From Candidatus Dormiibacterota bacterium (GTDB lineage: Bacteria; Chloroflexota; Dormibacteria; Dormibacterales; Dormibacteraceae), in contig PLJM01000006.1 in assembly GCA_003139695.1 (NCBI GenBank), positions 310,001-374,000 of the forward strand: DNA of 64,000 nt, written 5' to 3'. The notes under the pieces are model-generated. The model saw only the letters and a program-made list of their open reading frames with translations. It ran no database searches and was not told the DNA's origin. The position numbers were made by a program, and so were the translations under genes. Of the stretch, positions 1 through 64,000 are shown one piece after another. Each line of letters opens with the position of its first letter. Positions within the stretch are counted from its first letter, which is position 1.

Positions 1-1259
1 ACCATCTTGGACAGGTCTGCGCCAGGTTCAAGGCTCTTCTGCCAGCCAGGACACAAGCGGTCGGCGATGCGCGCCATGGTCGTGTCGAATTCCTCGCCGG
101 TCTGGAACCGATCCTCAGGCCGCTTGGACAACGATTTGAGGATCATCTCCTCGAGTCGCATGTCGATTCCGGGACGGTGCACCGAAGGTGGCATCGGCGG
201 GGCCTGCACGTGCTTGGCCATCAGCGTGAACGGTCCGTCTGCCTCGCTTGCGGTGAAAGGGGGCTGGCCCACGACCAGCTCGTAGAGCATGATGCCCGCC
301 GAATAGAGGTCGCTGCGCCCGTCGACCTTGCTGGACGCCACCTGCTCGGGGGACATGTACTGCGGCGTGCCGACGGTCGTTCCCGTTTTGGTCGCAGTGC
401 CGCCCGGACCAGAGTCATCGGTCAGCCGGGCGATGCCAAAGTCTGCGACCTTGACGTTGCCCTCGTCGGACAGCAGCACGTTCTCAGGCTTCATGTCGCG
501 GTGCACGATGGCGTGCTTGTGCGCGTAGTCGAGGGCCTGCAGCACTCCATGCATGACAGCGAAGGTCTGCGGCAATGGCACTGGCCCGAGGTTCACCATG
601 TCGCGTAGCGACCGCCCGCGTACGAACTCAAGCACGATGTAGTTCGCATCGCCGATCTGCTCGAGGTCATGGACCTGCACCAGGTTGGGGTGGCTGGTCC
701 GCGCCATGACCTGCGCCTCTTGCAGGAACCTCATCAGCGCGGTCGGGTCTGCGGCAGGAGAAAGGATCAGCTCCTTGATCGCGACCTCACGGCCGAGTCC
801 TGGCTGCTCCGCCAGGTAGACGGCACCCATGCCGCCGCGCCCGAGCTCGCCCTTGACCAGGTATTTGCCGATCTGACGCGCGCCGACGGGTGCCGGGGTT
901 CGGAAGTCCGCCGGGCTGGTTGCCCGCTTAGGCGGCTGCACCGGCAAACGCATCGTGGCATCGACCGGCTGCGGCGGCACCGCGGGAGCAGGTGTCGCAT
1001 CGGGTGGGTAGGTCGCGGGCGGCGGCGGTGCGTGCGGCTGAGGAGCGGGCGGAGCCGCTGAAGCCGGGGCCGATCCCGCGGGATGGCTGGTTGGCATGCG
1101 CATCGTAGGGTCGACAGGCCTGGGGGCGGCCGCGGGAGCCGGCTGGGCGAGCGCGACGTGCGGGTCCGGCGCGGCCGGTGTCAGATCCGGGGCCCAGTCG
1201 GGGATCGTCGTTGGCTGCGGATTGGGTGGAGTTTCGGGGGCTGGACCGGGATCGGCCAT
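1..1259 (-). CDS. Serine/threonine protein kinase (C-terminus runs off the window edge), Pro/Ala-rich N-terminus
   Basis: Minus-strand translation from ATG at 1259 gives GKYLVKGELGRGGMGAVYLAEQ, VAIKEL, HRDMKPENVLL, VADFGIARL, GTPQYMSPEQ; no stop before position 1, so missing from the ORF track. Confidence 0.93.
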   Translation of the reverse strand, partial: MADPGPAPETPPNPQPTTIPDWAPDLTPAAPDPHVALAQPAPAAAPRPVDPTMRMPTSHPAGSAPASAAPPAPQPHAPPPPATYPPDATPAPAVPPQPVDATMRLPVQPPKRATSPADFRTPAPVGARQIGKYLVKGELGRGGMGAVYLAEQPGLGREVAIKELILSPAADPTALMRFLQEAQVMARTSHPNLVQVHDLEQIGDANYIVLEFVRGRSLRDMVNLGPVPLPQTFAVMHGVLQALDYAHKHAIVHRDMKPENVLLSDEGNVKVADFGIARLTDDSGPGGTATKTGTTVGTPQYMSPEQVASSKVDGRSDLYSAGIMLYELVVGQPPFTASEADGPFTLMAKHVQAPPMPPSVHRPGIDMRLEEMILKSLSKRPEDRFQTGEEFDTTMARIADRLCPGWQKSLEPGADLSKM

Positions 1260-1392
1260 TTCGCCCGGAGCCTAGCAGAGTGGGTTAAAGGCAAATGGCC
1301 CTTGGGGATTAGGCAGCCAAACCTCTGGCGTTTTGGCGGCATTCAACCCATAATCGGGCCCGAACCACGCCAGTATTTCGAGGAGGACACCA

Positions 1393-1806
1393 ATGTCGCA
1401 GATGCCGCCGCCGCCGCCAGGACAGCCGGCCCCCATGGGAGGGACGCCAGCTGCTGCCGGCAGCAACAAGAACCTGTACACGATCCTTGCTTGGGTTTTG
1501 TTTCCGCCAATTGGCAGCCTGATCTTTCTATTCATCGGCAAGGACGACCCGGACGTCAAGTACAACGCCGCGAATGCGACAGTGATCCACGGCGCGGCTC
1601 TGGCGATCTACCTAATTCTTTGGATTCTCACCGCCATCACGGTGTTTCTTGGAATCCTCTTGGTTCTTTGGTCCTTCATCTGGTTTGTGATCTGGGTGAT
1701 TGGACTCATCCTCGCTCTGCAGGCCGGGGGCAAGCGCTTCGCCTTCCCGGGTATCCAGGGCCTCGCGTCCAAGTACGTGCCAATGGTCGAGGGCTGGGCC
1801 AAGTAA
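1393..1806 (+). CDS. Small membrane protein, DUF4870-like
   Basis: ORF with Pro/Gly-rich N-terminus and several hydrophobic helices. Confidence 0.75.
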   Translation: MSQMPPPPPGQPAPMGGTPAAAGSNKNLYTILAWVLFPPIGSLIFLFIGKDDPDVKYNAANATVIHGAALAIYLILWILTAITVFLGILLVLWSFIWFVIWVIGLILALQAGGKRFAFPGIQGLASKYVPMVEGWAK

Positions 1807-1826
1807 GAACCGGCTAATTCGTCATA

Positions 1827-1853
1827 GGGCCCCGGCCAACGGGGCCCTTTTTA
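1827..1853 (+). terminator. Rho-independent terminator
   Basis: GGGCCCCG-gccaa-CGGGGCCC followed by TTTTTA just after the 1393-1806 stop. Confidence 0.85.
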
Positions 1854-2132
1854 TTTCCGGGCTATCTGCTCCAGCGCCCTTTCAACGCCCTTACGCAGCT
1901 CATCGCGCTCCTCGCGAAGCAAGCCCGCTTCGGCCCTGGCGTGAGCGACCTGGTACCGCAACCGCTCTACCTCCGCGGTCAGATCACTGACACGTGGATC
2001 GGGCCCGCCACTCGCGCTACGCAAGTCAGTGAGCTCCAGGCGGAGCCGCTCGAGCGCCACCTTGAGCTCACGCCTCTCGGTAAGCAGCTCCTGGACCAGC
2101 GACTCAGACGGCTTTGTCGGCTCTTTCGACAT
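1851..2132 (-). CDS. Small coiled-coil hypothetical protein
   Basis: ORF, heptad-rich (LTAEVERLRYQVAHARAEAGLLREERDELRKG); overlaps the downstream end of the next gene. Confidence 0.6.
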   Translation of the reverse strand: MSKEPTKPSESLVQELLTERRELKVALERLRLELTDLRSASGGPDPRVSDLTAEVERLRYQVAHARAEAGLLREERDELRKGVERALEQIARK

Positions 2133-2400
2133 AGCGACAGAGTCCGGGTTGGAACTCGCGGAGCCGGAGGTGCTCCATCTCCCCGCGAAGGAAACGCGCC
2201 TTGATCTCCAGGCCCTTCATCGGCTTGACGCTTTCAAATGGAAACCGATAGAGCTTCCCCGAGTCGACCAACACACACAATGCCAGGCGCTCCCCGTCCT
2301 TCTCGATGACGTGCTTGGAGCAGGGCACCGTGCGTCGAGCCACCTCAATGGTGGTGAAGCCCCCCACCCTTCCCGTCAGCACCTCGATAGGACTTCGCAT
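2104..2400 (-). CDS. Hypothetical protein, 98 aa
   Basis: ORF with plausible codon content, same strand as neighbours. Confidence 0.55.
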   Translation of the reverse strand: MRSPIEVLTGRVGGFTTIEVARRTVPCSKHVIEKDGERLALCVLVDSGKLYRFPFESVKPMKGLEIKARFLRGEMEHLRLREFQPGLCRYVERADKAV

Positions 2401-2496
2401 GTGCGAATGCTAATTCAGCAGGGAGAGCTGCTCGGGCTCGGGAGGCGGTTTGAGAATCACGCGGTGGCGATCCGAAACACCGGCATTCGTCAAACA

Positions 2497-2559
2497 CGAC
2501 CTTTCGTGCCCCTTTGGCTGTCTCAACGGCGCGGATACGACCATTCGTGCCCTTTTGGC
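2497..2559. repeat. Two 22-nt direct repeats (20/22 identical), 41 bp apart
   Basis: cgacctttcgtgcccctttggc (2497-2518) and cgaccattcgtgcccttttggc (2538-2559). Confidence 0.7.
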
Positions 2560-2578
2560 CCTTACAACCGCTTAAGGG

Positions 2579-3292
2579 CTACTCGGTTTTGCGGCGTGTT
2601 TGGCGCTTGGGCGCCCGGGTTGTCGACGACGGGCAGAAGTCGCTCAGGATGCACCCTTCGCAGCGCGGCCGGCGCGCCAGGCAGACCCGCCGGCCATGGA
2701 GGATCAGGCGCAGCGACAGTCCGGTCCACTCCTCTTTCGGCACTATCGAGCACACCTGCCGCTCGATCTTCACAGGGTCCTTCGACGAGGCGATCTTGAG
2801 GCGATTCGTAAGGCGCTTGACGTGGGTGTCGACAGCGAAGCCCGGCACGTCGAAGCCCACTCCGAGGATCACGTTTGCCGTCTTGCGCCCGATGCCCGGC
2901 AGCTTGACCAGGTCGTCAATGTTGCTCGGCACCTTGCCGTCGAACAGTTCGACCAGCTTGCGGCCGGCGGCGATGATCGAGCGTGTCTTGGCGCGAAAGA
3001 AGCCGGTCGGCTTGATCAGCACCTCGACCACTGCAGGGTCCGCGGCGGCCAGGTCGGCTGCCGTCGGGTAGCGCCGGAACAGCTCAGGCGTGACCAGATT
3101 GACGGCGCGGTCCGTCGTCTGCGCGGACAGGATCGTGGCGATCAACAGCTGGAACGGGTCCTGGTGCGCCAGCTCCGTAACCGCCGGATACGCCTCCTTC
3201 AGCCGCTCTACAGTCAACTTCGCCCGCAGGCGCGAGCCCGCCGGCAGCCTCGGAAGCGGCGGAGCCTTTTTGCGTTTGGGCCTAGGAGCCAA
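2579..3292 (-). CDS. nth: Endonuclease III
   Basis: HhH motif LPGIGRKTANVILG..DTHVKRL and C-terminal Cys cluster CLARRPRCEGCILSDFC. Confidence 0.95.
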   Translation of the reverse strand: MAPRPKRKKAPPLPRLPAGSRLRAKLTVERLKEAYPAVTELAHQDPFQLLIATILSAQTTDRAVNLVTPELFRRYPTAADLAAADPAVVEVLIKPTGFFRAKTRSIIAAGRKLVELFDGKVPSNIDDLVKLPGIGRKTANVILGVGFDVPGFAVDTHVKRLTNRLKIASSKDPVKIERQVCSIVPKEEWTGLSLRLILHGRRVCLARRPRCEGCILSDFCPSSTTRAPKRQTRRKTE

Positions 3293-3731
3293 GCAATTTG
3301 CGCGCTGCGGCCGCGATCTGGGAGCCCTCGGCCCTCCCCGCCAGTCGTGCGGTGGCTGCTTTCATGACCGCCCCGAAAGCCTTGGGGCCTTCTGGCTTCA
3401 GCTCGTCGATGACTGCCTGGACCTCGGCCTCGACGGCGTCGGTGCTCATTGCAGCGGGCAGGTAACCGCGCAGCACAGCCATCTCGGCCTCCTCGCGCGC
3501 CGCCGACTCTTCGCGGCCCGCCCTCCTGTAGACCTCGATCGCCTCTTCCCGCTTCTTAACCTCTCTGCGGGCAACCCGCTGGACGAGCTCGTCGTTCAGC
3601 TCGCCCGCCCCGGTCTCCTTGCTCGCTTTCACGAGTTCGCTCTTTAGAAGCGAGAGGGTGCTCAGGCCAAGCTCGTCGCGACTGCGCCGAGCTTGCACCA
3701 GGTCAGATTGAATGCGGTCGTAGAGCGCCAT
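3282..3731 (-). CDS. GatB/YqeY domain protein
   Basis: MALYDRIQSDLVQARRSRDELGLSTLSLLKSEL...REEAEMAVLRGYLP. Confidence 0.88.
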   Translation of the reverse strand: MALYDRIQSDLVQARRSRDELGLSTLSLLKSELVKASKETGAGELNDELVQRVARREVKKREEAIEVYRRAGREESAAREEAEMAVLRGYLPAAMSTDAVEAEVQAVIDELKPEGPKAFGAVMKAATARLAGRAEGSQIAAAARKLLGS

Positions 3732-3809
3732 CGCAGCGATTGTCACACAGAGGTGCTTATCGCCTCTGTAGCCGCATCTCCGCGTATAGATCGCCGATAA
3801 TCGGGCCCA

Positions 3810-4556
3810 ATGCTCCTACTCATCGGACCCGCGGTAGCTGTCATCGGGGTCGTGGCGGTGGTCTTCGTCATGCGCCACAAGTCGGTCGAGAAGCGCTCGA
3901 TGTACTCGGTGCGCCGCTCTCAGATCGAGCACAAGGTGCGCGCGGCGCGCCAGCGAACGCTCGCACCGACGAGACGCGCCGAGAAAGCGGACAAGGGGCA
4001 CTCCATCGAGGAAACCGCGAGCGCAGCCCCGATCCTCACCTATGAAGCGTCGGCGTACGCAGGCCCGCCCGTAGCGTCACCCCCTTCAAAAGCCCCCTCG
4101 GGCCCTGCACAGCCGGCCTGGGACACCGGGCCGGTCACCACTCCGGTCGACCCGCCGGCCTTCACTCCTCCGGCGCCCGCGTACGAGCCGCCACCTTTCG
4201 AGGCCCCTGCGGCTCAGCCGGAGTGGACTCCGACGCCGCCCGCGCCGCTGGAGCAGGAGCGCGCGGCCCCCGCGCCGGTCACGACTTCGGCAGGGGCCGG
4301 TGCCTCCTGGTCGGTGGTCGGCGAAAGCAAAGGCCTGGCCGAGCCGGAGCCTGCCCCCAAAAAGAAAGGGTCCAAGGACGCCCAGTCAGGGGCGTGGTCC
4401 CTCGCTTCAGGCGAGGTTGCGGGCGAGGAGCCTGACGAAGGGCCGAGAAAGCCGAGCACCGTGATCGCGATCGCTCAGTACGCGGTCCTTGTCGTCGGCC
4501 TGGTGATGGTGCTGATAGGCGTCCTCGTGATGGTGGCGAACTCGCACGGGAGCTAG
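3810..4556 (+). CDS. Hypothetical protein with N- and C-terminal TM segments and Pro-rich linker
   Basis: ORF; hydrophobic ends, PPAFTPPAPAYEPPPFE middle. Confidence 0.6.
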   Translation: MLLLIGPAVAVIGVVAVVFVMRHKSVEKRSMYSVRRSQIEHKVRAARQRTLAPTRRAEKADKGHSIEETASAAPILTYEASAYAGPPVASPPSKAPSGPAQPAWDTGPVTTPVDPPAFTPPAPAYEPPPFEAPAAQPEWTPTPPAPLEQERAAPAPVTTSAGAGASWSVVGESKGLAEPEPAPKKKGSKDAQSGAWSLASGEVAGEEPDEGPRKPSTVIAIAQYAVLVVGLVMVLIGVLVMVANSHGS

Positions 4557-5488
4557 GCGTCCCCGCCGCTCGCCGACCTGAGCGGTGACATGGCGAGAAT
4601 CGCCGCCGCCAATCCGCGGCCTCCGTCCGTCATGACTATGTCGCTGACAATCGGCCGGTAACCCAGCGCTTCGACTGCCGGTGCCAGCTCAGCGTCGCGG
4701 CGGTCGACGACAAAGGCGCTCGCAACCCCGGCGTACATATGCGCGACGGCAACTGGGGATGCTTCAAATCCCATCGCTCGCATCATCGCCACCGTCGGGC
4801 CTTTGAGAGCGACGCCGCCAACGATCGGAGAGATGGCGACTGTTCGATCACGAGGCACCTCCGAGCCGAGCACGCGCAGGATCGGCGCAATCGAGATGAG
4901 TGGGTTGGAGGGACCGATCACCACGATGTCGGCATCGGCCAGAGCGGCCAACGCCTCGGGAGTCGGCTTCGCTGAGTCGATCCCCTCGAAATCGATACGG
5001 CGCAGCGCCGGCGCCAGCCGGTCCCGCACGAAATATTCCTGAAACGAGAGCACGCCTCCGTCGGTGTCAAAACGCGTGCGAACCCTTTCGTCGGTCATTG
5101 GCAGCACAGAAGCTTCGACTCCAAAGCGGCGGCAGAGCTCCAACGCCATCTCGGTGAGGCGGCCGCCTCGCCCCAGCAGCTCGGTGCGAACCAGATGAGT
5201 GGCAAAGTCCTTGTCACCGATTCGAAACCAAGGCTCCTCACCAAGTCGCTGGAGCGCCTCGAGCGTGTGAAACGTGTCGGCCTTGACGCCGTAGCCGGCT
5301 TCGTCGTTGAAAGCGCCGGCGAGCCTGTAGATGACCGCGTCCACGTCCGGGCTCACGAGCAGGCCCCAGAACTCGTCGTCGTCAGCAGTGTTGGCTATGA
5401 CCGTCAGGTCGCCTGCAGGCAGCATCGACTGGAAGCCCGATGCCAGCATGGCGCCGCCCGTGCCACCGGCGAGCACGACAACCTTCAT
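4553..5488 (-). CDS. cofD: 2-phospho-L-lactate transferase (F420 biosynthesis)
   Basis: MKVVVLAGGTGGAMLASGF...IGPSNPLISIAPIL; adjacent cofE/cofC. Confidence 0.95.
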   Translation of the reverse strand: MKVVVLAGGTGGAMLASGFQSMLPAGDLTVIANTADDDEFWGLLVSPDVDAVIYRLAGAFNDEAGYGVKADTFHTLEALQRLGEEPWFRIGDKDFATHLVRTELLGRGGRLTEMALELCRRFGVEASVLPMTDERVRTRFDTDGGVLSFQEYFVRDRLAPALRRIDFEGIDSAKPTPEALAALADADIVVIGPSNPLISIAPILRVLGSEVPRDRTVAISPIVGGVALKGPTVAMMRAMGFEASPVAVAHMYAGVASAFVVDRRDAELAPAVEALGYRPIVSDIVMTDGGRGLAAAILAMSPLRSASGGDA

Positions 5489-6222
5489 CGGAAGAGATCT
5501 TCCGCAGCCGGCCGGATCAGCTCGCGTCCGCTGCCACTCCCATGCAGGTCCAGGCCGCGGACGATCACGACTGGCGTCCGGCGCGTTTTCCCCATCACAA
5601 GGCCTGAGGCCGCCGCCACCTCGTCGGCAGCGGCGAGCACCGTCGCGTGCAGCTCACGGCCCGCATCGTCTATCCGCCCCCGCATATCGATGAGTGCCGG
5701 CATACCGGCCACACCTAGGGCCACGTTGACAATCCCGAGTCGCCATGGGCGGCCGAACGTATCGGACACGATGACCGCAGCCGTCACCCCTGTGATCTCG
5801 TGTAGCCGGGCGCGAAGATGCTCAGCGCTTGCATCAGGGTCGACAGGAAGAAGGGTCACCACCTCCGAGCCCGGAATGTTTGATTGATCGACTCCACTGT
5901 TGGCGCAAACGAAACCGTGACGCGTCTGCGTGATCAGGACGCGCTCGGTTCGCAGGATCCGCGCGCTCTCGTCGAGCACCACCTGAACAAAGCGCGGGTC
6001 GGGCTCGGCCACCAGATGCGGGGCCAGCCGAATCGCCTCATCGCTCGCGGTGACAGTCGCCAGGTCGCGGGTGCGACCCTCAGCCTTGGACACCACTTTT
6101 TGCGCCACGACCACGATGTCGCCCGCCTCCAGGCTGATCCGAGAGGCGATGAGTTGCGCGAGATCATCACCAGCCGCAATCTCAGGCATGCCGTCAACGC
6201 CGAAGAGCTCGTAGCGCCTCAA
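5485..6222 (-). CDS. cofE: Coenzyme F420-0:L-glutamate ligase
   Basis: CofE-like: GDIVVVAQKVVSKAEGR, HGFVCANSGVDQSN, DTFGRPWRLGIVNVALG. Confidence 0.95.
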   Translation of the reverse strand: MRRYELFGVDGMPEIAAGDDLAQLIASRISLEAGDIVVVAQKVVSKAEGRTRDLATVTASDEAIRLAPHLVAEPDPRFVQVVLDESARILRTERVLITQTRHGFVCANSGVDQSNIPGSEVVTLLPVDPDASAEHLRARLHEITGVTAAVIVSDTFGRPWRLGIVNVALGVAGMPALIDMRGRIDDAGRELHATVLAAADEVAAASGLVMGKTRRTPVVIVRGLDLHGSGSGRELIRPAAEDLFR

Positions 6223-6851
6223 TCCATGCGCCGCGCGTGCTCGAGATCTTCGGGTTCATCGAGGTCCAGAGCCATCGCGTCCGACTTGTGGACGGCGAAG
6301 TTGACGCCTTTCGTCTCGGCCTCTCGGCGGAAAGCAGTCAGCGAGTCCTCGCCGAAGTGCAGTGAGATCGCGTCCGGAGGGCTGATGTACAGGGCGTTGG
6401 TGCCGCCGCGCCCCAGCGCCGGCGCAGCCACCACCGCCGGCGGCGCAATGCGGCCGGCGACGTCGAGCATGTCCTTCACCGACTGCGGCGTCACCAGCGG
6501 CAGGTCGCTGGAAAGGATGAGGACGGCCTGCGCCTTGCTCTTGAGCGCATGGGCAATACCCAGCTTCGCGGCCACGTTCTGGCCTTGCTGCTTCCTCTCG
6601 ATCACGGCCTCCACGCCGAGACGCTCCGCGATGTCTTTGACCTCCGCGCTGCCGCCTATGACCAGGCGATGATCACCGGCGGCGGCCGCGCGAATCGCTC
6701 GCTCCGCATTGCGAAGAGCGAGCTCTCGGCGCGCCTTTGCGTCGAGCACGTCGCCCAGCCGCTGCTTGGCCTGATCCAGATCTTTGACCAGCACGATGAC
6801 CCACGCACCCGAAGCCTTGCCTTCGCCTACGCGATCTTCCGTCAGCCCCAT
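6219..6851 (-). CDS. cofC: 2-phospho-L-lactate guanylyltransferase
   Basis: [19 protein letters not shown]...[15 protein letters not shown]; operon context. Confidence 0.9.
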
Positions 6852-7849
6852 CGAGCGCGAATCCGAGGCAGGATCTGCGAACCGTAAAGCTCAAGGAAGC
6901 GCGCCTGGTCGTTGCCCGGCGCATGAAAGACAAGGTGGTTGAACCCTAGCTCGACGTATGGGCGTAGCTGCTCCAGGTGTTCGTCCGGATCATTCGAAAC
7001 GAGCCAGCGGCGATGCGCGACGTTCTCAACATCGCGCGCGAGGCGCTCCATCTCGCGCGGATCGTCGATGCCGGCCTTCGCATCGGCGGGAAGAGCCAGC
7101 GCGGCCCAGATCTTCGTGTCCTCCATCGCCCGTTCGCGGTCGGTGTCGTACGAGACCTTGACCTCGATCATCTTGTCGAGGCCGGCGGCGTCGCGACCCG
7201 ACTCGGTCGCGCCTTCGGCAAAAGATGGCAGCAGCTGCTCGGAGTAAAGCTCCATGCCCTTGCCTGAGGTACAAATCAAACCGTCGCCGGCGCGCCCCGC
7301 GAACTTCGCCACCTGCGGTCCTCCCGCGCCAACGTAGATCGGGATCGGCTTGTCGGGCTTGTCGTAGATCGTGGCGTTGCGCGTGTGGTAGTACTCGCCG
7401 TCGAAGGTCACGAGCTCCTCCGTCCACAGCTGTTTGATGAGGCGCACCGCCTCGCGCAGCCGGGCGAATCGCTCCTTGTTGTCAGGCCACTGGATGCCGA
7501 GGGCTCCCTCGTTCAGGTGCTCGCCCGTGCCGACGCCGAGGATCATGCGATCCGGATACAGCGAGCCAAGCGTGCCGAATGCTTGCGCGACGACTGCCGG
7601 GTGGTAGCGAAAGGTTGGCGTCGCGACCGACGTGCCAAGCGCGACGCGCTTGGTTCTCTCGCCTGTCGCGGCCAGCCACGCGAAGGCGAAGGGCGCATGG
7701 CCGTCGGAGTGGCGCCACGGCTGGAAGTGATCGCTGACGAACACGCTGTCGAAACCACGCTCCTCGGCTGCAACTGCGAAGTCGAGCAGTGGGCGGGGGC
7801 CGAACTGTTCGGCCGAGGCTTTGTAACCAAGCCTGAGCATCTTGTTCAA
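6842..7849 (-). CDS. fgd: F420-dependent glucose-6-phosphate dehydrogenase-type LLM oxidoreductase
   Basis: [50 protein letters not shown]..., very close to the mycobacterial FGD sequence as recalled. Confidence 0.85.
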
Positions 7850-7852
7850 TCC

Positions 7853-8038
7853 TCAGCGCTTGTAGTAGCGCTTCCAGCTGAAGCCGATGCCGCCCGCCGC
7901 CGCGGCGATCACGACCACGACCAGAGCGATGAGAGAGTGGCTGTCGAAGTTGGCGATCCCGCTGATCAGGAGCAGCGCAAGTGCGCCAACCGCGAGCAAC
8001 ATCATGGCCACCAGCGTGACGGCGCGGTGGAGCTTCAT
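7853..8038 (-). CDS. Small two-TM membrane protein
   Basis: 61-aa hydrophobic ORF. Confidence 0.5.
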   Translation of the reverse strand: MKLHRAVTLVAMMLLAVGALALLLISGIANFDSHSLIALVVVVIAAAAGGIGFSWKRYYKR

Positions 8039-8062
8039 CGCCCCACCAGCTTACCGGCCCCT

Positions 8063-8264
8063 CGGGGTGTGGACGGAGGGCCGGCCGAGAGATTCGGTGA
8101 TCCAGGGGTCCCTCCCAGTGCTGCGCACTGGGGACCCCAGTGGAGCGACCGAGTAGCGGAGCGCGCGCATCTTGTGGATGCGTAAGCGAGCAACGGAGGT
8201 CGCAACAACGCAGATGGGCCGCATGGGCGCCGAAGATCCGGTCGGCATCTCGGGCCGCACCCCG
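8063..8264 (+). ncRNA. Putative structured RNA element, copy 1
   Basis: Closing stem 8063-8087/8239-8264, P2 8145-8150/8198-8203, P3 8165-8171/8177-8183; interior nearly identical to copies 2 and 3. Confidence 0.75.
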
Positions 8265-8284
8265 TTAGGCGTTACCGTCGATGA

Positions 8285-8908
8285 ATGGCAGCAGATGAGG
8301 CGCGAGTCGTCCACCTCGAGTCGGTGGCCTCCACCCAGGACGTGGCTCGCGACCTCCCGCTCGGCTCGGTCGTGGTCGCCGACCACCAGACAGCAGGGCG
8401 CGGGCGCCTCGAGCACCGATGGGAGGCGCCACCCGGCACCGCGCTGCTGGTCTCATTCGTGCTCGCGCCGAACCCGCTGCTGAGCCTGGCGGCCGGGGTG
8501 GCGGCGGCTGAAGCCTGCGAGCAGGGAGTGCGGCTGAAGTGGCCCAACGACCTGCTCCTTGGCGGACGCAAAGTGGGCGGCATCCTGGTCGAGGCCACGA
8601 CCGCAAAGGCGGTCTGTGGGATCGGTATCAATCTCACCTGGGCACCCAAGGGCGGTGCCCGCTTGAATCAGCCTCGGGACAGGCTGCTGGAACGGCTCCG
8701 GGGCGCCGTCGAGGTGTGGAGCTCAGCGCCCCCGAAAGATGTGCTGGCGCGGTGGCGAGAGCTGTCGGACACGATCGGCAGGAAGGTGCGCGTGCAGCTG
8801 CCGGATCGCGCCTTCGAAGGCCTGGCCCAGGACATCAACGAGCATGGCGAGCTGATCGTCGACGCCGCGGTGGTGAGCGCAGGCAGCGTCACGCATTTAG
8901 CAAGCTAA
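8285..8908 (+). CDS. birA: Biotin--[acetyl-CoA-carboxylase] ligase
   Basis: VADHQTAGRGRLEHRWEAPPGTALLVS, LKWPNDLLLGGRKVGGILVE. Confidence 0.95.
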   Translation: MAADEARVVHLESVASTQDVARDLPLGSVVVADHQTAGRGRLEHRWEAPPGTALLVSFVLAPNPLLSLAAGVAAAEACEQGVRLKWPNDLLLGGRKVGGILVEATTAKAVCGIGINLTWAPKGGARLNQPRDRLLERLRGAVEVWSSAPPKDVLARWRELSDTIGRKVRVQLPDRAFEGLAQDINEHGELIVDAAVVSAGSVTHLAS

Positions 8909-9632
8909 GGATTGCTGGCAGCACCTCGCCCGCTCGTCCGTGGATCACAACGTCCGCAAGTGAGTCGAAGGGAGTCGGTTCGGCGTTGACGATGATCAGC
9001 GTTGCGCCGGAACGTACCGCAGCCAGCGGAATGTCGGCGGCAGGGTGCACCACGAGTGACGAGCCGACGACGAGCATGACGTCAGCGCTTTGTGCCAGAG
9101 CCAACGCCTCATGCATGGCCGCCACCGGCATCGGCTCACCAAACAACACCACAGACGGTTTGAGATGCGTGCCGCCACACGATTTGCATTGAGGTGGCAT
9201 CTGGACCGCCAGTCTGGCCTGAACGACGGCTCGTGACTCACGTATCCCGCAGTCGAGGCACTGCACAGTGCGACTGGACCCATGAACCTCGACCACGTGC
9301 CGGCTGCCCGAGGCCTGGTGGAGGCCATCCGTGTTCTGTGTCACGATCGCGACCAGAAAACCTGCGGCCTCGAGCGCTACCAGCGCCAAATGGCCAGGGT
9401 TGGGTCGCGCGGCGAGCGCGATCGCACCTCGCTCCTTCGACACCATCCAGTAGGCGGTCGGATCCCGCATGAAGGAGTCGATCGAAGAGACCTTGACGGG
9501 GTCGTACTTGGTCCATAGCCCGCCCACGCCCCGAAAGGTCGGGATGCCGCTTTCAGCCGACGCCCCTGCGCCCGTGAAGGCCACGCCCTTGCGAGCAGCC
9601 GATAGCAGCTCGGCGGCTCGCTCGACCGTCAC
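8889..9632 (-). CDS. SIR2-family NAD-dependent deacylase
   Basis: GAGASAESGIPTFRG, TQNTDGLHQASGS, CLDCGIRE...CKSCGG; GTG start overlaps upstream stop. Confidence 0.93.
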   Translation of the reverse strand: MTVERAAELLSAARKGVAFTGAGASAESGIPTFRGVGGLWTKYDPVKVSSIDSFMRDPTAYWMVSKERGAIALAARPNPGHLALVALEAAGFLVAIVTQNTDGLHQASGSRHVVEVHGSSRTVQCLDCGIRESRAVVQARLAVQMPPQCKSCGGTHLKPSVVLFGEPMPVAAMHEALALAQSADVMLVVGSSLVVHPAADIPLAAVRSGATLIIVNAEPTPFDSLADVVIHGRAGEVLPAILSLLNA

Positions 9633-9934
9633 GTCCCTGCTTCTTGAGCCGCCGTGAAAACTGATTGCTGGGCGTAACGCAACTTGAACGTCTCGTAGGA
9701 CTCGAGGGCAGCCTCGGTCGGGATCGGCACCCACTGGGCTTCGCGATGCTCACGGATCGCGCTCACTCTCAAGACGGGGAATTTCTCGGCCGATTTACCC
9801 TTGAGCTGAAGGCCTGGCATCTCGTCGACGGCTATGTACTCGGAGCACCGCTGAAAAGTCGGCCAGCCGACGAGGATGTCAAAGGCCGGGGCCGCGCTAC
9901 AGAAGCGCCAATCGCCCACACGCTCGCGGACCAT
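9629..9934 (-). CDS. 101-aa protein resembling the C-terminal end of a class III nucleotidyl cyclase domain, possible remnant
   Basis: GDWRFCSAAPAFDILVGWPTFQRCSEYIAVDEMPGLQLKGKSAEKFPVLRV. Confidence 0.45.
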   Translation of the reverse strand: MVRERVGDWRFCSAAPAFDILVGWPTFQRCSEYIAVDEMPGLQLKGKSAEKFPVLRVSAIREHREAQWVPIPTEAALESYETFKLRYAQQSVFTAAQEAGT

Positions 9935-9942
9935 GCGCCGCT

Positions 9943-11163
9943 ATGTTAGGGACCGTGCGCCTGGGTGTCCCGGATTCGCGGCGAACCCTGGCGATCTATC
10001 TCGCGGCCGGCGCTTCTTTCGCGGCACTGTCCGCGCGTGGCCTCACGGTGCCGCTCTATGCGCACGGGCTCGGCGCCGATCGCTTCCAGGTCGGTGCGCT
10101 GTTCTCGGTCGCGACCCTTGCCGCCGCTCTCCTGTCGATGCCTGCGGGAGTTCTCATCGATCGCTTTGGCACGAGGACGCTATTGGTTCTCTCCTTCATC
10201 ATTGCGGCCGTCTCTCAGCTGGCCATGGCCGAAGCCACGACCGTGGCGCCGTTGTTCGTATGGCAGATCGTCGGTGGATTGGGTGCGGGCGCCCAGCAAG
10301 CCGCGCTGTTCAGCGCAGTCACCGCACTCGTGCCGGGCAACCGGCTGGGGCGTGCGATGGGTTGGCTCACGTTCTCGATGCAGGCCGGGTTTTTCATCGG
10401 CCCCTCCATCGCCGGTCTGTTGCTCCAGTGGATCGATCTGCGCACGGACATCGCGGTGACGACTGCGGTGCTGGTGTTCGCTATCCCCGGCGCGATGGCG
10501 GCCAGCACCGCGCCGCAGTCGAGCCAGCGGCTCACCTTCATGAAACCTCTGCGCGCGCTCATCCAGCAGCGTTCGTTCGGCCCCGTAGTGGTTGGACTCC
10601 TGGCAGCGACGCTGGCCTGGGGAACCGTTGGCGCGTTCCTGCCAATCTTCGGCAAGGAAAGCCTGGGGTTATCAAACTCACAGATCGGACTGATGCTGGC
10701 AATTCAAGCCGTCGCCAACGGCCTGGCCCGCATCCCTGGCGGAAGGCTCGTAGACCGAGCGAAGCATCGGTGGCCGATCGTCTTCGTCGGCGTGATGGTC
10801 TGGTCGGTGGCAGCGATCGTGCTGGGCCACCTCAGCGGGTTCTGGGCACCGGTCGTCTTGCTGGTGATCGCCACACCCTTCGTCGCCACCGTTTATGTGG
10901 CCATCGGAGTCGTGTTCGGCGACCTGTCCATCGGGTCCACCCGCGGGGTGGCGATGGGTGCGTATGGGACGGTGCTGTTCCTCGGTTTGGCTGCCGGCCC
11001 GCTGGCATTCGGGCCGATCGTCCAGTTGTACGGTTACGCCGCCGGCTTTACTGCTTGTGCCGGGGTCGCGATGGTCCTGGCCCTCGTGATGGCCGCGTTC
11101 CACGCCGAGCCCCTGCGGCCACTCTCCGAGATACCGCTGCCTCCGCCTGCGCCGGGAACGTAA
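9943..11163 (+). CDS. MFS transporter
   Basis: 12-TM-like, SMPAGVLIDRFGTRTLLV, ARIPGGRLVDR. Confidence 0.9.
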   Translation: MLGTVRLGVPDSRRTLAIYLAAGASFAALSARGLTVPLYAHGLGADRFQVGALFSVATLAAALLSMPAGVLIDRFGTRTLLVLSFIIAAVSQLAMAEATTVAPLFVWQIVGGLGAGAQQAALFSAVTALVPGNRLGRAMGWLTFSMQAGFFIGPSIAGLLLQWIDLRTDIAVTTAVLVFAIPGAMAASTAPQSSQRLTFMKPLRALIQQRSFGPVVVGLLAATLAWGTVGAFLPIFGKESLGLSNSQIGLMLAIQAVANGLARIPGGRLVDRAKHRWPIVFVGVMVWSVAAIVLGHLSGFWAPVVLLVIATPFVATVYVAIGVVFGDLSIGSTRGVAMGAYGTVLFLGLAAGPLAFGPIVQLYGYAAGFTACAGVAMVLALVMAAFHAEPLRPLSEIPLPPPAPGT

Positions 11164-11764
11164 CGGCCGCCCGGAGCGCTCCCTCATATTCGGCGATCAC
11201 CTTCCGATGGCTGGGGAATGCAAGCGGCGGCAGCGAGCCGAGAGCGAAGACCTCGACCTCGAGCATCTCCAGGCCTGGAGCGGGCCGGTCGCCGTCCTCA
11301 AGCCTCGCCTGATAGGCGATTCCGATCATGCTGGGAGCCGTTCGCTTGGCGATGTGGTAGACCCCGATGAGGCGCGTCATCTCCACCCGCGCACAGATCT
11401 CTTCCAAGCATTCGCGAGCCGCCGCATCCCAAGGATCCTCATCGTCATTGACGAATCCGCCGGGCAGGCACCACTGGCCGAGACCCGGCTCGATCGCGCG
11501 GCGTCCCAGGAGAATTCCGCCGTCGACCTCGACCACCACGGCGGTCGTCACCTTGGGGTCGTGCCAAAGCACGAAATCGTCGTTGGGACAGCCCTCGACC
11601 TCCCGGCCTTCGACCACGCGCGCCACGAGCTCGGCGCCACAGTTGACGCAGTAGTGAGAGGGCCGGCTTGAGGCCGGCCCGTGACGTCCTCCCCGCTTGC
11701 TGGGGAGGATAGGCCGCGCATTAGCGCGGCCAGGTGGGGGCGCTGGATTGGGCAATACCCGCAC
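11048..11764 (-). CDS. NUDIX hydrolase with N-terminal zinc ribbon; annotated N-terminus is translated hairpin repeat
   Basis: CVNCGAEL..CPN, GGFVNDDEDPWDAAARECLEEICARV (Nudix box). Confidence 0.82.
   Translation of the reverse strand: MRVLPNPAPPPGRANARPILPSKRGGRHGPASSRPSHYCVNCGAELVARVVEGREVEGCPNDDFVLWHDPKVTTAVVVEVDGGILLGRRAIEPGLGQWCLPGGFVNDDEDPWDAAARECLEEICARVEMTRLIGVYHIAKRTAPSMIGIAYQARLEDGDRPAPGLEMLEVEVFALGSLPPLAFPSHRKVIAEYEGALRAAVTFPAQAEAAVSRRVAAGARRGTRPSRGPGPSRPRHKQ
11661..11731. repeat. Three consecutive palindromes (REP-like cluster)
   Basis: GGCCGGCTTGAGGCCGGCC; CCTCCCCGCTTGCTGGGGAGG; GGCCGCGCATTAGCGCGGCC. Confidence 0.8.
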
Positions 11765-11774
11765 AGAAAGAAGG

Positions 11775-12911
11775 CTACGCGTGCTGCTTCGTCGGTACCG
11801 TTTTCATGTCCGCGACGCGGACCTGGTTGCGCCCGCCTTGCTTGGCGGCATAGAGAGCCTGGTCCGCGGACTCCATCAAGGTGGTAAACAGCGCGGGCTC
11901 GGCTGTGGCCGCAACGCCGATGCTGACGGTCAGCTTCACCCCGCCGGGGAACGTCGCCGCAGCGACCTTGGCACGGATGCGCTCCGCCAGCGTGCGCGCT
12001 CCCTGCTCAGTCGTCTCGTGAAGGATGATGCCGAACTCCTCGCCACCGTAGCGCGCGCAAACGTCTGATTCCCTTGCGCCAGAGGTGAGGATCTTGGCCA
12101 GCTCGTGCAGCACCGTATCGCCTTCGAGATGGCCGTACGTGTCATTGACCTGCTTGAAGTGATCGAGGTCGATCATCAAGAACGCGATGCTCTTGTGATA
12201 GCGCCGCGCCCTGTGCATCTCCTGTATGTACCGCTCCGCCAGGGCGCGCCGGTTAGGTAACTTCGTGAGCTCGTCCGTGAGGGCGTTCTCCTCCTGCGCC
12301 TGAAAGAGCTGGGCGTGCCGGATGGCGATGGCGCCCTGGGAGGCGACACCGTTGAGCAGGTCGGCCTGGTCATCGGTCAGCTCCCGCCATGCGTTGAGGT
12401 AGAGCTCCATCGCACCCATCAGCTGCCCGGACCTTTGCATCGGGACAACCAGAACGTGCTGCGCCTGGCCGCCAGCCTCAAGTTGCGGAGAGGCTTCGTC
12501 CGCGAGCTTGAGCACCTGGGGTCGCAGGTCCGTCAACGCCGTGCGTAAAGGCTCTTCTTCGAGGTGGCGTACAGCGCCCTTTGCCCGCGTAGCAAGGTTG
12601 TACTCGGCCTCGCGGCGCATCTCGCTGCCGCCTGGGGGCAATAGGTACATCGCCCCGGCGACCGCGCCCATGATCCTGCCGGCGTGGGTCAGGGCCACGT
12701 TCAGGACCTCCTCCAGCGCCAGCGAGGAGTTGACGGCGGAGGCGATCGCCAGCAGGAGGCCGGCTCGGTCTCGGGCGCCGCTCTCGTCCGCGAGGGCGGC
12801 CTGAAGCTGCCGGGTGGTCCTGCGAAGACGCATCAAAGACACGGTCAGCAGGACGAACGCGACGACGAGCAGGATTGAAGTCACGAGCAGAACGCTCGCT
12901 ATATCGGGCAC
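11775..12911 (-). CDS. GAF-GGDEF diguanylate cyclase with N-terminal TM
   Basis: LMIDLDHFKQVNDTYGHLEGDTVL...CARYGGEEFGIIL. Confidence 0.93.
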   Translation of the reverse strand: MPDIASVLLVTSILLVVAFVLLTVSLMRLRRTTRQLQAALADESGARDRAGLLLAIASAVNSSLALEEVLNVALTHAGRIMGAVAGAMYLLPPGGSEMRREAEYNLATRAKGAVRHLEEEPLRTALTDLRPQVLKLADEASPQLEAGGQAQHVLVVPMQRSGQLMGAMELYLNAWRELTDDQADLLNGVASQGAIAIRHAQLFQAQEENALTDELTKLPNRRALAERYIQEMHRARRYHKSIAFLMIDLDHFKQVNDTYGHLEGDTVLHELAKILTSGARESDVCARYGGEEFGIILHETTEQGARTLAERIRAKVAAATFPGGVKLTVSIGVAATAEPALFTTLMESADQALYAAKQGGRNQVRVADMKTVPTKQHA

Positions 12912-12986
12912 TGAGCCTCCCTTTTTTGAGTTGCCATAGGTTAACGCCCATGACCGCAGGGTTGTTCGGGCTATACTCGGCCCGAC

Positions 12987-13802
12987 CTGGAGCCGATCTC
13001 TTTCGACGACCTCCCCCTCGGCGGCGAGTGGACGACCCGGCGGCGCACCATCTCCGAATCTGAGATCGCGCTGTTCGCCGCCGTAGCCGGCGATTTCTCA
13101 CCGCTGACAATCGACGCCACCCACCGAAATGGCCGAATTGCGCCTCCCGCGCTGCTCGTTGCCATGGCTGTCGGCCTGGGCTCGATGGACATGCCGGTGC
13201 CCGCGGTCGCCCAGTGGGAGTGGCTCAACTGGAAGTTCCCGCGGCCCGTCCGCGCCGGGGACACGATCTACGCCCGCTGGACGCTGACCCAGAAGCGCGC
13301 CGCCGTTGCCGACGATCCGACGGCGATCGTGGTCTGGCGCGTCGACGTGCACACGGCCGCCGGAGCCCTCTGCGCGGAAGGGGAGGTCGGAGCGAGCGTT
13401 TTGAGGATGTCAGCCGTCAGGGCCCCGATCCGCGCCGAAGAGCCAGTTCTGGCAGGTGCGGCCGCCCCCAGCCCGGCTCCCCGACGAAGCAGGAGGCGCC
13501 GCCGCCCAACTACCGGCGACGGTGCGAAAAGCCCCACGGAGCCCAAAGCAGCGGTGGCGGTCGAAGCACCAGTGGTATCTCCAGCAGCTCCCGCGACTGA
13601 GCGCCCTCCTGGAGCGCCGAGGCGCCGCAGGCGTCGCCGGTCACCAGGCTCGGCACAAGCGCGAAACGGCGACGGGGCGACCAGCAGCGCTTCGGCAGAG
13701 GCGCCACCCCCTGCGGGCGCTGTACCCCCGGCCCCGGCGCCCGCAGGTGCGAGCCCTGCCAACCCGCTGACGCGCGCCATCCGGCGTCTCAGGCGGCCCT
13801 AG
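12987..13802 (+). CDS. MaoC-like hotdog-fold protein with basic Pro/Ala/Arg-rich tail; CTG start proposed
   Basis: LEPISFDDLPLGGEWTTRRRTISESEIALFAAVAGDFSPLTIDATH...; in-frame stop at 12951, no ATG/GTG/TTG between it and the conserved domain start. Confidence 0.72.
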   Translation: MEPISFDDLPLGGEWTTRRRTISESEIALFAAVAGDFSPLTIDATHRNGRIAPPALLVAMAVGLGSMDMPVPAVAQWEWLNWKFPRPVRAGDTIYARWTLTQKRAAVADDPTAIVVWRVDVHTAAGALCAEGEVGASVLRMSAVRAPIRAEEPVLAGAAAPSPAPRRSRRRRRPTTGDGAKSPTEPKAAVAVEAPVVSPAAPATERPPGAPRRRRRRRSPGSAQARNGDGATSSASAEAPPPAGAVPPAPAPAGASPANPLTRAIRRLRRP

Positions 13803-13818
13803 ACCTCGCGGAAGTCGC

Positions 13819-14688
13819 TCAGGCTGGGACTTCCAGAGCTTCCAGGTACTCGATGACGCGGCGGGTCAGCTGGCTTGGGGTGGAAGCGCCACTTGTCACT
13901 CCAACCTTCTTGACGCCCTTGAACCAGCTGAGGTCCAGGTCCTCGAGGCTGTCGACGAGATAAGCGGGTTTATGACCCAGCTTCTTGACGACCTCGACCA
14001 GCCTCAGTGAGTTGGATGACCTTGGACTGCCGACCACGATCACCAGATCCACGTGTGGCGCCGCCTCAACTGCGGCTTCCTGCCGCTCCTGCGTCGCGCG
14101 GCAAATCTCGTTGTGGACCTCAGCGTTCGGGTACCGGGCCTGGACGCGGCCGATGAGGTCCTCCGTGTCCCAGACGGAAAGCGTGGTCTGGCAGGTGACC
14201 GCGATCCGGTCCCCTTTCAGCTCGAGCGCGTCGATGTCCTGGGGGTCCTGGACGAGGTGCACCTTGCCAGGAGCCTCACCCATCACGCCTTCCGGCTCGG
14301 GGTGTCCCTTCCGGCCGATGTAGACGACCTCGTAACCCTTTCGGGCGAGGTCAGCCACCAGCTCGTGGGTGCGAACGACATCCGAGCACGTGGCGTCGAT
14401 CGGGGTCAAACCGAGCTCCACGGCCCGCTGCTTGACCTGGGGCGAGACGCCGTGGGCAGTGAAGATCACTGTCCCGCCTTTGATCTGGCTGAGACCGGCC
14501 AGCCGGTCGTTCTGGTCCACCAGCTCGACTCCCTGCCGCTGCAGGTCGTCGGTGGCGTGGGTGTTGTGTACCAGCATCCCGAGCATGTGCACGGGCCCCG
14601 TGGTCTCCTCCCGCACGCGCTTGGCGATACGAAAGGCGTCGACCACGCCGTGGCAGTAGCCCCGGGGCGTGATCTTGAGGACTTCCAT
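13819..14688 (-). CDS. ispH: 4-hydroxy-3-methylbut-2-enyl diphosphate reductase
   Basis: GYCHGVVDAF, HNTHATDDL, DATCSDVVRTH, TCQTTLSV, VTSGASTPSQL. Confidence 0.95.
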   Translation of the reverse strand: MEVLKITPRGYCHGVVDAFRIAKRVREETTGPVHMLGMLVHNTHATDDLQRQGVELVDQNDRLAGLSQIKGGTVIFTAHGVSPQVKQRAVELGLTPIDATCSDVVRTHELVADLARKGYEVVYIGRKGHPEPEGVMGEAPGKVHLVQDPQDIDALELKGDRIAVTCQTTLSVWDTEDLIGRVQARYPNAEVHNEICRATQERQEAAVEAAPHVDLVIVVGSPRSSNSLRLVEVVKKLGHKPAYLVDSLEDLDLSWFKGVKKVGVTSGASTPSQLTRRVIEYLEALEVPA

Positions 14689-14721
14689 CTGCTTCGAGTT
14701 TACGCGGAGGGGTAGACGGGC

Positions 14722-15537
14722 TTACTTGTCGGCGACACCCACAAAGAGGTCGTTCTCCGGCGGCTTTGAGCCCGGCTTGCCACGCGCGAGCCGGTAGTAC
14801 TCGGTGCCGAAGGCCATCCGGTAGATCTGGTCCGCCATCGTGGTGAACCACGAGTTGGGATCGTTCTGCGTCACGTGAGCGGCGAAGGCCTCGCGCTTGC
14901 GATCGACGTAGTCGCTGACGTCGAGCTGGGTCGTGAGCAGCTCGTCCGGTGTCCCCGGAATGGTGATGGTGCTGTCGCGCTCCTGTCGCTGGGCGTCGTC
15001 CGGGAGCGCCGCCATGAACTGCTGCATCAGCGTGCGCGGGATACCGGTGTAGTAGAGCTTGCTGGGACGCCACCCCTCTTTCTCGAGCAAGTCGAGCGCG
15101 GCGTTGGTGACCAGATGCGCCTTGATGTGATCGGGGTGCCCGTAGGTTCCATCCGCGTCATAGGTCACGACGACGTCCGGCCGCTCCTCGCGCAAGATGG
15201 CCGCGAGCTTGGCGGCCGCCTGGTCCAGCGGCGCCTGGTGAAAGGATTTGGGATTCTCGTTGTCAGCGGTGCCGACCATGCCGGAGTCTCGGTAGTCGAG
15301 GAACTCCCCGCGGTTGACGCCGAGGATCCGCGCGGCATGCTCCAGCTCCGCAGTGCGCACCTCGCCCAGGCGCGGCCTCGTCGCGGCCTCGTCCATGTTG
15401 TAGATCTCGCCCACCTCTCCGCGAGTGGCGGTGACCAGCACCACCCGGTGGCCGTCTGCCCTCGCCTTCAGCATCGCGCCGCCGGTCGAGATCGCCTCAT
15501 CGTCAGGGTGCGCATGCACCAACAGCAAAGTCCCCAT
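14722..15537 (-). CDS. PIG-L family N-acetylglucosaminyl deacetylase (MshB/Mca-like)
   Basis: LLVHAHPDDEAISTGG, TYDADGTYGHPDHIKAH. Confidence 0.9.
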   Translation of the reverse strand: MGTLLLVHAHPDDEAISTGGAMLKARADGHRVVLVTATRGEVGEIYNMDEAATRPRLGEVRTAELEHAARILGVNRGEFLDYRDSGMVGTADNENPKSFHQAPLDQAAAKLAAILREERPDVVVTYDADGTYGHPDHIKAHLVTNAALDLLEKEGWRPSKLYYTGIPRTLMQQFMAALPDDAQRQERDSTITIPGTPDELLTTQLDVSDYVDRKREAFAAHVTQNDPNSWFTTMADQIYRMAFGTEYYRLARGKPGSKPPENDLFVGVADK

Positions 15538-16340
15538 TACTTCATCAACAGGTCGGCGAGCTGCTGGATTCCACCATGACCGGGTCCGGGAATCGATCGA
15601 TCAGCCGCGGCGACGACTTCCGGCTCCGATCCCTCCACCGCGACACCAAGCCCCGCCCAGGAGATCATCGACACGTCGTTGCGGCCATCCCCGACCGCGA
15701 CCGTCTGCTCCTGCGGTATCCCGAGCTGCCGGCAAAGGAAGGCGAGTGCTTTGGCCTTGTCGCTTTCGATGGTGGTGAACTCGAGGTACCTGGGCATCGA
15801 CGTGGCCGCGTTCAGCTTGCCCGCCCAGCGCCGGCGTACCTCTGGCAGGAGTGACTCGAGCACCTCGCGGGCAGCGACGATGACGAGCTTGGGCGTGGTC
15901 GGTCCCATCGCATTGTCGAGATCCCCGACCACGTTGATCGGCATGCCCGCGTGCTCGGCGTACTCGTGGGCCTCAGGCCGATCCCGTTCGACCAGCAGCT
16001 TGTCGTCGGCATACGCCTGGATATGCAGGTTGCGTTCGCGCGCAAGACGGATCACCTCCATTGCGAGGTCGTGCTCGATGCCGTGGTCGAGGAGCATCTC
16101 GCCATTCAGCGCCCTGACCTGCGCCCCCTGATAGCAAACGATCGGCGTCTCCAGTCCAAGGCGTTTGACCCAGGGCAGGGCGCCGGGAAAAGGCCTGCCG
16201 GTGCAGGCCGCGACAGTGATCCCCGCCCGCACCATGCGGCCCACGGCCTCGACGTCGCGCGGATCCAGCTCCAGCGTTGGGCTCAGGATCGTGCCGTCGA
16301 GGTCGAGGGCAAGCAGCCGGTACTTACCCGCGAGCGCTAC
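15537..16340 (-). CDS. Cof-type HAD hydrolase (start codon unclear)
   Basis: LLALDLDGTILSPTLELD, VACTGRPFPGAL, VAVGDGRNDVSMI; ORF-track M at 16913 is out of the gene. Confidence 0.85.
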   Translation of the reverse strand, partial: VALAGKYRLLALDLDGTILSPTLELDPRDVEAVGRMVRAGITVAACTGRPFPGALPWVKRLGLETPIVCYQGAQVRALNGEMLLDHGIEHDLAMEVIRLARERNLHIQAYADDKLLVERDRPEAHEYAEHAGMPINVVGDLDNAMGPTTPKLVIVAAREVLESLLPEVRRRWAGKLNAATSMPRYLEFTTIESDKAKALAFLCRQLGIPQEQTVAVGDGRNDVSMISWAGLGVAVEGSEPEVVAAADRSIPGPGHGGIQQLADLLMK

Positions 16341-17320
16341 TTCTTGACCTCGGGGTTGACTAGATTCGGCGGTCTGCCACCGCGAGCCGCCGTCGCCATG
16401 TTGCGCGCGGCCATCGCTGACATCTCCGATCGGGTGCGCGTTGTAGCGCTCGCGATGTGCGGGGCGAGCACGACGTTGGGCATTGACACCAGGCCGGGGT
16501 GCACGGCCGGCTCGCGCTCGTAGACGTCGAGCCCGGCGCCCAAGATCTTCTTGGCTGTCAGCGCCTGGACTAGCGCGGCCTCGTCGATGACCGGCCCGCG
16601 GGAGGTGTTGATGAGAATCGCGGATCTCTTCATCTGCTCGAATTGCGGCGTGCTGAGCATGTGCTGAGTCTCCGGAGTCAGCGGAACGTGCACCGACACG
16701 AAGTCCGACTCTGCAAGCAGCCTGCCGAGGTCGGCCCTCGTGGCTCCCAGCTGCTGTTCGGCGTCTGGCGGTAGCGGGTGCGGGTCGTAGTAGAGGACCC
16801 GCATGTTGAAGCCCTTGGCGCGATGCGCCACCCCACGGCCGATGCGGCCGATGCCGACAAGTCCAAGGGTGGCTCCGAACACGTCGGCGCCGAGCATCAT
16901 GTCGATCGCCCAACCCTTGAACTTACCCTGTCGCAGGAAGTGATCCGCCTCGACGATCCTGCGTGCGGTCGCCATCAGCAGGGTGAAGGCGAAGTCGGAT
17001 GTTGCATCGTCGAGGACACCTGGCGTGTTCGTCACCATCACCTTGTGAGCCGTCGCGGCCGCAACGTCGATGTTGTCGAAACCGACAGCGACGTTGCTGA
17101 CGACCTTCAGCCCCGGAGTCGACAGGACCGTTTCGCGAATCGGGTCCATGAGCTGGCTCACGATCCCGACGCAGCCCTCCGCAGCCTGCCGGATGCTGGC
17201 CTCGTCAAGGGGGCGGCCGGCGGGGTAAGGAATGACCTCCGCCGCCTCGGCGAGGATCGCCGGGCCGGGGTCCAGGAATGGGTGCATCAGGAGGACGCGA
17301 GGCTTGCCGCCAGTGCTCAT
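16337..17320 (-). CDS. D-2-hydroxyacid dehydrogenase (glyoxylate/hydroxypyruvate reductase-like)
   Basis: LGLVGIGRIGRGVAHRAKGF, NTSRGPVIDEAALVQAL. Confidence 0.92.
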   Translation of the reverse strand: MSTGGKPRVLLMHPFLDPGPAILAEAAEVIPYPAGRPLDEASIRQAAEGCVGIVSQLMDPIRETVLSTPGLKVVSNVAVGFDNIDVAAATAHKVMVTNTPGVLDDATSDFAFTLLMATARRIVEADHFLRQGKFKGWAIDMMLGADVFGATLGLVGIGRIGRGVAHRAKGFNMRVLYYDPHPLPPDAEQQLGATRADLGRLLAESDFVSVHVPLTPETQHMLSTPQFEQMKRSAILINTSRGPVIDEAALVQALTAKKILGAGLDVYEREPAVHPGLVSMPNVVLAPHIASATTRTRSEMSAMAARNMATAARGGRPPNLVNPEVKK

Positions 17321-17883
17321 GGATTCAGTCCCAGCTCCTCGGCTACCGGCTTCAGGGCATCGCGGACGATCTCCACGTGCTCGTCGAAGGGTATACCGAG
17401 GAGCTCGGCACCGTGAAGAAGCTCCTCACGATTGACGGCGCGGGCGAAGGCCTTGTCCTTCATCTTCTTGCGCACGCCACTCGGCTCGACCGCGCTTAGC
17501 GACTTGTCGGGCTTGACCAGGGCACACGCGATGATGAACCCGGACATCTCGTCCACCGCATGCAGCGTCTTACGGATCGGGGTGTCGCGCGGAACATCCA
17601 GATAGAGAGCGTGCGACGCGATGTCGTCGAGGATGTCTTCCGGCCAGCCCTTCTCCCGCAGCATCGCTATCCCCCTCATCGGGTGAAGGTCGAGCGTCGG
17701 GCCTGACTCGTAGTCCCAGTCGTGGATTACGCCCAGCACTGCCCACCGCTCCTCGTCCTCGCCAAACCGCCGGGCGTAGGCGCGCATCGCCATCTCGACG
17801 CTGCGCATGTGGCGCCGAAGCTGCAGGGAAGGCGTCGTCGAAGTCATCAGCTCCCAGGCCTCGTCTCGAGTCGGCGTGGTCAT
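17317..17883 (-). CDS. HD-domain protein
   Basis: RHMRSVEMAMRAYARRFGEDEERWAVLGVIHDWDYE...ASHAL. Confidence 0.8.
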   Translation of the reverse strand: MTTPTRDEAWELMTSTTPSLQLRRHMRSVEMAMRAYARRFGEDEERWAVLGVIHDWDYESGPTLDLHPMRGIAMLREKGWPEDILDDIASHALYLDVPRDTPIRKTLHAVDEMSGFIIACALVKPDKSLSAVEPSGVRKKMKDKAFARAVNREELLHGAELLGIPFDEHVEIVRDALKPVAEELGLNP

Positions 17884-17887
17884 GGGC

Positions 17888-18943
17888 TCACCCGAGTATT
17901 TCCTTCAAGGCTCCGAGCAGCTGCTCATGTTGGTTGAGGGTACCGATCGTGATTCGAAACCAGCCGGCAATCGGTTCACGATCGTAATGCCGGATCAGGA
18001 TCTGTCGCTCGCGAAGGGCGTCGGCGACTGCGGCGGCGACCGCACCGGGTGGCGGCTGGACAAACAAGAAGTTGGCTGCTGAAGGCGCCACCTCGAAACG
18101 CAAGGCTGTTAGCTGATCGGCCAGCCAGGCGCGCTCGCCGACGACATGGTCGACGATCGCCCGATGGTGGCTGCCGTCCTGGATCGCGGCGACTGCCGCC
18201 ACGATGGCCAGCCGGTCGACGTTGTAGGAGTCTTTGACTGTGTCCAGTGCTGCGATGAGATCCGGGTCGCCGAGCGCAAACCCGATTCGCATCCCGGCCA
18301 GCGCGTATGACTTCGAGAAGGTCCGCAGGATGAGCAGGTTTCGATGCTTCTCCAGCAGGCCGATGCACGACTCGGGCGCGAAGTCCACGTATGCCTCGTC
18401 CAGCACCACGACGCCCTTCGCGGTCGCGACAATCTCTTCGACCGCGGACTCCGGCGACCACGTGCCCGTCGGCGAGTTTGGGTTGACGATGAATTTGAGG
18501 CGCGCGTGATCCTCGGCCAGCTCCTTCGGCCAGCTCCAGCCTTCGGCACAAGGATGCGGCGCCGCCACCGCCTCGTGGATCGTGCACAGGGGTTCGAATA
18601 GCGGATACGTCGGGGTCGGATAGGCGACATGGTCCCCCTTGCCCGCAAACGCGCGGAAGCACATCTCGATGAGGTCGTCGCCGCCGTTGCCAAGTGCCAC
18701 CATCGAGGGCTGCAGCCCGAAGTGGGCTGCGATCGCCGCGCGAGCCGGCGCCGCGGTGGGGCTTGGATAGAGTCGCAGCGAATCCCCTGCCGCGGCCTTG
18801 ATCGTCTTGATGACATTTGGCGATGGAGGCAGAGGCGACTCGTTGGTGTTGAGCTTGACCCAGCCCTCCTCATCGGGAGGCTGCTCGCCGGGAACATAGG
18901 GTTCGAAGCCCCGAAGGGCTTTCTTCAGGAAGCCTTCCGGCAT
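17888..18943 (-). CDS. hisC: Histidinol-phosphate aminotransferase
   Basis: LNTNESPLPPSP, NPNSPTGTW, VLDEAYVDFAP, TFSKSYALAGMRIGFALG. Confidence 0.92.
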   Translation of the reverse strand: MPEGFLKKALRGFEPYVPGEQPPDEEGWVKLNTNESPLPPSPNVIKTIKAAAGDSLRLYPSPTAAPARAAIAAHFGLQPSMVALGNGGDDLIEMCFRAFAGKGDHVAYPTPTYPLFEPLCTIHEAVAAPHPCAEGWSWPKELAEDHARLKFIVNPNSPTGTWSPESAVEEIVATAKGVVVLDEAYVDFAPESCIGLLEKHRNLLILRTFSKSYALAGMRIGFALGDPDLIAALDTVKDSYNVDRLAIVAAVAAIQDGSHHRAIVDHVVGERAWLADQLTALRFEVAPSAANFLFVQPPPGAVAAAVADALRERQILIRHYDREPIAGWFRITIGTLNQHEQLLGALKEILG

Positions 18944-19875
18944 TCGAGCAAGAAGGTCTCTATGGCGAGTCTCGGGCTGACGTTCTGCTCCAGGTACCCC
19001 AGCGTGTCGTAGGAAAGCTCGACCAGCCGCGCCCACCGGCCCTGCTCCGCCCCTCGGCTCCCCAGCATCCTGCGCCGGAGCTCGATCTGCCAGCTCGCGA
19101 TCGCGAAGAGCGCCGGATCTTCATGGTCGCCCTCGCTTCGGCGCCACGCCATCTGGCTGCCGTCCAGCTCCGCCGCCACCTGCAGCGGCACGTCGGCCGG
19201 GGCGCCGAACACCTCCTCGAGCCGGCGGGTCCACTCGCGGTGGTGCTGGATCACGCTGTCGTCGCCCGCGACCTTGAGGGCCCATCCCGGACGCCCGCGG
19301 GCGAGGTTCGCCACGACGGCGGCGCGTTCGGCATCGAGTCCTTTCGCTCGCAGCAGCTTCTCGATCTCGGCAGCGGGTACTGGGTGGAAGAACACCCTCT
19401 GGCAGCGCGACACCACCGTGGGAAGGACTACGAATGGGTTCAGGCTGGGACTGGTCAGGACGATGACGCGGTGCGGGTGCGGCTCCTCCAGAGTTTTCAG
19501 CAAGACACCCTGGTCCTGGTCCCGCAGCCGACCCACGTTGGCGACCAACGCAACCCGACGAGCTCCGACCGCGGGCTTCAGGTTGAGGAACGCCTGCAAT
19601 GAGAGCTCGTGAAACTCGGGCGCCTTGTCCGGCAGCAGCCGTATCTCGTTGATCGAAAGAGGCTTGATCCGATCGTCTTCCCAGTAGTCCGGGTGGCGAT
19701 GCAGCGGCGCCTCGGGCAAGAGCGCGCCGGCCAGCAGCCGCGCGGCGGTCGACTTGCCAAGACCGGCCTCGCCTACGAAAAGGTATGCGTGCGCCAGGCG
19801 CCCAGAGGTGAGCTGCGAGCGCAGCAGATCGAGGGCCTGGGCGTGGCCCACGAGCTCCGAGAACGGAGAAGGCAT
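18925..19875 (-). CDS. holB: DNA polymerase III subunit delta'
   Basis: SELVGHAQALDLLRSQLTSGRLAHAYLFVGEAGLGKSTAARLLA; LLKTLEEPHPHRVIVLTSPS; ATG at 19875. Confidence 0.88.
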   Translation of the reverse strand: MPSPFSELVGHAQALDLLRSQLTSGRLAHAYLFVGEAGLGKSTAARLLAGALLPEAPLHRHPDYWEDDRIKPLSINEIRLLPDKAPEFHELSLQAFLNLKPAVGARRVALVANVGRLRDQDQGVLLKTLEEPHPHRVIVLTSPSLNPFVVLPTVVSRCQRVFFHPVPAAEIEKLLRAKGLDAERAAVVANLARGRPGWALKVAGDDSVIQHHREWTRRLEEVFGAPADVPLQVAAELDGSQMAWRRSEGDHEDPALFAIASWQIELRRRMLGSRGAEQGRWARLVELSYDTLGYLEQNVSPRLAIETFLLECRKAS

Positions 19876-20528
19876 CACGGGGTAACTGTATTGCCCCGCT
19901 TGGGAGCAGCCGCCTCGCGCTCGATGGCGAGCCGCTGGGCGCGGCCTTGCAGCCACACCTCCCGGATGCGTTGTAGCGCTGTGAAGTTCGTGAGGATTGC
20001 AAGCAGGGCCACGACCCCGTAAAGAACGACGCCACCGAAGATGAGGCCGATCACAGTGACCACCACTCGCTCCGGTCGGGCGAACAAGCCCGAGTCGCAG
20101 ACAAAGCCGAGGCTCTGGGCACGAGCTCGCACGTAGCTCACCAGGAACGAACCGGTCAGCGCGGCGACCGTCCCCAGCAGGAGCCAGCGCTGGTAGGGAC
20201 CGGGAGTGCCGGCAAAGTAGACCGCCAGGCCGATGTAGATCGCCCCTTCCGAGTAGCGATCCAGGGTTGAGTCCAGGAAGGCTCCATAGGGATAAGCGCG
20301 ACCTGTCGAGCGCGCGAGGGCGCCATCGAGGATGTCGAAAGTGCCCCCGAATATGAGGACGATCCCTGCCCACCGCAGATAGCCGAACGCAACGAGGACG
20401 GCCGCGACGAATGTCAGCGCCACTCCGATCACCGTGATCTGGTTCGGCGTGAGCGGTATCCGCCGCAGGGCGGTCATCAACGCGTCCGCCTGGCGGCGGA
20501 CCCATGCCTCAAACCGCGTCGTGAACAT
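19875..20528 (-). CDS. CDP-alcohol phosphatidyltransferase, phosphatidylinositol(-phosphate) synthase-like
   Basis: DILDGALARSTGRAYPYGAFLDSTLDR matches DxxDGxxAR-x8-GxxxDxxxD; neighbours pimA/ino1. Confidence 0.88.
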   Translation of the reverse strand: MFTTRFEAWVRRQADALMTALRRIPLTPNQITVIGVALTFVAAVLVAFGYLRWAGIVLIFGGTFDILDGALARSTGRAYPYGAFLDSTLDRYSEGAIYIGLAVYFAGTPGPYQRWLLLGTVAALTGSFLVSYVRARAQSLGFVCDSGLFARPERVVVTVIGLIFGGVVLYGVVALLAILTNFTALQRIREVWLQGRAQRLAIEREAAAPKRGNTVTP

Positions 20529-21693
20529 TTATCTCCTCGATTTGCGCAACCTGTGCCTCGCCGACCGCAGACCCAGCTCGCGCCTCCCGCGCCTCCTCGT
20601 AGACCTCCAGGATCTGGGCGGCGACGACATCCCAGCCAAACCGGCCTGCCTTTTCGCGGCCGTACGCGCCCATGCGGCGGCGCAGCTCAGCGTCGCGGGC
20701 GAGGACGATCAGCGCCGATCCCAGCTCAGCCCAGCCCTTGGGCTGCACCGTCAGGCTGTCGCGCCCGGGCTCGAGCACGGACATGTAGCCCTCCACCTCG
20801 GTCGCGACGACAGGAAGACCGGATGCCAGCGCCTCCAGGAGCACGATGCCGAAACTCTCCGCGCCAGTGGCCGGGGCGCAGAAGATGTCTGCGCTGCAGT
20901 AATAGCGCGGCAGCACCGAGTCGGGTACGTAGCCGGCCATGACGACATTGGGCAGCCGGTGCCTCGAGATGTATCCCTCAACCTGGCCGCGTAGAGGACC
21001 ATCGCCGACCACGATCAGGCGGCTCTTCGGCACGCGCGATTGCATGAACTCGTAGGCGCGCAGCAGGTCTCCGAGGCCCTTCCGCTTTTCGAGCCGGCCG
21101 ACGAAGAGGATGTTGACGTTGTCATCCCGCAGGTGGCGAATCGGCGGCAATCCAGGCTTGAACGCATTGACGTCGATGCCGTTGGGGATGATTCGCACTG
21201 GGAAGTCCGGGAAGTATTGGTGTAGGAAATTGCGGGCCGGTTCGCTGACTGCGATGCCGCGGTGCAGGTACGCGAGGTACGGCTCGAGCCACCGCCGGCC
21301 GTAGTAGTAGCCGATATTCGAACGCGCGAAGGCGTGGAAAGTGCCGACGTTGGTGGTCTTCGACATTTTCAGCATCGTCATCGGGAGCGCCGGCATCAAC
21401 GGCTCGTGGAAGTGGAGGACGTCGAAATGCTCCTTCTCGACGATTGCCGCCACCTGGTCGGCAAGATGAAAGCTGAGCGTGATGCGCGCCACCGAATCGT
21501 TCACTGGGATGGCGATCGGGCTGCCGATTCGGTAGAAGCGTGCGGTGTCGAAATCGACGTCGGCGCGGCTCGACGGCGCGAAGATGCGGGCCTCGTGGCC
21601 CAGCCGGCGCAGCTGGCGCGCCAGGTGGCGAACGTGGTCGTTGACGCCGCCCGCCGTGGCGAAGTCATAAGGCGAAACGAGGCCGACCCTCAT
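20509..21693 (-). CDS. GT4 glycosyltransferase, phosphatidylinositol mannosyltransferase (PimA)-like
   Basis: MRVGLVSPYDFATAGGVNDHVRHLARQLRRLGHEARIFAP; GAESFGIVLLEALASGLPVVATEVEGY. Confidence 0.88.
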   Translation of the reverse strand: MRVGLVSPYDFATAGGVNDHVRHLARQLRRLGHEARIFAPSSRADVDFDTARFYRIGSPIAIPVNDSVARITLSFHLADQVAAIVEKEHFDVLHFHEPLMPALPMTMLKMSKTTNVGTFHAFARSNIGYYYGRRWLEPYLAYLHRGIAVSEPARNFLHQYFPDFPVRIIPNGIDVNAFKPGLPPIRHLRDDNVNILFVGRLEKRKGLGDLLRAYEFMQSRVPKSRLIVVGDGPLRGQVEGYISRHRLPNVVMAGYVPDSVLPRYYCSADIFCAPATGAESFGIVLLEALASGLPVVATEVEGYMSVLEPGRDSLTVQPKGWAELGSALIVLARDAELRRRMGAYGREKAGRFGWDVVAAQILEVYEEAREARAGSAVGEAQVAQIEEINVHDAV

Positions 21694-21715
21694 ATCAGAC
21701 CCCGCGTGGCGCCAA

Positions 21716-21734
21716 GGCCGGATTCATTCCGGCC
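21716..21734. repeat. 19-nt palindrome GGCCGGATTCATTCCGGCC
   Basis: Reverse complement identical to 46617-46635. Confidence 0.8.
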
Positions 21735-21790
21735 GTCACCCAGACTTGCATTTCCAAGCGCCGCCCAATCGTGGCCAGGAGAGAGGGGTC

Positions 21791-21825
21791 CGTGGGGGGA
21801 TCCTGATCCCCCCGCGCCTTTTTTC
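21791..21825 (+). terminator. Strong intrinsic-terminator-like hairpin on the strand opposite to the operon
   Basis: CGTGGGGGGATC-ct-GATCCCCCCGCG followed by CCTTTTTTC. Confidence 0.75.
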
Positions 21826-22690
21826 ATGGCGAACCGGCCCAGATGCGATGCGGCACGTGCCATTGCTCCGGGTGCCTTCGAATGAAGCCTTCGATGTGCT
21901 GCAAGAGCTGCTGGGTGACGCGTATCTCGTCCGCCTTTCGGTCGCCGGTGTTTTCCGCGATCACGTGCGGAGCCGCCTCCGCCATGAACGTGTCGTCCGG
22001 CAATCGGTAGACGCAGACGGGAAGCAGCGGTGTCCCGAACCTCAACGCGATTGATGCAGTGCCGAGAGGAATCGGCGCCGGCCGGCCGAAGAACGGCATC
22101 AGGTGGCCAGTGCCGATGATGTCCCGGTCGATGGCAGTGATCACCATCTCCTTCTCGTGAAGGGCCTGCGTCACCTTGCGTATGCCGGCGACGGTCAGAC
22201 TCAAGACGCTGATCCCGAGCCGCGCTCGTGTGTCGCGATACCACTCGAAGAGGGCCCTCGGCTCCAGCTCCTCGGCGAAGAAGCTGACGGGCGACAGGGT
22301 GGCCGCCCAGATCGCTGATACGACCTCGTACGAGCCCATATGACACGAGACCGCCATGACGCCCTTGCCCAGGGCGCGAGCCGCCTCGAGGTTCTCCATG
22401 CCTTTCACCTGCAGAAGCGGCCGCAGATCCGAAATCCGCGTCCGGGGCAGCATCATGAGGTCGGCGTATGCCTTCGCGTGATTCCGAAAGTTGAGCCACG
22501 TGGTGTGCCTGAGCTCGCGCTCGCTGATCTCCGGACACGCGACCCGAAGGTTGAACTGGAGCCTCGGCCTCGCTAGCGGCGAGAACCAGAACGCGAAACG
22601 AGCTGCGAACACTGCGAGCGCGTAGGCCCAGGATCGCGGCAGTCGCTCCACTATCGACTGCACGGACATGAACGCTCGGTAGCGCCACAC
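21824..22690 (-). CDS. LpxL/PatA-type lysophospholipid (PIM) acyltransferase
   Basis: GKGVMAVSCHMGSYEV, DRDIIGTGHLMPFFGRPAPIPLG. Confidence 0.85.
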   Translation of the reverse strand: MWRYRAFMSVQSIVERLPRSWAYALAVFAARFAFWFSPLARPRLQFNLRVACPEISERELRHTTWLNFRNHAKAYADLMMLPRTRISDLRPLLQVKGMENLEAARALGKGVMAVSCHMGSYEVVSAIWAATLSPVSFFAEELEPRALFEWYRDTRARLGISVLSLTVAGIRKVTQALHEKEMVITAIDRDIIGTGHLMPFFGRPAPIPLGTASIALRFGTPLLPVCVYRLPDDTFMAEAAPHVIAENTGDRKADEIRVTQQLLQHIEGFIRRHPEQWHVPHRIWAGSP

Positions 22691-23539
22691 TCATCCCTCG
22701 TTCTTGAAGATGGGTCTGAATGCGTACCACTGGTCGGGACGCGCCTTGATGAATTCCTCGAACCGGCTGATCACCGTCTGCATCAGGCTCTCTTTGGTGG
22801 TGCCCGCCGGCCATGAGATGGCCGGATCCAGGTGCACGTGGTGGTGGCCTGGTGAAACCGTGTACTGGCAGGCCGGCAGAAGCGCGGCGCCGGTCTTGAG
22901 CGCGATCGCGGCCGGTCCACCGGGTACGACTGCATGGCGTCCGAAGAAACGGACGTCCACGCCCGGGCCCTGCTCGAGGTCGCAGAGCAGCGCAACGATG
23001 CCATTGGCTTCGAGCGCCTGCGTGATCGATCGGACGGCCGCCCGGCCCAGCATGATCACGTTCAGCCCGAACTGGCTTCTGGTTCGCACCACTGCGTCAT
23101 TCAGCGAGCCGGGAAACCGTTCAGTCACGGCGGAGATTGGGTAGCCCAGAGCGCCCCCGTAAGCGCCTGCCATGTCCCACGAGCCCATGTGTGGGACCGC
23201 CATGATCGCGCCCCGGCCGGCGGACAGTGCGGCGTCGAGATTGTCCCGGCCGCCGATAGACATTCGGCTCAAGAGCTCGTCCAGGGTGAGGTTGCCGATG
23301 AGCATGAAGTCGAGCAGCATGCGCCCGTAGTTCTGAAAGGCGCGACGGGCCACGCGCGCGACCTCCGGGTCGGAACGATCGCGGCCGAGAGCCGCCGCGT
23401 AGTTCTCGAGCGCGGCGCGGCGTTGCCGGCCGTTGAGCCAGTACCAGGCCGCGCCACCGGGGGCTGCGACTGCATGGTTGAAGCCCGGCGGTAGCGCCCG
23501 CACGACTGCCGCACCTGCGCGATAGCTAGCGCCGAGCAG
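22691..23539 (-). CDS. Second LpxL/PatA-type acyltransferase (start uncertain; GTG at 23503 possible)
   Basis: [42 protein letters not shown]; tandem paralogue of previous gene. Confidence 0.83.
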
Positions 23540-24695
23540 CGGTGGTCGCCGGCTTCGCCCGCTTGACGCGGCGGACGGTACCGTTCGTCCCGGCCTTACC
23601 ACCATCGATGAACTCCTCCACTAGGCGTTTGGCTTCGTTGTCGCGATACTGCACCGGCGGCGACTTCATGAAGTAAGAGCTGGGGCCTTCCAGCGCGCCG
23701 GAAATCCCGCGGTCGAGGGCCAGCTTGCAGCAGCGAACTGCGTCGATGACGATGCCGGCCGAGTTGGGCGAGTCGTGGACCTCGAGCTTGAGCTCGACGT
23801 TCAAGGGCACGTCGCCGAAGCTGCGGCCTTCGAGCCTTATGTAGGCCCACTTGCGATCGTGCAACCAGGGCACGTAGTCCGAGGGGCCGATGTGGACGTT
23901 GTCGGCGCCGATGTCGTAGTCCATCTGCGAGGTGACCGAGCGCGTCTTCGAGATCTTCTTCGACATCAAGCGCTCGCGCTCGAGCATGTTGAGGAAGTCG
24001 GTATTACCGCCGAAGTTCAGCTGATAGGTGCGCTCCAACTTCACCCCGCGGTCGGTGAAGAGGCGGGTAAGCACGCGATGGATGATCGTGGCCCCGACCT
24101 GCGACTTGATGTCGTCGCCGATGATCGGGAGGCCCTTCTCTTCGAAGCGCTTCTGCCAGTAGGGCTCGCGCGCGATGAAGACGGGGATGCAGTTGACCAC
24201 GGCGACGCCGGCCGCCAGCGCCTGCTCCACGTACCACTTGGTGGCCTCTTCAGAGCCGACCGGCAGATAGCTGACCATCACGTCGGCCTTGGACTTCTTC
24301 AAGATCCCGACAACGTCCGCGGTCTCGCCTGGCGCTTTCTTGACGACGTCCGCCAGGTATTTGCCAATGCCGTCGTGGGTCATGCCGCGCTCGACCTTGA
24401 CGTCGAGCTTGGGTACGTCCGAAAACTTCACAGTGTTGTTCGGGCCCGCGAAGATCGCCTTCGAGAGGTCGAGCCCGACCTTCTTCCTGTCGATGTCAAA
24501 AGCCGCGACGAACTCGATGTCGCTGATGTGGTAGCCGCCCAGGTCGACGTGCATCAGGCCGGGCACGAAGTCTGTGTGCGATGCGTTGTGGTAGTAGTGC
24601 ACGCCCTGGACAAAAGAGGAGGCGCAGTTGCCCACCCCTACTATCGCGACCCGAACCTTGCCATTTTTCTGGCCATTCTTGCTGCCGTTTTTCAT
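23526..24695 (-). CDS. ino1: Inositol-3-phosphate synthase
   Basis: [67 protein letters not shown]. Confidence 0.95.
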
Positions 24696-25012
24696 GCCCC
24701 AACCTCCGTGCGAACTTCGCGTTCTTTGATTCCAAGCAAGTCTTCTAGTTGCCGCCGCTCACGGGCGATGTTCTCCACGTCAAGGGAGCAGTAGACCTGG
24801 CGCCCGTCGCGCCGGGTGCGGATGACGCCGCCCACGCGCAGCATCCGCAGGTGCCAGGAGATCCGCGGCTGGCTCATGCGGAGGTGGAGGGCGAGATCGT
24901 TGACGTTCTCCTCACCAACCTCGCCCAAACGCTGCAGGATGCGCAGCCGGGTGGGATTGGCGAAGGCCAAAAAGTGGTCGGGAAGCTCGTGACGCTGGGT
25001 AGGCAGAAACAT
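24692..25012 (-). CDS. ArsR-family transcriptional regulator
   Basis: [62 protein letters not shown]. Confidence 0.9.
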
Positions 25013-25054
25013 AAAGCTTGCTTTATGAGTCTAACGCATAAAGCTTCGGTTATG
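25010..25054. promoter_or_regulatory. Putative ArsR operator pair
   Basis: CATAAAGC-TT-GCTTTATG (25010-25027, perfect) and CATAAAGCTTCGGTTATG (25037-25054, imperfect), 27 bp apart; first overlaps the arsR start codon. Confidence 0.7.
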
Positions 25055-25077
25055 TGTGGACAGGAGCCGCGCGGAGG

Positions 25078-25992
25078 CTAAAGGTTGAAGACGACGCTCA
25101 GGGTGTTGCTGGACGTGCACAGAAAACCTGCGCCACACGGGCTCGGGTTGACCAATACAAACGTGATAGTGGCGCGGTAATGACACCAAGTCGTCCCGTC
25201 CGGCGGACCGGCCGAGAGAGTCATGAACCCCCCACTAGCCGACACGCTCATCCCTGGCGGAGGGCTCGTCGTGGGGTTGGCCGCGGTCACAACGCAGGCC
25301 CTTACAGGCTTGATGATCGATCCTCCGGTGACGCCGGTGATTTTGATCGTGAGCTTCGCGCCTGGCGTGCCGCCCGAGTAGGGGATACGGAGCGGGGGAT
25401 GGAGCGCGGTAGAGCAATCGGTGACTAACTTGGGAGCGTTGCCGCACGTCGCGGTGGTGACATTGAACACCAGTTGCCGAAACACCATGATCGAGCTGGG
25501 CGCCCCGGCCGCCGCACCGGCCGAATCGTCCACTCGCACCGAGAACGAATAGTTGCCGACGTTCGTTGGCTTTCCGGTGGTGCTGCCGCCGGTCGACAGC
25601 GCTAGGCCAGGCGGGAGAGCGCCGGCCTGGATCGACCACTTGTACGGCTTCACGCCTCCGGCGGCCACCACGACGACAGTCCCGTATGTGACTCCAACCT
25701 CACCGAGGTGGTACGGCAGGCTCTTGATGATCAGTTTCGCGGGCTTAGGCGAGGCTTTTGGCGAAGGGGATGCTGCAGCCGGCGGGGACGCAGTCGGTGT
25801 CGGCGTAGTACCGGGCGTCGTGGTTACTGGAGACGTCGAAGGACTGGTCTCAGGCGAGGTTGTGGCCGTCTGGTTGGTCTGGGTGCATCCGGCCAATAGC
25901 AAAACAAAACCCGCGACCCATGCCGCGGGGACGACACCACTCCTCACCAAGCTATGACGCACGTTATGCGCCGCAAATTGTATGGCGCGCAA
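25078..25992 (-). CDS. Secreted lipoprotein with Thr/Ser/Pro linker and Ig-like domain
   Basis: VLLLAGCTQTNQTATTS lipobox; YKWSIQAGALPPGLALSTGGSTTGKPTNVGNYSFSVRVDDS. Confidence 0.75.
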   Translation of the reverse strand: MRAIQFAAHNVRHSLVRSGVVPAAWVAGFVLLLAGCTQTNQTATTSPETSPSTSPVTTTPGTTPTPTASPPAAASPSPKASPKPAKLIIKSLPYHLGEVGVTYGTVVVVAAGGVKPYKWSIQAGALPPGLALSTGGSTTGKPTNVGNYSFSVRVDDSAGAAAGAPSSIMVFRQLVFNVTTATCGNAPKLVTDCSTALHPPLRIPYSGGTPGAKLTIKITGVTGGSIIKPVRACVVTAANPTTSPPPGMSVSASGGFMTLSAGPPDGTTWCHYRATITFVLVNPSPCGAGFLCTSSNTLSVVFNL

Positions 25993-26038
25993 GAGCGCTC
26001 AAGGCTTCCTAAGCAAACAAACTTAGGCTGACCGCCCG

Positions 26039-26629
26039 CTAGTTGTGGCGGATCAGCTCCAGGAACTCTGCCCGCGTTCGGGCGTCCTTGCGGAACGTGC
26101 CGAGCATGCAAGACGTGATCAGCTGACCGCCCGGCTTCTGCACCCCTCGCATCTCCATGCAGAGGTGCCGGGCCTCGACCACCACGCCCACCCCGCGCGG
26201 CGCCAGCTCCTCGCTCAAGGCTCCGGCGATCTCCTGGGTCAGGCGCTCCTGGAGCTGCAGCCGGTGGGCGAACACACCCACTAGGCGAGGAATCTTGCTG
26301 AGGCCGACGACCTTTCCCTTCGGCAGGTAGCCGACGTGGCAGGTGCCGAAGAAGGGGAGCATGTGGTGCTCGCAAAGGCTGTAAAACGGGATGTCCTTGA
26401 CCAGCACCATCTCGTCGTAGTCCTGGTCGAAGATCGCGCCCGCGATGACGTCGGCCGCTCGCACCCCGTAGCCGTCGGTCAGCTCCCGCATCGCTCGCGA
26501 CACACGGTCTGGCGTGTCGCGCAAGCCCTGCCGGGCTGGATCTTCACCCAGCTCGGCCAGCATCTGCTCCACGAGCTCGGGCATCCGATCGATCGGCTTG
26601 ACCTTCGCCACCGTCGCATCCTCACACAA
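26039..26629 (-). CDS. folE: GTP cyclohydrolase I
   Basis: SLCEHHMLPFFGTCHVGYLPKGKVVGLSK; QERLTQEIA; VVVEARHLCMEMRGV. Confidence 0.95.
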   Translation of the reverse strand: MCEDATVAKVKPIDRMPELVEQMLAELGEDPARQGLRDTPDRVSRAMRELTDGYGVRAADVIAGAIFDQDYDEMVLVKDIPFYSLCEHHMLPFFGTCHVGYLPKGKVVGLSKIPRLVGVFAHRLQLQERLTQEIAGALSEELAPRGVGVVVEARHLCMEMRGVQKPGGQLITSCMLGTFRKDARTRAEFLELIRHN

Positions 26630-26636
26630 TTGAGGG

Positions 26637-27644
26637 GTGGATGCGGTCGCGGCGGCGCAGGTGCTCTCGGAGATCGGTTATCTCCTGCGACAGAACGAAG
26701 CTGAGCGTTTTCGAGCGAAGGCGTTCGCTGCTGCCGCCTGGTCGATTGTCCTCTCGCGGCCGGACCTGGAGGCCCTTCACAAAACGAACGCGCTGACCAC
26801 GATCGAAGGCGTCGGGCCTGGCATCGCCAAGGTCCTGGCCGGCGTCATCGAGACTGGTCAAAGCTCCTACCTCGAGCGACTGCGGGCCGACACGGGGCAG
26901 CCGGCTCGGGACGACGAATCGCAGATCGACCTGAGTCAGTACAAGGGCGACGTGCACTCGCACACGAAATGGAGTGACGGCAAAGCGACGATGCTCGAGA
27001 TGGCTCAAGGCGCGCAAGCGATGGGGTACCAGTACCTCGGAATCACCGACCACTCGCCCCGCATCACAGTCGTCCACGGCCTGGGCGCTGAACGCCTGCT
27101 CGAGCAGTCGCGTGAGATGGCCGACGTCCAGTCGAAGGTGCATGACGTGACGTTGCTGCAGGGAATCGAGGTGGACATCCTCGAGGACGGCGCGCTTGAC
27201 CTCCCCGACGCCGTGCTCGAGCTGCTCGATGTAGTCATCGCTTCGCCGCACGTGAAGCTTCGCCAGGAACCGACAGCGATGACTGAACGCATGCTGCGCG
27301 CGGTTTCCAACCCCCACGTCGACGTCATCGGCCATCCGACAGGACGGCGACCCGGGTCGCGGCCGGGCGCCGATTACGACTTCGAAGCGGTGTTCAAGGA
27401 GGCGGCCAGGCACAAGGTCGCCCTAGAGATCGACTGCGACCCGGCACGCATGGACCTGTCACCCGAGATGGCCCGTCTGGCCCTGGAGTGCGGCTGCTAC
27501 TTCACGATGGACGCCGACGCGCATGCGCCTGTCGAGTTCGCCTACGTGCCGATGGCGGCGTGGATGGCGCGCCGGGCCGGCATACCGCAGGACCGGATCC
27601 TCAACTTTCTGGACGTGGATGAGCTGACCGCCGCGCTCCACTAG
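26637..27644 (+). CDS. HhH-PHP phosphoesterase related to the ends of PolX, no polymerase palm
   Basis: IEGVGPGIAKVLAGVIETG; YKGDVHSHTKWSDGKATMLEMAQGAQAMGYQYLGITDHS; no nucleotidyltransferase domain between. Confidence 0.85.
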   Translation: MDAVAAAQVLSEIGYLLRQNEAERFRAKAFAAAAWSIVLSRPDLEALHKTNALTTIEGVGPGIAKVLAGVIETGQSSYLERLRADTGQPARDDESQIDLSQYKGDVHSHTKWSDGKATMLEMAQGAQAMGYQYLGITDHSPRITVVHGLGAERLLEQSREMADVQSKVHDVTLLQGIEVDILEDGALDLPDAVLELLDVVIASPHVKLRQEPTAMTERMLRAVSNPHVDVIGHPTGRRPGSRPGADYDFEAVFKEAARHKVALEIDCDPARMDLSPEMARLALECGCYFTMDADAHAPVEFAYVPMAAWMARRAGIPQDRILNFLDVDELTAALH

Positions 27645-27688
27645 GAATTTCGACGCCGGCGCGGAGGCGGAGACTACGATCAGGAGCG

Positions 27689-28597
27689 ATGGCGAAAGTC
27701 GGGATCATGATCGAAGGCCAGGAGGGTCTCAGCTGGGACCGCTGGCGTCTCATCTGTCACGACGCCGAGGCCCTTGGCTTCGACTCGCTGCGCCGCAGCG
27801 ACCACCTCTTCTCCGTGATGGGAGAGCTCGAGCGCGACTGCATCGAATGCTGGACGTCGCTCGCGATGGCCGCGGAATGGACGAAAACCATCGAGTTCGG
27901 GCCAATGGTCAGCCCGCTGACCTTCCGTCCTCCGGCCCTCCTGGCCAGGATGGCCACTGCCGTCGATCTCCTTGCGGGCGGCCGGCTGATCCTCGGCGTG
28001 GGCGCCGGCTGGTACGAACGCGAGCATGTCGAGAATGGCATCCCGTTCCTGACCATGGGCGGCCGCATGGATCTGCTCGAAGAAGGCATCAACACGATTC
28101 GGGCCGCCTGGGAGAAGGCCAACCCGAAGCCGCCGCGGGGCTCGATCCCGCTGCTCATGGGTGGACGGGGCGAGAAGCGCGCGCTGCCCATGGTCGCGCG
28201 CGAGGCGGTCGAGTGGAACCTGTCGCACATGGATGGAGAGGAGTACGTGCAGAAGAGGAAGGTTCTGGACGCCGCTTGTCGCGCAATCGGCCGCGACCCG
28301 TCGTCCATACGTCACTCGGTGATGGCGAACTTCCTCATCGGTCGGGATCGTGTCGAGGTGCGCGAGAGGGCGTTGCAGCTGCGCGAGATCATCCCGAGCC
28401 TCAAGGGCATGGACGCCAACGAGGTGATCGCGAAGATCGGCGAGAGAGGATTGGTCGGCACCGCCGACGAGGTCGCCGACCAGATCATCAAGTATTCGAA
28501 GCTAGGCGTTGACCTCTTCATGCTGCAGCACTTTCTGCTCGACGACCGCGATGCGTTGAAGCTTCTCGCCTCCGACGTAATCCCGGCCGTGGCCTAA
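27689..28597 (+). CDS. LLM-class F420-dependent oxidoreductase
   Basis: LLAGGRLILGVGAGWYEREHVENGIPF. Confidence 0.88.
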   Translation: MAKVGIMIEGQEGLSWDRWRLICHDAEALGFDSLRRSDHLFSVMGELERDCIECWTSLAMAAEWTKTIEFGPMVSPLTFRPPALLARMATAVDLLAGGRLILGVGAGWYEREHVENGIPFLTMGGRMDLLEEGINTIRAAWEKANPKPPRGSIPLLMGGRGEKRALPMVAREAVEWNLSHMDGEEYVQKRKVLDAACRAIGRDPSSIRHSVMANFLIGRDRVEVRERALQLREIIPSLKGMDANEVIAKIGERGLVGTADEVADQIIKYSKLGVDLFMLQHFLLDDRDALKLLASDVIPAVA

Positions 28598-28606
28598 GGT
28601 AGGGCT

Positions 28607-29752
28607 ATGGACTTCGACTTGGGCGAGGCGGAAAAAACGTTTCGCGATGAAGTCCGCGCCTGGTTGAAGGCCAACGCGCCAAAGAGCGACGCGGCCGAGA
28701 GCGACCAGGTGAAGCTGATCTCGAATCGCCGGGCCTGGCAGAAAAAGTTGTACGAAGCCGGCTATGTCGGAATCACGTGGCCCAAGGAGTACGGCGGTCG
28801 CGGCGGCGACTTCATGGACCAGCTGATCTTCAACGACGAGATGATCGTGGCTCAGGCGCCTGATCCGATAAACGTGATCGGACTGGGCATGGGCGGCCCG
28901 GTGGTGATCACGCACGGCACGGAGGAGCAGAAGAAGAGGTATCTGCCACCGCTTCTCTCAGCGGAGGAGATCTGGTGCCAGGGGTTCAGTGAGCCCAACG
29001 CCGGCAGCGACCTCTCGGGCCTGCAAACCCGCGCCGAGGACAAGGGCGACCACTACCTCGTCAACGGCCAGAAGGTCTGGACGACTCTCGCCCACATCGC
29101 CAAGTGGTGCATGTTGCTGACGCGAGAGCGCACCGAGGCAAACCCTCGGCATGGCCTCACCTACCTTCTGGTCGACATGGAAAGTCCGGGAGTCGAGGTG
29201 CGGCCTCTGGTGCAGATCACCGGCGACGCCGAGTTCAACGAGATCTTCTTCAAGGACGTCAAGGTGCCGAAGTCGCAGGTCCTGGGCGAGCCCGGAGAGG
29301 GCTGGGCCGTCGCGATGACCACACTTCTGCACGAGCGCGGCACTCTCGGCATGGCGCTGGCAACACGCGCCCAGATCACGGCGGCCGAGCTGGCCGAGCA
29401 CACCCGCAAGCTCGGGCGCGGCTCCGACCCACTCGTCCGGCAGAAGGTCGCCCAGTACACGATCGAGGCGCGGGCCCTTCAGCTGAACGGCTATCGGGCG
29501 TTGACGGCCATGAAGCGAAATGGAATTCCCGGGCCGGAGGGCTCGATTCTCAAGTTGATGTGGTCGGAGCTCAACCAGCGCATGGCCGAGACTGCGGTCG
29601 ACGTCGCCGGAGCCGCAGGCCAGGTGGGGGAAACCAGCGGCTGGAAATACCAGTTCCTGCGGTCGCGCGCGAATACGATCGAGGCAGGCACCTCAGAGGT
29701 GCTGCGAAACATCCTCGCGGAGCGCGTTCTCGGGCTGCCGCGAAGCCGTTAG
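28607..29752 (+). CDS. Acyl-CoA dehydrogenase
   Basis: QGFSEPNAGSDLSGLQTRAE; QFLRSRANTIEAGTSEVLRNILAERVLGLPR. Confidence 0.93.
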   Translation: MDFDLGEAEKTFRDEVRAWLKANAPKSDAAESDQVKLISNRRAWQKKLYEAGYVGITWPKEYGGRGGDFMDQLIFNDEMIVAQAPDPINVIGLGMGGPVVITHGTEEQKKRYLPPLLSAEEIWCQGFSEPNAGSDLSGLQTRAEDKGDHYLVNGQKVWTTLAHIAKWCMLLTRERTEANPRHGLTYLLVDMESPGVEVRPLVQITGDAEFNEIFFKDVKVPKSQVLGEPGEGWAVAMTTLLHERGTLGMALATRAQITAAELAEHTRKLGRGSDPLVRQKVAQYTIEARALQLNGYRALTAMKRNGIPGPEGSILKLMWSELNQRMAETAVDVAGAAGQVGETSGWKYQFLRSRANTIEAGTSEVLRNILAERVLGLPRSR

Positions 29753-29765
29753 CCGCAAAGCCCCG

Positions 29766-31382
29766 ATGACCGCTCTCGCCACTCGCGACACCGCCACTCG
29801 TTCCGCTGAAACACCGCCTGTGAAGAAGGGCGTCGACCGCGCTGTGCTGGCCGTGTTCGCGGGCCTGATGCTCGGGTCCTTAATTGCCTCACTGAACCTG
29901 ACCCTCGTCGCGCCGGCGCTACCGACGATCGTGGCGGAGCTTGGCGGCATCGCCGACTACAGCTGGATTCCGATCTCCGCGATGCTTGCCTCGACCATCG
30001 TGGTGCCGGTCGCCGGCAAGCTCTCGGACATCTACGGTCGAAAGCCGCTGTACATGATCGGGATCGTCGTCTTTGCGGTCGGATCAGCGCTCTCCGGCAT
30101 CGCCCCGAACTTCTGGTTCCTGGTCTTCGCGCGATTCGTCCAGGGCGCCGGGATGGGCTTCATCATGCCGCTGTCTCAGGCGATCATCGGGGACATCATT
30201 TCCCCGCGCGAGCGCGGCAAGTACCAAGGCATGTTGGGGGCTTCGTTCGGAGTTGCATCGATCGTCGGTCCGGCAGCCGGCGGGTTTATCACCGAGCACT
30301 ACTCCTGGCGCTGGCTGTTCTTCATCAACCTGCCATTCGCAGTCCTGACGCTGATCGTCGTCGCTCTTTACATGCACGTGCCGAATGAGCGAAAGCCGCA
30401 CAAGATCGATGTGGCCGGCAGCGTGACGCTCTCGTCGGGAATCACAGCCCTGCTCCTCGCCACCGTGTGGGGTGGCAACCAATATCCGTGGAACTCATGG
30501 CAGATCGTCGGGCTGTATTCAGCCTCGGCGGTCCTGCTGATCGCCTTCGCCTGGATTGAGACACGGGCGCCGGAGCCAGTGCTCCCGCTTCGCCTCTGGA
30601 AGAGCCGCATCTTCACGTTCTCGAACATCGCCGGGATGTGCGTGGCCATGACGATGTTCGGCGCGATCTTCTTCCTGCCGGTGTTCGTGCAAGGAGTGAT
30701 CGGCAACAGCGTGACGAACTCCGGAGCGATCCTCGTGCCTATGCTGGTGGCGATGGTGGTGACCAGCATCGGCAGCGGGCAGGTGATCTCACGAACCGGC
30801 CGGTACAAGGTGATCCTGCTAGCGGGCATTGCATTCATGGGCGCCGGCTTCGCGCTGCTGACCACCTTCGATATCAACACAACCAACCAGACGGTCATCG
30901 AGGCCATGATCCTGATCGGGCTTGGGCTCGGGGTCACGATGCAGACCTACACGCTCGTGGTTCAGAACTCCGTGAGCCGCACCGATATGGCGGTCGCGAC
31001 GTCGGCGACGCAGCTGTCTCGCTCGATGGGGTCCGCGATCGGACTCGCGGTGCTGGGGACGATCTTGACACAGGGCATGACGACATCCCTGGCGCGTTAC
31101 CTTCCGCCCGCGGCATTGAAGAATTTCCAATCTTCCGCAGCGGGAGCCGGGGCTGTTTTCGATCCCAGCCAGCTCGCCAACCTGCCACCGGCCGTCGCAG
31201 CCGCCATCCGTCACGGTCTGTCGGACGCGCTGCATCCCGTATGGGTAGCCGGACTGATCGTTCTCGTTTTGGCCTTCGTTGCGACGCTGTTCATCGACGA
31301 GATGCCTTTGCGCCAGACGGCTCATGTGGCCGCGGGGCGGTCTCGACACGACACTGACGACGAGGTGACGTCGGCCGGCTAA
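29766..31382 (+). CDS. DHA2/EmrB-type MFS transporter
   Basis: 14-TM-like; LSDIYGRKPLY. Confidence 0.9.
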   Translation: MTALATRDTATRSAETPPVKKGVDRAVLAVFAGLMLGSLIASLNLTLVAPALPTIVAELGGIADYSWIPISAMLASTIVVPVAGKLSDIYGRKPLYMIGIVVFAVGSALSGIAPNFWFLVFARFVQGAGMGFIMPLSQAIIGDIISPRERGKYQGMLGASFGVASIVGPAAGGFITEHYSWRWLFFINLPFAVLTLIVVALYMHVPNERKPHKIDVAGSVTLSSGITALLLATVWGGNQYPWNSWQIVGLYSASAVLLIAFAWIETRAPEPVLPLRLWKSRIFTFSNIAGMCVAMTMFGAIFFLPVFVQGVIGNSVTNSGAILVPMLVAMVVTSIGSGQVISRTGRYKVILLAGIAFMGAGFALLTTFDINTTNQTVIEAMILIGLGLGVTMQTYTLVVQNSVSRTDMAVATSATQLSRSMGSAIGLAVLGTILTQGMTTSLARYLPPAALKNFQSSAAGAGAVFDPSQLANLPPAVAAAIRHGLSDALHPVWVAGLIVLVLAFVATLFIDEMPLRQTAHVAAGRSRHDTDDEVTSAG

Positions 31383-31567
31383 ATGTCCTCGACCAAGCCA
31401 GTTCTCGGAGTGCGAGAAGCTGACCTGGCGCGACGGTGGCTGAGCCTGGGCCCCCAGCTTGCGCCTCAGCGCGGGCGGACCCAACCGGCGGAGATTCGCA
31501 CGCCGCCGGGGTAATCCGCCGTACTTGCCGTCGACGGCCCCGGTCAATGTGTGCATGATTCCGCTCT

Positions 31568-32308
31568 ATGGATTCGAATTCGAATCTGGAGTCGCGAGTC
31601 CTGTGGTCGTTCTGGGTGGCCTGCGGCCTGGCGGCGACAGGCGCCGTCGCGCAGATTGTGCTGGCTGCCGGCGATGTCAGCCGGGCCTTGGGAGTCGCGA
31701 TACCCTTCGGGATCGCCGCCATCCTGATGGGGGCGGTTGCGCGCAATTACCCGCGCGGCAAGGCGTTCGCCACCGCCCTCTACATCCTGGCCTGGATCGC
31801 GATCGTCTACGCCATTCTCCGGATGATTTCGGTGCCGCTCCAGCAGGTGGCGATCGGCGCGTGCCCCGTATCGGCGGGCGCCTGCGAGCCTGGATTCAGC
31901 CAGCCTTTCGGTCCAAGCGAGACCGTTGCCATAGTGGTCGGCATTGTCGCTGGAGCCCTCTCGCTCCAGGTCGGCTACTTCGGATTGAGGGCTCTTTATC
32001 GTGGGGAGCGTCAACAGGCCGCGAGCTATGCAAGCGCTCCACCGACCCGCCAAATTCCGCCGGCCAGAACAACAACCACCGCGGCACCGCTTGCGCCGGA
32101 GCCCGTCGCAACGACTCCAAGCACCGTCGCAAATCCGGCGTCCGAGCCCGTCCCCACTCCCAAGCGGGCTCGCAAACCCAGGGCCCGGCGCATCCCGAAG
32201 CCGCCGGCTCAGGCAGAACAGGCGGAGCTGCCCGCTCACTCGGAGCCGGCCGAGCTGGAGGCTCATCAGGAGCCGCCTGAGCTGCCGCCGCATTCGGGCT
32301 CGACCTAG
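31568..32308 (+). CDS. Membrane protein with Pro/Ala/Glu-rich tail
   Basis: ORF; 4 TM-like segments, tail AHSEPAELEAHQEPPELPPHSGST. Confidence 0.6.
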   Translation: MDSNSNLESRVLWSFWVACGLAATGAVAQIVLAAGDVSRALGVAIPFGIAAILMGAVARNYPRGKAFATALYILAWIAIVYAILRMISVPLQQVAIGACPVSAGACEPGFSQPFGPSETVAIVVGIVAGALSLQVGYFGLRALYRGERQQAASYASAPPTRQIPPARTTTTAAPLAPEPVATTPSTVANPASEPVPTPKRARKPRARRIPKPPAQAEQAELPAHSEPAELEAHQEPPELPPHSGST

Positions 32309-32342
32309 TCAGGCTTAGCCGCCCCTTAGACTTCGACTGTAG

Positions 32343-33473
32343 ATGGACTTCGCATTTTCCGAAGAGCAGGAGATGCTCCGCCGCTCCACCCGCGATTTCC
32401 TCGCCAAGGAATGCGGATCGAAGGTGGTGCGCAAGCTGATGGAGCAACCTGATGCTTACGACCCGGCTTTGTGGAAGAAGATGGCGGGCTTGGGCTGGAC
32501 CTCCCTGGGCATCCCGGAGCAGTACGGCGGCGCGGGCACCTTTCTTGACTTGATCGTCGTGCTCGAGGAATGCGGGCGAGCTCTTCTTCCGGGCCCGTTC
32601 TTCGCGACTATGGGCCTTGCGGTACCGGCGCTCATCGAGGCCGGCACTGAGGCACAAAAGAAAGAGGCGCTCGGCGCCATCGCCGAGGGCAAGGCACGCG
32701 CAACGCTGGCGTTTACCGAACCATCCGGCAGATGGGACGCAAGCGGAGTCACGCTGACGGCAAAACCGGCCGCGGGCGGCTGGCGCCTGGATGGGGTGAA
32801 GCAATTTGTACCGGATGCCGAGGGCGCGGATTACATGGTGGTGGCGGCGCGAACCCGCGGTGAAGGCGAAGAAGGCATCTCTCTCTTCCTGGTCAAAGGA
32901 CGGCCCAAGGGTATGAGCGTCACCCAGCTCCAGACGCTCGATATGACCAGGCGTTGGAGCGAGGTGCGTTTCGACGGCGTGCAGGTGGAAGGCGATGCCC
33001 TGATGGGGGCAGCGGACAAGGGGTGGGCGCCGCTGAAACGAGCTCTCGAGTGGGGGACCGCGTCTCTCTGTGCTGAGATGGTCGGCGGGACCCAGAAGGT
33101 GCTCGAGGATTCCACCGAGTACGCCAAGACGCGGCAGCAGTTCGGCAAGCCGATCGGGATCTACCAGGCCGTGTCGCACAAGCTGGCCGATATGCTCGTG
33201 CTGTCGGAAAGCGGCCGTTCAGCGACGTACTACGCGGCCTGGGCAGTCGAGGCTGATGCGCCGGATCGGTCGCTCGCGTCGTCGATGGCCAAGGCGTATG
33301 TCTCCGACGCCTACCGGAAGGTGGCCGGCGACGGCATCCAGGTGCATGGCGGTATCGGCTTCACCTGGGAGCACGACATGCATCTCTACTTCAAGCGGGC
33401 GAAAGCGTCGGAGGTGACGCTGGGCGACGCGACCTACCACCGGGAGCTGGTCGCTCAGTCTCTAGACCTCTAG
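32343..33473 (+). CDS. Acyl-CoA dehydrogenase
   Basis: MDFAFSEEQEMLRRSTRDFLAKE...QVHGGIGFTWEHDMHLYFKRAK. Confidence 0.93.
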   Translation: MDFAFSEEQEMLRRSTRDFLAKECGSKVVRKLMEQPDAYDPALWKKMAGLGWTSLGIPEQYGGAGTFLDLIVVLEECGRALLPGPFFATMGLAVPALIEAGTEAQKKEALGAIAEGKARATLAFTEPSGRWDASGVTLTAKPAAGGWRLDGVKQFVPDAEGADYMVVAARTRGEGEEGISLFLVKGRPKGMSVTQLQTLDMTRRWSEVRFDGVQVEGDALMGAADKGWAPLKRALEWGTASLCAEMVGGTQKVLEDSTEYAKTRQQFGKPIGIYQAVSHKLADMLVLSESGRSATYYAAWAVEADAPDRSLASSMAKAYVSDAYRKVAGDGIQVHGGIGFTWEHDMHLYFKRAKASEVTLGDATYHRELVAQSLDL

Positions 33474-35855
33474 CTAACCCGCGGCGAGCAGCCGGAACAC
33501 GACGATTCCGAACAGCGCGCACGCCGGCAGGACCAGGCCTAGGAACAAGGACCAGTAGGCTGACCATGCTTCGCGCAGACGGTCAAGCCTCCGACCTGAA
33601 CCGAAAACCAGCGACCAGTAGATCGGCAGCGCGGCCCCGGTGTTAAGGGCGAGGGCGAGTAGCGCGATACCGCCGGCGACTACCAGCCATGGTTGCAGAG
33701 GCGTGGCTCCGCCAAAACCCAGCTGGATTCCCCATACCGCCGATGCGGCGATCAGGCCGAGCAATGCCGGCACCCCGAGCAGGAAGAAGGCAGCGAAGCT
33801 GACGATCACCAACGCGAGCATCAAGGCCAGCATCGCCACGATTCCTGCCAGGGCGGCAGCGGCCACTGTCACGCCGCTCGCGGCTGTAGCGTTGTTCGAC
33901 AGCAGGGTCGTGTCGAAAGGCGCGGGATCCACAGACGCCGACGTGGCGGTCGACTGAACGTCGGACCACGAGTGCCAGTGCGCGCTGGAGGAGACACTCG
34001 CCGCGATCCCGGCGGGTGCCAGCGCCAGCAATAGCCCGGCAGCGATGGCCGCGGCGTTGCGGCGTATCAATGCGACCGGCAGCCACACTCGTCGCTTTCG
34101 CGTGCGCCCGAGGCCCGTCTCCATGAGGCGCTCCCTGTCGAACGTGGTCCCACACAGGACGGTCAACGCAAAGCACGCGGTAATCGGCAGCAGCAATGAG
34201 GCAGGCGCAAGTGGTGAGCGAAAAACGAAAAGCGCCAGTGGAAGGTCTGCCACCGCCGCGGACACTGGTGATAGCAGGAAGGACCATGCGCCACCGGCCG
34301 CACCTTCGCGTGGAAAGAGCATGAACCCGAGCATTCTTCCCATCGCGGCCCAGTACGCGGTCACTGCCGCGACGAAGGCGAAGATGGGCAACAGGTCCCA
34401 TGGCGCGCTCTGTCCGAACAGCGTCAGCAGCGTCATGCCGGCGGCCATCCAGAACGTGACCCACACGGTGCTGACCACCGCGCCGGGCAGCACCTCGAGC
34501 CAGATGAGCGACGGATCGTCGACGGGGGTGTACAGCAAGACCTCGAGGGACGATTGCGCCTTCTCCCACCAGATCCCGATCGAGCTCTTGATGGATTCGA
34601 GGAGCGCGAACGACATGAAGAACAGCGGCAGGAGCAGGCCGGCCTGGAGCGCGGTTCCACCGGCGAAACGTTCGGCCACCTGGCCGGCCACTCCAGGCAG
34701 CTGCCCGAAAAGTGAGGTGCCGGCGACAAGGAGGAGCACGAAAGCGTTGAGGTACATGACCCAGCTCAAGTCCCCCCGGCGCCACCAGGAGCTCACGTAG
34801 AACGGCAGCGAGTGGCGCAGCAGGTTGCCCTGCGAGCGGAGCGACGCGAACATTCGAGGAGCGCCGATCCCGGAGACCGCGGTCGGTGCGGGCATTGGCG
34901 TAGTTGAAGGCGAGATGGGCTCGGCCATCGCCTTGAGGTAGACCGACTCGAGGCTCGTCTGCTCCTCTTCGAGCTCGTGGAACGGCGCGCCCTGGCTGGA
35001 AAGGCGCCGCTGAAGCTCGGCGGCGAAGGCCGCGCGGTCTGCGACCGAGGACTGCCACGGCAACGTGTACGTCAGTCGGTCGCCGGCGAGGTGGTGCTCC
35101 ACTGTGTGCTCGCTGAGCCACCCGTTAAGCGTCTCGGGGTCGGCGACGGGCTTGCTCAGGTGGGCTGACAGCCGTCTACCTTTCGCCGCCTCCTGTCGCA
35201 AATCCTCGAGCGTGCCTCGGGTCACGATGACGCCTTTGCGCATGATCGCGATGCGGTCGGCCATCAACTCCGCCTCACTCAACACATGTGTGGTCACGAT
35301 GAGCGCGGCGCCTCGCGTTTTCTGCTCCGCAAGGTAGTGGCGCATGTCGGCCGCCGCAACGGGATCGAGGCCGGCCGTTGGCTCGTCGCAGAAGATCCAG
35401 TCGGGCTCGTGGAGCGTCGCCCTGATCAGCGCCACCTTCTGCGCCATCCCACGCGAGTAGGCCGCGAGCACGGTGTCAGCGCGATCGGATAGCTCGAAAC
35501 GCTCAAGCAGATCAGCGATCTTCTTCCGGCGCTCAGCTTGCGGGACACCGTAGAGGTAGCCGAAGTGATCGAGGTACTCAGGCGCGGTGTTTCGCCCATA
35601 CAACCGCGCCTGGTCGGGCACGACCCCGAGGCGCGCGCGCACCTCGTCCAGCTTCTCAGGCAGACGAAGGCCGTCCAGCTCGATCAAGCCGGCGTCCGGC
35701 CGGAGGATGCCACCGAGACAGCGCAAAGTGGTCGACTTGCCGGCTCCGTTTTGACCGAGCAGCACGAGCAGCTCGCCCCGTTCGACGCGGAGGTCGACAC
35801 CGTCGACGGCACGCACGTCACCGAAGCTCTTGCGGAGGCCCTCGACGCGAATCAC
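33474..35855 (-). CDS. ABC transporter, ATPase fused to multi-TM permease
   Basis: LLGQNGAGKSTTLRCL, YSRGMAQKVALIRA, FCDEPTAGLDP; then about 450 aa of membrane segments. Confidence 0.9.
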   Translation of the reverse strand: MIRVEGLRKSFGDVRAVDGVDLRVERGELLVLLGQNGAGKSTTLRCLGGILRPDAGLIELDGLRLPEKLDEVRARLGVVPDQARLYGRNTAPEYLDHFGYLYGVPQAERRKKIADLLERFELSDRADTVLAAYSRGMAQKVALIRATLHEPDWIFCDEPTAGLDPVAAADMRHYLAEQKTRGAALIVTTHVLSEAELMADRIAIMRKGVIVTRGTLEDLRQEAAKGRRLSAHLSKPVADPETLNGWLSEHTVEHHLAGDRLTYTLPWQSSVADRAAFAAELQRRLSSQGAPFHELEEEQTSLESVYLKAMAEPISPSTTPMPAPTAVSGIGAPRMFASLRSQGNLLRHSLPFYVSSWWRRGDLSWVMYLNAFVLLLVAGTSLFGQLPGVAGQVAERFAGGTALQAGLLLPLFFMSFALLESIKSSIGIWWEKAQSSLEVLLYTPVDDPSLIWLEVLPGAVVSTVWVTFWMAAGMTLLTLFGQSAPWDLLPIFAFVAAVTAYWAAMGRMLGFMLFPREGAAGGAWSFLLSPVSAAVADLPLALFVFRSPLAPASLLLPITACFALTVLCGTTFDRERLMETGLGRTRKRRVWLPVALIRRNAAAIAAGLLLALAPAGIAASVSSSAHWHSWSDVQSTATSASVDPAPFDTTLLSNNATAASGVTVAAAALAGIVAMLALMLALVIVSFAAFFLLGVPALLGLIAASAVWGIQLGFGGATPLQPWLVVAGGIALLALALNTGAALPIYWSLVFGSGRRLDRLREAWSAYWSLFLGLVLPACALFGIVVFRLLAAG

Positions 35856-35928
35856 GTTCCGATCCTACTGGTGCGTCGTGCAGGCAGTTTGCAGGTTAGG
35901 TGGAAAAGTTAGATTCTTTCGAAGGAGT

Positions 35929-36534
35929 TCACGACAGCGCGTCGACGGCGGGTTTGACGCGGCTCATCACCTTGTGATGTACGGCTTCCCTTGGTTCGCT
36001 CGCGTCGAGCCGCGTGATCCGCTCCGGCTCTGCCCCGGCGAGCCGCTCATATTCCGCAGCCACCCGGTTGTGGAACTCGATCGACTCGCGCTCGACCCGG
36101 TCGGCGCTCTTGCCCGCGCTCAGCTGACGCTCCCGACCTTTGTGCACCGGAAGGGAGAGCAGAAACGTCATGTCCGGACGAGGAAACGTGGCGGGCCAGC
36201 TCACCGGGACACCGCGTCCGCCACCCTGATAGGCAAGGGTCGAGTCGTGGTAGCGGTCGGCGATGACGATCCGGCCGAGCGCCAGCGCCGGGGTTATCAG
36301 CTCATGGAGGAGCTGCCGTCGCGCGGCCATGAAGAGGTACATCTCAGCCTCGCCGTCGAGCTCCATCCCGCTGTTCAGAACCACTTCGCGCAGCCGCTCA
36401 CCGAGCTCGGTCCCCCCAGGTTCGCGAACCATGAGCGGCTGCCGGGAGGAGAGCTTCTGGCCCAGCAGCTCGACCTGCGTCGTCTTGCCCGAGCCCTCAG
36501 TGCCCTCGAAAGTGATGAAGAGGCCGCGTGCCAC
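35929..36534 (-). CDS. tmk: Thymidylate kinase
   Basis: LFITFEGTEGSGKTTQVELLGQKL; VIADRYHDSTLAYQGGGRG. Confidence 0.93.
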   Translation of the reverse strand: MARGLFITFEGTEGSGKTTQVELLGQKLSSRQPLMVREPGGTELGERLREVVLNSGMELDGEAEMYLFMAARRQLLHELITPALALGRIVIADRYHDSTLAYQGGGRGVPVSWPATFPRPDMTFLLSLPVHKGRERQLSAGKSADRVERESIEFHNRVAAEYERLAGAEPERITRLDASEPREAVHHKVMSRVKPAVDALS

Positions 36535-38075
36535 TACAAATGCGCGGCTTCTTCGGGTGCCGGGGTTATGCGGAGGTGACGCTGCGGCTCTTTGCCAGTG
36601 CTGCGGGCAGAGAGCTCGTTTTCGGAAACCAGCTGGTGCTGCAGGCGGCGAAGGTATGCGTTCTGGGGCGAGATCTCGACGGGTCGCAGAGTGGTCTTCA
36701 CAGCCTTGATCGCGGCGGCGGCCTCCGCAAGCGCGTTGGAGGTGGCGTCATCCCTCTTGTCGACGCCGTAGATACGAGCCAACGCATCGCGAACCTGGGT
36801 GGCGGAATTGCTTTTAAGAATGTGGATGGGCAAACCGCGACTCTCCGCCTGGCGAAGGCTGTCCGGCCGGCGCCGGTAGTGGTTCTTCAAGGTGAGCACC
36901 GCACTCGCACCGTCGAGGTTGCCCAGCACCCGCACCGGCAGGTCGAGATCACGGATGGATTGCTCGACGTGATGCCGGCTTACGCCGTAGGGAAAGATCC
37001 CCAGCGGCTTGGACGCGGACGGGGCAGGAGGCTCCGGTGTCACCACATTCGGGGCATCGACGTTCGAGATGACCCTGCCTTCGCGCGTTCGCATTCGGAT
37101 CTTTGGACTCAGCAGAGGGCCTCGAAGGGCGGTGTCGACGACCTCCGCCAGCGGCATGTGGATGGCGACGCGGTCGCGATCCTGGATCTCCACCAAAACG
37201 TCGAAGGTCGGCGGCGCCTTACGCTCGAGCACCGACTTCTGCGTCCCGCGACGGCGGGCCTCTTCGTCGGACAGCGTGACGCTCTGGATGCCGCCGAGCA
37301 GGTCGTTCAAGGTCGGGTTGACGAGAAGGTTCTCCAGGGTCTGGCCGTGCGCGGTGGCGATCAGCTGGACGCCGCGCTCGGCAATGGTCCGTGCCGCGGA
37401 AGCCTCGAGCTCCGTACCGATCTCGTCGATGACGATCACCTCGGGCATGTGGTTCTCGACGGCCTCGATCATCACCGCGTGCTGCAGCATCGGAGTTTTC
37501 ACCTGCATGCGACGGGCGCGGCCGATACCGGGGTGTGGGATGTCGCCGTCGCCGCCTATCTCGTTCGACGTATCGACGATCACCACGCGTTTGCGCAGCT
37601 CGTCGGCGAGCAGCCTCGCGCACTCGCGCAGCATCGTGGTCTTGCCGATGCCAGGCCGCCCGAGCAGCAGGATGCTCTGGCCGCTGACGACGATGTCGCG
37701 GATGATCTCGCCGGTGCCTGTGACCGCGCGACCTACGCGCATCGTCAGGCCGGTAATTCGTCCGGAGCGGTTGCGGATGGCCGAAACGCGATGAAGGGTC
37801 CGCTCGATGCCGGCGCGGTTGTCATCGCCGAACTGGCCCACGTTGTTGGCCACGTGCTCGAGGTCGGCCGAGGTGACTGTGCGGTCGGCCAGCAAGACCT
37901 CACGACCCGGTACGCGTGCTTCTGGCTCTCGACCGAGGTCGAGAACTATCTCCAGGAGCTCTGTCGGGTCGGTCCGCTCATGAAGAGCGCGAGCGAGGTC
38001 CGTGGGCAATGCGCGTGCAAGTAGCTCGACCTCTTCGTCCCAGTTTGCGGCTCGCGGCGAAAGGTCGGGTTTCAT
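36534..38075 (-). CDS. SpoIIIAA/Ycf45-like AAA ATPase with C-terminal R3H-like region
   Basis: SGQSILLLGRPGIGKTTMLRECARLLADE, VIVDTSNEIGGDGDIPHPGIGRARRMQ. Confidence 0.85.
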   Translation of the reverse strand: MKPDLSPRAANWDEEVELLARALPTDLARALHERTDPTELLEIVLDLGREPEARVPGREVLLADRTVTSADLEHVANNVGQFGDDNRAGIERTLHRVSAIRNRSGRITGLTMRVGRAVTGTGEIIRDIVVSGQSILLLGRPGIGKTTMLRECARLLADELRKRVVIVDTSNEIGGDGDIPHPGIGRARRMQVKTPMLQHAVMIEAVENHMPEVIVIDEIGTELEASAARTIAERGVQLIATAHGQTLENLLVNPTLNDLLGGIQSVTLSDEEARRRGTQKSVLERKAPPTFDVLVEIQDRDRVAIHMPLAEVVDTALRGPLLSPKIRMRTREGRVISNVDAPNVVTPEPPAPSASKPLGIFPYGVSRHHVEQSIRDLDLPVRVLGNLDGASAVLTLKNHYRRRPDSLRQAESRGLPIHILKSNSATQVRDALARIYGVDKRDDATSNALAEAAAAIKAVKTTLRPVEISPQNAYLRRLQHQLVSENELSARSTGKEPQRHLRITPAPEEAAHL

Positions 38076-39043
38076 CCGAAAGAGGGCACCAGTCCTTTCT
38101 CGCGCACGGGTACCCGCACCGCCAGTTCCTTGACCAAGAGAAGCTGCGTCAACAACACGCTGAACCCACGCCCGCGGAGGGCGTCGATCATGTGGGAATC
38201 ATAGTGGCGCAGGCTCGACCAGGCCGGCAGGTCTGAGTCGCCCAGCAGGGACAACCCGAGGTCTGCCAGCTCGCCCGCCAGCGCGGAGTCCGGCATCGTC
38301 ATGAAGCTGACGGTGTTCGGCCGCGGCCCGGTGCTTCGCTCGGCCTTGATCCACCCCACCAGCTCCACCTGGTCGACGACCAGCTCTTGCTTTTCCGAAC
38401 CGCGTGCGGCAAGGCGCCCTGCGGTCCACTCACCATGCAGCGCCCGCCACTCCCGGTACGTTGGCGCCTCCAGCTGCGAGACCCCCTGCGGGGTCACCTT
38501 CCTGTAGAGCTGGTAAAGAAGCCGGTGGTCTCCGCGGCGAATCGGCCGCGCTCCCTCCGGAAAATGATCTGAGCGCATCACGGGCTTGTCCGCGTAGACG
38601 ATGACCTCGGTGGCGAACTGCCGGAAACCGTGCAGCCTGAAGACCGGGAGGAGTGGGTCGCGCTCGGGAAGGCGAACGAACACCCGGCGCGCGCCTCTTT
38701 CCAACGCCTGGTTGCTCAGGTGCTCGACGAGCGCCGGGGCCACCTCCGCCGAATCCACTCCTTCCGCCACTTCCAGGTTGAGCACCTGGAGCACTGTCGC
38801 GCGCGGCAGATCGAGGCCGAGCGGCTGTCCAGATGCCTGGATGAAGCCAACCACCTTGCCACCATCTTCGGCGACGTAGATGAGCGTTTCCTGTGAAAGC
38901 GGAAGGAGCGCCGAAAGCGTGGAGCTGAGGACGGTCCAGAGCCTTGCCGCCGGCGGCTCTGCTTCGGTCAGCCGTGTGTCCGAAGACCTGTGCAGCTCTT
39001 CAATGCGCGCGAGATCCAGCAAGCCGGCAGTGCGGATTTTCAT
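38072..39043 (-). CDS. GNAT-like N-acetyltransferase
   Basis: MKIRTAGLLDLARIEELHRSS..., GARRVFVRLPERDPLLPVFRLHGFRQFATEVIVY. Confidence 0.65.
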   Translation of the reverse strand: MKIRTAGLLDLARIEELHRSSDTRLTEAEPPAARLWTVLSSTLSALLPLSQETLIYVAEDGGKVVGFIQASGQPLGLDLPRATVLQVLNLEVAEGVDSAEVAPALVEHLSNQALERGARRVFVRLPERDPLLPVFRLHGFRQFATEVIVYADKPVMRSDHFPEGARPIRRGDHRLLYQLYRKVTPQGVSQLEAPTYREWRALHGEWTAGRLAARGSEKQELVVDQVELVGWIKAERSTGPRPNTVSFMTMPDSALAGELADLGLSLLGDSDLPAWSSLRHYDSHMIDALRGRGFSVLLTQLLLVKELAVRVPVREKGLVPSFG

Positions 39044-39618
39044 GAAATGACCTTTGCCGTTGTCTTGAGAAACAGCCGGTGGAGGCGCAGATCCTTCGTC
39101 AGCTCCGGATGAAAGCAGAGCGCGAGAATGTTGCTCTGCCGGACCGCCACGGGGTGGCCCTCGTGGGTTGCGATCACCTCGACGTTGCCGGTGGACTCCA
39201 CCAGCGGAGAGCGAATGAAAACCGCGTGAAAGGGCTTGCCTTCAAGGCCGGCAACGTCGATGTCCGCCTCAAAGCTGTCCACCTGGCGTCCATAACCATT
39301 GCGCCTGACCGCGATGTCCAGCAGACCCAGGCCGGCCTGGTCGCGCATCCCATCGGACACTTCGCGAGCCAGCACGATCATGCCGGCGCAAGTTGCCAGT
39401 GTGGGCAGGCCCGCATCGATCGCACCCCGGAGCGGACCTAAGAGGCCGACGCGCTCCATGAGCATGGTCATCGTCGTGCTTTCCCCACCGGGGAGGACGA
39501 TGCCGTCAAGGGCGACGAGATCGTCTACCGACCGGACTATCCGGGTCTTCGCGCCCGACGCCTCGAGGGCACGGATGTGCTCGGCAAAGGCACCTTGAAT
39601 AGCGAGGACCCCAATCAG
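39040..39618 (-). CDS. pdxT: Pyridoxal 5'-phosphate synthase glutaminase subunit (apparent CTG start)
   Basis: IGVLAIQGAFAEHIRALE, LPGGESTTM, ATCAGMIVLA; no ATG/GTG/TTG near the conserved N-terminus. Confidence 0.88.
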   Translation of the reverse strand: MIGVLAIQGAFAEHIRALEASGAKTRIVRSVDDLVALDGIVLPGGESTTMTMLMERVGLLGPLRGAIDAGLPTLATCAGMIVLAREVSDGMRDQAGLGLLDIAVRRNGYGRQVDSFEADIDVAGLEGKPFHAVFIRSPLVESTGNVEVIATHEGHPVAVRQSNILALCFHPELTKDLRLHRLFLKTTAKVIS

Positions 39619-39626
39619 GGGTCGAC

Positions 39627-39651
39627 CCTCCCTACGCCTTGCGTGGGGAGG
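39627..39651. repeat. CCTCCC...GGGGAGG hairpin, same family as 11688 and 40669
   Basis: CCTCCCTACGC-ctt-GCGTGGGGAGG. Confidence 0.7.
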
Positions 39652-39709
39652 TCCCGCCTTCCTTTGGGGCCCTCGCGCCGCAGGCGTGAGAGTAGCTCGG
39701 GGGAGGGGA

Positions 39710-40615
39710 CTACCAGCCTCTGGCAGCGAGCAGCTCTTCCTTCGGGATGGCAGGAATCTCGAGACCGTGCATCGCCTTCCCAAGGCCGGCGGAGACTTCG
39801 GCCAGGACCTCTGGCTTATCGAAGTAGGTGGTCGCGGCAACGATCGCTTTGGCCATCTTCAAGGGCTCCTCCGACTTGAAGATGCCCGAGCCGACGAAGA
39901 CTCCATCCACCCCAAGCTGCATCATCAGCGCGGCGTCGGCTGGGGTCGCAATCCCGCCGGCGGCGAAGTTGACGACAGGCAGCCGGCCGAGCTTCTGGCA
40001 TTCCACCAGCAGCTCCAGCGGCGCGCCCAGAAGCTTGGCCTCGTGGACAAGCTCTGCCTTGTTCATGCCCTGCAGCTTGCGGATGCCGGCGTTCACCGCG
40101 CGAGCATGGCGTACCGCCTCGACGACGTTGCCAGTTCCGGCTTCGCCCTTGGTCCGGATCATCGCGGCGCCTTCGGCGATGCGGCGCAAGGCCTCTCCCA
40201 GATCGCGGCAGCCGCAGACGAAGGGAACCTTGAACGGGTGCTTGTCGATGTGGAACTCCTCGTCTGCCGGGGTGAGCACCTCGGATTCATCGATGTAGTC
40301 GATGCCGAGCTCCTCGAGAATCTGCGCCTCGACGAAGTGGCCGATGCGGCACTTCGCCATCACCGGGATCGTGACCGCCTCCATGATCGATCGGATCAGC
40401 GTCGGGTCGGACATCCGGGCCACGCCGCCTTCCTTCCTGATGTCAGCCGGGACACGCTCCAGAGCCATCACGGCGCAGGCGCCCGAGTCCTGGGCGATCT
40501 TGGCGTGCTCGGCCGTGACGACGTCCATGATCACGCCACCCTTGAGCATCTGGGCGAGACCGGCTTTGACCTTGAAGGAACCCTTTACGACCTTGTACCC
40601 GTTGCTTTCAGCCAC
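39710..40615 (-). CDS. pdxS: Pyridoxal 5'-phosphate synthase lyase subunit
   Basis: [44 protein letters not shown]. Confidence 0.97.
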
Positions 40616-40668
40616 AACCGAATTCTACGCGCGCCTCCTCTCCACCCACCTCGAGGTAGCGCCGTTGG

Positions 40669-40720
40669 CCTCCCCACCCGCTGGGGAGGGTGGCCCAGCC
40701 GGCCGAGCGGGCTCGGCCGG
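40669..40720. repeat. Two adjacent hairpins (CCTCCCCA...TGGGGAGG; CCGGCCGAGC-gg-GCTCGGCCGG)
   Basis: Same module as 11688-11731. Confidence 0.75.
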
Positions 40721-40769
40721 GAGGGGACCGTACAACAAGGCACACCCCAGGTGACCTACCCGGACGCGA

Positions 40770-41330
40770 CTAGAGCCGCTCCAAAACCAGCGTTCGCTTC
40801 GATGCGTACTCGTTGTCGGACAGCAGGCCATCCCTGTGCAGCCGCGTGAGCATGTCCATCTCCTCGAGCACGTCCAGCAACGGAGCCATGGTGCGCCGCG
40901 CGAGGTAAGCCTCGGACGCGGTGCCGGCCTCCTCCCCCCTGGCGTCGAACTCGCGGATGAAGAACAGCGCCTTGACCGCCGAGAAAGGGATCCCGAGCTT
41001 GCGCACCGGACTGTCCGCCTGCTCGGCGTGCAGGTGCAACACGACGCCGTAGCGGTGCCTCTCCAGCGTCCCGTCAAGGTGGCCCCGCAGGACCTCCCCA
41101 TCCAGGAACCTGATCGCCACCTTCCGGGTGGGCGTCTCGGACGCCAGATCCGGATCGCGTGCCAGTTCGACCCACTTCACAGCGGTGAGGGGGATCCAGG
41201 CCGTCTCGTTGTTGTCCAAGCCGCCGGCATCGTCGACCTCCACGAGGAAGTCAGGCTCGTCGAAATCGAGGTCGCGCGCGACCCCCTCGAGAGTCTCATC
41301 GTCGAAAAAGCGAACGACTACCTTGGCCAT
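40770..41330 (-). CDS. Hypothetical protein with two repeated small beta domains (DUF6982-like)
   Basis: MAKVVVRFFDDETLEGVARDLDFDEPDFLVEV / RKVAIRFLDGEVLRGHLDG. Confidence 0.6.
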   Translation of the reverse strand: MAKVVVRFFDDETLEGVARDLDFDEPDFLVEVDDAGGLDNNETAWIPLTAVKWVELARDPDLASETPTRKVAIRFLDGEVLRGHLDGTLERHRYGVVLHLHAEQADSPVRKLGIPFSAVKALFFIREFDARGEEAGTASEAYLARRTMAPLLDVLEEMDMLTRLHRDGLLSDNEYASKRTLVLERL

Positions 41331-41353
41331 CTCTTTACCTACTCTACTAACCC

Positions 41354-42121
41354 TCATTTGACCGGAGTCCTGCGAACCAGGCGTCTGCCGACCTTCCTGG
41401 CGCACTTGACGCATACCGCCAAATGCATCCGAACCGCCTCCGCCTGAGTGCGCCTTAGCTTCCCGGCGAGGTATGGGGCCAGGAGCGGCACCGCCTCGTC
41501 ATGGGTCAGCGCGCCCTCCCCCTCCGCCGATATGAACTCCTCCTTGAACCGCAAGCGCGCCCGGTAGAGCAAAGTCTCGACCGCGCTCTCTGACATCTTG
41601 AGGGACCTGGCGATCTGGCGGTAGCTCAGATCTTGCAGCTCGCGCAAGGTCAGCACCAGCCGGTACTTCTCAGGCAGCCGTTGTGACACGGCCCAGACCT
41701 GACGGCGCAGCTCGTTCGACTCCTGGACCTGGACCGGGTCGAAGCTGCGAGAAGTCGACGGAAGTCCTGACAGCAGGTCCGCATCGTCGTCGTCGCCACT
41801 GTCGGCCCTCAGGTCTCGCTGCCGGCGCCGCAGCTCGTCGAAACAGAGGTTGCGAGCCACGGTATGCACCCAGCCGCCAAAGTTGAACGAGTCGTCAACG
41901 CGGTCCATCATTCGGAGCGCCTTCATAAAGGTCTCCTGGGCTATGTCCTCGGCCAGCAACGCATCCCCCAGCTTTCGACGCACCAGCCGGTAGATCGAAG
42001 CCACGTACCGCCGGTGGAGCTCCTCGAAGGCGTGGATGTCTCCGGTTCGATAGGCCTTTACGAGATCGACGTCCGAGGGCTCGATGCCCTCCTTGGACGT
42101 GCTTTCAGCTTCGTCGGTCAC
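41354..42121 (-). CDS. ECF sigma factor with C-terminal zf-HC2-like segment
   Basis: EDIAQETFMKALRMMDRV..., LTLRELQDLSYRQIARSLKMSESAVETLLYRARLRFKE, C-term MHLAVCVKCARKVGRR. Confidence 0.9.
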   Translation of the reverse strand: MTDEAESTSKEGIEPSDVDLVKAYRTGDIHAFEELHRRYVASIYRLVRRKLGDALLAEDIAQETFMKALRMMDRVDDSFNFGGWVHTVARNLCFDELRRRQRDLRADSGDDDDADLLSGLPSTSRSFDPVQVQESNELRRQVWAVSQRLPEKYRLVLTLRELQDLSYRQIARSLKMSESAVETLLYRARLRFKEEFISAEGEGALTHDEAVPLLAPYLAGKLRRTQAEAVRMHLAVCVKCARKVGRRLVRRTPVK

Positions 42122-43253
42122 TTTTAGGTCTCAACATCTCTCTAACGGCGAGGGCGGCCGCGCGGGTCAGTGCGGGTCTTGCGTCTTGCATCAAGTCCTG
42201 CAGATTGTCACCCTCTTGCGCGAGCGCCGCCACGGAAGTGAACCCCTTGGTGAGCAGCGTCTCCCAGCCGGCGCCCTTGGTGCCGGCGAGGAGAAAGGTG
42301 GGAACTCCGGCGGCCTGCGCACGTCGGGCGACCTCGCCGGGCGCCTTGCCGTAGGCGGTCTGGCCGTCGGCCCGGCCTTCGCCGGTGATGACGAGCTGGG
42401 CCCCTGGGAGGGCTCGGTCGAAGCCGCTGGCGTCGACCACGAGACCCGCCCCTGAAATCAGCTTGGCGTCGAGGAAGGCCATCAAGCCCGCGCCAGTGCC
42501 GCCTGCCGCGCCGGCTCCAGGGATGTCGGCCACGCGCTTGCCGTACTGCCGCTCGATCACCTCCGCAAGGCGCGCGAGCGCACGGTCGAGCAACCTCACG
42601 GTCAGCGGGTCAGCGCCTTTCTGGGGCCCATAGACAGCGCTCGCGCCTTCCGGGCCGGTCAGCGGGTTGGTCACATCGCATGCCACCATCACCTGCACCG
42701 ATCGCCAGCCCGGGTTCAGCCTCGAGTCATCGATCCGTTCAAGCCGCAACAACGCCGCGCCGCCGCGTGGCAGATCGACGCCCTCAGCGTCGAGGAACCG
42801 GTAACCAAGCGCCTGGGCCATCCCGACCCCACCGTCATTGGTCGCCGAGCCGCCTATCCCGGCGATCACCGATTTGGCCCCCGACTTCCTTGCCGCTTCG
42901 AGCAGCTGGCCGAAGCCGTAGGTCGAGGTCTTGCGCGGGTCGCGCATCGCCGGCGATACCAGAACGTAGCCGCTCGCTGAGGCCAGCTCGGCCACTGCCG
43001 TCTTGCCGCCGTCGATGAGGCCAAACGACGCCAGCACCGGATCTCCAAGCGCGCCTTCGACGTCGACCCATTCATACCTACCTTTGTTGGCAGAGACCAG
43101 GGCCTCGACAGTGCCTTCGCCGCCGTCCGCGATCGGGATCTCCACGACCTCGGCGTCAGGGAACACTTCACGGACGCCGCGGGCGATCGCCTTCGCCGCC
43201 TGCGTAGCCGACAGGCTGCCTTTGAAGGAGTTGGGAGCCACGATGATCTTCAT
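42105..43253 (-). CDS. Glycerate kinase
   Basis: MKIIVAPNSFKGSLSATQAAKAIARGVREVFPDAEVVEIPIADGGEGTVEAL. Confidence 0.94.
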   Translation of the reverse strand: MKIIVAPNSFKGSLSATQAAKAIARGVREVFPDAEVVEIPIADGGEGTVEALVSANKGRYEWVDVEGALGDPVLASFGLIDGGKTAVAELASASGYVLVSPAMRDPRKTSTYGFGQLLEAARKSGAKSVIAGIGGSATNDGGVGMAQALGYRFLDAEGVDLPRGGAALLRLERIDDSRLNPGWRSVQVMVACDVTNPLTGPEGASAVYGPQKGADPLTVRLLDRALARLAEVIERQYGKRVADIPGAGAAGGTGAGLMAFLDAKLISGAGLVVDASGFDRALPGAQLVITGEGRADGQTAYGKAPGEVARRAQAAGVPTFLLAGTKGAGWETLLTKGFTSVAALAQEGDNLQDLMQDARPALTRAAALAVREMLRPKSDRRS

Positions 43254-43275
43254 CGAGGATTCGCTTCCCGGACTA

Positions 43276-44241
43276 CTAATAGACGGGGATCGTCCAGTCC
43301 TTGTATTTGGGCGTCTCTCCACGGACGGCGCCGAAATAGATGTTCTGCAGCTCCTGGGTGAACTCACCGACCTTGCCGTTGCCGACGGTCCGGCGGTCGA
43401 CCTCGATGACCGGTGCGACCTGGGCACCCGTGCCGCAGAGCAGCAGCTCGTCGCAGGTGTACAGCTCAGTCCTGTCGATGCTCCTTTCGACGACCGGCAA
43501 ACCCAGCTCGTCTTTGATCAGACCGATGATCAAGGTCCGCGTGATGCCTTCGAGGATGTCGTCGGTTACCGGCGGCGTCACGACGGTGCCGTCTTTGATC
43601 ATGAACAGGTTCTCGGCCGAGCCCTCGGAAACGTGACCGTCGACCGTGAGCACGATCGCCTCGTCAAATCCGGCCTCATTGGCTTCGGACTTGGCCAGCG
43701 CCGACTGTGCGTATGAGCCGGTGATCTTGGCTCGGGCGGGCAACGACTGGTCGGGCACGCGCCGCCATGTGCTCACCATGCACCGCAGGCCACCTTCGAT
43801 CTCCACGTAGTTGCCAAAAGGAATCGCATAGATAAGGAAGCTGTGCGCGATGTTGTGGAGGCGGACGCCGATCTCCTCGCTGGCGGTGAAGAGGAGAGGC
43901 CGAATGTAAACGTCCGACTTGAACTGGTTGCGCCTCAGCACCTCGAGGGTGATGTTGACCAGCTCCTCGGTCGAGTGCGGAAGCTTGAAACGCATGATGT
44001 TTGCGGAACGTCGCATGCGGTCGTAGTGCGCCGGGGCCTCGAGGAGGAAGAGCTGCTCCTCCTTTACATTCCAGTAGGCGCGGATGCCCTCGAACACGCC
44101 GGTGCCGTAGTGGAGGGCATGAGTCATCAGCCCGAGCTTGATGTCGTGGTAGCGGCCGAACTCGCCGTCGTAGTAAACCCAGGTGTTCGGATGGACCGCC
44201 GGTTTCTTGGGCGCCGCTTTGGATTTGGTCTCCACGCTCAT
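43276..44241 (-). CDS. ilvE: Branched-chain amino acid aminotransferase
   Basis: YDGEFGRYHDIKLGLMTHALHYGTGVFEGIRAYW; EGSAENLFMIKDG. Confidence 0.94.
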   Translation of the reverse strand: MSVETKSKAAPKKPAVHPNTWVYYDGEFGRYHDIKLGLMTHALHYGTGVFEGIRAYWNVKEEQLFLLEAPAHYDRMRRSANIMRFKLPHSTEELVNITLEVLRRNQFKSDVYIRPLLFTASEEIGVRLHNIAHSFLIYAIPFGNYVEIEGGLRCMVSTWRRVPDQSLPARAKITGSYAQSALAKSEANEAGFDEAIVLTVDGHVSEGSAENLFMIKDGTVVTPPVTDDILEGITRTLIIGLIKDELGLPVVERSIDRTELYTCDELLLCGTGAQVAPVIEVDRRTVGNGKVGEFTQELQNIYFGAVRGETPKYKDWTIPVY

Positions 44242-44290
44242 CTCAGCCCTAGTGTAAGTCGCCTCCGGGCGGGCCACATGACGCACGTCT

Positions 44291-44470
44291 AGAGGTCTGG
44301 TGGGAGTGCCGGCCGAGAGATTCGGTGATCCAGGTGGTCCAGCTGCTAGGCGCGGCCGAGTAGCGGAGCGCGCGCATCAATTGATGCGCAAGCGAGCAAC
44401 GGAGGCCGCAACAACGCAGATGGGCCGCATGGGCGCCGAAGATCCGGTCGGCATCTCCCGCCGGACCTCT
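44291..44470 (+). ncRNA. Putative structured RNA element, copy 2
   Basis: 25-bp closing stem 44291-44315/44445-44470 with one bulged A; P2 44352-44357/44404-44409; P3 GCGCATC-AATT-GATGCGC. Confidence 0.78.
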
Positions 44471-44509
44471 TAGGCTCCTGCTTTCGGTGGAACAGGCCCC
44501 ATTTCTGTT

Positions 44510-44902
44510 ATGAATCGGGGCGTGACGCTGTACGGCATCATCGCTGACCTCCGCAGGGAGCATCCGACGCCTGCCGCGATGCAGACCCTCGACATGGTTG
44601 TGGCAGAGCTGGGGCGCACTCGTGACAACCTCAAAGAGGCGGCCGAGGCGCTCAGCACCAAGTCCCTTCCGCCGGGGGGCAAGGAGATTCTGGACGAGGT
44701 GGTCGAGCGGGCTCGCCAGGCCGATGTCTACGACCTCGACTACGGAGAGGACCCTTACGACCGGCCGCCGGCTGAGCCGCTTGACGAAGGCACTTTTGGG
44801 ATCGGGATCCTTCTGGGCGTGAGCTCGCTGGTCGGCATCGTGTTGGCGGCGCTGGCCGTGTACGCCGGCATCAACGCGATCATGAACACACCAGGTGGCT
44901 GA
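44510..44902 (+). CDS. Hypothetical protein with C-terminal TM
   Basis: ORF; overlaps the yajQ-like start by 8 nt. Confidence 0.6.
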   Translation: MNRGVTLYGIIADLRREHPTPAAMQTLDMVVAELGRTRDNLKEAAEALSTKSLPPGGKEILDEVVERARQADVYDLDYGEDPYDRPPAEPLDEGTFGIGILLGVSSLVGIVLAALAVYAGINAIMNTPGG

Positions 44903-45386
44903 GTTCTCGTTCGACGTCGTCTCGGAGTTCGACTCCGCTGAGCTGACGAATGCAATCGATCAGGCGCGCCGCGAGGTCAGCACGCGCTTCGACTTCAAGG
45001 ACACCAGCACCATTTACGACCACACCGACCAGAAAATACTTATCGAGTCAGCAAGCGAGGAGCGGGCCAAGGCCGCCCTGCAGGTCCTTCGCGAAAAGGC
45101 GGCGCGCCGCCAGCTTTCGCCGAAGCTGTTCAAGCCTGGCGAGCCGAAGAGTGTGGGCAAGGGACGCGGCCAGATCGAGGTCCAGCTCAACGCGGGCATC
45201 ACCGACGACATCGCTCGCGACCTCCGCAAGAGGATTCAGAACGCTACACCCAAGGTCCAGGTGCGCATCCAGGGCGATCAGCTCCGGGTCGTCAGCAAAG
45301 ACAAGGACACACTTCAGCTCGTGATGAAGACGCTTCGCGAAGCGGAGGACATACCTGTCCCTCTGCAGTTCACCAACTACCGCTAA
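44895..45386 (+). CDS. YajQ-family nucleotide-binding protein
   Basis: FSFDVVSEFDSAELTNAIDQARREVSTRFDFKDT. Confidence 0.93.
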   Translation: MAEFSFDVVSEFDSAELTNAIDQARREVSTRFDFKDTSTIYDHTDQKILIESASEERAKAALQVLREKAARRQLSPKLFKPGEPKSVGKGRGQIEVQLNAGITDDIARDLRKRIQNATPKVQVRIQGDQLRVVSKDKDTLQLVMKTLREAEDIPVPLQFTNYR

Positions 45387-45432
45387 GACTCCTTAGAGCT
45401 CGCACCTTGGCGTTGGGGGCACCATAAGGACA

Positions 45433-46137
45433 GTGCTCGTAATTCCCGCCATCGACATCCTGGGCGGACGCTGCGTCCGACTCGTGCGCGGCGACTATGC
45501 GCATCCGACCGTCTACTCGGACGATCCCTCCGACGTGGCAACGAGCTTCGCCGAAGCCGGCGCCGCACTGATCCATGTCGTCGACCTGGACGCCGCTCGA
45601 GATGTCGGCGACAACCACGCGGCGATCGAGCTGATGGTCCGGCGAAAGGACGTCAAGGTGCAGGTCGCAGGCGGCGTTCGCTCCGAAGCCCTGGTCGACA
45701 AGCTGCTTGCCATGGGCGCGCACGCGGTCGTGATGGGCACCGCTGCCGTGCGCGAGCCCAGGTTGCTCGAGCGATGCGCGCGGAAGCACGCAGGTCAGGT
45801 ATTCACCGCGCTCGATGTGCGCGACGATCAGCCCGCGGTGCATGGGTGGACCGAGAACGAGCCCCTGAAGATGGGCAGCTTGCTCGCACGTTGGGATGTG
45901 CTGCCACTGGCCGGGGTCATCTTCACGAGCATCGCGAGGGATGGAACGATGGAAGGCCCCGACCTGAAGACGCTGGCGCGCGTGCGCGCGATGACGAGCC
46001 TGCCCGTCCAGTACTCGGGCGGTGTGTCCTCGATCGAAGACGTCCGCGCGGCCGCGGCGGCAGGGGCGATGGGAGTGATCGTGGGCAAGGCCCTTTATGA
46101 AGGCCGGATCAAGCTGGCAGAGGCGCTGGCGCTATGA
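45433..46137 (+). CDS. hisA: HisA-type ProFAR isomerase (possibly PriA-like)
   Basis: VIPAIDILGGRCVRLVRGDY...FTSIARDGTMEGPD...YSGGVSSIEDV. Confidence 0.92.
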   Translation: MLVIPAIDILGGRCVRLVRGDYAHPTVYSDDPSDVATSFAEAGAALIHVVDLDAARDVGDNHAAIELMVRRKDVKVQVAGGVRSEALVDKLLAMGAHAVVMGTAAVREPRLLERCARKHAGQVFTALDVRDDQPAVHGWTENEPLKMGSLLARWDVLPLAGVIFTSIARDGTMEGPDLKTLARVRAMTSLPVQYSGGVSSIEDVRAAAAAGAMGVIVGKALYEGRIKLAEALAL

Positions 46138-46529
46138 ACAGGCTTGCACTGGCGCTTGCCGCGATGCTGCTCGTGGTGGCCTGCGGCGGTCGGGCGGCGG
46201 CCGACGACCAGGGCCTGCACCACGACATCGTCAACAACAGCAGCGGCGCCGAGGTGACATTCGACGCCACAGTCCTCGACAACCCGGTGGAGTCGGGCGG
46301 CCACGAGAGGTTCGAGGTCAAGGCTTCGACCGGCGAGACCCTGGAGATCGATCACAACACCACGCTCGCGGCGTCTGTCCCCATCCACGCCGGCGACACG
46401 GTGGTGATCCACGGCCAGTTCTACATCGATCCCGGACCCCACCTGGGTGTGCACTGCACCCATGGCGCCACCTCGAGCGGATGCCCAAACTCGGGCTGGA
46501 TCGAATTCAACAACAATTACTACGAATGA
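46134..46529 (+). CDS. Secreted/lipo- DUF3465-like protein
   Basis: MLLVVACGG signal; HHDIVNNSSGAEVTFDATVLDNP...GVHCTHGA. Confidence 0.7.
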   Translation: MNRLALALAAMLLVVACGGRAAADDQGLHHDIVNNSSGAEVTFDATVLDNPVESGGHERFEVKASTGETLEIDHNTTLAASVPIHAGDTVVIHGQFYIDPGPHLGVHCTHGATSSGCPNSGWIEFNNNYYE

Positions 46530-46616
46530 AGGCAGGGGGGAGTCAGGCCTCCCCCGTGGAACCCCCACCCTCCACGCGATGACAAGCAGGCGTCTTGATG
46601 GTGCACGTCAGGTGGC

Positions 46617-46635
46617 GGCCGGAATGAATCCGGCC
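46617..46635. repeat. 19-nt palindrome GGCCGGAATGAATCCGGCC
   Basis: Reverse complement of 21716-21734. Confidence 0.8.
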
Positions 46636-46677
46636 TACGGGCCACGCATAGGAGCTGTTTAAGAGAAGAATTGCTGA

Positions 46678-46860
46678 GTGGGCGATAGCAAGAGGAAGCG
46701 GCGATCGCTGGCGACCACGACGGGGTCGGCGTTTAGGAACCTGTTCGCCGGTGGCATGGGCCCACTGGAGCGGCTGCGGACGATTGCCGCCAACATCGGC
46801 CGGCGAGGAGGCACCCCCAGGGCTGATTGCTGTGGCAATTACGGCGAGCCCGGTTGTTGA
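46678..46860 (+). CDS. 60-aa basic peptide with Cys-rich C-terminus
   Basis: MGDSKRKRRS...NIGRRGGTPRADCCGNYGEPGC, GTG start. Confidence 0.6.
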   Translation: MGDSKRKRRSLATTTGSAFRNLFAGGMGPLERLRTIAANIGRRGGTPRADCCGNYGEPGC

Positions 46861-46950
46861 ATGACGATGGATGAGGCCCGTGCGGCCGGATTGGTCAAGC
46901 CCAACGATCACAAACCTCACGACCACAAGCCACACGACCACGGGAAGTAG
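46861..46950 (+). CDS. 29-aa His-rich peptide
   Basis: MTMDEARAAGLVKPNDHKPHDHKPHDHGK; ATG immediately follows the upstream TGA. Confidence 0.5.
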   Translation: MTMDEARAAGLVKPNDHKPHDHKPHDHGK

Positions 46951-46956
46951 AAAAAG

Positions 46957-47715
46957 CTAAGTCGGCTTCCTAGCGACCAACCATGAGGCCGCCTGGGCGA
47001 CCGGGCGGATCACTATCTCGTCGATGTCCACGTGAGGCGGGCGTGTCACGGCGAAGACGATGCAGTCCGCGATGTCTTCAGCCACCAGCGGCTTGACGCC
47101 CTGATAAACGGCTTTTGCCGCCTTTCGGTCGCCGCGAAAACGTACCGTGCTGAACTCTGTCTCGACCATCCCCGGCTCTATTTCCGTAACGCGGATAGGC
47201 TCGCCGTTCAGCTCGAGGCGCAACGTGCGTGACATGGCGTGCACGGCATGTTTGCTCGCCGTATAACCTGCCCCGCCCTTGTACGTCTCGAAGCCTGCGA
47301 TCGAGCCCATGTTGACGATGTGGCCGTGCTTCGCCTTCCGCAGAAGCGGCAGGCACGAGCGCGTCATGCGCATCAGCCCAAGAACGTTGACCTCCCACAT
47401 CTCGATCCAGTCCTCGTCGCGTGCCTGATCGATCTGATTGAGCCCCAAAGCCAACCCAGCGTTGTTGACCAGCACATCGATGCGCCCGAATTTTTTGGCC
47501 ACCTCGCCCACGAACGCATCGATGCTCGCGGGGTCCGTCACATCCAGGGGCAAAGCCACTCCGAGGTCGCCGACGACGCGGCGCACTCGAGCCAGCCGCC
47601 GAGCACCGGCAACTATCTGGTAGCCGCGCCGCCCCAAGGCCACCACGGTGGCGGCTCCGATACCTGACGACGCGCCGGTGACGACAGCGACGGGCCTTGA
47701 TCGAGTTGCAGCCAA
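46957..47715 (-). CDS. Short-chain dehydrogenase/reductase (TTG start)
   Basis: VAVVTGASSGIGAATVVALG, VNNAGLALG, YTASKHAVHAMS. Confidence 0.92.
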   Translation of the reverse strand: MAATRSRPVAVVTGASSGIGAATVVALGRRGYQIVAGARRLARVRRVVGDLGVALPLDVTDPASIDAFVGEVAKKFGRIDVLVNNAGLALGLNQIDQARDEDWIEMWEVNVLGLMRMTRSCLPLLRKAKHGHIVNMGSIAGFETYKGGAGYTASKHAVHAMSRTLRLELNGEPIRVTEIEPGMVETEFSTVRFRGDRKAAKAVYQGVKPLVAEDIADCIVFAVTRPPHVDIDEIVIRPVAQAASWLVARKPT

Positions 47716-47769
47716 GTTCTCCCCCGTGAATGACGAGCGAAACGCTGTCAAAGCGTACGCTAGGACGCG

Positions 47770-48231
47770 ATGCTGGACGTCGCCGTCGGCCTGGTCGTCA
47801 CTCTCCTGATCGTGGGCGGAATCCTCATCATGCTTGGCCCGACAACCGGCACCTTGATCAAGCGAGCACGACAGATTCGTCGTGCGCGCGTCCCGTCGGT
47901 GTTCCAGGCCGCCCAACCGCGCGAGCCGGCGCCGTCAGGCCTCAACCCCAAGACGCAGCGCGTGCTCATCGCAGCAGCTCGACTCGGCAACTGGCTGCGC
48001 TCGCGCGGGCAAGACGAGCTGGCGCGCGAGCTTCGGAGCGCGGGCGGCAAGATCACGAGTAACGAGCCCGCCGGCCTGTATGCGATGCAGGTCGTGCTTC
48101 GGCGGTTGCGCACTCTCAGCCTCGACGACAAACCGTCGCAGGACAGATTGAAGGCGCTCACGAACGAGCTGCGAATCGCGGTCCAGGACCGCTTCGAGCA
48201 GCTCGAGCTGCTGCCCTTCAAGCGCCCCTAG
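47770..48231 (+). CDS. Hypothetical protein, N-terminal TM
   Basis: ORF, GGILIMLGPTTGTLIKR. Confidence 0.6.
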   Translation: MLDVAVGLVVTLLIVGGILIMLGPTTGTLIKRARQIRRARVPSVFQAAQPREPAPSGLNPKTQRVLIAAARLGNWLRSRGQDELARELRSAGGKITSNEPAGLYAMQVVLRRLRTLSLDDKPSQDRLKALTNELRIAVQDRFEQLELLPFKRP

Positions 48232-48252
48232 GCGGTTCTTCGACCCGCCTTA

Positions 48253-48302
48253 TGAGATGGAACCAGTCGGTTCCCTCTCATCGAGCGTGCGGCTCCGCCG
48301 CA
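48253..48302. repeat. Two adjacent hairpins downstream of 47770-48231
   Basis: TGAGAtGGAACC-agtc-GGTTCCcTCTCA; TGCGGC-tcc-GCCGCA. Confidence 0.65.
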
Positions 48303-48386
48303 GGCTCTGCTCTCCTTCCCGGGATTGGATTGATTTACGAATTGGTTTCGCCACGCCACGATTGGGCGGGACCAAGACAAAGTCAT

Positions 48387-48405
48387 GGCCGGGGAAACCC
48401 CGGCC
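48387..48405. repeat. 19-nt palindrome GGCCGGGGAAACCCCGGCC
   Basis: Same length and GGCCGG/CCGGCC ends as 11661, 21716, 46617. Confidence 0.7.
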
Positions 48406-48424
48406 AACCCTGCGGCGCTAGTAG

Positions 48425-48985
48425 TTAGATTGGAGTTCGGTCCAGCACCTCCGGGTGCATCTCGGCCGGCAGCTCAACCTTTGATGGCGTGATCAGACAG
48501 AACTCCGGCGGCGGACCGAGGACCATCATCCGGCGCCACAGGCTGATTTCGGGAGCCTCGGTCCACGATTCCAGCCTGGCGTAGAAATCCCGGTACGGCA
48601 TGCCCGCCGGTTTGCCAAATCGAACCTCGAACCCCTCGTCCATCGAGGGCCGGCCTGAGGCAAGGCTGAGAAGCTTGCCCACGCCATCGCTCGCCATTCG
48701 GGCGGCGGAGTCATGAGCGGGAGCGCGCGATCCACTGACCGCGGCCGCGTTCAGCGTATCCATCGCGGCGGTGTTCTCGAGCAGATACCAGTCGCTGTAG
48801 CCGATGCCGACGGCAAAAGTTGCCGACCGGATGAACCCGCTCAGCGAAGCGCTCGCCAGCTCCGCGTGAAAGCGCCGCAGCGAGCCCTCATAAGCAGCGA
48901 CATCCGCACCACCGCTGGGCCGGTGAGAGAAGACGTACGCGAGCAACGGCCTAAGTGGTGGCGCCGGGGATCCCGAGTCCACCAC
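48425..48985 (-). CDS. Hypothetical protein, 186 aa
   Basis: ORF with good composition. Confidence 0.6.
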   Translation of the reverse strand: MVDSGSPAPPLRPLLAYVFSHRPSGGADVAAYEGSLRRFHAELASASLSGFIRSATFAVGIGYSDWYLLENTAAMDTLNAAAVSGSRAPAHDSAARMASDGVGKLLSLASGRPSMDEGFEVRFGKPAGMPYRDFYARLESWTEAPEISLWRRMMVLGPPPEFCLITPSKVELPAEMHPEVLDRTPI

Positions 48986-49440
48986 TATTTCGCCTTAGGT
49001 CCCTTGCCCGATTCAATGTACTTCTTGAGCGCAGCCATGTTCGCGCGAATTCCCTCTGCGTACTTTCCGGCGAGCAGACCGCCCGCAAACCGCAGCATGC
49101 CCCCGAGCTCGTAGTCCATCTCGTATACGACGTGTGTGCCGGTCTTGGTCTCCGAGTACCCGTACGACCAGGTTCCTTTCAGCGGCCCGCGGATGAACTT
49201 GCCGGCGCACCGCTTCGGCTTGACCCAGGTCGTCTGCTCGACCTCAACCGTCTCTTTCAGCCCGCCGGGCAGGTTTAGGTGGTAGCGATATTGCGTCCCC
49301 TTGCCTGGCGGCTTGCGGTCGAGCTGCTCGACCTTGGCAACTTCTTTGGACCATTTCGGGACGTTTGGAACGTCCTCCTGCACCACCGCCCAAACGCGCA
49401 CGGCTGGTGCGTCGATGTCCACTGTCTCGCGGAGCTTCAT
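48985..49440 (-). CDS. SRPBCC/polyketide-cyclase family protein
   Basis: MKLRETVDIDAPAVRVWAVVQEDVPNVPKWSKEVAKVEQLD. Confidence 0.85.
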   Translation of the reverse strand: MKLRETVDIDAPAVRVWAVVQEDVPNVPKWSKEVAKVEQLDRKPPGKGTQYRYHLNLPGGLKETVEVEQTTWVKPKRCAGKFIRGPLKGTWSYGYSETKTGTHVVYEMDYELGGMLRFAGGLLAGKYAEGIRANMAALKKYIESGKGPKAK

Positions 49441-49469
49441 CCTGCGATCATCAACTTACGCCCTCACCC

Positions 49470-50384
49470 TTAGTCGCGAGGAAGGTAGCGCGGGAGCTCC
49501 GCTAGAGAATTGAGGTGGCGCAGCTCGAGGTGAGCCGAGATGCCGTCGTGAATCTCGGCAATTGCCCGCGGGTTGATGAACGTCGCGGTGCCGACCTGCA
49601 CGGCGGAGCAGCCCGCCACGAGGAACTCGAGCGCATCCTCGGCATTCGTCACGCCGCCGATCCCGATCACCGGGATCCTCACGGCGCGGGCCGCCTGGTG
49701 CGCGAGATGGATGGCGAGCGGCCTGATCGCGGGCCCGGACAGGCCGCCGGTGCGAAAGCTCAACCTCGGCTTGTAAGCGTTGAGGTCGATGGACATGCCG
49801 ACGAAGGTGTTGACTGCGCACAGCGCGTCGGCCCCGGCACCCTCCACCGCACGCGCGATCACTCCAATGTCGGTGACCATCGGCGTCAGCTTCACCCATA
49901 CCGGAAGAGTCGTCCGCCTGCGGACGGCCTCCGTCACAGCGGCGGCTGCGCGCGGGTCGTTGCCGAAGTACAGACCGCCCTGCTCGACGTTGGGGCAGGA
50001 GATATTGATCTCGAAGCCTGCGACTCCTGGCACCCCGTCGAGCCGCCCGACCAGATCTCCGTACTCGGATACCGACTCCCCGTTGATGTTCACCAGCACC
50101 GGGAAGTCCCACGACGCCCATTGGGGCGCGTAGTCGCGAATCAGAGCATCCACGCCTGGGCCCTGAAGGCCGATGGCGTTCAGCATCCCCGAGGGCGTCT
50201 CCACGATGCGGGGCGGCGGACTGCCCGTACGCGGCCGGAGAAAGATGCCTTTCGAGACCATGCCGCCAAGCGCGCGGCGATCTAGCAGCGGTACCTCGGT
50301 GCCGTAGCCGAAAGCGCCCGAGGCCGCCAGCACGGGGCTACGCAGCTTCATTCCGGCCACGGCGACGCTCATATCGACGGTCAT
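49470..50384 (-). CDS. pyrD: Dihydroorotate dehydrogenase, class 1B-like
   Basis: LRSPVLAASGAFGYGTE, GFEINISCPNVEQGG, VIGIGGVTNAEDALEF; ATGA overlap with pyrK. Confidence 0.94.
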   Translation of the reverse strand: MTVDMSVAVAGMKLRSPVLAASGAFGYGTEVPLLDRRALGGMVSKGIFLRPRTGSPPPRIVETPSGMLNAIGLQGPGVDALIRDYAPQWASWDFPVLVNINGESVSEYGDLVGRLDGVPGVAGFEINISCPNVEQGGLYFGNDPRAAAAVTEAVRRRTTLPVWVKLTPMVTDIGVIARAVEGAGADALCAVNTFVGMSIDLNAYKPRLSFRTGGLSGPAIRPLAIHLAHQAARAVRIPVIGIGGVTNAEDALEFLVAGCSAVQVGTATFINPRAIAEIHDGISAHLELRHLNSLAELPRYLPRD

Positions 50385-51122
50385 ACGGTGACTGCGTAAG
50401 ACAGATGAGAGGGAAGCGCCGCCCAGTCGATGTCGGCGGCTCGATAGACCGGGCCCTCTTTGCAAGCGCGGTCATATCCGCCGCGGGTCAGCGGGACTGC
50501 GCAGCCGAGGCAAACACCGGTGCCGCATCCCATGTACGTCTCGACCGCAACGAGCGCTTCAGGCCAGCGGTCGGCAACCGCGGCCAGCATGCGATTCGGC
50601 CCGCACGCCAGCACGACGTCTCCATCGGGCGCGGCGGAGATTGCAGTGCCTGCGATACCGCGCGATCCGTCGTCGGTGGCCCAGATCACCTCGTCGCCCG
50701 CCGATTCCGAGCACAGCTCGTCGATGCTGCGAGCGCCATGCACCCACGTCACCCGCATGCCGAGCGCACTCGCCTCTTTGGCCGCCAGCGGCATCGGAGC
50801 GACGCCGAGCCCACCGCTGATCAGCACTGCAGTGCGCGACCCGGCCTCGAGGTCAAAGCCGTGTCCCAGCGGACCGAGGCAGCTGATCACATCGCCAGGA
50901 CCCATCGCGAGAAGCTGCGAGGTTCCTCTTCCCACCGCTTTGAGCACGACCTCAATTCGCTCACCGTCGGCTCTGTAGACGGAGAAAGGGCGCCGGAGAA
51001 AAACGCCGGCCCAACCCAGGTTGACAAACTGGCCCGCGCGGACTATCGCCGCAATCTCAGGCGCCGCAATCGAAATGACGGCCATGCCGCGCGCAACCTC
51101 GCGCATGGCGGTGATTCGCGCG

Positions 51123-51136
<14 letters not shown>
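50381..51136 (-). CDS. pyrK: Dihydroorotate dehydrogenase electron transfer subunit
   Basis: [46 protein letters not shown]. Confidence 0.92.
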
Positions 51137-55466
<4,330 letters not shown>

Positions 55467-55479
55467 AGACCCGTTCGCG

Positions 55480-56025
55480 CTAGCTGACAACGATCACCGC
55501 CTGGTCGATCCCGTCCTCTTCCTCGACCAGGACCTCGATCCGCTCGGTGTCAGACGTCGGCACGTTCTTGCCGATGTAGTCCGGCCGGATGGGCAGCTCG
55601 CGGTGGCCGCGGTCTATCAGCACCGCCAGCTGGATCGCGCGAGGCCGGCCGAAATCCAACAGCGCGTCCATCGCAGCGCGTGCGGTGCGTCCGTGATGGA
55701 TCACGTCGTCGACGAGGACGACCACCTTGCCGTCGATCTCCGGGATGTGCGACGTCGCTCGATGAGATGGCTGGCGCAGGTGACCGTCGTCGCGATGCTT
55801 GCTGGTGTCGAGCACGCCGACCGCTACCGCCGCGCCCTCCAGGCCGGCCAGGTTCACGGCGAGCCGGCGCGCCAGGTGATCTCCCTTGGAGAACACGCCG
55901 ACGAGGACCAGGCCGTCGATTCCCCGGTTGCGCTCGGCAATCTCATGCGCGATTCGCGAAAGGGATCGCCGGATCTGGTCCGCATCCATCACGGTCGCCT
56001 TGAGCCGCTTCTCCGTGATGCTCAC
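55480..56025 (-). CDS. pyrR: PyrR regulator / uracil phosphoribosyltransferase (GTG start)
   Basis: RISHEIAERN-like [60 protein letters not shown]. Confidence 0.94.
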
Positions 56026-56027
56026 CC

Positions 56028-56205
56028 GATGGCCGCCCTGCCGGGGACGGCGAGAGATTCGGTGTCCAGGTGGTCCAGATGGGAGGCGCCGGCGAGCAAC
56101 GCAGCGCGCATGTCGATAGACCTGTAAGCGAGTAGCGGAGCCGGCAACGATGCAGATGGGCCGCATGGGCGCCAAAGATCCGCTGGCCTCGGCAGGGCGG
56201 TCATC
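56028..56205 (+). ncRNA. Putative structured RNA element, copy 3 (fills the pyrB-pyrR intergenic space, opposite strand)
   Basis: Closing stem 56028-56052/56181-56205; P2 GCCGGC/GCCGGC 56088-56093/56140-56145; P3 56108-56114/56119-56125. Confidence 0.72.
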
Positions 56206-57127
56206 CTAACAAGCGGTCGAGAAGCGCCATGCGGACGTGGAGACCGTTGTGGGCCTGGCGGAAGTAGGCGGCGCGTGGGTCGGCATCGACCTCGGGCGCG
56301 ATCTCGTCTACCCGAGGCAGCGGGTGCATCAGGATCGCGTACTTCCTCATTAGCCCGAGCGATCTCTTGTCAATCCGGTAAATGCCTTTGAGCGCCTCGT
56401 AGTCGGCAGGGTCGGCGAACCGCTCCTTCTGGATCCGTGTCTGGTAGACGACGTCCACCTCGGGCAGGACTGAATCGAGGTCTTCGGTTTCGACCCACGG
56501 GATGTTGTGCTCGGTGAGGTGGGCCTTGATGTCCTCGCGCATCGCCACCTGCGGCGGCGCCACGAACCAGATCTTGATGTCCTTGAACTTGCTCAGCAGG
56601 TAAGTCAACGAGCGGACAGTGCGACCGTTCGCCAGGTCGCCCACCATCGCGACCCGGATTCCATCGATCTTGTTGAGCTCGTCCTTGATCGTGTAGATGT
56701 CCAGCAGTGCCTGGGTTGGATGCTGCCCGGCGCCGTCACCTGCGTTGATGATCGGGACGCTGCTGACAGCGGCCGCGCGCTTGGCCGCGCCCTCCTCGTT
56801 ATGTCGCAGGACGATCACGTCGGCATAGCCGCTGACAATGCGGATGGTGTCCTCAAGCGTCTCGCCCTTGGCGCTGGACGAGAACTCGCGGGCGTTGTCG
56901 GTGCCCATCGTCCAGCCACCCAACCGCATCATCGCGGCCTCGAATGAGAGCCGGGTGCGCGTCGAGGGCTCGTAGAAAAGGGCAGCCATGACCTGGCCGT
57001 TGAGGCGGGCCATGAAGCGATGCGGCTCCCGCTTGATCTCTTCCGATCGCGCGAACAGCTCTTCGAGCGACGAGCGCGAGAACTGCTGGCTCTCGATCAC
57101 GTGCGTCAGGCGAGGACCGACGGCCAT
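56201..57127 (-). CDS. pyrB: Aspartate carbamoyltransferase catalytic subunit
   Basis: FYEPSTRTRLSFEAAMMRLGG, HNEEGAAKRAA, GDGAGQHPTQALLDIYTI, HPLPRVDEI. Confidence 0.96.
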   Translation of the reverse strand: MAVGPRLTHVIESQQFSRSSLEELFARSEEIKREPHRFMARLNGQVMAALFYEPSTRTRLSFEAAMMRLGGWTMGTDNAREFSSSAKGETLEDTIRIVSGYADVIVLRHNEEGAAKRAAAVSSVPIINAGDGAGQHPTQALLDIYTIKDELNKIDGIRVAMVGDLANGRTVRSLTYLLSKFKDIKIWFVAPPQVAMREDIKAHLTEHNIPWVETEDLDSVLPEVDVVYQTRIQKERFADPADYEALKGIYRIDKRSLGLMRKYAILMHPLPRVDEIAPEVDADPRAAYFRQAHNGLHVRMALLDRLLG

Positions 57128-57142
57128 AAAAAATCCTCCTTC

Positions 57143-57161
57143 CCGGCCTCTCTGGGACCGG
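57143..57161 (-). promoter_or_regulatory. PyrR-binding-type RNA hairpin in the pyrB leader
   Basis: Minus strand CCGG-TCCCAGAGAGG-CCGG then GGAAGGAGG-ATTTTTT-ATG of pyrB. Confidence 0.75.
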
Positions 57162-57262
57162 ACTTAAAGGAACCCCGGCGCGACCGCGCCGCCTTGAGCA
57201 TTTTACAGGCCCTCGGGTCAGCGGGTACGACCCCCTTCGATCGAATTCGATACGGTTGCTAC

Positions 57263-57613
57263 GTGAACAAGCGGCCCGGTCAGATCAAGGTGACTGTCGA
57301 GAGCGGTTTTTGCTCCTTCTGCGACAGGACCAGGAACCTGCGTCGCGAAGAGCGGCAGCTGGGCGCGCTCGTTCGGGTCGTCACCTCGTGTGAGAGTTGT
57401 CACCGGGTCCTGTCCAGCACCATCGGGGTCGCCGACGCCGATGCGGCGGCCGAATCGACCTCAGCGCCCGCCGCGGCAAGACCCGAACCCGTAACCGAAG
57501 CGGCTCGACCCAAGCGCGACCCAGCGCCGCAATCCAAAGAGGCAGCCGCCAAGCCGAAGACAGCAGCCGCCAAATCGAAGACCCCAGCGAAGCGAAGCCC
57601 ACGCAGCAAGTGA
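57263..57613 (+). CDS. Small zinc-ribbon-like protein with Ala/Lys/Pro tail
   Basis: FCSFCDRTRNL...SCESCHRVL; GTG start. Confidence 0.65.
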   Translation: MNKRPGQIKVTVESGFCSFCDRTRNLRREERQLGALVRVVTSCESCHRVLSSTIGVADADAAAESTSAPAAARPEPVTEAARPKRDPAPQSKEAAAKPKTAAAKSKTPAKRSPRSK

Positions 57614-58332
57614 CCGACGCCGCGGTGGCGGTCGAGCGTCTCGAGAAGACGCTCGGCAAGAACAGGGTGCTTCAAGGCATCTCCTTCGAAGCGAAGCCAG
57701 GCGAGATCTTTGGACTGCTGGGGCCTAACGGCGCCGGCAAGACGACCACCCTGCGAATCATCTGCACGCTGCTGTCGCGCGACGCAGGCACCGTAAAGGT
57801 CGAGGGGTTCGACACGACAACCGAACCTCAAGAGGTCAGGCGCCGGATCGGCGTGGTCACCGCGGACATCGGCGTCTACCCGCGTCTGTCCGCTCGCGAG
57901 AACATCGAGTACTTCGCAAAGCTCTGCGGCCTGATGGATGGAGAGCTCACCCGCAAAGTCGATGCCGTGATCGAGCGCCTGGACATGGGGTCGTTCGCAA
58001 AGCAGCGCGCTGAAAGCCTTTCTTCAGGTCAGAAGCAAAAGGTGGCGATCGCGCGAGCCATCGTCCACGACCCCGAGGTGTTGATGTTCGACGAACCCAC
58101 CTCCAACCTCGACGTTCTTGCATCAAAAGAGGTTCGCGAGTTCATGGTCGAGGCGAAGGGCCGCGGCAAATGCGTGATCTTCTCCACTCACGTGATGCAC
58201 GACGCCGAGCGTCTCTGCGACAGGATGGCGATCCTGCATCACGGCCTCATCGTCGCCAGCGGCCCAACTGAACAGGTGCGCGGCACAGAGCGTGACCTCG
58301 AGAGCGCGTTCCTTGCCCTGGTCGAGGCCTAG
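57610..58332 (+). CDS. ABC transporter ATP-binding protein (NatA-like)
   Basis: LLGPNGAGKTTTLRII, LSSGQKQKVAIARAIVHDPEVLMFDEPTSNLD. Confidence 0.93.
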   Translation: MTDAAVAVERLEKTLGKNRVLQGISFEAKPGEIFGLLGPNGAGKTTTLRIICTLLSRDAGTVKVEGFDTTTEPQEVRRRIGVVTADIGVYPRLSARENIEYFAKLCGLMDGELTRKVDAVIERLDMGSFAKQRAESLSSGQKQKVAIARAIVHDPEVLMFDEPTSNLDVLASKEVREFMVEAKGRGKCVIFSTHVMHDAERLCDRMAILHHGLIVASGPTEQVRGTERDLESAFLALVEA

Positions 58333-58338
58333 AGTGTC

Positions 58339-59463
58339 ATGAACGCGGCCTGGATTGTCTTCCAGAAGGAGCTCATGGAGGTCTTGCGCGATCGCCGCAC
58401 GATGATGGCGATCGGGCTTGCGGCGCTGGCGACCCCGCTGGTCCTGTTCGTGATCTCCGAGGTTTCAACCCAAACGGCGACCCAGACGTACACGGTGGGC
58501 TATTCCGGCGAAATTCCGACAGGGCTCGCCATCTTGCTCCAGGCAACCGGCTTGAAGCTGAAAGCCGTGGCGGACCCCGCCGCAGCAGCCGTGAAGCAGG
58601 TGGACCTCGGAGTCGCTTTCCTACCCGGCGAGATCGACGAGTACTACGACCCGACGCGACAGAGCGCACAGATCGCGGACGTGCGCTTGCAGACGATCTT
58701 GGGCCAATACGACGCCGCCCAGGCGGCGGCCGCGCTGAAGAACAGCGGCATCGATCCTGGCATCCTCACCCCCATCAAGCTCGTCGGGCACCCGCTGAGC
58801 TCACCGGTGCAAGCCGCGTCGAACGCCTTCTTGAGCTTCTTCCTCCCTTACATCCTGATCACGATGATTCTCACCGGCGGCTTCTCGGCAGCCCTGGACA
58901 GCTCGGCCGGCGAGCGCGAGCGGCGAACCCTCGAGAGCCTGCTGCTGACACCGGCACCGCGGAGCCGGCTGCTGCTCGGCAAGATCGGAGCGATCACGGT
59001 GGTTAGCCTGGCGGCGGCTGTGGTTGCCATCGGCTCGATGTTCGTGGCTCTCACGCAGATTTCTCTTCCAGGCTCCTCCAGCCACATCACCTTGAGCCCG
59101 GCAGCCGTGCCGGTGATGGTGTGGCTGGCGCTGCTGATCGCGTTCAGCTTCAGCTCCGTGTCGCTCGCGCTCGGCACTCTGGCCAAGAACTTTCGGCAGG
59201 GTCAGGCTTACGTCACCCCTCTGTACTTCATCACCATCCTGCCCGCTTCGATAATCCTCTTCATCCCGGACTTCAACCCGAACCTCGCCTACTACCTGAT
59301 CCCGATCCTCAACGCAGTGCTCGTCCTGCGCGATGCGATCGTGCATAACTCGGTGAGCTGGATGGCCTTGACTGTTACGTCGTTAAGCCTGCTGGCCACG
59401 GGGGCGCTGTCCTGGTTCGCCGCCCTCCGGTTGTTCACGCGCGAAGCCCTCCTGACGAAGTAG
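58339..59463 (+). CDS. ABC-2 type permease (NatB-like)
   Basis: FQKELMEVLRDRRTMMAIGL; GERERRTLESLLLTPAPR. Confidence 0.9.
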   Translation: MNAAWIVFQKELMEVLRDRRTMMAIGLAALATPLVLFVISEVSTQTATQTYTVGYSGEIPTGLAILLQATGLKLKAVADPAAAAVKQVDLGVAFLPGEIDEYYDPTRQSAQIADVRLQTILGQYDAAQAAAALKNSGIDPGILTPIKLVGHPLSSPVQAASNAFLSFFLPYILITMILTGGFSAALDSSAGERERRTLESLLLTPAPRSRLLLGKIGAITVVSLAAAVVAIGSMFVALTQISLPGSSSHITLSPAAVPVMVWLALLIAFSFSSVSLALGTLAKNFRQGQAYVTPLYFITILPASIILFIPDFNPNLAYYLIPILNAVLVLRDAIVHNSVSWMALTVTSLSLLATGALSWFAALRLFTREALLTK

Positions 59464-59521
59464 GACTTGACAGCGGCAGCCTCCTTCGGGGTTGCTTCCA
59501 TAAGGGGTGGATAATTCGAAT

Positions 59522-60685
59522 ATGAATAGTGCTGTGATAGTTGCCTGCGGCCGCTCCGCCATCGGGAGGGCGCGCAAGGGCTCCCTCATTGACGTCCGAC
59601 CCGAAGACCTGGCCGCGCACGTGGTGACGAAGGTGCTGGCGCAGGTGCCTCAGCTCGACCGCTCTGAGATCGAGGACCTGATCTGCGGTTGCGGACTCCC
59701 CGGTGGTGAGCAGGGACACAACATCGGCCGCGTGGTCTCGATCCTGGCGCGACTCGACGTCCCGGGCGTCACCGTCAACCGATACTGCTCCTCGTCGCTG
59801 ATGACCACCCGTATGGCAGCGCACGCGATCGAGGCGGGTGAAGGCGACGTGTTTCTTTCCGTCGGCGTCGAATGCGTGTCGCGGTACGGCAGCGGTTACC
59901 CCGACGCCCCTGACACCTACAACCCGCGCCTCGTGCGTGGCAACACTGAGGAATATCCGGACATTTACATCACGATGGGCGAGACGGCTGAGAACGTGGC
60001 CGAGCGCGAGAAGATCAGCAGAGAAGAGCAGGACCGTTATGCGGTCAAGAGCCAGGACGCCGCGGTCAAGGCCCGCGACAACGGCTTCTTCGACCGCGAG
60101 ATCATCCCCGTGCCGCTGCCCAATGGCGAGATGTTTACCAAGGACGACAGCCCGCGGCCGGGGACGACTGTCGAAGTGCTCGCCACGCTCAAGCCGGCGT
60201 TCCGCGAGAACGGCACCGTCACCGCGGGCAACGCGTGCCCTCTGAACGATGGCGCGGCCGCAGTGGTGGTGATGTCTGAGAAACGAGCCAAGGAGCTGGG
60301 CATCAAGCCGCTCGCGCGTGTTGTCTCGACCGGCCTCACCGCGCTTGAGCCTGAGTTCATGGGGCTTGGCCCAATCGAAGCCTCGAGGCAGGCGCTGAAG
60401 CGGGCAAACATGACCATCGCCGACATCGACATCGTCGAGATCAACGAGGCCTTCGCCGCACAGGTCATCCCCTCAGCGCGCGGAATCGGGGTCGACCCGT
60501 TCAGCGACAAGCTCAACCCGCACGGCGGGGCGATCGCACTGGGTCATCCGTTCGGGATGACCGGCGCCCGCATCCTGTGCACGCTGCTCAATGGCCTGAG
60601 GGAGAGGGACAAGACCTACGGCCTGGAGACGATGTGCGTAGGCGGCGGCCAGGGAATGGCCATGATCCTGGAGAGGCTGAATTAA
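59522..60685 (+). CDS. Thiolase / acetyl-CoA acyltransferase
   Basis: NRYCSSSLMTTRMAAHAIEAG; NPHGGAIALGHPFGMTGAR; CVGGGQGMAMILE. Confidence 0.94.
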   Translation: MNSAVIVACGRSAIGRARKGSLIDVRPEDLAAHVVTKVLAQVPQLDRSEIEDLICGCGLPGGEQGHNIGRVVSILARLDVPGVTVNRYCSSSLMTTRMAAHAIEAGEGDVFLSVGVECVSRYGSGYPDAPDTYNPRLVRGNTEEYPDIYITMGETAENVAEREKISREEQDRYAVKSQDAAVKARDNGFFDREIIPVPLPNGEMFTKDDSPRPGTTVEVLATLKPAFRENGTVTAGNACPLNDGAAAVVVMSEKRAKELGIKPLARVVSTGLTALEPEFMGLGPIEASRQALKRANMTIADIDIVEINEAFAAQVIPSARGIGVDPFSDKLNPHGGAIALGHPFGMTGARILCTLLNGLRERDKTYGLETMCVGGGQGMAMILERLN

Positions 60686-60704
60686 GGCCGACTCTTAGCG
60701 GGAC

Positions 60705-61142
60705 CTAGTGCTCGACAGGCGCCTTTAGCAGCCCGTCCATCACGCGGTTCAGGAGATCGGTGAGGGTAGCCCGCTCCTCTTGGCTGAGATCGCCAAGCAG
60801 CTCGTCCTCGATCCCCTCTTGCGCTTTCTCGGCGCGTTCGATTGCGCGCCGGCCGGCCGGCGTGATCTCCACGATGTGGCGCCGCCGATCCCCCGGGTCG
60901 CGCCGGCGCACTGAGAAGCCGGCCGCCTCGAGCTCGTTGAGCAGCAGCACCACAGTGTTGTCGTCCATGAGCATGGCGTCTCCGAGCTCGTGCTGAGTGA
61001 CCCCGCTGTGCTTGAGGAGCACGCCCAGCGCTTGAGACTGCCGCCACTTCATTCCGAGCACTGACTCCGGCGTGCGCTTGTGCAGGGCCTTCGAGACCCT
61101 TGTCAGCAGCGTTATCAGCCCCGTACCGGAACCGTTTTCCAT
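60705..61142 (-). CDS. MarR-family regulator
   Basis: HSGVTQHELGDAMLMDDNTVVLLLNELEAAGFSVRRRDPGDRRRHIVEITPAGRRA. Confidence 0.9.
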   Translation of the reverse strand: MENGSGTGLITLLTRVSKALHKRTPESVLGMKWRQSQALGVLLKHSGVTQHELGDAMLMDDNTVVLLLNELEAAGFSVRRRDPGDRRRHIVEITPAGRRAIERAEKAQEGIEDELLGDLSQEERATLTDLLNRVMDGLLKAPVEH

Positions 61143-61212
61143 GTCTTTCTCACCTGATCCTAGCACCAGATGAGAATCATTCCCACCTTCCAGATAATCC
61201 ATGCAATAAGGA

Positions 61213-61251
61213 CCAGTATCATCATGTTATAGTGATCATCCTGATAACTGG
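61213..61251. promoter_or_regulatory. Putative MarR operator in divergent intergenic region
   Basis: CCAGT-ATCA...TGATAACTGG, with inner TATCAT/TGATCA/TGATA AT-rich core. Confidence 0.55.
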
Positions 61252-61269
61252 TTCATCCATGGAGGCAGT

Positions 61270-62757
61270 ATGACCTTGAGTACCTTGACACTTCCGTCGC
61301 CGTCGAGCGACCGCAGGCGGTGGCTCGCCCTTGTCGTGATCTGCTTTGGGCAGTTCATGATCGTGCTCGACTCGACCATCGTGAACGTCGCGTTGGCTTC
61401 CATCCAGCGCGACCTCCACTTCACACAGGCCGACCTGACATGGGTCGTCAACGCCTACCTGATCACCTTCGGCAGCCTCTTGCTGCTGGCCGGCCGCGCC
61501 GGCGACCTGATCGGGCGCAAGAAGGTTTTCCTTGGTGGTGTCGTGCTCTTCACTGCCGCCTCGGTTCTTTGCGGACTGGCGCAGGACCCTGCCGCGCTGA
61601 TCGCCGCGCGCTTCCTGCAAGGCGCGGGTGGTGCGCTTTCCTCTGGCGTCATCCTCGCCTTGATCGTCACCGGCTTTCCAGGGCCGGCGGAGCGCGCGCA
61701 GGCGATGAGTGTCTTCACGTTTGTGGTGGCGGGTGGAGGCTCGATCGGCCTCTTGGCCGGCGGTCTGCTCACGCAGTGGGTGAACTGGCACTGGATCTTC
61801 TTCATCAACCTCCCGGTCGGCGTGGTGACGTTCTGGTTGGGATCAGTCCTCATCGACGAGACCGAAGGCATCGGGCTGCGTCAGGGTGTCGACCTAGTGG
61901 GCTCGGTCCTCGTCACTGCGGCCATGGTGCTCGGGGTTTACTCGATAGTGACTGCCGCCGAATATGGATGGGCATCCGTTCACACCCTGGGATTCGGCGG
62001 AGCCGCTGTGACGCTGCTCGCATCGTTCCTGGTTCTGGAAGGCCGCATCACGAATCCGATCATGCCCTTGCGCATACTGCGAATTCGCAGCCTGGTCGGC
62101 GCCAGCGTGGCGCGAGCGATGCTTGCGACAGGCATGTTCGCGACGTTCTTCCTCGGCACGCTGTACCTCCAGCACGTCCGCGGTTATAGCGCCATCGGTA
62201 CGGGACTGGCGTTCCTGCCGTGGAGTATCTCCCTCGGCGTCCTCTCCTTGGGGATCACCGCGAGACTGATGCACCGATTCGGTCCTCGACGGACTCTCAT
62301 CCCTGGGATGGTCGCCATCGTCGCGGCTCTCGTGCTGATGGCCAACACTGGCCAGAACGCGAGCTACTTCCCGGAGCTGTTCGGCGCATATCTGCTGTTC
62401 GGAATCGGCGCCGGCACATCGTTCATGCCACTCGTCACGATCGCCATGTCCGAGGTCCCACCACAGGACGCGGGCCTCGCTTCGGGGATAGCCAACGTGT
62501 CGATGCAAATCTCTGCGGCGATTGGACTCGCGGCCTTGGGGACGATCTCGTCTGGCCACTCGACCGCGCTGGTTGCACAGGGGTACTCGCTGTCGAGCGC
62601 TCTGACCGGCGGCTATCAGCTGTCCTTTGGCATCGCCGCGGCGTGCGTCGCAGTGGGCTTGCTCGTGGTGCTGGTGGTGCTGCGGCCGCTCGGCGCACGC
62701 CATGACGCCCCAGTCACCAGCCGAGAATGGGCGGAGGGCACAGCCGAAGCGGCTTAA
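61270..62757 (+). CDS. DHA2/EmrB-type drug efflux MFS transporter
   Basis: QFMIVLDSTIVNVALASIQRDLHFTQADLTWVVNAYLI. Confidence 0.94.
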   Translation: MTLSTLTLPSPSSDRRRWLALVVICFGQFMIVLDSTIVNVALASIQRDLHFTQADLTWVVNAYLITFGSLLLLAGRAGDLIGRKKVFLGGVVLFTAASVLCGLAQDPAALIAARFLQGAGGALSSGVILALIVTGFPGPAERAQAMSVFTFVVAGGGSIGLLAGGLLTQWVNWHWIFFINLPVGVVTFWLGSVLIDETEGIGLRQGVDLVGSVLVTAAMVLGVYSIVTAAEYGWASVHTLGFGGAAVTLLASFLVLEGRITNPIMPLRILRIRSLVGASVARAMLATGMFATFFLGTLYLQHVRGYSAIGTGLAFLPWSISLGVLSLGITARLMHRFGPRRTLIPGMVAIVAALVLMANTGQNASYFPELFGAYLLFGIGAGTSFMPLVTIAMSEVPPQDAGLASGIANVSMQISAAIGLAALGTISSGHSTALVAQGYSLSSALTGGYQLSFGIAAACVAVGLLVVLVVLRPLGARHDAPVTSREWAEGTAEAA

Positions 62758-62840
62758 TCGAATAGATCGGCGATCTGGGACCGGCCCATGTCCTCAATGC
62801 GGCCGGCGCCGACGAAATATGTGAGGCTCGCAGGGTGGTT

Positions 62841-62858
62841 GTTGCTTGAGTAAGCAAC
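62841..62858. promoter_or_regulatory. Perfect palindrome upstream of quinone oxidoreductase
   Basis: GTTGCTT-gagt-AAGCAAC. Confidence 0.6.
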
Positions 62859-62884
62859 TACCGCCACTCAAGGAGTAGTCGAAC

Positions 62885-63818
62885 ATGCGCGCATTCGCTC
62901 TCGATGCCTTCGGACAACCCGGCTCGATTCACGACGTGCCTGAACCAGAGCCCGCCGAGGGCCAGGTGCGTGTACGCGTTGCCGCTGCCTCCCTGAACCC
63001 GTTCGACAACGCCGTGCTCGCGGGCTACATGAAGGACCGGATGGAGCACCGCTTTCCGCTCATCCCGGCCGGCGACTTCTCTGGCACCGTCGACGCCGTT
63101 GGGTCGGGCGTGACTGGATACGCAGTCGGGGACCACATCTTCGGCGTCACCGGCAAGATGGTGTTCGGCGCGGGCACGCTGGCCGAGAAGACAACCGCGA
63201 CCGCCGGAACCATCGCCAGGCGGCCGCAGTCGATCACTGATGTGGAAGCTGCGGCCCTGCCCCTCGCGGGAGTGTCCGCATTGATGTGCGTCGACGCTGT
63301 CGGCCCCAAGCCCAAGGATGTCGTCGTTGTCGTCGGAGCCGGGGGCGGAATCGGCAGCTACGCCGTCCAGCTCGCTAAGGGCCGAGGCGCACACGTGATC
63401 GGCGTGACCACCAAGGAGAACGCCGACTACGTGAAAGGCCTGGGCGCCGACGAGGTCATAGATCGCACGGCGGGCGACGTTTTGGAGGCGCTCAAGTCCA
63501 AGCACAAGGACGGCGTCGCCGCGATCATCGACACAGGCAGTGATGCGACTGGCCTCGCCCACTTGAGCGGAGCGGTGCACAAGGGCGGAACCGTTGTCTC
63601 AATGAAGGGGTTCGGTCCCCGACGAGCTGGCGAAGAACGGCGTCAAGGGAGTCAACATCCAGACCCAGGTGAACACCGAACGGCTGGAAACGTTGGCGAA
63701 GCTGTCGGCTGCTGGAACGTTGAAAGCTCCGAAGATCCGCACCTTCTCGCTCGACCACGCGGGAGAAGCGTTCAAGCTCCTCGGCCAGGTCGGCGGGAAA
63801 CTCGTAATTACCCTCTAG
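62885..63818 (+). pseudogene. NADP-dependent zinc-less alcohol dehydrogenase/quinone oxidoreductase, frameshifted near 63617
   Basis: Frame 1 homologous through GGTVVSMKGFG, then the +1 frame continues PDELAKNGVKGVNIQTQVNTERLETLAKLSAAGTLKAPKIRTFSLDHAGEAFKLLGQVGGKLVITL*. Confidence 0.85.
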
Positions 63819-63999
63819 CGTCCGCCATTCGTTTGTAGAAACGGCACGGCGGGGATTCCGCCGTGGTGTGGAAGTTCCAGTGACGGCACCACGTGATGCC
63901 GTCAAACATCCTGCACGTCCCACACGTCACGCGTGGATTCTCCGCGCGCGTCTTCTTCATGTGTTGCTCATCGCGCTCCCCGGCAAATCCTTCCTTCAC
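63808..63999 (-). CDS. Small Cys-rich protein (possibly longer upstream of window edge)
   Basis: VTCGTCRMFDGITWCRHWNFHTTAESPPCRFYKRM. Confidence 0.5.
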   Translation of the reverse strand: MKEGFAGERDEQHMKKTRAENPRVTCGTCRMFDGITWCRHWNFHTTAESPPCRFYKRMADARG

Positions 64000-64000
64000 A

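Follow-up and report, generated by a model that had tools for sequence, protein, structure and literature searches.

The window analysed here, a stretch of 64,000 nucleotides from the genome of a Candidatus Dormiibacterota bacterium, carries at positions 46678-46950 of the forward strand what we are highly confident is a single gene for a bacterial selenoprotein of 90 residues, and not two open reading frames (ORFs). The UGA at 46858-46860, judged from comparison with relatives, is very probably a selenocysteine (Sec) codon rather than a stop. In the ORF list the locus appears as a frame with a GTG start (46678-46860, 60 aa), which ends in RGGTPRADCCGNYGEPGC before the TGA, and as a second frame of 29 aa, MTMDEARAAGLVKPNDHKPHDHKPHDHGK, whose ATG adjoins that TGA and which terminates at the TAG. 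The GTG assigned as start codon of the selenoprotein is an inferred choice. The features are collected in Table 1.

The first-pass annotation had interpreted the locus as a coupled pair of micro-ORFs. Its Cys-tailed ORF of 60 aa exists, although its final decapeptide has three cysteines (CC...C), one fewer than was given. The proposed linkage of the two halves is real and, within the lineage of the window, both have been conserved together; the absence of conservation named there as grounds for rejection was therefore not found. Nevertheless, the halves appear to constitute one protein, with the second "ORF" as its C-terminal tail.

Table 1. Features of the selenoprotein locus in the window and of adjoining genes there and in relatives
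Feature	Position	Strand	Basis or remark
DUF3465 (PF11948) gene	46134-46529	+	between hisA and the selenoprotein gene
N-terminal 60 codons, ending CCGNYGEPGC	46678-46857	+	ORF list; shared C-terminal motif
UGA as probable Sec, residue 61	46858-46860	+	TGA/TGC exchange; translation with TGA as U; Sec machinery of the genome
C-terminal tail, 29 codons, MTMDEARAAGLVKPNDHKPHDHKPHDHGK, His-rich repeat	46861-46947	+	Gly and Leu kept in 22 relatives
Predicted SECIS element	46866-46896	+	fold energy; core hairpin spacing and covarying stems in relatives
Predicted SECIS core hairpin, GGCC-CGUGC-GGCC	46875-46887	+	loop 46879-46883, begins 18 nt past the UGA
Predicted true stop, TAG	46948-46950	+	ORF list; translation with TGA as U
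Pyridine-nucleotide disulfide oxidoreductase (Lpd/MerA-like)	L061:1711-3165	+	below family cut-offs
Pyridine-nucleotide disulfide oxidoreductase (Lpd/MerA-like)	L064:1-1450	-	below family cut-offs

A family with probable Sec or Cys at one position

Relatives were identified by a pattern scan that took a single genome for each bacterial or archaeal species (84,980 species), in which the motif, and not the TGA, was among the patterns. At least 12 relatives were found, labelled Chloroflexi/Chloroflexota, Dormibacteraeota or Ardenticatenia among the matches listed, and in each of the 12 listed CCGNYGEPGC is followed by TGA. Profile searches of 400 Chloroflexota genomes yielded matches in 59 genomes at E <= 0.01 and, with a broader profile, in 61 genomes at E <= 0.001. 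The genomes considered credible number 57 of the 400: in 54 of them CCG..G.PGC precedes a TGA, and in three more a TGC occupies the TGA position, which bears out the earlier suspicion that the feature is non-random. The motif CCG..G.PGC is common to all 68 distinct Chloroflexota sequences, the window included, and it can be generalised to CCGxxG[EDQA]PGC-U, with two upstream Asn residues shared by 90% or more of the 55 members in the alignment. Six pattern hits on viral contigs included no relative, and tblastn against plasmids gave no match. Members of genus g154 (L070, L071, L082) carry two to three tandem selenoprotein genes that are mutually diverged, each with its own TGA and its own hairpin.

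The codon at exactly this site is TGA in 65 of the 68 distinct sequences and TGC, encoding Cys, in the other three, from genomes G013, G162 and G082. Examples of the Cys forms are CCGNHGQPGC-C-ATGSCSIGPEHPH in G013 and CCGHPGEPGC-C-E in G082. Comparison of the aligned genes thus establishes, as far as coding sequence can, that the residue at the UGA codon alternates with Cys in natural relatives. For G082, neither SelA, SelB nor tRNA-Sec was detected at the thresholds used, while all three were found in G162 and G013. The Cys form in G162 (L051/L097) retains a weak hairpin (-2.1 kcal/mol) at the place expected for a selenocysteine insertion element (SECIS), possibly a decaying element left by a recent Sec-to-Cys change in a host that has kept the machinery.

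The hairpin and the coding tail downstream of the UGA

In bacterial SECIS elements the loop lies 16-37 nt after the UGA and has a G at its first or second position (PMC13188914). Hairpins were searched for with a stem of at least four pairs and a G at loop position 1 or 2, and controls were searched identically. All 65 distinct TGA members have such a hairpin, whose loop lies 17-23 nt past the UGA. The best hairpins average -8.4 kcal/mol for these members against -3.7 kcal/mol for 521 other TGA stops at the same loci (p = 2e-20, a value that treats members related by descent as independent). Among 49 distinct stems, 5.43 of 6 positions pair, compared with 2.91 +/- 0.18 when one arm is re-dealt, figures which likewise ignore phylogenetic relatedness. 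The core hairpin alone reaches the -7.5 kcal/mol or lower asked of a bacterial selenoprotein in 62% of members. That of the window is weaker than the family mean, at -5.4 kcal/mol, and the full predicted element, including its outer pairs, folds at -13.0 kcal/mol. The folding energy of the window hairpin by itself is not unusual (z = -0.98), and consequently the case for a SECIS rests on comparison. In L011, L013 and L014 the hairpin is kept despite differing tail peptides. Taken over the aligned relatives, these data demonstrate a covarying hairpin of predicted bacterial SECIS type following the UGA at the standard distance.

A hairpin after a stop codon might also be an intrinsic terminator or another 3' RNA element, with TGA an ordinary stop and the tail a product of chance, and several of the tails are indeed short and show little conservation from one distant lineage to the next. 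We consider this extremely improbable, given that five consecutive T residues do not occur within 60 nt in any of the 65 members, that the distance of the hairpin from the UGA is fixed, with a G at loop position 1 or 2, that Cys replaces the residue at the TGA in some relatives, and that amino acids of the tail are conserved in the window's lineage, the Dormibacterota. In 22 tails of the EA type, Gly and Leu are kept at tail positions 10-11 while their codons vary (GGT/GGA/GGC and TTG/CTG), and tail codons 5-9, those forming the hairpin, are nearly invariant even at synonymous sites. At the level of sequence, this is the pattern expected of a tail that is both translated and part of an RNA element and, by the same comparative evidence, the reading frame demonstrably stays coding past the UGA.

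Another alternative is the one originally proposed, namely that a Cys-tailed peptide of 60 aa stops at the TGA and is translationally coupled to a His-rich peptide of 29 aa starting at the adjacent ATG. The TGA-ATG junction is present in the window and in 21 of the 65 distinct TGA members; however, it does not represent a conserved start, and the other 44 carry GAG, CAG, GTG, CGG, GTC, ACG, AAG or other codons instead. They include L010 and L012, where ACG or ATC follows the TGA and the start is consequently missing, even though their tail, TREEAIRFGL, is homologous to MDEARAAGL of the window. Moreover, certain tails are just 3-4 residues long, three relatives read TGC for TGA, and the covarying hairpin at SECIS spacing would be left unexplained, such that two coupled peptides are very improbable.

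Sec decoding in the host genomes and relation to known selenoproteins

Under the selenoprotein reading, established Sec-decoding biology would have SelA and SelD produce Sec-tRNA-Sec, and SelB carrying this tRNA (anticodon UCA) would bind the hairpin, so that selenocysteine would be inserted at the UGA to give ...CCGNYGEPGC-U-MT.... The window genome encodes SelA, SelB, SelD and a tRNA-Sec with anticodon TCA; ARAGORN detected no tRNA around selAB, and the tRNA-Sec is located elsewhere. The same genome carries a formate dehydrogenase alpha-like gene (G000 C6:19397-19843, minus strand, locus L133) with an in-frame UGA in a U-H-A-P (UHxP) context and a GGUC hairpin loop 18 nt downstream, and this gene is a selenoprotein of known type. 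The window gene resembles it in the predicted route of UGA decoding and in the loop distance, whereas the protein and the reaction are unrelated.

SelB is found in 52 of the 54 genomes with a TGA member, as against 257 of 343 lacking the family (p = 1.4e-4, treating descent-related members as independent). In G095, SelA and SelB are missing, probably through an assembly gap since the tRNA-Sec is present. For G344, which is 98% complete and carries a TGA member whose hairpin is intact (C34:1810-1989, locus L104), SelA, SelB and tRNA-Sec were not found. As SelA, SelB and tRNA-Sec lie on a single contig in G162, one lost contig could explain their absence from G344.

The protein itself looks like a new family of selenoproteins, themselves a known kind of protein. 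Neither half, nor the joined window protein, matched Pfam or NCBIfam, none of the NCBIfam 20.0 or Pfam families had hits from two or more of the 55 members searched, and a search of the PDB gave no match. Weak hits to ZrgA, a zinc-uptake family, and the like each came from one member and were discarded. A table of 119 prokaryotic selenoprotein entries contains none recognisable as a CCGxxG[EDQA]PGC-U protein (PMC13188914), and the motif strings occurred in no paper of the literature searched. Within the family libraries, that catalogue and the literature searched, the family is probably undescribed, and it would be an apparent addition to the approximately 119 prokaryotic selenoprotein families and subfamilies catalogued. 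The closest likeness is to the CU-motif families KCU-star/DUF466 (NF033934), SaoC (NF040734) and MbdU (NF045648; PMC13188914), in which a UGA-encoded Sec also directly follows a Cys and some of which, going by their names alone, are small with a near-C-terminal motif. They differ in that no member gives a meaningful E-value match to any NCBIfam model, and the motif and its flanks are distinct from those in the table (PMC13188914).

The family is present in roughly one-seventh of the 400 Chloroflexota genomes sampled, and a gene caller taking TGA as stop would yield from it an ORF of 45-70 residues of unknown function. The family is almost wholly of the Sec form, with very few Cys forms, and the deep-Sep authors state that their method may fail for families of this kind (PMC12013277).

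Possible function and gene neighbourhood

A vicinal Cys-Sec pair and an upstream CC pair are conserved, as is a C-terminal tail, whose length varies. On a flexible C-terminal arm, the Cys-Sec pair, with the CC pair eight residues upstream, could form a reversible selenenylsulfide/selenolthiol centre. Mammalian thioredoxin reductase is a large flavoenzyme with a C-terminal GCUG arm. The small proteins may share with it a Gly-Cys-Sec sequence on a flexible arm, and possibly a selenenylsulfide redox pair, but at 50-90 residues they have no flavin domain, and no homology was found, which limits the analogy to mechanism. An AlphaFold model of the protein (pLDDT 65.5, pTM 0.27) was too poor for a fold search.

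The motif and the His-rich tails suggest a Cys-Sec centre for thiol redox or soft-metal capture, a role to which we give slightly less than an even chance. Tails with three or more His residues occur in several separate lineages, and the tail in sister genus g7 ends in PHKHKH; in some lineages such tails would add a metal site. On the tentative side, and with somewhat less assurance, the tiny proteins could represent a Chloroflexota-wide, undescribed set in which a CCGxxGEPGC-Sec arm and a repeatedly gained His tail make up a minimal metal or redox centre based on selenium and of an uncharacterised type.

Metal handling, as suggested in the first-pass annotation, is possible for the selenoprotein in view of the His-rich tails and of the ZIP, DtxR-type, CopA or MerA-like genes close to some copies. 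A stricter version, in which Cys/Sec and the His tail serve mainly to bind metal, whether for storage, buffering or detoxification, and not for catalytic thiol redox, appears doubtful to us, if far from negligible. Apart from the tails, it is favoured by two genes upstream in the f3 genomes, for a DtxR-type regulator and for a ZIP transporter, by a DtxR-type regulator upstream in L010 and L012 and by the CopA-like ATPase encoded downstream in L073. The catalogue also contains several CU-motif selenoproteins that are metal-related, for example HgcA, SaoL and MbdU (PMC13188914). Against this, only 9 of the 65 tails have at least three His residues and most lack a His-rich segment, and the neighbours vary by lineage and are often metabolic, including hisA, leuB/leuD and pyruvate kinase.

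Clustering of neighbour genes revealed no partner found repeatedly in different lineages. The neighbours that could be identified have metabolic, redox or metal-transport roles, with a ferritin-like protein as a weak match, and none encodes a peptide-maturing enzyme, which speaks against the modified-peptide system once envisaged. In the window's family, hisA and a DUF3465 gene lie nearby. A MerA/Lpd-like FAD reductase starts 12-13 bp downstream of the selenoprotein gene in two g49 genomes and is a candidate for its reductase partner. The genomes of this genus, which we take to be possibly Dehalogenimonas, are single-contig and of 1.7-2.1 Mb; it may include cultivated strains and, if so, the selenoprotein prediction is directly testable.

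Other arrangements were observed in particular lineages. In several relatives (e.g., L003, L004 and L046) the ATG of the selenoprotein gene follows ...TACGA and forms an ATGA overlap with the end of the upstream frame. In families f71 and f90 (L070, L075, L082) the gene has leuD on one side and leuB on the other, and in f79 (L077) it is located upstream of leuB.
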